In this document: piece by piece, positions 1 to 21,104 of the stretch
How positions within the stretch are numbered: position 1 is the stretch's first letter
Layout: every line of letters begins with the position of its first letter
Source: a virus
IMG/VR virus record: IMGVR_UViG_3300014493_000103
Span: 1-21,104 of that record
DNA length: 21,104 nucleotides
Reading direction: 5' to 3' (one strand)
Notes under the pieces: generated by a model
Databases searched by the model: none
Seen by the model: only the letters and a program-made list of their open reading frames with translations
What the model was told of the DNA's origin: nothing
Position numbers and translations under genes: made by a program

Positions 1-672
1 AGATTATGTTCTATCTGTCAAAAACTAAAAATCACGCCTTATAAAGATATATGTCGTTCTTGTTATCAAAGTAAATGGGCATTGTCCATCAATCCCAAAG
101 TATGTGCTGACTGTTTAAAAACATTTAAGACTTCAGGGAAAATATGTCTTTCTTGTGCTAGGAAAGTAAGATTGAAAAATAAAACATTTCTTCCTTGCAA
201 TGATTGTCAACGCAAAAATGTTTTAATAACAAATATTGGATTAAATCTTTGTACAAAATGCACAAGAAATAGAAAAGATAAAGAAATACCAGGACATAAA
301 GAAAAAAGGATTAAACAAAATAGAGGTTGGCAAAGAAAATCAAGGGGAATTCCTATCGATTTACCATTAAGAAAGTCTAAAGGTTATTGGAAAACACCTC
401 AAGGATATATAATGATTTATAAGAAAGGTCATCCTAATGCAAATGCTAATGATTGCATACAAGAGCATTGTTATGTTATGAGTGAATACATAAAAAGGCC
501 TTTAAAACGTAATGAATCTGTCCATCATAAAAATGGTATCCGTGATGATAATCGCATTGAAAATCTTGAACTTTGGCATCGTGGACAACCTTCTGGTCAA
601 AGACTAGAAGAAAAAATTCAATGGGCTAAAAGCTTTTTAGAGGAATATGGATTCAAAATAGAAAAAGCATAG
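1..672 (+). CDS. HNH homing endonuclease with three zinc ribbons, 5'-truncated by window edge
   Basis: The reading frame is open from base 1 to a TAG at 670-672, so the start lies upstream; an internal TTG at 82 is not needed as a start. Within the visible 223 residues there are three tandem Cx2C...Cx2C pairs (C3/C6 with C18/C21, C35/C38 with C49/C52, C66/C69 with C84/C87), which read as three zinc ribbons for DNA binding. A basic linker follows, then a C-terminal HNH nuclease core with EHCYVM, the VHHKNG motif and DNRIENLELW, typical of phage HNH_3 enzymes. Such enzymes cut DNA and spread themselves as selfish genes between phages. It ends 7 bases before the portal start, so it is a free-standing insertion, or the tail of an intron, next to the portal gene. 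The family call is firm; the target site is unknown. Confidence 0.85.
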   Translation, partial: RLCSICQKLKITPYKDICRSCYQSKWALSINPKVCADCLKTFKTSGKICLSCARKVRLKNKTFLPCNDCQRKNVLITNIGLNLCTKCTRNRKDKEIPGHKEKRIKQNRGWQRKSRGIPIDLPLRKSKGYWKTPQGYIMIYKKGHPNANANDCIQEHCYVMSEYIKRPLKRNESVHHKNGIRDDNRIENLELWHRGQPSGQRLEEKIQWAKSFLEEYGFKIEKA

Positions 673-679
673 GTAAAAC

Positions 680-2698
680 TTGGGATCATATGATAAAGGT
701 GGCTATAACTTAGGTGGTTCTGGAGGCTATATTGATCCTAGTGATTCAAAAGCTAAAAATTTGAAGCAGATGAAGGATGAATTTTATGCTGGATCGTACC
801 CCGGGAATTCAGCTTTGTGGTCACAGGGCTTTCTCGACAAGCGATTCAAGGTAGGCGATCAAGGTCTTTATGGATGGTCTACAGGCAATAACTACAATCA
901 AAATGCTTATCGCTATTTCTTTAATCTAATCCGTCGTCATATCAATATGATTTGCGGTTTTCAACGTAAGAATCGTAAGTCAACGATAACACTTCCCATT
1001 CATGGTACAGATGATCCTCTTGCTGACGATTATAATGCTGTAATGCGTTGGTGTGAAGAAAGAGATGGTTTCCAAGAGTATCTATCACAAGCATTTGAAG
1101 GCTCCTGTGACACTGGCATGACATTGCTTTATCTTTATCCAGATTATACCTTAGATCCTATCTCAGGCGATCTTTTTACTGATGCTGTATCATATAATAA
1201 TTTTTTGATAGATCAATATTTTCGCAAGCAAGATTTAACTGACTGCAATGGGATATGGCGAAGACGCTGGACAAGTAAAGAAGGTGCGAAAGCCCTCTTA
1301 CCTGGGTATGCGAAGGAAATTGATAAGATGAAACCAGGTGGAATGAAGGATGGTCGATTCCCTGTACAAGCTGAACTTCAGAATATCGCATTGAATAATC
1401 TATTCACATATGATGAATTTCACTATAGGACTACGCGTCAAGCCACTATTATCTTAGATCCTAAAAGTGGTGAGGCGGTCGAATGGGATCAAGAAGAGAG
1501 TGACGAAGATGATATGATGGAAAGGACACTCGCACAACAACCTTGGCTTCAAGTCAAGAAAGTACAAGTACCTACCGTAAAACTATGTATTTCCCTGGGT
1601 GATAAAGAATTATATGATGGCCCGAATTTACTTAATATTGACGCTTATCCCTGTGTACCTTCCATGTGTTATTATGAACCGGATGTTACTAATTACGCTT
1701 GGCGTTGTATGGGGGTTATCCGCAATCTTCGTGATCCGCAGTTTCTCTATAATATGCGCAAGGTTATTGAACTCGAAATCTTGCAGTCTCAGATTAATTC
1801 TGGATGGATATTCCCGGTCGATGCAGTGACAGACGTCAAAGCATTTAGACAATCAGGACAGGGCTTTTTGGTGCCTTTAAAGGCTGGTCACCTGCCTAAT
1901 GAAGTACAACGTATAGAACCGGCAGCAATTCCGCAATCTCTGCTTGAATTAAGTGCTAGTTTAAGCGAAGATATAACGAAAATATCAGGTGTTAATGAAG
2001 AACTTTTGGGAGCGGCGACAGATGATAAATCTGGTATATTGTCCATGCTCAGGCAGGGTGCTGGTCTCACGACGTTGCAGACTATATTTGACAAATTGGA
2101 TTATACCCAGCGTCTTTATGGCAAGATCAGATTACAAGCCATACGTAAGAACTTTTCTAAGGGTAAAATCAAAAATATCCTTGGACATGAAGCAGATCCA
2201 AGATTTTGGACAAGTCATAGCCAAAAATATTCCATTGCAGTCGAAGAGGGTAACTATTCGACGTCGCAAAGACAAATGGAACTCCAGCAGTTACTTCATT
2301 TCAAAGAATTGGGGATGGGTATCGCCGACAAGAGCATTTTGCGTGCTGCCTTTATCACGAATAAGCGTGAGGTTATCCAGGATATGGAAGAACAGAATCA
2401 GCAACAACAGCAAGCCCAGCAAGCAGAAGCGCAGTCCAAAGCTCAGCTAGATCAATCCAAAGTCATGCAAGCTTTCGCTAAATCCAAGTTAGATCTTGCC
2501 AAAGAACAAGAGACATATGCTAAGATCGAAGAAATAGGTGCCTCTGCTGAGCATCAGCAAATGGAATCAGACTTGAATTTGGTCAAGCTTGCTATGGAGT
2601 TGGAGGACGTGCAGTTCAATCAACTACGATCTGCATTTGAGCTTGCGCAAATGATGAAGCAAGCAAATCAACCACAAACTCAGCAAAATATTGCTTGA
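680..2698 (+). CDS. Portal protein (P22-like)
   Basis: This 672-residue protein has the size and flavour of P22-type portals, the dodecameric ring at one capsid vertex through which DNA is packaged and ejected. Supporting features are the early helical segment with NLIRRHINMICGFQRKNR (about residues 83-100), a mixed alpha/beta body, SGVNEELLGAATDDKSGI near residue 435-452 (the usual portal 'tunnel' region), and a Gln/Ala-rich helical C-terminus (about 570-640) that would form a barrel or coiled coil. The only start available in frame after the stop at 674-676 is TTG at 680, with a weak AGGT upstream; the first in-frame ATG is at 770 and would delete 30 residues. Position before the scaffold and capsid genes fits. 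The odd start directly behind an HNH gene suggests the 5' end was altered by that insertion. Confidence 0.8.
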   Translation: MGSYDKGGYNLGGSGGYIDPSDSKAKNLKQMKDEFYAGSYPGNSALWSQGFLDKRFKVGDQGLYGWSTGNNYNQNAYRYFFNLIRRHINMICGFQRKNRKSTITLPIHGTDDPLADDYNAVMRWCEERDGFQEYLSQAFEGSCDTGMTLLYLYPDYTLDPISGDLFTDAVSYNNFLIDQYFRKQDLTDCNGIWRRRWTSKEGAKALLPGYAKEIDKMKPGGMKDGRFPVQAELQNIALNNLFTYDEFHYRTTRQATIILDPKSGEAVEWDQEESDEDDMMERTLAQQPWLQVKKVQVPTVKLCISLGDKELYDGPNLLNIDAYPCVPSMCYYEPDVTNYAWRCMGVIRNLRDPQFLYNMRKVIELEILQSQINSGWIFPVDAVTDVKAFRQSGQGFLVPLKAGHLPNEVQRIEPAAIPQSLLELSASLSEDITKISGVNEELLGAATDDKSGILSMLRQGAGLTTLQTIFDKLDYTQRLYGKIRLQAIRKNFSKGKIKNILGHEADPRFWTSHSQKYSIAVEEGNYSTSQRQMELQQLLHFKELGMGIADKSILRAAFITNKREVIQDMEEQNQQQQQAQQAEAQSKAQLDQSKVMQAFAKSKLDLAKEQETYAKIEEIGASAEHQQMESDLNLVKLAMELEDVQFNQLRSAFELAQMMKQANQPQTQQNIA

Positions 2699-2744
2699 AA
2701 TATTGGAATAAGTTATTACTTAAGAAAAAAGACAAGGAGTCTAT

Positions 2745-2945
2745 ATGGCACACAGTCAAAAAGCACATGGCCAAAAAGCTGCGATGAAACAGTTTAACGA
2801 AGGTCACTGGCAAAAAGAACATGAATGCCCAAAACCGGCTGATGGCAGATATTGTGAAGGTGAGATGGAAAATCCCATGCATCTAAAGAAATCAGTTGAA
2901 GGGCTTGCAGGCTATGCTAAAAAGCATAAGATGAATTATCCTTAA
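2745..2945 (+). CDS. Small phage protein of unknown function (66 aa)
   Basis: The gene starts at ATG with a good AAGGAG ribosome site 6 bases upstream. The 66-residue product is basic and hydrophilic, rich in Lys, His and Gln, with two cysteines (about residues 27 and 37) in the segment HECPKPADGRYCEG and no membrane segment. I do not recognise the family. It lies between the portal and the scaffold, a place where short virion or assembly genes are common, and is followed by the structured non-coding stretch at 2946-3181. The strong ribosome site and the lack of competing frames argue that it is real. Confidence 0.6.
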   Translation: MAHSQKAHGQKAAMKQFNEGHWQKEHECPKPADGRYCEGEMENPMHLKKSVEGLAGYAKKHKMNYP

Positions 2946-3150
2946 TTTCATTCTGTATCTCAACGAGAAGAGAGGCGGTTACCTGAAAAGGTATATGCAG
3001 GTTGAGGGTGCAAATCCCTCCAAAATGAAATAGATACGCCTAAAAACGTATCTATCGTTAAATGGTACGTAGGCCATGACCGTGAACGCCTGAACCCATG
3101 TGCATAACTATGGCGAATAAATGGTTCCTTAGGAACAGATAGTTAACGGC
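2945..3150 (+). ncRNA. Structured RNA, pseudoknotted, possibly group-I-intron-like
   Basis: No convincing gene fills this stretch, but paired segments are dense. Seen directly: ATTTCATT (2945-2952) with AATGAAAT (3024-3031); hairpin TACCT-GAAA-AGGTA (2980-2993); hairpin GAGGG/CCCTC (3004-3008/3016-3020); 9-bp hairpin ATAGATACG/CGTATCTAT (3030-3038/3047-3055); hairpin GTTCC/GGAAC (3124-3128/3132-3136). Two long-range pairings cross each other: TATGCAGGTT (2994-3003) with AACC plus TGCATA (3093-3096, 3101-3106), and CGTTAA (3056-3061) with TTAACG (3143-3148). Crossing helices resemble the P3/P7 pseudoknot of group I introns, and the string ACCGTGAACG (3079-3088) is identical to the pre-P7 string of the capsid intron (6202-6211). 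However, no clean P7 or splice sites are visible and the flanking genes each have their own start, so the class is uncertain. Confidence 0.45.
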
Positions 3151-3181
3151 AGTGATGCACGCCGAATTTACAAGAGGTAAT

Positions 3182-3376
3182 ATGAAAGCAAAAGATTCCA
3201 GCCCATTAAAAGTAAATGAGCGCAAAGGCAATCCAGGTTCCGATCATTGGCAAATGGATGTCGGATCGTCTGTATTTCCTGTCGGAAACGATCAGGATCC
3301 TGCTAAAGCATTCTTAGCTAGAAGACCATCAATGAGACCAACACCACATCAAAAAGTTAATGAGTGTGATCATTAA
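3182..3376 (+). CDS. Small phage protein of unknown function (64 aa)
   Basis: I chose ATG at 3182 rather than an upstream GTG/ATG because it has an AGAGGT ribosome site 5 bases before it, and the upstream codons fall in the structured RNA. The 64-residue product is hydrophilic and lacks a signal peptide or membrane segment; it contains KGNPGSDHWQMD and a Pro/Arg-rich C-terminal part. Its TAA overlaps the ATG of the next gene (TAATG), implying coupled translation. Function unknown. Confidence 0.55.
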   Translation: MKAKDSSPLKVNERKGNPGSDHWQMDVGSSVFPVGNDQDPAKAFLARRPSMRPTPHQKVNECDH

Positions 3377-3594
3377 TGACATCTAATGGTGAATGGATTT
3401 CAATAGAAGAACGTTTACCTTCTATTAAAAATGGAATCTTCCGAGTCAGATTAAATAATAGCGACGAAATCAAATCATATTTTCATAAAGATCAAATGCT
3501 ATGGCAACATTTATATACTGGAAAATCGGGTTACTGGTGGAATGATGAAAAACCTTTATGTAATGTGACGCACTGGTTAGAGAAAATTAAATAA
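3376..3594 (+). CDS. DUF551-like small protein
   Basis: This 72-residue protein begins GEWISIEERLP and ends with VTHWLEKIK. Both match the pattern of DUF551, a short domain common in phage genomes (W-I-S-x-x-x-x-L-P at the start and V-T-H-W near the end). Aromatic residues in the middle (a YWW run) fit the same fold. The function of DUF551 is not known. The gene overlaps the preceding stop codon by one base and is probably translated by coupling. It stands in a cluster of tiny genes between portal and scaffold. Confidence 0.7.
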   Translation: MTSNGEWISIEERLPSIKNGIFRVRLNNSDEIKSYFHKDQMLWQHLYTGKSGYWWNDEKPLCNVTHWLEKIK

Positions 3595-3604
3595 GAATAA
3601 ATAT

Positions 3605-3742
3605 ATGGCAAAAAAAGAAATATCCCCTAAAGAACAATCGCCTTTAACAACTACTATTGACAATAAAGAAATTATTGATTTTTTAAATAAAATGCTTGAA
3701 ATCCTTCGCAAAATCGAAATAAACACATGGAAAGGTCATTGA
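3605..3742 (+). CDS. Micro-gene of unknown function (45 aa)
   Basis: An ATG at 3605 opens a 45-residue frame ending TGA at 3740-3742, which overlaps the ATG of the next gene. The product has a Lys/Pro/Thr-rich first half and an amphipathic helix-like second half (about residues 21-40, with regularly spaced Ile, Leu and Phe). No clear ribosome site is visible. Support comes from the stop-start overlap and from the otherwise empty position in a run of small genes. Confidence 0.4.
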   Translation: MAKKEISPKEQSPLTTTIDNKEIIDFLNKMLEILRKIEINTWKGH

Positions 3743-3885
3743 TGGGTGATATAAAATTAGTGTACATAGAACCCACAGAAGAACAAAAAAAACATCCCAA
3801 ATATAAACTTGCTCAAGAAATTTGTAAAAACACTCACATAATTAACTTAAAAGATTTGGAAAGAAAAATTGAGTCAAAGAATTAG
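3742..3885 (+). CDS. Micro-gene of unknown function (47 aa)
   Basis: The ATG at 3742 shares its first base with the preceding stop (TGATG), and the frame runs 47 residues to TAG at 3883-3885, overlapping the first 17 bases of the next gene. The product is Lys/Glu-rich with a short beta-like start (IKLVYIEP) and a helical tail. An AAAGG sequence about 5 bases upstream could serve as ribosome site. I recognise no family. Translational coupling on both sides is the main evidence that it is expressed. Confidence 0.45.
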   Translation: MGDIKLVYIEPTEEQKKHPKYKLAQEICKNTHIINLKDLERKIESKN

Positions 3886-4477
3886 TGCAGGAGAATTATC
3901 CAAGAAAGCCTTTAATGATACCACAAAATATGATGCTCTCGAAGTAGGGCATGCTTTAGCTGATGATATTATGCCCCATCTTAGAGAATCTATTGCAAAG
4001 CATATTAACATCATTGACGAAGAAGAATTTTGTGTTGTTATGGTGATTGCTAAAGATCCTCTCATAGCAAACCTAATGCGTAGAAAATTCTATTGCTGGC
4101 CATATCTTCCAAAACCTAGGCCGAATCAAGCAGTGTTTTTATATAATAAACCATTAGACAGATTAACAAAACGCCTATGGGTGCTTCCAAGTGATATGGT
4201 AATGGCAGAGTTAGCGGGTTCCCAAATCCTCGTAAATAAACGATATGAAACAATGCAAGCATGGTCAGTAGCATTCTTTAAAGGCACCTTTTGGGAGTAT
4301 ATACGTCATGAGCATAATATCAACATGCCATCAGAGCACGAATATTTTCTAGCGCATCGCAAGGAATTGATCCAGGCGGGATGTAAGATCCCTGATACGG
4401 ATTTGCCCGAGCCCTTTGACTTTAGCAAGATCAGCATCGAAAAGGTCATAGACACGCAAGAAGCCATTATCCAATAA
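3869..4477 (+). CDS. Conserved-looking phage protein of unknown function between portal and scaffold
   Basis: The 202-residue protein starts at TTG 3869 (GGAAAG about 7 bases upstream) and is mostly globular, with segments such as AVFLYNKPLDRLTKRLWVLP and MQAWSVAFFKGTFWEYIRHEH. It has no signal peptide or transmembrane helix. In phages with N4-gp56-type capsids a protein of about this size often sits between portal and scaffold, but I cannot assign a function. The last 129 bases lie opposite the antisense alpha-CTD-like gene, so this DNA appears to be coding on both strands. The overlapping C-terminal tail (about residues 161-202) is low in conserved-looking features and is the part most likely to have adapted to the overlap. 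Confidence 0.65.
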   Translation: MSQRISAGELSKKAFNDTTKYDALEVGHALADDIMPHLRESIAKHINIIDEEEFCVVMVIAKDPLIANLMRRKFYCWPYLPKPRPNQAVFLYNKPLDRLTKRLWVLPSDMVMAELAGSQILVNKRYETMQAWSVAFFKGTFWEYIRHEHNINMPSEHEYFLAHRKELIQAGCKIPDTDLPEPFDFSKISIEKVIDTQEAIIQ

Positions 4478-4627
4478 GATCTTTTCCGTAGGTTTTGGAA
4501 GGCAAAGAACACCTAAAGGAACGTCTCCAGCAGCATAAGACATAAATTTTCTATAATTAGATAGACTTTCGGTTAATTTTTTGTTAATTTTCTTAATATC
4601 AGATTTTTTTAATTTAATTTCATTCAT
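4349..4627 (-). CDS. Antisense small protein resembling the RNA polymerase alpha C-terminal domain
   Basis: This - strand frame encodes 92 residues. The C-terminal half reads LCLPKPTEKILLDNGF, then VYDLFDADLAKVKGLG, then IRDLTSRLDQFLAM. That matches the helix-hairpin-helix layout of bacterial RNA polymerase alpha-CTD (L-x-L-x-x-x-x-x-x-x-L, 'gdL...dL.kikg.G.kr..ei...L'). In that family the fold binds UP-element DNA and activators. The N-terminal 45 residues are Lys-rich and unfamiliar. The start ATG at 4627 has a GAGG site 5 bases upstream, which overlaps the ribosome site of the scaffold gene on the other strand. It runs against the virion operon and overlaps the 3' end of 3869-4477 by 129 bases. 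A transcription-related or DNA-binding role is an inference. It could also be a general HhH DNA-binding protein. Confidence 0.6.
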   Translation of the reverse strand: MNEIKLKKSDIKKINKKLTESLSNYRKFMSYAAGDVPLGVLCLPKPTEKILLDNGFLRVYDLFDADLAKVKGLGQIRIRDLTSRLDQFLAMR

Positions 4628-4636
4628 TGGAGCCTC

Positions 4637-5374
4637 ATGAATCCTAATACACCTGAAAATATACCAGAGTCACAAAAAGAACAAGTCCAAGCAACTGAGC
4701 CAAGCCAAATAGAAGCAGCCCCAAATATAAAATCAGAAGAAAATAAAACGAATTGGAAAGCATTTAGAGAGCAACGGGAAGCAGAGCGTAAAGCTAAAGA
4801 AGCTGCCGAGAAAGCTATGGGTGAGGAAAGAGCTAGGGCAGATGCTTTGAAAGCAGCTCTGGAAGCCATTACCAATAAACCTAATGTTCAAAATGATCGT
4901 CAATATGACAATCAAAATGATATTGCAGATACAGAAGAGCAACGAATTGATAAACGAGTGGATGCAATACTCAAACAAAGAGAATCTGAATATGAAAGAC
5001 AGAGGCAAGAGAAAGAAAAGCAAGAAGCCCCTAATAGGATCATGCAAACTTATCCTGACTTCAATCAAGTAGTAACAACAGAGAATTGCGATTATCTAGA
5101 TTATCATTACCCTGAACTTACAGCACCATTTAAATATATGCCCGAAGGTTACGAAAAATGGAATGCTATGTATAAAGCGGTAAAGAAATTCGTTCCTAAT
5201 CCAGAATCTAAGAAAGATTCAAATAAAGCAGAGAAAAATCTTGCCAAACCTGGCTCTATTTCTTCACCAGGTAACACACACGGCGGTAATGCAATGCCAG
5301 GTGCCAAACTGGATGAAGCCCGCAAAGAAGCGAACTGGGCGAGGATGCAGAAGCTTTTGAAAGGATTGTCATGA
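4637..5374 (+). CDS. Scaffolding protein
   Basis: The 245-residue protein has the hallmarks of a phage scaffold, the internal chaperone that templates procapsid assembly and is then removed. These are a disordered Glu/Gln/Pro-rich N-terminus, a long charged coiled-coil stretch (about residues 38-125, with dense Lys, Glu, Arg and Ala), a Ser/Gly-rich linker, and a basic helix at the very C-terminus (KLDEARKEANWARMQKLLKGL), the usual coat-binding element. It directly precedes the capsid gene, as expected. The start ATG has GGAG 4 bases upstream. The stop overlaps the next ATG (ATGA). No sequence motif proves the role; order and composition carry the call. Confidence 0.8.
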   Translation: MNPNTPENIPESQKEQVQATEPSQIEAAPNIKSEENKTNWKAFREQREAERKAKEAAEKAMGEERARADALKAALEAITNKPNVQNDRQYDNQNDIADTEEQRIDKRVDAILKQRESEYERQRQEKEKQEAPNRIMQTYPDFNQVVTTENCDYLDYHYPELTAPFKYMPEGYEKWNAMYKAVKKFVPNPESKKDSNKAEKNLAKPGSISSPGNTHGGNAMPGAKLDEARKEANWARMQKLLKGLS

Positions 5375-5547
5375 AAACAATTTTTGTATGCGTAGAAGCA
5401 GGAAATGAAGGTGTGAAGCTTAAAGCTGATTGGGCTGAATGGACTGATGAATTAACACTTTTCCAAGGAAAACGTGGTGATTTCGACAACTCATCACTCA
5501 TAGCAGTTTTTAAAAAATGGGAATATTTCTTTGAGGTTCAGGAATAA
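5371..5547 (+). CDS. Small protein of unknown function (58 aa) between scaffold and capsid
   Basis: ATG at 5371 overlaps the scaffold stop codon (ATGA), and the frame runs 58 residues to TAA at 5545-5547. The product starts with a beta-like segment (TIFVCVEAG), contains several Trp and Phe residues (WAEWTDE, KKWEYFF) and ends acidic. It is cytosolic-looking and I recognise no family. The tight overlap implies translational coupling with the scaffold, so a role in head assembly is possible but not shown. Confidence 0.5.
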   Translation: MKTIFVCVEAGNEGVKLKADWAEWTDELTLFQGKRGDFDNSSLIAVFKKWEYFFEVQE

Positions 5548-5553
5548 AATATA

Positions 5554-5583
5554 TTGCAAAAATAAACCTTTAATTTGCATAGT
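5554..5583 (+). promoter_or_regulatory. Possible promoter before the capsid gene
   Basis: TTGCAA (5554-5559) and CATAGT (5578-5583), 18 bases apart, each match the sigma-70 hexamers at four of six positions. They lie at the start of the 154-base untranslated stretch before the capsid gene, the most highly expressed gene of such a phage. The match is weak and the call tentative. Confidence 0.25.
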
Positions 5584-5654
5584 GAATCTAGCTGATTACT
5601 TCACGCCTCGCTAGCACGACAGACTTTTGCCATTCGTCAGGGCAGCAGAATTAA

Positions 5655-5669
5655 ACGTTTCGCAAACGT
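5655..5669 (+). other. Hairpin in the capsid mRNA leader
   Basis: ACGTTT (5655-5660) and AAACGT (5664-5669) form a perfect 6-bp stem around a CGC loop, about 30 bases upstream of the capsid start codon. It has no U-run and is not a terminator. It could stabilise the leader or shape ribosome access; this is inference. Confidence 0.4.
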
Positions 5670-5701
5670 GGGATTTTACTAACCTATGACAAGGCGTTAT
5701 T

Positions 5702-6111
5702 ATGTCATTCCCATCAGGTATTACAAATATCAACAATTTTGCTCCGGAACTTCCCGTACAAGCGGCAGAAGACCTCCTTAGCACACCTATGTTCAACCTC
5801 ATTCACTCTTTCGGGGTTGATCTACATCATGCCGAAGCTTATATCGGTAAAACAACACGTATGTCACGTTTTGAGCGTTTATCTACGGATGGCGGTCAAT
5901 TAGATGGTTCTGGAATAGACCCCGCTTCTGAGGTCCCTGTCAGGACTGACATCGACGCGACCATGGAAATATATGCAAAATCAATCGTAACTAACGAACA
6001 AGTCGCATTATATGAGAACAGCAAGACATTAACCAAGTTCACAGCATTGCTAGGACAATGGTTAAGGGAAAAGGAAGACTTGCTAATGCGAGATTTATTC
6101 TCTTCGAGCGT
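5702..6111 (+). CDS. Major capsid protein, exon 1 (N4-gp56 family)
   Basis: This is the N-terminal part (residues 1-136 plus two bases of codon 137) of the coat protein that builds the icosahedral shell. The segment with the kinked start PSGITNINNFAPELP, then the GKTTRMSRFERLS motif, the VPVRTDIDATMEIYAKSIVTNEQVALYENS stretch and LREKEDLLMRDLF match the N4-gp56 type coat. The unspliced frame runs on only to a stop at 6167-6169, with a non-family tail. Removal of 6112-6328 joins it to exon 2 in frame: ...MRDLFSSSV-SYINATGG..., exactly the length expected in the family at this point. Start ATG 5702 follows a 154-base leader, with a CAAGG site upstream. The spliced protein would be 322 residues. 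Confidence 0.8.
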
Positions 6112-6328
6112 TAACGTACAGGCGCTCGTTAAACCTACTCTGATTGGCTTGGAACTCCTCGCTGCTTAAGCAGACGGACAACAAGGCGGAAGGCGAAAGC
6201 CACCGTGAACGACTAAGTGAGAAGGCACCGAAAGGTGAAGCGATAGTCTGAACATCATAGAGATATGGTGAGGGCGATCCGAAGAGGTTGCCCCGCCTGA
6301 GAAATCAGGTCATAAAAGTAACAGAATG
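6112..6328 (+). ncRNA. Group I self-splicing intron in the major capsid gene
   Basis: Core helices can be drawn directly. P1: exon CGAGCG (6105-6110) with intron CGCTCG (6123-6128), and a U-G wobble (T6111 with G6122) marking the 5' splice site. P3: CTCGCT (6158-6163) with AGTGAG (6216-6221). P7: GACTA (6211-6215) with TAGTC (6244-6248). P8: CACC-GAAA-GGTG (6226-6237). P9: GGCGATC/GGTTGCC (6273-6279/6286-6292). A further hairpin is CCTGA-GAAA-TCAGG (6296-6309). The order P3, P7, P3', P8, P7' is the group I core. The intron ends at G6328, and splicing 6111 to 6329 restores the coat frame. At 217 nt it is compact and has no endonuclease frame inside. The P4-P6 domain lies at about 6164-6205 but I did not resolve it with certainty; P10 looks weak. 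Confidence 0.85.
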
Positions 6329-6887
6329 CTCCTACATCAATGCAACAGGTGGTTCGAACGGGGATCAACCTAGTAATATCTCGTTGAACGATGTGAACAA
6401 CATCGAAACGATCTTACTCGGTAATGATGCCCGCACAATGCTTGTCAGCATAGATGCTCAAAATAAATTTTCGACAGGCCCGACCAGGGATGCCTTCATT
6501 GCGCTTGCTTCGACTAATGTCACTAATGACTTGCAGAAAGTCCAGGGTGTTTTACTTAAAGCAAACTATCCATCGCAAGAGGGTATTAGACCAGAGGAAT
6601 ATTGCTCCATTAGCCGATTCCGTTTCTTTGTATCGTCTAAAGCAGCAAGAATACCAGGGATCTCACTCAAAGGTAATACAGTTTATACAGTTCCGATGTA
6701 TGGACTCGAAGCTGCCGCTAAGATTGAGCAGAATAACTACACTGCTGTGGTCGGTTATAGACCGCCTTGGGTTGTTTCATCTGTGGCTCAAAATAGCCAA
6801 CTGTATGCGAAGTTTGCAATTGCTAGAGCGATTACAAACCAAAACTGGATCTCCGGTTTGAATGTAACAACTTTTAGCCCATCATAA
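6329..6887 (+). CDS. Major capsid protein, exon 2 (N4-gp56 family)
   Basis: The exon supplies the last base of codon 137 and residues 138-322 of the coat protein. It opens with SYINATGGSNGDQPSNISLNDVNNIETILLGNDA, a recognisable N4-gp56 coat segment, and continues through YCSISRFRFFVSSKAARIPG and GLEAAAKIEQNNYTAVVGYRPPWVVSSVAQNSQLYAKFAIARAI to the end. Read alone, an in-frame TTG at 6288 could seem to start it, but the sequence 6288-6328 belongs to intron helix P9 and the 3' intron tail, and no ribosome site precedes it. The stop is TAA at 6885-6887; the next gene's ribosome site (AAGGAG) follows at once. Confidence 0.8.
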
Positions 6888-6896
6888 GGAGACTGT

Positions 6897-7934
6897 ATGC
6901 CTTTTACGATTGTTACTCAGGGTACTTTTACACAGCCTGCAACAGCTGTGAATCAAATTATCCCATTACCTTCTGGTGTCGACTACTTTAAAACTATTAA
7001 CTATACGCAAATGGCGGCTGCTTCGCCTACAGTATGCGTGGGTGGTGAATGGTTTGGGGGTGGTATTACTGCGGTTAATGACGGTATCCGTTGGAGAAAA
7101 GCGGGTTCCACGGTCATTAATATGGATCTATTTTCCACATCGACTGCCTCAAATGGTTTCACGTATGTTTCAAGCTTTCCATATCCACAAGCTCCTTTGA
7201 CAGGTACAACCATTACCCAAGCAGCAGCTGCTGTAGCTACTGTAACGAATACATATAGCGAGGGCGACCAAGTTGTCATTTACAATGCTGTAGGTATGGA
7301 ACAAATCTCAGGAATGACCTTTACAATTTCCTCTGTGAGTGGTTCTGGCTTTACATTGCTTGGGCTTAACTCCTCTGGATTTGCAGCTCCTGCGACAGCA
7401 TTTACAGTTAGAAGGGTAAATCAATATTTGCCAGTGGAACCAAGTTACTTATATGTTACTGCTGTTTCTAAAGCAGTAAATGCACAAGTGACCGTTTCTC
7501 AAGCTAATATGGTTTATTTAGGTCAGAAATGGGAATTCACTGTTCCAGGATCATTTGGAATGGTTCAACTCAATAATTTCTATCAAAATCAAAGTAAGCC
7601 TGTTGTTGTTACATCTATCGTTGATCCATATAATTTCTTGATCAACGTGGATACATCTAGTTATACAGCATTTGCTTTCCCAGCAAGTTCAGGATCGCCG
7701 ACAACTCAACTGCCAGCGACCATTGCACCAGCCGGGCAATCAACACAATATAACCCATTGACGGGCGTTCAAACTGGTTATAACTTTAACCAAGTACCAT
7801 TTCATAGTGGTGTTTTTGTCCCTTACATATATTTACCAGCAGGAGCGAATTCCCCAGGGGGTTCTGCTGCTGATGTTATCATCTGGCAGGCGTACAAAAT
7901 GGAGACAGCGACTATAGGTGGTAATGGAACTTAA
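6897..7934 (+). CDS. Head decoration or fibre-like virion protein with E1-FCCH-like domain
   Basis: This 345-residue, Gly/Ala/Thr/Ser-rich, beta-predicted protein lies directly after the capsid gene (AAGGAG site 5 bases before the ATG), the usual place for a decoration, head-fibre or other capsid-surface protein. Residues about 117-175 (YSEGDQVVIYNAVGMEQISGMTFTIS...SGFTLLGLNSSGF) follow the small beta-barrel pattern annotated as the ubiquitin-activating E1 FCCH domain in many phage structural proteins. Residues about 195-260 contain a second beta unit with GQKWEFTVPGSFGM and NFLINVDTSSYTAF, which recurs in the next gene. No signal peptide or enzyme motif is seen. A virion surface role is likely; the exact position in the particle is inference. 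Confidence 0.6.
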   Translation: MPFTIVTQGTFTQPATAVNQIIPLPSGVDYFKTINYTQMAAASPTVCVGGEWFGGGITAVNDGIRWRKAGSTVINMDLFSTSTASNGFTYVSSFPYPQAPLTGTTITQAAAAVATVTNTYSEGDQVVIYNAVGMEQISGMTFTISSVSGSGFTLLGLNSSGFAAPATAFTVRRVNQYLPVEPSYLYVTAVSKAVNAQVTVSQANMVYLGQKWEFTVPGSFGMVQLNNFYQNQSKPVVVTSIVDPYNFLINVDTSSYTAFAFPASSGSPTTQLPATIAPAGQSTQYNPLTGVQTGYNFNQVPFHSGVFVPYIYLPAGANSPGGSAADVIIWQAYKMETATIGGNGT

Positions 7935-7941
7935 ATAAGGT

Positions 7942-7961
7942 AGGGGACATTTTTGTCCCCT
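7942..7961 (+). terminator. Hairpin terminator after the capsid/decoration genes
   Basis: AGGGGACA (7942-7949) and TGTCCCCT (7954-7961) form a perfect 8-bp GC-rich stem with a TTTT loop, directly after the stop at 7934, followed by the T-rich TTCCTTTA. The U-tract is short and interrupted, so it may be only a partial stop, lowering expression of tail genes relative to the capsid. Confidence 0.7.
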
Positions 7962-7984
7962 TCCTTTATGTAAAGCGGCTGTAC

Positions 7985-8380
7985 ATGACCATACCCAATA
8001 ACGCTAATGTATATTTACCTCCTGTTGTCGCTATACCTTCAGCACTTGAAATTACAGCGATAACGCAGGCAAATCCTATGGTTATTTCAACGACAATGAC
8101 TAGCGATCAAGCTAATACTTACATCGCTGGACAAGTGGTTGTTTTAACAATTCCAGGAGGTTGGGGAATGTGGCAAGCCCAAGGATTAAAAGGACAAATC
8201 ATTTCCGTTAATGGATCAAATTTAGCTCTTAATATTAATAGCACCAATTTTGATCCTTTTGTGAATCCAAATGATGGATCCGGGCCTGCAAGTTTGGCCC
8301 CAAATGGTTCACAAAATTTACAATTCAATAATTTTACAAATCAGATTGGTTTTCAATCATTAAACAACATAGGAAATTGA
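7985..8380 (+). CDS. Virion protein paralogous to the C-terminal beta unit of the preceding protein
   Basis: The 131-residue protein contains GQVVVLTIPGGWGM and, about 20 residues later, ALNINSTNFDPF. These line up with GQKWEFTVPGSFGM and FLINVDTSSYTAF in the preceding protein, so the two share a beta domain, probably by duplication. It is rich in Asn, Pro and Ser, has no signal peptide, and lies beyond the terminator at 7942-7961. The start ATG at 7985 lacks a strong ribosome site. A structural role on the head or at the head-tail region is inferred from position and the shared domain. Confidence 0.6.
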   Translation: MTIPNNANVYLPPVVAIPSALEITAITQANPMVISTTMTSDQANTYIAGQVVVLTIPGGWGMWQAQGLKGQIISVNGSNLALNINSTNFDPFVNPNDGSGPASLAPNGSQNLQFNNFTNQIGFQSLNNIGN

Positions 8381-8382
8381 CT

Positions 8383-8805
8383 ATGCAAATATGCCAATAT
8401 ACACAATCGGGTGAAGCTCATGGCCTCATCAACACACTGACAAATTCGGTTGAATTTAATGATTTCAAACATATGAAACCCGAACACAAAACAAAACTTG
8501 AAAAAGAAAAAAAGGAAGATGCTCGCGTTGTAAAAATGGAATATATAAATAGAATAGGAAGACACGAAAGATTGACAAAACCTTATTGTCGATATGCTGG
8601 TGATCCAATTCAAATGTATCATCTTATTCCTGGAAGAACTTATGACTTGCCTCATGGTTTTGTAAAAGAAGTTAATGAGATGAAAAATATGAAAAGAAGT
8701 GGATTACTTGAAGTTGATGGGGAAAAAGTTAATAAGGATGGTTCGCCTCTTTCTCAAGATCAGGAGGGGGATTGGGTACATAAATTGATTCCAGTAAATT
8801 ATTAA
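8383..8805 (+). CDS. Phage protein of unknown function upstream of the adaptor
   Basis: I placed the start at ATG 8383, with AGGA 9 bases upstream, rather than at TTG 8377. The 140-residue product has a Lys/Glu-rich helical stretch (about residues 35-52) followed by a compact region with MEYINRIGRHERLTKPYCRYAGDPIQMYHLIPGRTYDLPHGFVKEVNE. It is hydrophilic, with no membrane segment. Genes with this type of sequence occur near capsid and adaptor genes of other podoviruses as far as I recall, but I know of no assigned role. Translation is followed 9 bases later by the next gene. Confidence 0.6.
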   Translation: MQICQYTQSGEAHGLINTLTNSVEFNDFKHMKPEHKTKLEKEKKEDARVVKMEYINRIGRHERLTKPYCRYAGDPIQMYHLIPGRTYDLPHGFVKEVNEMKNMKRSGLLEVDGEKVNKDGSPLSQDQEGDWVHKLIPVNY

Positions 8806-8814
8806 GGATAAAAA

Positions 8815-9900
8815 ATGTCATCAGTAGCACCCTCAGACAATACAGTTGTTTTCATTCGTAAAACTGTGCGTAGACTCACTGCTTGTGCTAGTGAAAATGC
8901 TTTGAGTACTGATGAAATTGATGCTGGCATCAATTATTTTTATTCCAATGACTTTCCCTATGCGATCAAGATAGACCAAATGCGTTCAGTTTACACGTTT
9001 TTTACTGAACCTAATCGAGATCGTTACCCTTTAGATGTTAATTTTAATCAGGGTGTGCGTGCACCCTTATACGTTGAAGGCATTCTTGGTACTTTTTTTA
9101 AGGATCGCACGCAGTTTTTAAATTTATGGCCTAGGTGGCCTACTTTATTTAAGCCAATAAATGGGGATGGAATTACTGTCACTTTTACCTTTACTATTGC
9201 AGGGCCTTTTTTGAGCAAAGAAGTTGTGATAGGTGGAATTGATACAAATGGTAATCCGATAAGTGTAAATGACGATGGAAATGGCAATCTATTACTTCAA
9301 GTGCCAAATCCTGTTACGACTGTTCCTATCTATAATCAAAATGGAATTGCCCCAATTCCAGGCATGCACAATCAAAATACAGGTAATCCAGGACTAAATT
9401 ATCAAGGAACTGAAACGCCAGGCTATACGAATGCTATAGGCACCGTAAATTATGTAACTGGTTTATTTAACATTACATTTCCGGTGGCGCCTGCTGCTGG
9501 AACTCAAATGACTTTATGGGTAGCACAATACCAGACAGGAAGACCTTATTGTGTTCTTTTCTGGAATAATGAATTTACTGTTCGTCCTGTTCCTAAGTTG
9601 ATACATAAAATCGAGATCGAAACTTACTTGACTCCAGTTCAATTTATAAGTGCTACTGATAGTCCAATTCTTAATCAATGGGCTCTTTATATTGCTTACG
9701 GAACGGCTAGGGAGATATTGAGACAACGACAAGATATGGAGGGCGTAGCCAACTTAGAAGAAGGATTTATGCGCCAAGAGGGATTAGTTCTTGAACGCCA
9801 AGGTATCGAAGAAATCGGACAACCAAACTTTCAACTTTTCAATAGTACACAAGGAATAAATTTCTATGGTTGGGGCAATGGCGGCGGAGGATATGTTTAA
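8815..9900 (+). CDS. Head-to-tail adaptor-like protein with inserted beta domain
   Basis: This 361-residue protein begins with a helical segment typical of head-completion adaptors (TVRRLTACASENALSTDEIDAGINYFYSNDFPYAIK, then the YTFFTEPNRDRY motif) and ends with another helical segment (LNQWALYIAYGTAREILRQRQDMEGVANLEEGFMRQEGLVLERQ). Between them, about residues 115-245, is a Gly/Asn/Thr-rich beta region (ITVTFTFTIAGPF...NYVTGLFNITFPVAPAAGTQMTLWVAQY) that looks like an inserted domain. Adaptors of this kind form a ring below the portal that receives the tail. It precedes the nozzle-like gene, with a one-base stop-start overlap (TAATG). The AAGGA site before ATG 8815 is good. The role is inferred from layout and position. 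Confidence 0.6.
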   Translation: MSSVAPSDNTVVFIRKTVRRLTACASENALSTDEIDAGINYFYSNDFPYAIKIDQMRSVYTFFTEPNRDRYPLDVNFNQGVRAPLYVEGILGTFFKDRTQFLNLWPRWPTLFKPINGDGITVTFTFTIAGPFLSKEVVIGGIDTNGNPISVNDDGNGNLLLQVPNPVTTVPIYNQNGIAPIPGMHNQNTGNPGLNYQGTETPGYTNAIGTVNYVTGLFNITFPVAPAAGTQMTLWVAQYQTGRPYCVLFWNNEFTVRPVPKLIHKIEIETYLTPVQFISATDSPILNQWALYIAYGTAREILRQRQDMEGVANLEEGFMRQEGLVLERQGIEEIGQPNFQLFNSTQGINFYGWGNGGGGYV

Positions 9901-12476
9901 TGGCTGGTTATTCTCCTCTCTATATCAAGGCAATGGAGACAGGGTTAGTACAATCACGCCAAGAATTCATTCTTCCTGAAGATGCTTACCCGATCTTAGA
10001 AAATGCTTATGTATGGCGGGAAAGACTTAAACGAAAAAAAGCTTATCAATTGCTTGGTAGATTACAACGCAATTTCGCCAATTTATCTCTTGGAATAAGT
10101 GGAGCATCACCTTGGTCATTTAATATTTATTCAGGAATATCACCTCCAATAGTTCCCGAAACTAATGCTCAAATAGTCCCTGGAAGTGTAATCCTTAATT
10201 TTAGCACTACAGTTACAACAGGGACAATAATAGGATACAATAATACTACTAATTGTGAAGTTTTCACATCGGCACCCCATGGATTATCTACAGGAAATGT
10301 TATTACTATATCCGGTGTTGTTGTCGTTCCAGGTAGTGGCGACAATGCCATTAATGGCGGCCCTTATGTTATATCGGTTGTAAGTCCTACGAGTTTCACA
10401 ATCAATCGCGATTCCCAATTGTGGGGTGTTTATTCATCGGGTGGCACTTGGTCAGAAGATGTAGGATCAACACAACTCATTGATCAAGGAAATGGAACAT
10501 TAGCAACGGTTCCAGCATCTGGAATCACTGGAACAATCAATTATTTGATGGGCGCAGTAGTGATAATAGGTGCACCTAGCGGTGTCGCCGTTCTAATTAC
10601 ATTCAGTTATTATCCTGGACTACCTGTCATGGGTATTCGAAATCGCGAATTACAAAATGCTGTCAATGATGAAACGATATTCTTCGATACAAAATATGCT
10701 TACAATTACAATTCTATATTTCAAGAGTTCCTTCCTGGAACTACATGGACAGGCACAGATTTTGAATTCTTTTGGACAACGAATTACTGGGTAGGTGATG
10801 GAAATCTTAAAATATTCTGGGCAACTAACTTTTCTGTTTCGGGAGATCCAATACGATATACAAATGGTCAAGCAGGAACGAATTGGATAAATTTTTCACC
10901 AATTGTTGATGCCGCTGGTAATACTTTAAATCAATGCCTTGCGCTTTTACCGTTCAGAGGTAGATTGGTAGCTTTTAACACAAGAGAATCGACTGGGCCT
11001 TATTCTAACCGCATTAGATGGGCTGCTATTGGCAATCCCTTTACGGTTGTAAGTGCTATTGTAAGTACAGTGAATGCAAAAGCATGGCGAGATGATATAC
11101 GTGGACAAGGAGGTTTTCTTGATATTCCCACCTCTGAAGATATTGTTTCAGTTGGTTTTGTGCGTGATAATCTCGTTATTTATTGCGAACGTAGCACATG
11201 GCAACTTCGTTATACAGGAAGGACAATCGCTCCCTTTCAAATTGAGAAAGTTAATAGTGAACTTGGTGCATCGAGTACCTTTAGTGCTATTCAATTTGAT
11301 ACGAGTTTGGTCGGTATAGGTGATAAAGGTATTGTTGAGTGCGACAGTTTCAAAAGCCAAAGAATAGATATCAAGATTCCAGATCTTGTCTTTCATTTTC
11401 AGGATCAGAATCATGGATTATTCAGAATACAGGGGATAAGAGATTTCATTAATCGCTTGGCATATTGGACCTATGTGGGCGAATCGGATGAAATGACAGA
11501 TGACACTGTTCCGGCATTGACTATAAGATATCCCAACCGCCGTTTAGTTTACAATTATGAAAATGACTCATGGGCCATTTTCACAGATTCTTTGACGGCT
11601 TTGGGGACGTTCCAAGAACAACAGAGCAGGACTTGGGTAAATACTCATATTCCCTGGATTCAATGCAACTTTCCTTGGATTGATCAACCATCTGGTGATC
11701 CTGTCATTGTGGGCGGAAATCAACAGGGATTTATAGAACAATTGGATGAGCAAACGACTAATGATCCCAGTTTATATATTACCGCCATAACGGCCAATAA
11801 TCCCAACGCTACAGTCGTAACTAGTCCCAATCACAACTTAGAAACGGGACAAGTGATATTAATTAGTGGAATTCCAATCGGCACGCCATTTGACAATCTG
11901 AATGGAGGAGTTTTTTCAATAATTGTTAATGATGTCAATAATTTTCAATTAACTATTTACAATCCGATTGATGGACAGTTTAGTTTACCTCAAGTAGATA
12001 CAGCAATGGGATTTGTAGGGGTAGGATATATTTCTATAAGAGATAATTTCAGTATAGTCAGCAAGAAATTTAACTTTGCAGATGATGGACAGAGCATTCA
12101 GATGGGTTTTATTGATATTCTCATGGATTCAACAGAATTAACAAATCCAGGTGCTATTAGTCTTAATGTCTATCTTGATTATAATGACAATCAAGTTAGT
12201 AATACGGTTCCTCAAAATGTGATTGCGGATGATTCTACGCTAGATCTTCCTGATGGTTTTTTTAATTCGATAATTCCAACGACACAATCAACATTAAATG
12301 GCATTGGTGGATCAAAGTTTTGGCAACGTGTTTATTGTTCCACGAGAGCAAACTTTATTACACTTCAATACACTTTTAATAACGCGCAAATGGCTGGAAT
12401 CGAGCAAGAACTAGATGTTCAAATCGACGCAATGATTCTATGGCTGCGAAGAGCAGGCCGAATGACCCAGATATAG
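9900..12476 (+). CDS. Large tail nozzle/hub-like protein with two FCCH-like domains
   Basis: I start at ATG 9900, which overlaps the previous stop, rather than an upstream TTG at 9870. The 858-residue protein opens with a helical region (RERLKRKKAYQLLGRLQRN), then FCCH-like beta units at about residues 113-175 (APHGLSTGNVITISGV...) and 629-690 (SPNHNLETGQVILISGI...). The middle (about 300-600) has repeated WxxF/Y-type strands such as FRGRLVAFNTRES, NRIRWAAIGNPF, RDNLVIYCERSTWQLRYTG and RRLVYNYENDSWAIF. This resembles the beta-propeller of the T7 gp12-type tail nozzle. In podoviruses such a protein forms the tail tube end on the adaptor. The propeller call rests on pattern reading and is moderate. 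Confidence 0.6.
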   Translation: MAGYSPLYIKAMETGLVQSRQEFILPEDAYPILENAYVWRERLKRKKAYQLLGRLQRNFANLSLGISGASPWSFNIYSGISPPIVPETNAQIVPGSVILNFSTTVTTGTIIGYNNTTNCEVFTSAPHGLSTGNVITISGVVVVPGSGDNAINGGPYVISVVSPTSFTINRDSQLWGVYSSGGTWSEDVGSTQLIDQGNGTLATVPASGITGTINYLMGAVVIIGAPSGVAVLITFSYYPGLPVMGIRNRELQNAVNDETIFFDTKYAYNYNSIFQEFLPGTTWTGTDFEFFWTTNYWVGDGNLKIFWATNFSVSGDPIRYTNGQAGTNWINFSPIVDAAGNTLNQCLALLPFRGRLVAFNTRESTGPYSNRIRWAAIGNPFTVVSAIVSTVNAKAWRDDIRGQGGFLDIPTSEDIVSVGFVRDNLVIYCERSTWQLRYTGRTIAPFQIEKVNSELGASSTFSAIQFDTSLVGIGDKGIVECDSFKSQRIDIKIPDLVFHFQDQNHGLFRIQGIRDFINRLAYWTYVGESDEMTDDTVPALTIRYPNRRLVYNYENDSWAIFTDSLTALGTFQEQQSRTWVNTHIPWIQCNFPWIDQPSGDPVIVGGNQQGFIEQLDEQTTNDPSLYITAITANNPNATVVTSPNHNLETGQVILISGIPIGTPFDNLNGGVFSIIVNDVNNFQLTIYNPIDGQFSLPQVDTAMGFVGVGYISIRDNFSIVSKKFNFADDGQSIQMGFIDILMDSTELTNPGAISLNVYLDYNDNQVSNTVPQNVIADDSTLDLPDGFFNSIIPTTQSTLNGIGGSKFWQRVYCSTRANFITLQYTFNNAQMAGIEQELDVQIDAMILWLRRAGRMTQI

Positions 12477-12498
12477 CATTAATTCATGTAAATTTTTA

Positions 12499-12528
12499 TT
12501 GATTTAGTGGGGTACTTTATATTATAAT
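12499..12528 (+). promoter_or_regulatory. Promoter for the second HNH endonuclease gene
   Basis: A perfect -10 box TATAAT (12523-12528) lies 18 bases after TTGATT (12499-12504), four of six matches to the -35 consensus. The predicted start of transcription, about 12534-12536, falls inside the left arm of the hairpin 12530-12555. Confidence 0.6.
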
Positions 12529-12529
12529 T

Positions 12530-12555
12530 CGACAAACATAACAAAAGGTTTGTCG
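12530..12555 (+). promoter_or_regulatory. Hairpin masking the HNH start codon
   Basis: CGACAAAC (12530-12537) and GTTTGTCG (12548-12555) make a perfect 8-bp stem with a 10-base loop. The ribosome site AAAGG (12544-12548) is in the loop and the right arm ends on the first base of the GTG start. In long transcripts from upstream the start region would be occluded. In transcripts from the local promoter the left arm is mostly missing. Confidence 0.65.
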
Positions 12556-13241
12556 TGAGAAATTGTAAAACATGTGGTGAATTAAGAGAATTAATTTTTG
12601 GTGGTCTTCTTTGTAGAGATTGTAGAAATAAAGAACATAAACAAAAATGGCGTGATAAAAATAAAGGTAAAATATGTCCAATTTGCAATCAGGAACATAG
12701 AAAAGTTGCTAAAGAATGTTCAATCAAATGTATGATTTTGAATAGGCATATTGTATCTAATGAATGTTGGGAATGGACGGGAAAGATTGGGAAAAATGGC
12801 TATGGATGTCTTGTAAGCGGTTATAACTCAACTAGAAAACATTTATTGGCGCATAGAGAAAGTTATAGAATATTTAAAAGTGAAATACCTGAAGGTAAAT
12901 TTGTTTGTCACTCATGTGATAATAGAAAATGTGTTAACCCTAATCATCTGTGGATTGGAACACACAAAGAGAATATTCATGATATGATAAAAAAAGGAAG
13001 AAATAAAATTTCCTCGGGATGGAAACATAGCGAAGAGATTAAACAGAAATTTAAGTTGAGAAAGCGTCCTCAGAAAAAAGGAGAAGCATCTTGGCTTAGT
13101 AAGTTAAATGAAAAACAAGTTTTAGAAATTAGAGAATTATTAAAAACAAAAATACAAAGAAACGAAATTATAAAGAAATATGGAATATCAAGATCTAGTT
13201 TACAAGATATAAGAACTAGAAAAACTTGGTCTCATATTTAA
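12555..13241 (+). CDS. HNH homing endonuclease, free-standing
   Basis: This 228-residue protein starts at GTG 12555 (AAAGG 6 bases upstream). The N-terminus has zinc-binding cysteines (C4/C7 with C20/C23, then C41/C44 with C55/C59). Next is a CWEWTG motif (71-76) with GYG, then the nuclease core AHRESY (99-104), VCHSCDNRKCVNPNHLW (117-133; H119, N128, H131), typical of phage HNH_3 enzymes. The last 45 residues (KLNEKQVLEIRELL...IIKKYGISRSSLQDIRTRKTW) form a helix-turn-helix for site recognition. It lies between the nozzle gene and a tail gene with no intron core visible, so it is probably a mobile intergenic endonuclease. It is more AT-rich than its neighbours. Own promoter and start-masking hairpin are listed separately. 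Confidence 0.9.
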   Translation: MRNCKTCGELRELIFGGLLCRDCRNKEHKQKWRDKNKGKICPICNQEHRKVAKECSIKCMILNRHIVSNECWEWTGKIGKNGYGCLVSGYNSTRKHLLAHRESYRIFKSEIPEGKFVCHSCDNRKCVNPNHLWIGTHKENIHDMIKKGRNKISSGWKHSEEIKQKFKLRKRPQKKGEASWLSKLNEKQVLEIRELLKTKIQRNEIIKKYGISRSSLQDIRTRKTWSHI

Positions 13242-13266
13242 TTTAAGAATAGTTAGGGAGGTAATT

Positions 13267-13923
13267 ATCTCAACATTTCAGCCGCTTATCCCAACAGGGT
13301 TGGTTAACCTCGATACGGATTACAAGAACATTCAAGGAAACTTTCAGCAACTAGATACAAGTTTTGGCGTTAATCATGTTCCATTTTCTGTAACTCCGAA
13401 TAATGGCAAGCATAAATTTGTTGAAATGCCTGTTTCTGCTGGTATTCCGGCAGGATTAGCAGCCGGAGAAGGAACAGTTTATACTCAAACATTAAATGCC
13501 AATAGCAATCTGGTTTACACGAATAATACTTCAAATAACGGATATCAACTTAGCCGTTGCATAGATGCCAGTTATGCATTGTTTGGGACTAATACATCCT
13601 ATGGAAGTGGTGGTGGTGCTACCTTTATAGGAGGATGGACTTTCCTTCCTGGCAATGTTGGCAATGCCGTTAACGGAGGAATGCTGTTACAATATGGTCT
13701 TGTGACGGGAGTTCCAGCAAATTCAACATTAACTGTAACATTTCCGATCCCTTTTACACGAGGATGTTATTCCCTTAATGCCACTCCCATCACATCAGGC
13801 AATCCTACTCAACAATTGATTGTAAATGCGATTGTGGCAGCAACGGGTGGCGTGGCTAATTTTGTGATCAATAATAATTCAAGTACTTTCACTAAATTCT
13901 ATTGGCAAGCGGTGGGAATATGA
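13267..13923 (+). CDS. Tail-fibre-type protein with gp53-like C-terminal domain, non-ATG start
   Basis: The N-terminal sequence STFQPLIPTGLVNLDTDYKNIQGNFQQLDTSFGVNHVPFS is a familiar opening of phage tail proteins and begins at codon 2 if ATC 13267 is the start. A strong GGGAGG site ends 5 bases before that ATC. The only ordinary alternative, TTG 13300, has no good site and would delete the conserved start. From about residue 137 to the end (MLLQYGLV...TVTFPIPFTRGCYSLNATP...KFYWQAVGI) it matches the gp53-like putative tail-fibre C-terminal beta domain. At 218 residues it is short, so it is likely a tip or accessory subunit. The stop overlaps the next ATG (ATGA). Confidence 0.7.
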   Translation: MSTFQPLIPTGLVNLDTDYKNIQGNFQQLDTSFGVNHVPFSVTPNNGKHKFVEMPVSAGIPAGLAAGEGTVYTQTLNANSNLVYTNNTSNNGYQLSRCIDASYALFGTNTSYGSGGGATFIGGWTFLPGNVGNAVNGGMLLQYGLVTGVPANSTLTVTFPIPFTRGCYSLNATPITSGNPTQQLIVNAIVAATGGVANFVINNNSSTFTKFYWQAVGI

Positions 13924-14393
13924 GTTTCTCAAGTCAGGAACTTGAAAGTTACCTTCCTGTTTATGATACCATTCCTGAAAAATGGGAAGAAGGGCGACAG
14001 TTCCTTGTGGAAGAACTTAAAAGAATATCAAATGTTGTCAATTCACGTGAAATAGGTTTCTATCTTGATCAGGAATTATTAACGGGAAAAGCTTTTATTC
14101 CTGTTACTGCTATACCGGGGAATAATCCGGGACAATTCCGACAAGTCTTTAGAATGGTCATTGAAGTTGGCCCCATAACTGCTGTAACGATCACAGTGGC
14201 GCATGGTATTACATTTGATGTTAACTTCACCCTTGTTGATCTATGGGCTGCTGCCACTAATCAAAGTACATTTGATGCAACTATATTCGGAAATTCAGAT
14301 ACGATTAGTATGAATTCAGTTGATGTAATTATTGTTTCAAATGGTGTTTATAATGTTTGTAATGTAGTAATTGAATATATGTTGGAGGTTTAA
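13920..14393 (+). CDS. Virion protein next to tail fibre, unknown exact role
   Basis: Translation begins at ATG 13920, overlapping the previous stop. The 157-residue protein starts with LESYLPVYDTIPEKWEEGRQFLVEELKRISNVVNSREIGFYLDQELLTGKAFIP, a pattern I have seen in structural proteins near phage tail fibres. It continues with a beta-rich part containing TITVAHGIT and ending VVIEYMLEV. The helical N-terminus could anchor it to the tail and the beta C-terminus form a trimer or tip, but this is inference. No enzyme or membrane motif is present. It is followed 1 base later by the first internal protein gene. Confidence 0.6.
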   Translation: MSFSSQELESYLPVYDTIPEKWEEGRQFLVEELKRISNVVNSREIGFYLDQELLTGKAFIPVTAIPGNNPGQFRQVFRMVIEVGPITAVTITVAHGITFDVNFTLVDLWAAATNQSTFDATIFGNSDTISMNSVDVIIVSNGVYNVCNVVIEYMLEV

Positions 14394-14394
14394 T

Positions 14395-15093
14395 ATGCCT
14401 GGATTAAATGTAGGATGGTTAGGGTTAGCACCAAAATCATGGAATAAAAAAGCCAGTAATTTTCTTACTGGAACTCCAGAAAAACATGATCAGATTTCAA
14501 CACTTAGAAAAGAACAAGAACCTCTTTATCAACAATTGGTAAATGCTGGCCAAAGTGAAGGGGCCGGAGGTGCTTTTGGACAATCAGCAGATTATTATAG
14601 AGGTCTTCTAGGAAATGATTCGCAAGATTATCAAAATTTTGCAGCTCCACAAATGAGACAATTTAATGAACAGATCATACCGGATTTAGCTGAACAGTTT
14701 GCTGGATACGGTGGTAGTGGTAGCCTTCAAAGTAGTGGTTTCCGCAATGCTGCTGTGAATGCTGGAACTGATCTAAGTGAGAGACTTGGTGCAATTAGAG
14801 CTAATTTGAGACAACAAGGTGCTCAGGGATTAGCTAATATAGGTCAAATGGGTCTAGGAAATTATAGTCAGGACAGAATGACACAAGCGGGATCCCCAGG
14901 CTTCTTTAGTCAATTGGCTCCAGCCATAGGAACGGCAGCAGGAACCGCAATAGGAGGTCCAATAGGGGGCGCAATTGGCGGCGGATTAGGAAGCATGTTT
15001 GGTGGTAATGCAGTGGGTGCAAATTCAAGTCCATATGGTTCTAATCCACAAGGTGGCAATCAAATACAGACAAGTAGATTGTCGAGGAGATAA
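14395..15093 (+). CDS. Internal virion (DNA ejection) protein 1, glycine-zipper type
   Basis: Start ATG 14395 has GGAGG 6 bases upstream. The 232-residue protein has a Gln/Ala-rich helical centre and, at about residues 178-208, an apolar glycine-repeat segment (APAIGTAAGTAIGGPIGGAIGGGLG), a glycine zipper able to enter membranes. Such segments are frequent in podovirus ejection proteins (P22 gp7/gp16/gp20 analogues), which leave the capsid before DNA and build a channel across the host envelope. The gene order, after tail genes and before two more Gln-rich proteins, matches P22-like layouts. No similarity to a specific P22 protein can be claimed from reading alone. Confidence 0.6.
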   Translation: MPGLNVGWLGLAPKSWNKKASNFLTGTPEKHDQISTLRKEQEPLYQQLVNAGQSEGAGGAFGQSADYYRGLLGNDSQDYQNFAAPQMRQFNEQIIPDLAEQFAGYGGSGSLQSSGFRNAAVNAGTDLSERLGAIRANLRQQGAQGLANIGQMGLGNYSQDRMTQAGSPGFFSQLAPAIGTAAGTAIGGPIGGAIGGGLGSMFGGNAVGANSSPYGSNPQGGNQIQTSRLSRR

Positions 15094-15094
15094 A

Positions 15095-16468
15095 ATGGCA
15101 GGATATGAAGTCAAACAAGGAAATATTTTCGGTCGTATCGGTTCAGGTATTGGAACGGGATTAGCTGAATCTTTGCCTAAAGAAATGGAACGGGGAAGAA
15201 TGGCAGAAGGATTGGCGCAACTGGAAAAACGCGCTGGTAATCAAACGCCTTTTCAAAATTACACTCAAGCTTTGACAATACCAGGAGTTACTCCAGATGT
15301 TGCACAAAATTTAGATGCTTATCTTAGACAGCAACAAAAAAGAGAAAGTAAACCTATTAGTACACCAATTTCGCAACCTGTTTCCCAGTCTAATATTGCT
15401 CCTAATGCACAATCAGGAACTGGACAAAAACAGGGACAACCTGAAACAAAAATAACTATTAATCAACCCGAAGGTCAAAAAGTTACAAAAGAAGTTAAAC
15501 CAGGTCAAGCCGCAACGTTAACACAACCTCAAAATGTAACTAGAGGGCCACGGCCTAGTATGACTTATGGACAACAAGAACAAAGAGCATATGATATAGC
15601 GCAAGCTGATCCAGCACGTTTTCCCAATGGCTTAACGGATGCTCTTCCGATTGTTCAACAAGAATTATTAAATGAACAAGCAATATGGGATGCCAATAAA
15701 AATGTCCGGAATGTCGATAAACAATTAGAATCAGATTTTGATAACTCATATTCAACGATTTTCAATAGGGGTTTGCAAAAAGAGGGAAATCAGACCTATC
15801 AATCATTGCCTGGAGAAATTCAAAATACATTTAAGAGAATTGGATTAAATAAAATTGCGGATGGGCAAACACCGGAACAGGCTGCGGCAGATACAGCATC
15901 AGAAGCTTTAGAATTTGCCAAAAGAAGAGATCTGATGGCAACTTATGGTTCTAATGTTGGACAGGCCTCAGAAGAAACTGTGAAAGCTTTAAAACAATTA
16001 AGGGATGATTATGCTAAATATGATGCATTGCCTATATTTGTTTCCGATATGAAAAACCTTAATGATCTTGGTGATCATCTAGCAAGCACAATAGGATATC
16101 CTCTATCTTCTGCAGAAAATAAAGCAATTCCAGAACAATCATCTATTTATAAACATCATAATTGGCAGCAAAGTTTAGCCAAAAAAATTGCTGATAATTT
16201 AACACCTGAAGATAGTCTTTTCACAATTGGATTAGATTTACATGATAAAGGATATGATGATCAAGCAATTATGGATGATGTAATTTCAAATCTTGAAACA
16301 AGAAGATCAATTCTAACAGACAATCAAAAGAACGAATTAGGAAAATATTATGGTCTTGATTATACCCTAGGAGATATTATCTTTTCTCATCTTTCAGAAC
16401 CGTTCGGAAAAAAGGGTAAAGTTTCTGCAAAAGAAAAGTCTAGAATTTATTTTTGGGGTAAAAGATGA
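15095..16468 (+). CDS. Internal virion (DNA ejection) protein 2, Gln-rich
   Basis: I start at ATG 15095, with GAGGAGAT just upstream, not at an earlier in-frame codon within the previous gene. The 457-residue protein has a short apolar glycine-rich stretch near the start (FGRIGSGIGTGLAESLP), a long Gln/Pro/Ser/Thr-rich linker (about 85-165) that should be flexible, and a helical, charged C-terminal half. It resembles ejection proteins, which are packed inside the head and unfolded on exit. Translation ends in an ATGA overlap with the next gene. Function inferred from composition and neighbours. Confidence 0.55.
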   Translation: MAGYEVKQGNIFGRIGSGIGTGLAESLPKEMERGRMAEGLAQLEKRAGNQTPFQNYTQALTIPGVTPDVAQNLDAYLRQQQKRESKPISTPISQPVSQSNIAPNAQSGTGQKQGQPETKITINQPEGQKVTKEVKPGQAATLTQPQNVTRGPRPSMTYGQQEQRAYDIAQADPARFPNGLTDALPIVQQELLNEQAIWDANKNVRNVDKQLESDFDNSYSTIFNRGLQKEGNQTYQSLPGEIQNTFKRIGLNKIADGQTPEQAAADTASEALEFAKRRDLMATYGSNVGQASEETVKALKQLRDDYAKYDALPIFVSDMKNLNDLGDHLASTIGYPLSSAENKAIPEQSSIYKHHNWQQSLAKKIADNLTPEDSLFTIGLDLHDKGYDDQAIMDDVISNLETRRSILTDNQKNELGKYYGLDYTLGDIIFSHLSEPFGKKGKVSAKEKSRIYFWGKR

Positions 16469-17127
16469 ATCAAATATTACCATTACTTAGTAAATATGTG
16501 CCTGCTGCGTTAGCCTTGAAAGGTATTTCAAAAGTTAATCCACGTTTATCAACTGCTATTCAGGCGGCAACAGGTGCAGGATATGGTGCAGATGCAATTA
16601 TAGATTATTTGCGTAACTCTATGGAACCCGCAGGAATTACTCAAAAAAGACAACAATTGGCACAGGGTGCATCAGAAGGAACTTTAAGACCTGACGAAAT
16701 ATCAAATCAAAGAAATTTAGAACAAAAAAATGGTAGTTCATCTCTGCCCATTGCAGCAGCAGGTTTAGGTGGTATTGCTGGATTAATGGGTGGACAAGGC
16801 GAAGAGCAACCCGAACAAGACCAAGCAGTTTCTCCCCAAGAGGTTCAAAGTAATATTGATTATGGAAAACAACAAGTAGCTGCAATGCAACAAAAATTAA
16901 ATCAATTAGGAAATTCACCTTCACCACAAAATGCTACTAATTTGGCCAGATCTGGCATAAAAGACATTATAGGAAAACAGGAAAAAGTTGCCCCTCAAGG
17001 ATATATTAAAGAATTATTACAGATGAAAACCTCACAACAATCCAGAATGCAACCAGAACCACAAAAAAAGAAAGAAAATGTTGATGATGCTATTCTCAAA
17101 GCTCTAGAGAATTTACTTAATTTATGA
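16465..17127 (+). CDS. Internal virion (DNA ejection) protein 3
   Basis: The 220-residue protein overlaps its neighbours at both ends (ATGA at 16465 and at 17124), so the four genes form one coupled block. Residues about 1-45 are apolar (LLSKYVPAALALKGI, then AAGAGYGADAI-like helix) and a second glycine/alanine segment (LPIAAAGLGGIAGLMGG) lies at about 92-109. The rest is Gln/Glu/Ser-rich and helical, ending with DDAILKALENLLNL. Two membrane-active segments plus flexible Gln-rich parts fit an ejection protein. I cannot link it to a named homologue. Confidence 0.55.
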   Translation: MNQILPLLSKYVPAALALKGISKVNPRLSTAIQAATGAGYGADAIIDYLRNSMEPAGITQKRQQLAQGASEGTLRPDEISNQRNLEQKNGSSSLPIAAAGLGGIAGLMGGQGEEQPEQDQAVSPQEVQSNIDYGKQQVAAMQQKLNQLGNSPSPQNATNLARSGIKDIIGKQEKVAPQGYIKELLQMKTSQQSRMQPEPQKKKENVDDAILKALENLLNL

Positions 17128-17843
17128 ATGAACAACTAATTGAAGATATCAAAAATCAGATTCGCGAATTAATGCAATTGCTCATCGAACGTGGTGAACC
17201 TATTTCCGATGAAATGCGTCTTCAATTGGCGAGAGCGATGGAGCATGCTTCAAATAGAATCGTTCAGTTAAGACAAGAAGTACCAACACAAACTCCGCCA
17301 TTACCCCCAGAACAACCACCGATTCCACCAGAACCACCGTCAGAATTACCACCGCAAGAACCAGAATTAGGCGCACCACCACATGGAGAAATTCAACTGC
17401 TTTGGATTTTAGCAGGACAAAATGAACAAGCATTCTTGCAATATCTAACGACATATCCTAGTCAAATCACTGAAGCTCTTTTACGAAATCCAGCAGAATT
17501 GCAAAGGAATATTGAATTTCTTCAGCAAATGATGCCAGAAGGGCCAAATCCTTTGCAAGCTGATGGAATTCCTCATGCAAACTTGAACAGCTCTAATATT
17601 TATGGATTCAGATATAATCCTAAAAATCAAAAACTAAAAGTCAGATTTCAAGGTGGTTCAGTTTATGAATATGATTCAGTGCCTGGTAATGTAGTTAATG
17701 CATTTCAAAACGGTTCAGCATCAGCACGAACAAATGGTCAAAATCAATATGGTCGCTGGTGGGAAGGTAAAAATCCAAGTTTAGGTGCAGCATTTTGGAA
17801 TTACATCCGAAATGCTGGCTATGATTATAGGCGACTAAGATAA
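17124..17843 (+). CDS. KTSC-domain virion-associated protein
   Basis: The 239-residue protein has three parts: a helical N-terminus (1-52), a proline-rich spacer (about 54-86, repeated PPIPPEPP-type motifs), and a C-terminal KTSC domain (about 152-235). The KTSC part shows SSNIYGFRYNPKNQKLKVRF, then GGSVYEYDSVPGNVVNAFQNG, matching the family's 'S.I....Y......L.v.F..G.vY.Y..Vp..v...f' pattern. After it come NQYGRWWEGKNPSL and a final YDYRRLR. KTSC proteins are common in phage and bacteria with no settled role. It is the last gene of the coupled internal-protein block, so it is probably a virion or assembly factor. Downstream is the - strand cassette. Confidence 0.7.
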   Translation: MNEQLIEDIKNQIRELMQLLIERGEPISDEMRLQLARAMEHASNRIVQLRQEVPTQTPPLPPEQPPIPPEPPSELPPQEPELGAPPHGEIQLLWILAGQNEQAFLQYLTTYPSQITEALLRNPAELQRNIEFLQQMMPEGPNPLQADGIPHANLNSSNIYGFRYNPKNQKLKVRFQGGSVYEYDSVPGNVVNAFQNGSASARTNGQNQYGRWWEGKNPSLGAAFWNYIRNAGYDYRRLR

Positions 17844-17908
17844 TCCAATCATCCAACAAAAGATTTTAGATAATCCGATAACAACAACTAATCCAAATAA
17901 AAAAGAAA

Positions 17909-18223
17909 TCATCTTTGTTTTCCTACTTTTCCTATGAGTTTGGGATTAATATCAATTTTTTTACTTTTTGATTCAGTAATTAAAATATATTCACCGTTCG
18001 GCTGAAATTTTCCTTTAATACCTTCATCATCTTTATATTTTACATAATATATACGGGTAAAATCACTATCTTCACCATATACATCATCATTATAATTAGT
18101 ATATTTAAAAATACTTCCATTTTTTTCATCTATAACAAATACACCATCTTTTGTATCATACATTTTATAATCACAAAAAGACAATGCAGGTAGAATTGAT
18201 AATAATATAAATAACTTTTTCAT
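17909..18223 (-). CDS. Small exported or lipoprotein-like protein
   Basis: On the - strand, ATG at 18223 has AAGGA 6 bases upstream. The 104-residue product starts MKKLFILLSILPALSFC, a clear export signal (Lys pair, hydrophobic core). The Cys at 17 could be lipidated, but the residue before it is Phe, which is not a classic lipobox; cleavage by signal peptidase I is the alternative. The mature part is a charged beta-rich domain (KDGVFVIDEKNGSIFKY, KGKFQPNGEYILITES). It is the second gene after the ribbon-helix-helix regulator, 20 bases apart, opposed to the virion genes and visibly more AT-rich. A host-envelope role such as blocking superinfection is a guess from context. No family recognised. 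Confidence 0.7.
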   Translation of the reverse strand: MKKLFILLSILPALSFCDYKMYDTKDGVFVIDEKNGSIFKYTNYNDDVYGEDSDFTRIYYVKYKDDEGIKGKFQPNGEYILITESKSKKIDINPKLIGKVGKQR

Positions 18224-18243
18224 AAAAATTCCTTATTTTTGTT

Positions 18244-18420
18244 TTATTCTTTTTTTGCCAAAATTTTAATAATTTTAACATTTTTTTCTGATTCTTCAAT
18301 AAATTTTGCAATTAATCTAGCTGTCTGTTCAGTGACAGATAAATTAGCCATAGCACAAAAAACTTTATATTTTCTGAAGGTCTCAGTTTTCAATCTCGCT
18401 CTAACTACTGAATCGTTCAT
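18244..18420 (-). CDS. Ribbon-helix-helix DNA-binding protein
   Basis: The 58-residue frame on the - strand starts at ATG 18420 with AAGG 6 bases upstream and ends TAA at 18246-18244. The sequence divides into a beta strand (VVRARLK), helix A (TETFRKYKVFCAMANLS) and helix B (VTEQTARLIAKFIEES), the Arc/MetJ/CopG-type ribbon-helix-helix order, with alternating Arg/Val residues in the strand for major-groove contact. Such dimers repress their own promoters. The operator-like repeats immediately upstream (18438-18464) support this. It would govern the exported protein gene behind it. A frame on the opposite strand of similar length is judged a shadow. Confidence 0.7.
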   Translation of the reverse strand: MNDSVVRARLKTETFRKYKVFCAMANLSVTEQTARLIAKFIEESEKNVKIIKILAKKE

Positions 18421-18437
18421 ATGTAACCTTTGTTATA

Positions 18438-18464
18438 TATGACACTTTATCACAATGTGACATA
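18438..18464. promoter_or_regulatory. Candidate operator of the ribbon-helix-helix regulator
   Basis: TATGACAC (18438-18445) and GTGACATA (18457-18464) form a near-perfect inverted pair (7 of 8), and TCACA-A-TGTGA (18450-18460) is a perfect inverted repeat within. Repeated short half-sites are typical of ribbon-helix-helix operators. The repeats cover the -10 region and spacer of the - strand promoter. Confidence 0.5.
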
Positions 18465-18473
18465 AAACTTCAA
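18446..18473 (-). promoter_or_regulatory. Promoter of the - strand two-gene cassette
   Basis: Read on the - strand: TTGAAG (18473-18468) and GATAAA (18451-18446) are separated by 16 bases, with TG one base before the -10 (extended -10). Each hexamer matches four of six. Transcription would start near 18439, giving a short leader of about 19 bases. Confidence 0.4.
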
Positions 18474-18506
18474 GTCCAATCATTATTTTATTTCATTTTT
18501 AATGCA

Positions 18507-18512
18507 TATAAC
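18507..18512 (+). promoter_or_regulatory. Possible -10 box for the tail fibre gene
   Basis: TATAAC (18507-18512) in a very AT-rich stretch 37 bases before the fibre start matches the -10 consensus at five of six; no good -35 box is seen. Because the - strand cassette separates the fibre from the upstream operon, a local promoter would be useful. Weak. Confidence 0.25.
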
Positions 18513-18548
18513 ATAGATTCAAATTTAAAAATAACAAGGAGTTTTTAT

Positions 18549-21104
18549 ATGGCACAAGGCTTTTCCAGCTTCCCTTTCGACAGTATCCAAGTTGATCCTT
18601 TCGCTCATCCTCCTATGGTTGGCCCAAATAAAAGACCTCCAACTATAAACGATGTCTATAACATCGGGACACAATGGAGCGATTATAGCGTTAATCCTCC
18701 AGTAATTTGGGAAACGACAGGGGCCGGAAATTGGGGTCAATCTGGGGGTGCAGCTGCAACGACAACTTCTTTAGGCACTGTCTATCTTGCTTCTTTAGCC
18801 CAGGTAGAATCTGGAGGCGCACCGAGTACAAGTTATGTGGCACCTGCTAATTATGTTGCTACAGCATTAGCCGCTATTGTCGTCGGTGCTGGCGTTCCTG
18901 CTACTACGTTACAACAAGGTTATGTATATCTTGCAACAAATGCTCAAGCACAAGCGGGTCTTCTTACCACAAACTATGCAATCAATCCTGCAAGTTTAGC
19001 TTCTGTCTTTGCTGTTCCTTTTGCTTTAGGTTCAACTACTCCAGCGGCTGTAACATCTACAGCGCTGACCTCTGTTGGTATTGTCAGTTTAAATGCTTCT
19101 GGTACAGCAGCCACAACAATCGGAGGTTCGTCCGGAGCTATTACGATAGCGGTTGGGGCAGGAAACTTTTCATTAACTGGTGGTGGTAATACCGTCGGGA
19201 TTGCTAATGATGCTGCAGCTAACTTGGTGACGATCGGCAGCACAACTGCGGGTGCTTCTTTAACGCTCAAGGCTGGTGCAGGAAATTTTGTATTTACATC
19301 AGTTGCAGGTATGACGGCGACAATGTTTGCAGCGAATACCACGGGCGCAATAACTATCGGCGGGACGGCTCAATCTACAGGTGCAATTACTCTTGGTAAT
19401 AGCTCGGCAACGAACACCTTGAATTTAGGTATCGGCAACGGTGCTAATACACTCAATTTGTCAACTGGTACAGGTGGTAATACGGTTCACTTGGCAGATG
19501 GTGCTGGAACAAATACCATCACAATGGGATCTGGTGCATCCATTAACACGATCACAATCGGGTCGGTTAGTTCAACAAGTGCTACAACAATTCTTGCTGG
19601 TACAGGTGGATTTACACTTGACTTTGCAGCTACGACAGTAGCAGCAATAGGCGCAAGTTTAACCAGTGGTACTTTGACAATTGGCGGCACAGCGATGACC
19701 GGCAACCTTGTTCTTGGTTCAACATCTGGAGCAAGCCAATCTGTTCTAATTGCTAATGGTGCGGGCGCGACTGGTATCGTTTCGATTGGTAACGTAACCA
19801 CTGCGGGCATGACAATAAACATTGCTAGTGCAGCTTCGATTGCTACTGCCAATTCTGTAAATATCATGACTGGTGCAACTCCTGGGGCAACTGAAACGTT
19901 GACAATTATGTCAGGTGTGGGCTCAGCAGGCAATCAGGTTTTTGCTTGCCAAGGTGCTGCAATTACTCAAGGTACAAATACAGCGACTTTCTTCGGTGGG
20001 ATAGCCTCTGGTGGTACTAATAGTTTCAACGTGTTCTCTGGAGCTTTCACAGGCGGAACAAATGCTATAAATCTGTTCTCAGGAGCTTTTACTACGGTTG
20101 CTGCTACTTTCAACTTATTTTCAAATAATGGTGCAACATCAATAGGCACTGCTAATATAGGAACTGGAACAGGTGCGGCCCACGTTACTAAAATCGGATC
20201 AAATGCTGGTGGTAATGTAACGATTATCGGTGGTTCTTCTGCTACGATTGGAATCGGTTTGGGTGGTAATGCAGCCCAAATCATCACGATTGGGGCAGTT
20301 GCACAAACTGGTAAAATATCCATTGCTGATTCCACAGCAGGATTAGCAGCCGTTGATCTTATGAATGGTGTTGCCGGAACAGCCCAAACATTAAACATTG
20401 CGTCAGGAACATCCTCGACAGCTGCTCAAACAGTTAATATATTGAGCGGAGTTACCCCAGGAGCGACAACAACGCTGAACCTACTAAACGGTATAGGAAG
20501 TGCAGGAAATCAGGTTATCACAGCATTAGGTGGTATTCTGACGCAAGGTACTAACAGCCTAAATATATTTAATGCTGCATTCACAGGTGGAACAAACAGC
20601 GTAAACATCTTCAGCGGTGCTTTTACGACTGTTGCTTGTACTTTCAACCTCGTAAATAATAATGGTGCCACTTCTATCGCTACACTCAATCTTGCCACTG
20701 GAACAGGAGCAGCCCACGTTGTGAATGTTGGGTCGACTTCTTCCGGTAACGTAACAATTGCCTCTGGAACTACGTTAGCCCTTAATGCAGCTTCTGGTGG
20801 CACAATAACAGTTGGGGGAAGTGTTACAACTGGCACGATCAACATAGGAACAAATGTAACAACCGGGCCTGTAAATATCGGTAAGACAGGATCATCATCG
20901 ACAACGACAATTAATTCTGGAAGTGGTGGTATTGTTCTTGCAGGTAAATTGAACTTAGTAGCAGCAGGGCCACAAGTGTTGCAAGGTTCTGGATCACCTA
21001 ATGGCTCGGTGACAGCTCCTCAAGGTTCGTTATATTTAAGAACTGACGGAAGTACTGCAATTACAAGGGCTTACTCGAATACCGATGGGGGCACAACCTG
21101 GACG
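18549..21104 (+). CDS. Long repetitive tail fibre/spike protein, 3' end outside the window
   Basis: ATG at 18549 follows an AAGGAG site; the frame stays open for 852 codons to the window end. The first 75 residues (FSSFPFDSIQVDPFAHPPMVGPNKRPPTINDVYNIGTQWSDY...WETTGAGNWG) look like a tail-attachment region. From about residue 150 the protein is a Gly/Ala/Thr/Asn/Ser-rich repeat array of short strands such as NTLNLGIGNGANTLNLSTGTGGNTVHL, with about 11-15 residues per unit, suggesting a beta-helix or elongated trimeric fibre. It ends in view with GSPNGSVTAPQGSLYLRTDGSTAITRAYSNTDGGTTWT, a tip-domain pattern common in phage fibres. It would bind the host surface. Almost no charged or cysteine residues occur in the repeats. 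Confidence 0.8.
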   Translation, partial: MAQGFSSFPFDSIQVDPFAHPPMVGPNKRPPTINDVYNIGTQWSDYSVNPPVIWETTGAGNWGQSGGAAATTTSLGTVYLASLAQVESGGAPSTSYVAPANYVATALAAIVVGAGVPATTLQQGYVYLATNAQAQAGLLTTNYAINPASLASVFAVPFALGSTTPAAVTSTALTSVGIVSLNASGTAATTIGGSSGAITIAVGAGNFSLTGGGNTVGIANDAAANLVTIGSTTAGASLTLKAGAGNFVFTSVAGMTATMFAANTTGAITIGGTAQSTGAITLGNSSATNTLNLGIGNGANTLNLSTGTGGNTVHLADGAGTNTITMGSGASINTITIGSVSSTSATTILAGTGGFTLDFAATTVAAIGASLTSGTLTIGGTAMTGNLVLGSTSGASQSVLIANGAGATGIVSIGNVTTAGMTINIASAASIATANSVNIMTGATPGATETLTIMSGVGSAGNQVFACQGAAITQGTNTATFFGGIASGGTNSFNVFSGAFTGGTNAINLFSGAFTTVAATFNLFSNNGATSIGTANIGTGTGAAHVTKIGSNAGGNVTIIGGSSATIGIGLGGNAAQIITIGAVAQTGKISIADSTAGLAAVDLMNGVAGTAQTLNIASGTSSTAAQTVNILSGVTPGATTTLNLLNGIGSAGNQVITALGGILTQGTNSLNIFNAAFTGGTNSVNIFSGAFTTVACTFNLVNNNGATSIATLNLATGTGAAHVVNVGSTSSGNVTIASGTTLALNAASGGTITVGGSVTTGTINIGTNVTTGPVNIGKTGSSSTTTINSGSGGIVLAGKLNLVAAGPQVLQGSGSPNGSVTAPQGSLYLRTDGSTAITRAYSNTDGGTTWT
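19821..20240 (+). repeat. Tail fibre internal repeat, copy A
   Basis: Encodes about 140 residues from IASAASIATANSVNI to GGNVTIIGGSS. It matches copy B in order and sequence (TPGAT, GSAGNQV, TQGTN, FTGGTN, FSGAFTTVA, NNGATSI, TGTGAAHV, GNVTI), but has three of the 14-residue TN-x-x-N/F units where copy B has two. Confidence 0.75.
20397..20773 (+). repeat. Tail fibre internal repeat, copy B
   Basis: Encodes about 126 residues from IASGTSSTAAQTVNI to GNVTIASGTT, starting 576 bases (192 codons) after copy A. It is an in-frame tandem-type duplication with one 14-residue unit fewer than copy A. Confidence 0.75.

Follow-up and report, generated by a model that had tools for sequence, protein, structure and literature searches.

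The window, the whole stretch of 21,104 nucleotides analysed here (positions 1 to 21,104, which make up the entire IMG/VR virus record IMGVR_UViG_3300014493_000103), carries a major capsid gene in two pieces, a 217-nucleotide insert between them with the features of a group I intron, and two free-standing HNH nuclease genes (Table 1). A first-pass annotation, made from the letters of the window alone, had proposed that the coat gene looks like two broken genes, and that a junction at 6111/6329 rebuilds its reading frame. The capsid gene does lie in two pieces, and joining 5702–6111 to 6329–6887 gives a 322-residue protein with no stop. Read unspliced, exon 1 runs into an in-frame stop within the insert.

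Table 1. Capsid locus, predicted intron elements and HNH genes of the window.
Feature	Coordinates	Strand	Basis or remarks
Free-standing HNH gene 1 (HNH_3)	82..672	+	In some records, both with and without the intron, relatives immediately precede the capsid gene
Major capsid gene, 5' exon: codons 1–136 and Val137 bases 1–2	5702..6111	+	Joined translation
P1 5' strand, exon side, CGAGCGU	6105..6111	+	Pairs with 6122–6128; covaries across carriers
Predicted group I intron, 217 nt; no ORF of its own of ≥60 aa; last base G6328	6112..6328	+	Empty sites, same-site introns, covariation
Possible P10 strand; pairs with exon bases 6329–6330	6120..6121	+	Read by eye from carrier table
Internal guide (P1 3' strand), GCGCUCG	6122..6128	+	Carrier table, P1 covariation
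P3 5' strand; pairs with 6219–6225; one A·A mismatch in window copy	6134..6140	+	96.9% paired; 6/7 pairs with two-sided change
P4 5' strand; pairs with 6182–6185	6148..6151	+	100% of cells paired; 3/4 pairs invariant
P5 5' strand; pairs with 6176–6179; C·C at helix base in window copy	6155..6158	+	86.9% paired; 4/4 with two-sided change
In-frame stop in P5 extension of intron; terminates unspliced exon 1 frame	6167..6169	+	
P6 (6186–6189 with 6203–6206) and P6a (6192–6194 with 6199–6201)	6186..6206	+	P6 100% paired; 3/4 with two-sided change
P7 5' strand: A6209 and 6211–6215, C6210 bulged; predicted guanosine-binding region	6209..6215	+	Pairs with 6244–6249; invariant in 60 rows
P3 3' strand	6219..6225	+	Family alignment
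P8 hairpin, GAAA loop	6226..6237	+	4/4 pairs with two-sided change
P7 3' strand	6244..6249	+	Family alignment
P9 hairpin, GAGA loop	6253..6270	+	Lower 3 pairs 99.4% paired, with poor alignment above them
P9.1 hairpin	6272..6293	+	89.7–97.5% of cells paired; 8/8 with two-sided change
P9.2 hairpin, GAAA loop	6296..6309	+	Stem base 95.8% paired, with poor alignment above it
Major capsid gene, 3' exon: from Val137 base 3 through the stop codon	6329..6887	+	Joined translation
Free-standing HNH gene 2 (HNH_3)	12555..13241	+	Link to the intron unsupported

The coat had also been assigned to the N4-gp56 type. This assignment held for the intronless homologue L001, which is 98% identical to the window coat at the protein level and matches TIGR04387 with 63.1 bits (cut-off 60). 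Pfam and PHROGs gave no family for the window coat protein, and a profile search of the PDB gave no match at E 1; an AlphaFold2 model built from 21 close homologues reached a pLDDT of 30 and was discarded. Elsewhere in the window, the long opposite-strand frames at 18974–20845 are rich in Ala, Val and Pro and are perhaps the shadow of a repetitive plus-strand gene running off the end.

We then compared the junction with uninterrupted relatives, which the first-pass annotation had named as the place where a translated insert would be seen. A protein search of viral contigs yielded 250 relatives, of which the best 80 (87–98% protein identity) were retained. In all 80, a single nucleotide alignment spans the junction and the insert is absent; 69 of these alignments contain small gaps at some point in the gene. 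Because the ranking favours uninterrupted genes, this count shows that the site exists empty and does not give the frequency of empty sites. The motif DLFxxxVxYxN lies at the junction in 79 of the 80, the exception being L077.

Within the insert, P3, P4, P5, P6, P7, P8, P9, P9.1 and P9.2 are all present in group I order, with GAAA loops capping P6a, P8 and P9.2 and a GAGA loop capping P9. P1 comprises 7 bp and ends in U6111·G6122 at the splice site. These elements include those listed in the first-pass annotation (P1 with its U-G pair, P3, P7, P8, P9 and a GAAA-capped hairpin). The terminal base is a G (G6328), as in all nine tabulated carriers described below, although the 3' end pattern used requires a G. 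Subgroup IA introns, which are common in phages, have P7.1/P7.2 stems between P7 and P3. This feature is absent from the window intron, where only 3 nt (6216–6218) separate P7 from P3.

Covariation was assessed across a wider family. A P7-region core pattern was found in at least 120 stretches of IMG/VR viral contigs, and 60 of 96 compact candidates were kept after a similarity filter as alignment A1, on which we tested a hand-written group I structure with the P3/P7 crossing. Standard pairs fill 91.8% of the 2,898 cells in the 60 rows, compared with 34.5–44.2% for slid versions of the same structure, and both sides change in 38 of the 52 pairs. P7 is uninformative in this test, as it is invariant and both its strands were fixed by the search pattern, while the upper parts of P9 and P9.2 align poorly across the family (33.9–71.4% paired). 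All 200 shuffles of the intron and its short flanks fold less well than the native sequence (z −3.13). P1 and P7 are missing from the minimum-energy fold, in which their segments pair otherwise; the program used cannot model the P3/P7 crossing.

Nine further contigs carry an intron at the exact Val137 position (L112, L143, L201, L202, L203, L204, L214, L216 and L217), found by exon-edge patterns, guide patterns and core scans. Over 2,692 bases L203 and L202 are 99.96% identical, and the L216 intron is identical to that of L112, so that seven distinct alleles are known besides the window. Omitting L203 as a copy of L202, we tabulated the window and eight contigs. Three 5' exon ends occur among the carriers: TCGAGCGT in the window, L201, L202, L203 and L204; TCGTCCGT in L112, L214, L216 and L217; and AGTTCGGT in L143 only. 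In each of the nine tabulated carriers, the guide pairs with its own exon over 6–7 bases, including a U·G pair at the splice site. Across the seven distinct rows, 98% of P1 cells are paired, compared with 20–55% for slid versions; four of the seven pairs show two-sided change and the splice-site U·G is present in every row. Over 6 bases, the three guide types could pair with 8, 0 and 7 of the 80 intronless alleles, respectively. Read by eye, the first base of exon 2 and intron base 10 form C-G in four carriers and A-U in five, covariation as would be expected of a possible P10. Matching of this kind across the exon–intron border is the trace that splicing should leave in the sequences.

Some intronless alleles (L063, L064, L007, L040, L054 and L055) already have the exact TCGAGCGT. 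Two of these, L063 and L064, adjoin the carrier L202 in the capsid tree and so reflect either intron loss or an unused target. An enrichment value for TCGAGCGT (five of the five carrier contigs then known versus 6 of 79 intronless alleles; Fisher 1.5e-5) was discarded because L202 and L203 are near-copies and the carriers found later have other sequences.

Splicing would follow the established chemistry of group I introns. The guide at 6122–6128 would pair with the end of exon 1 in capsid mRNA, a guanosine bound in P7 would cut after U6111, and the freed exon end would then attack after G6328, the joining of the exons restoring the 322-residue coat frame.

The Rfam group I model, a search that the first-pass annotation had proposed and whose failure it had counted as a refuting result, is silent on the window copy: RF00028 gave no match at its cut-off or at E 10, and a scan of 15 family loci likewise gave nothing above the cut-off. 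With the threshold relaxed to E 10, 4 of 12 records match, with 16–30 bits against a cut-off of 50; as 8 of 14 control genomes also match at E 10, only small E-values count. Such values were obtained below the cut-off for two of the same-site introns, L202 (E 2.2e-8) and L201 (E 1.3e-7). Another family member, L157:500–1050, gave no group I match at E 10 when searched against RF00028 and all other Rfam families. This silence does not, in our view, refute the intron, because the model finds sister introns below the cut-off. The gathering cut-off is a detection rule rather than a defining feature of group I. Judged by its sequence features the element is group I, although the library misses it. 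Used at its cut-off, RF00028 misses compact phage introns of this family: it finds none in the 15 family loci, and the core pattern occurs in at least 120 IMG/VR stretches.

A family model, R1, was built from the 60 rows of A1. It scores 172.9 bits on the window intron (by construction) and gives no convincing second intron in the window, the next match reaching 8.1 bits. Across 93 loci, R1 detected only the same-site introns of L201–L204 and a weaker second match (41.1 bits) in the L201 capsid gene.

We next asked how the intron relates to the genes that carry it. Over their 217 bases, the introns of the window and L204 share 95.4% identity, compared with 78% and 72% for the adjoining 100-nt exon flanks. 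At 70 columns that vary in the family they remain 89.4% identical, the highest value of all pairs (mean 41.9%, s.d. 10.3). In a capsid DNA tree built without the site, the seven carriers need seven changes (shuffled mean 6.8). This tree was rebuilt without L143, which lay on a very long branch in the first version and was probably out of register, and without the duplicate L216. It rejects the window and L204 as sisters (p-AU 0.003) and likewise rejects a clade of the four rows that have the first guide type (p-AU 8e-5), values that are somewhat favourable because the clades were named after the intron identities and an earlier tree had been seen. In the intron tree, the nine same-site rows cluster, needing three changes versus a shuffled mean of 8.6 (0 of 500 as low), with good support on only 10 of 60 inner branches. 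From the contrast between intron and exon identity and the conflict between the trees, we conclude that the intron has, on this sequence evidence, moved horizontally between distantly related capsid lineages. The first-pass annotation had allowed that the intron might be stranded, and these signs of recent transfer contradict that option.

Our preferred reading, to which we give a probability of about 0.9, is that 6112–6328 is a functional endonuclease-free group I intron that splices from capsid mRNA and whose copies have moved horizontally at one codon. Structure, empty sites and guide pairing agree with this reading, the core of which (a compact intron of this class in the major capsid gene) had already been put forward in the first-pass annotation. 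Copies would have been transferred between distantly related capsid alleles at the Val137 codon, as the identities and tree conflict suggest, most likely through recombination during co-infection, whether or not a nuclease assists in trans.

Two further comparisons bear on how such transfer might occur. L112 and its near relative L024, which is intronless, differ at 70 of 966 capsid bases, 21 of which fall within −32 to +34 of the site; none of 20,000 shuffles was as extreme. This patch looks like a co-conversion tract, although the same pair has other patches of differences nearby. Pooling seven carriers gave a weak excess (p = 0.04), with L112/L024 by far the largest value. The L214 intron appears mosaic: its guide segment matches L112 at 24 of 26 positions and L204 at 18 of 26, while P3–P5 (40/43 versus 33/42) and P9–P9.1 (46/46 versus 38/46) are closer to L204 than to L112 and the remaining segments favour neither. 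Same-site introns may thus recombine with one another, although the likeness of guides could also reflect constraint by the same exon. We tentatively entertain, at less than even odds, a Val137 allelic series of endonuclease-free introns in which guides are matched to the synonymous serine-codon haplotype and catalytic cores are exchanged by recombination. If true, this would make the intron modular, an exchangeable ribozyme on a haplotype-specific guide that spreads without a nuclease of its own.

Among explanations for the spread, the one that survives best, and to which we give nearly even chances, is that the intron is only a passenger of ordinary recombination between co-infecting phages. 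The patchiness of L112/L024 around the site, the mosaic of L214 (its guide like that of L112, core segments like those of L204) and the lack of a nuclease in the intron are all as this explanation would have it. However, the adjoining exons of the window and L204 are no more alike than the exons elsewhere, so that very short exchanged tracts would be needed.

Mobilisation in trans by the nuclease of a sister intron, located at Val137 or elsewhere in the capsid gene, seems unlikely. In the carrier L201, a further capsid intron does lie near residue 102 and contains a gene for an I-MsoI-like nuclease (E 1.5e-5) at L201:3656–4159 (+), antisense to the capsid gene, and similar inserts occur in other family introns. 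At the Val137 site itself, however, the nine tabulated introns are 217–373 nt long and therefore too short for the usual nuclease gene, and the P6 frames of L202 (48 residues) and L217 (68 residues) gave no PHROG matches. Relatives of the L201 nuclease adjoin further family introns, on the opposite strand in, for example, L123, L139 and L182 and on the same strand in L117 and L164. P6-loop frames of 48–72 residues that read through P7 are present in L202, L217, L124, L136, L168 and L086, some with CxxC pairs; searches with four of these six found no clear match to a family.

Collaborative homing, in which a free-standing HNH nuclease spreads the intron by cutting the insertion site of capsid alleles that lack it, appears a little less probable again. 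Such intron–nuclease pairs are known in phages (PMC3984707, PMC10448857), and in some relatives, among them the carrier L202/L203, HNH1-type genes directly precede the capsid gene. The first-pass annotation had suggested that the intron may depend on one of the window's HNH genes, but we found no association: the 1.2 kb preceding the capsid gene contain an HNH1- or HNH2-type gene in 1 of 8 carriers, compared with 13 of 77 intronless relatives (Fisher p = 1). This comparison covered intronless relatives with at least 800 nt of upstream sequence and excluded L204, which has too little, and the neighbours sought were relatives of HNH1, HNH2, an L202 gene and the L201 nuclease. Of the 13 intronless neighbours, 11 are of the HNH1 type and 2 of the HNH2 type, some of them near-copies. 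Some intronless phages have such an HNH gene beside an intact capsid gene, among them L007, whose site has TCGAGCGT, and HNH1 of the window is 5 kb away from the capsid gene. The pattern route with the HNH1 query found no relative in viral contigs; relatives are present in the capsid-adjacent stretches. An int-alpA RNA (RF02996) lies just upstream of the capsid-preceding HNH gene in L202 (7379–7443) and L203 (2202–2266).

Strictly vertical inheritance under strong RNA constraint, with no movement, is very improbable: group I cores are conserved, and guide and exon could co-evolve by compensatory change, but 95% intron against 72–78% exon identity, high identity even at variable columns and the tree conflict all speak against it. 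That the insert is no intron at all but a translated insertion, a frameshift or an assembly error, as the silence of Rfam on the window might suggest, is scarcely credible in view of the in-frame stops, the covariation and the same-site inserts in other IMG/VR contigs, which make an assembly error in the window very unlikely.

The horizontally moved, endonuclease-free intron that we favour can be set beside several known systems. The psbA system of cyanophage S-PM2 reportedly has an endonuclease-free intron in an essential gene and free-standing nuclease genes in the same genome. These features are common to that system and the window, and the psbA intron with F-CphI serves as an example of collaborative homing (reviewed in PMC3984707, discussed in PMC10448857; PMC6083498). 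The linkage of nuclease and intron that characterizes collaborative homing was not seen among the window's relatives, given the carrier and intronless counts above.

Two phage cases come from one report, which describes RT-PCR-confirmed splicing for both (PMC3706429). LittleE, like the window, has its intron in the major capsid gene, but as an 819-bp insertion with a nuclease gene on the opposite strand; mycobacteriophage BAKA, like the window, has an endonuclease-free intron in a virion gene (265 bp), but in a tail gene (PMC3706429). Both were considered as members of the same family and rejected, as neither stretch matches R1 at E 1 or better. Jug gut phages contain 2,513 predicted group I introns, many per genome and averaging ~206 nt, with splicing supported for 37 of 76 and many stand-alone nuclease genes alongside (PMC12363816). 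Compared by description, they share compact introns and stand-alone nucleases with the window, but the host genes given as examples are terL, nrdD and polymerase genes, from huge phages of the gut (PMC12363816). Bastillevirinae introns are likewise phage group I introns in essential genes, some of them nuclease-free; as listed in the part considered, they are longer (mean 802 bases), mostly IA-like, carry a nuclease loop in 32 of 45 cases and include no capsid gene (PMC11878797). A further likeness is GenBank podovirus MW202674 (ctn9Y15; L224:2434–2650), where R1 scores 183 bits between two CDS labelled P22 coat protein; it differs in this coat label, and the element is not annotated as an intron, a 'hypothetical protein' being called inside it. 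Introns in N4-gp56 coats were not the topic of any title found in the open-licence literature.

The window intron belongs to a group of phage introns that is large and poorly catalogued, and it shows how an important structural gene in phages of this kind reads as two broken genes. For specialists, the interest lies in a series of alleles at one codon, which have matched guides and show signs of having been transferred without an endonuclease; together with the empty relatives, this series makes the persistence and movement of endonuclease-free introns directly testable.

In this wider group, the capsid gene is an intron hot spot: of 40 loci that have a homologue of this capsid protein (among L081–L217, same-site carriers and L203 included), 31 contain cores flanked on both sides by capsid matches, 34 cores in all, with positions recurring at about residues 103, 137, 147, 185, 224 and 234. 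One contig, L130, has six R1 matches (5019–7064) within 2 kb of a single N4-gp56-type capsid gene. Some weak ones among them are probably halves of introns with inserts; as the core pattern occurs three times, at least three introns lie in this one gene region.

The P7 pattern was also present in five bacterial contigs, from Kushneria, two Burkholderiales, a Lachnospiraceae and Intestinimonas (L218–L222), which may be prophages. R1 scored 102–179 bits on four of these and E 0.025 on L218, where the match is cut off by the contig end. Finally, the cultured Nitratidesulfovibrio phage SRB7757 (L223:2505–2727) has a family intron that adjoins a frame of 807 aa, after which comes an HNH-like frame. 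Judged by eye from its motifs, the 807-aa frame looks like an anaerobic ribonucleotide reductase with an intein-like insert.
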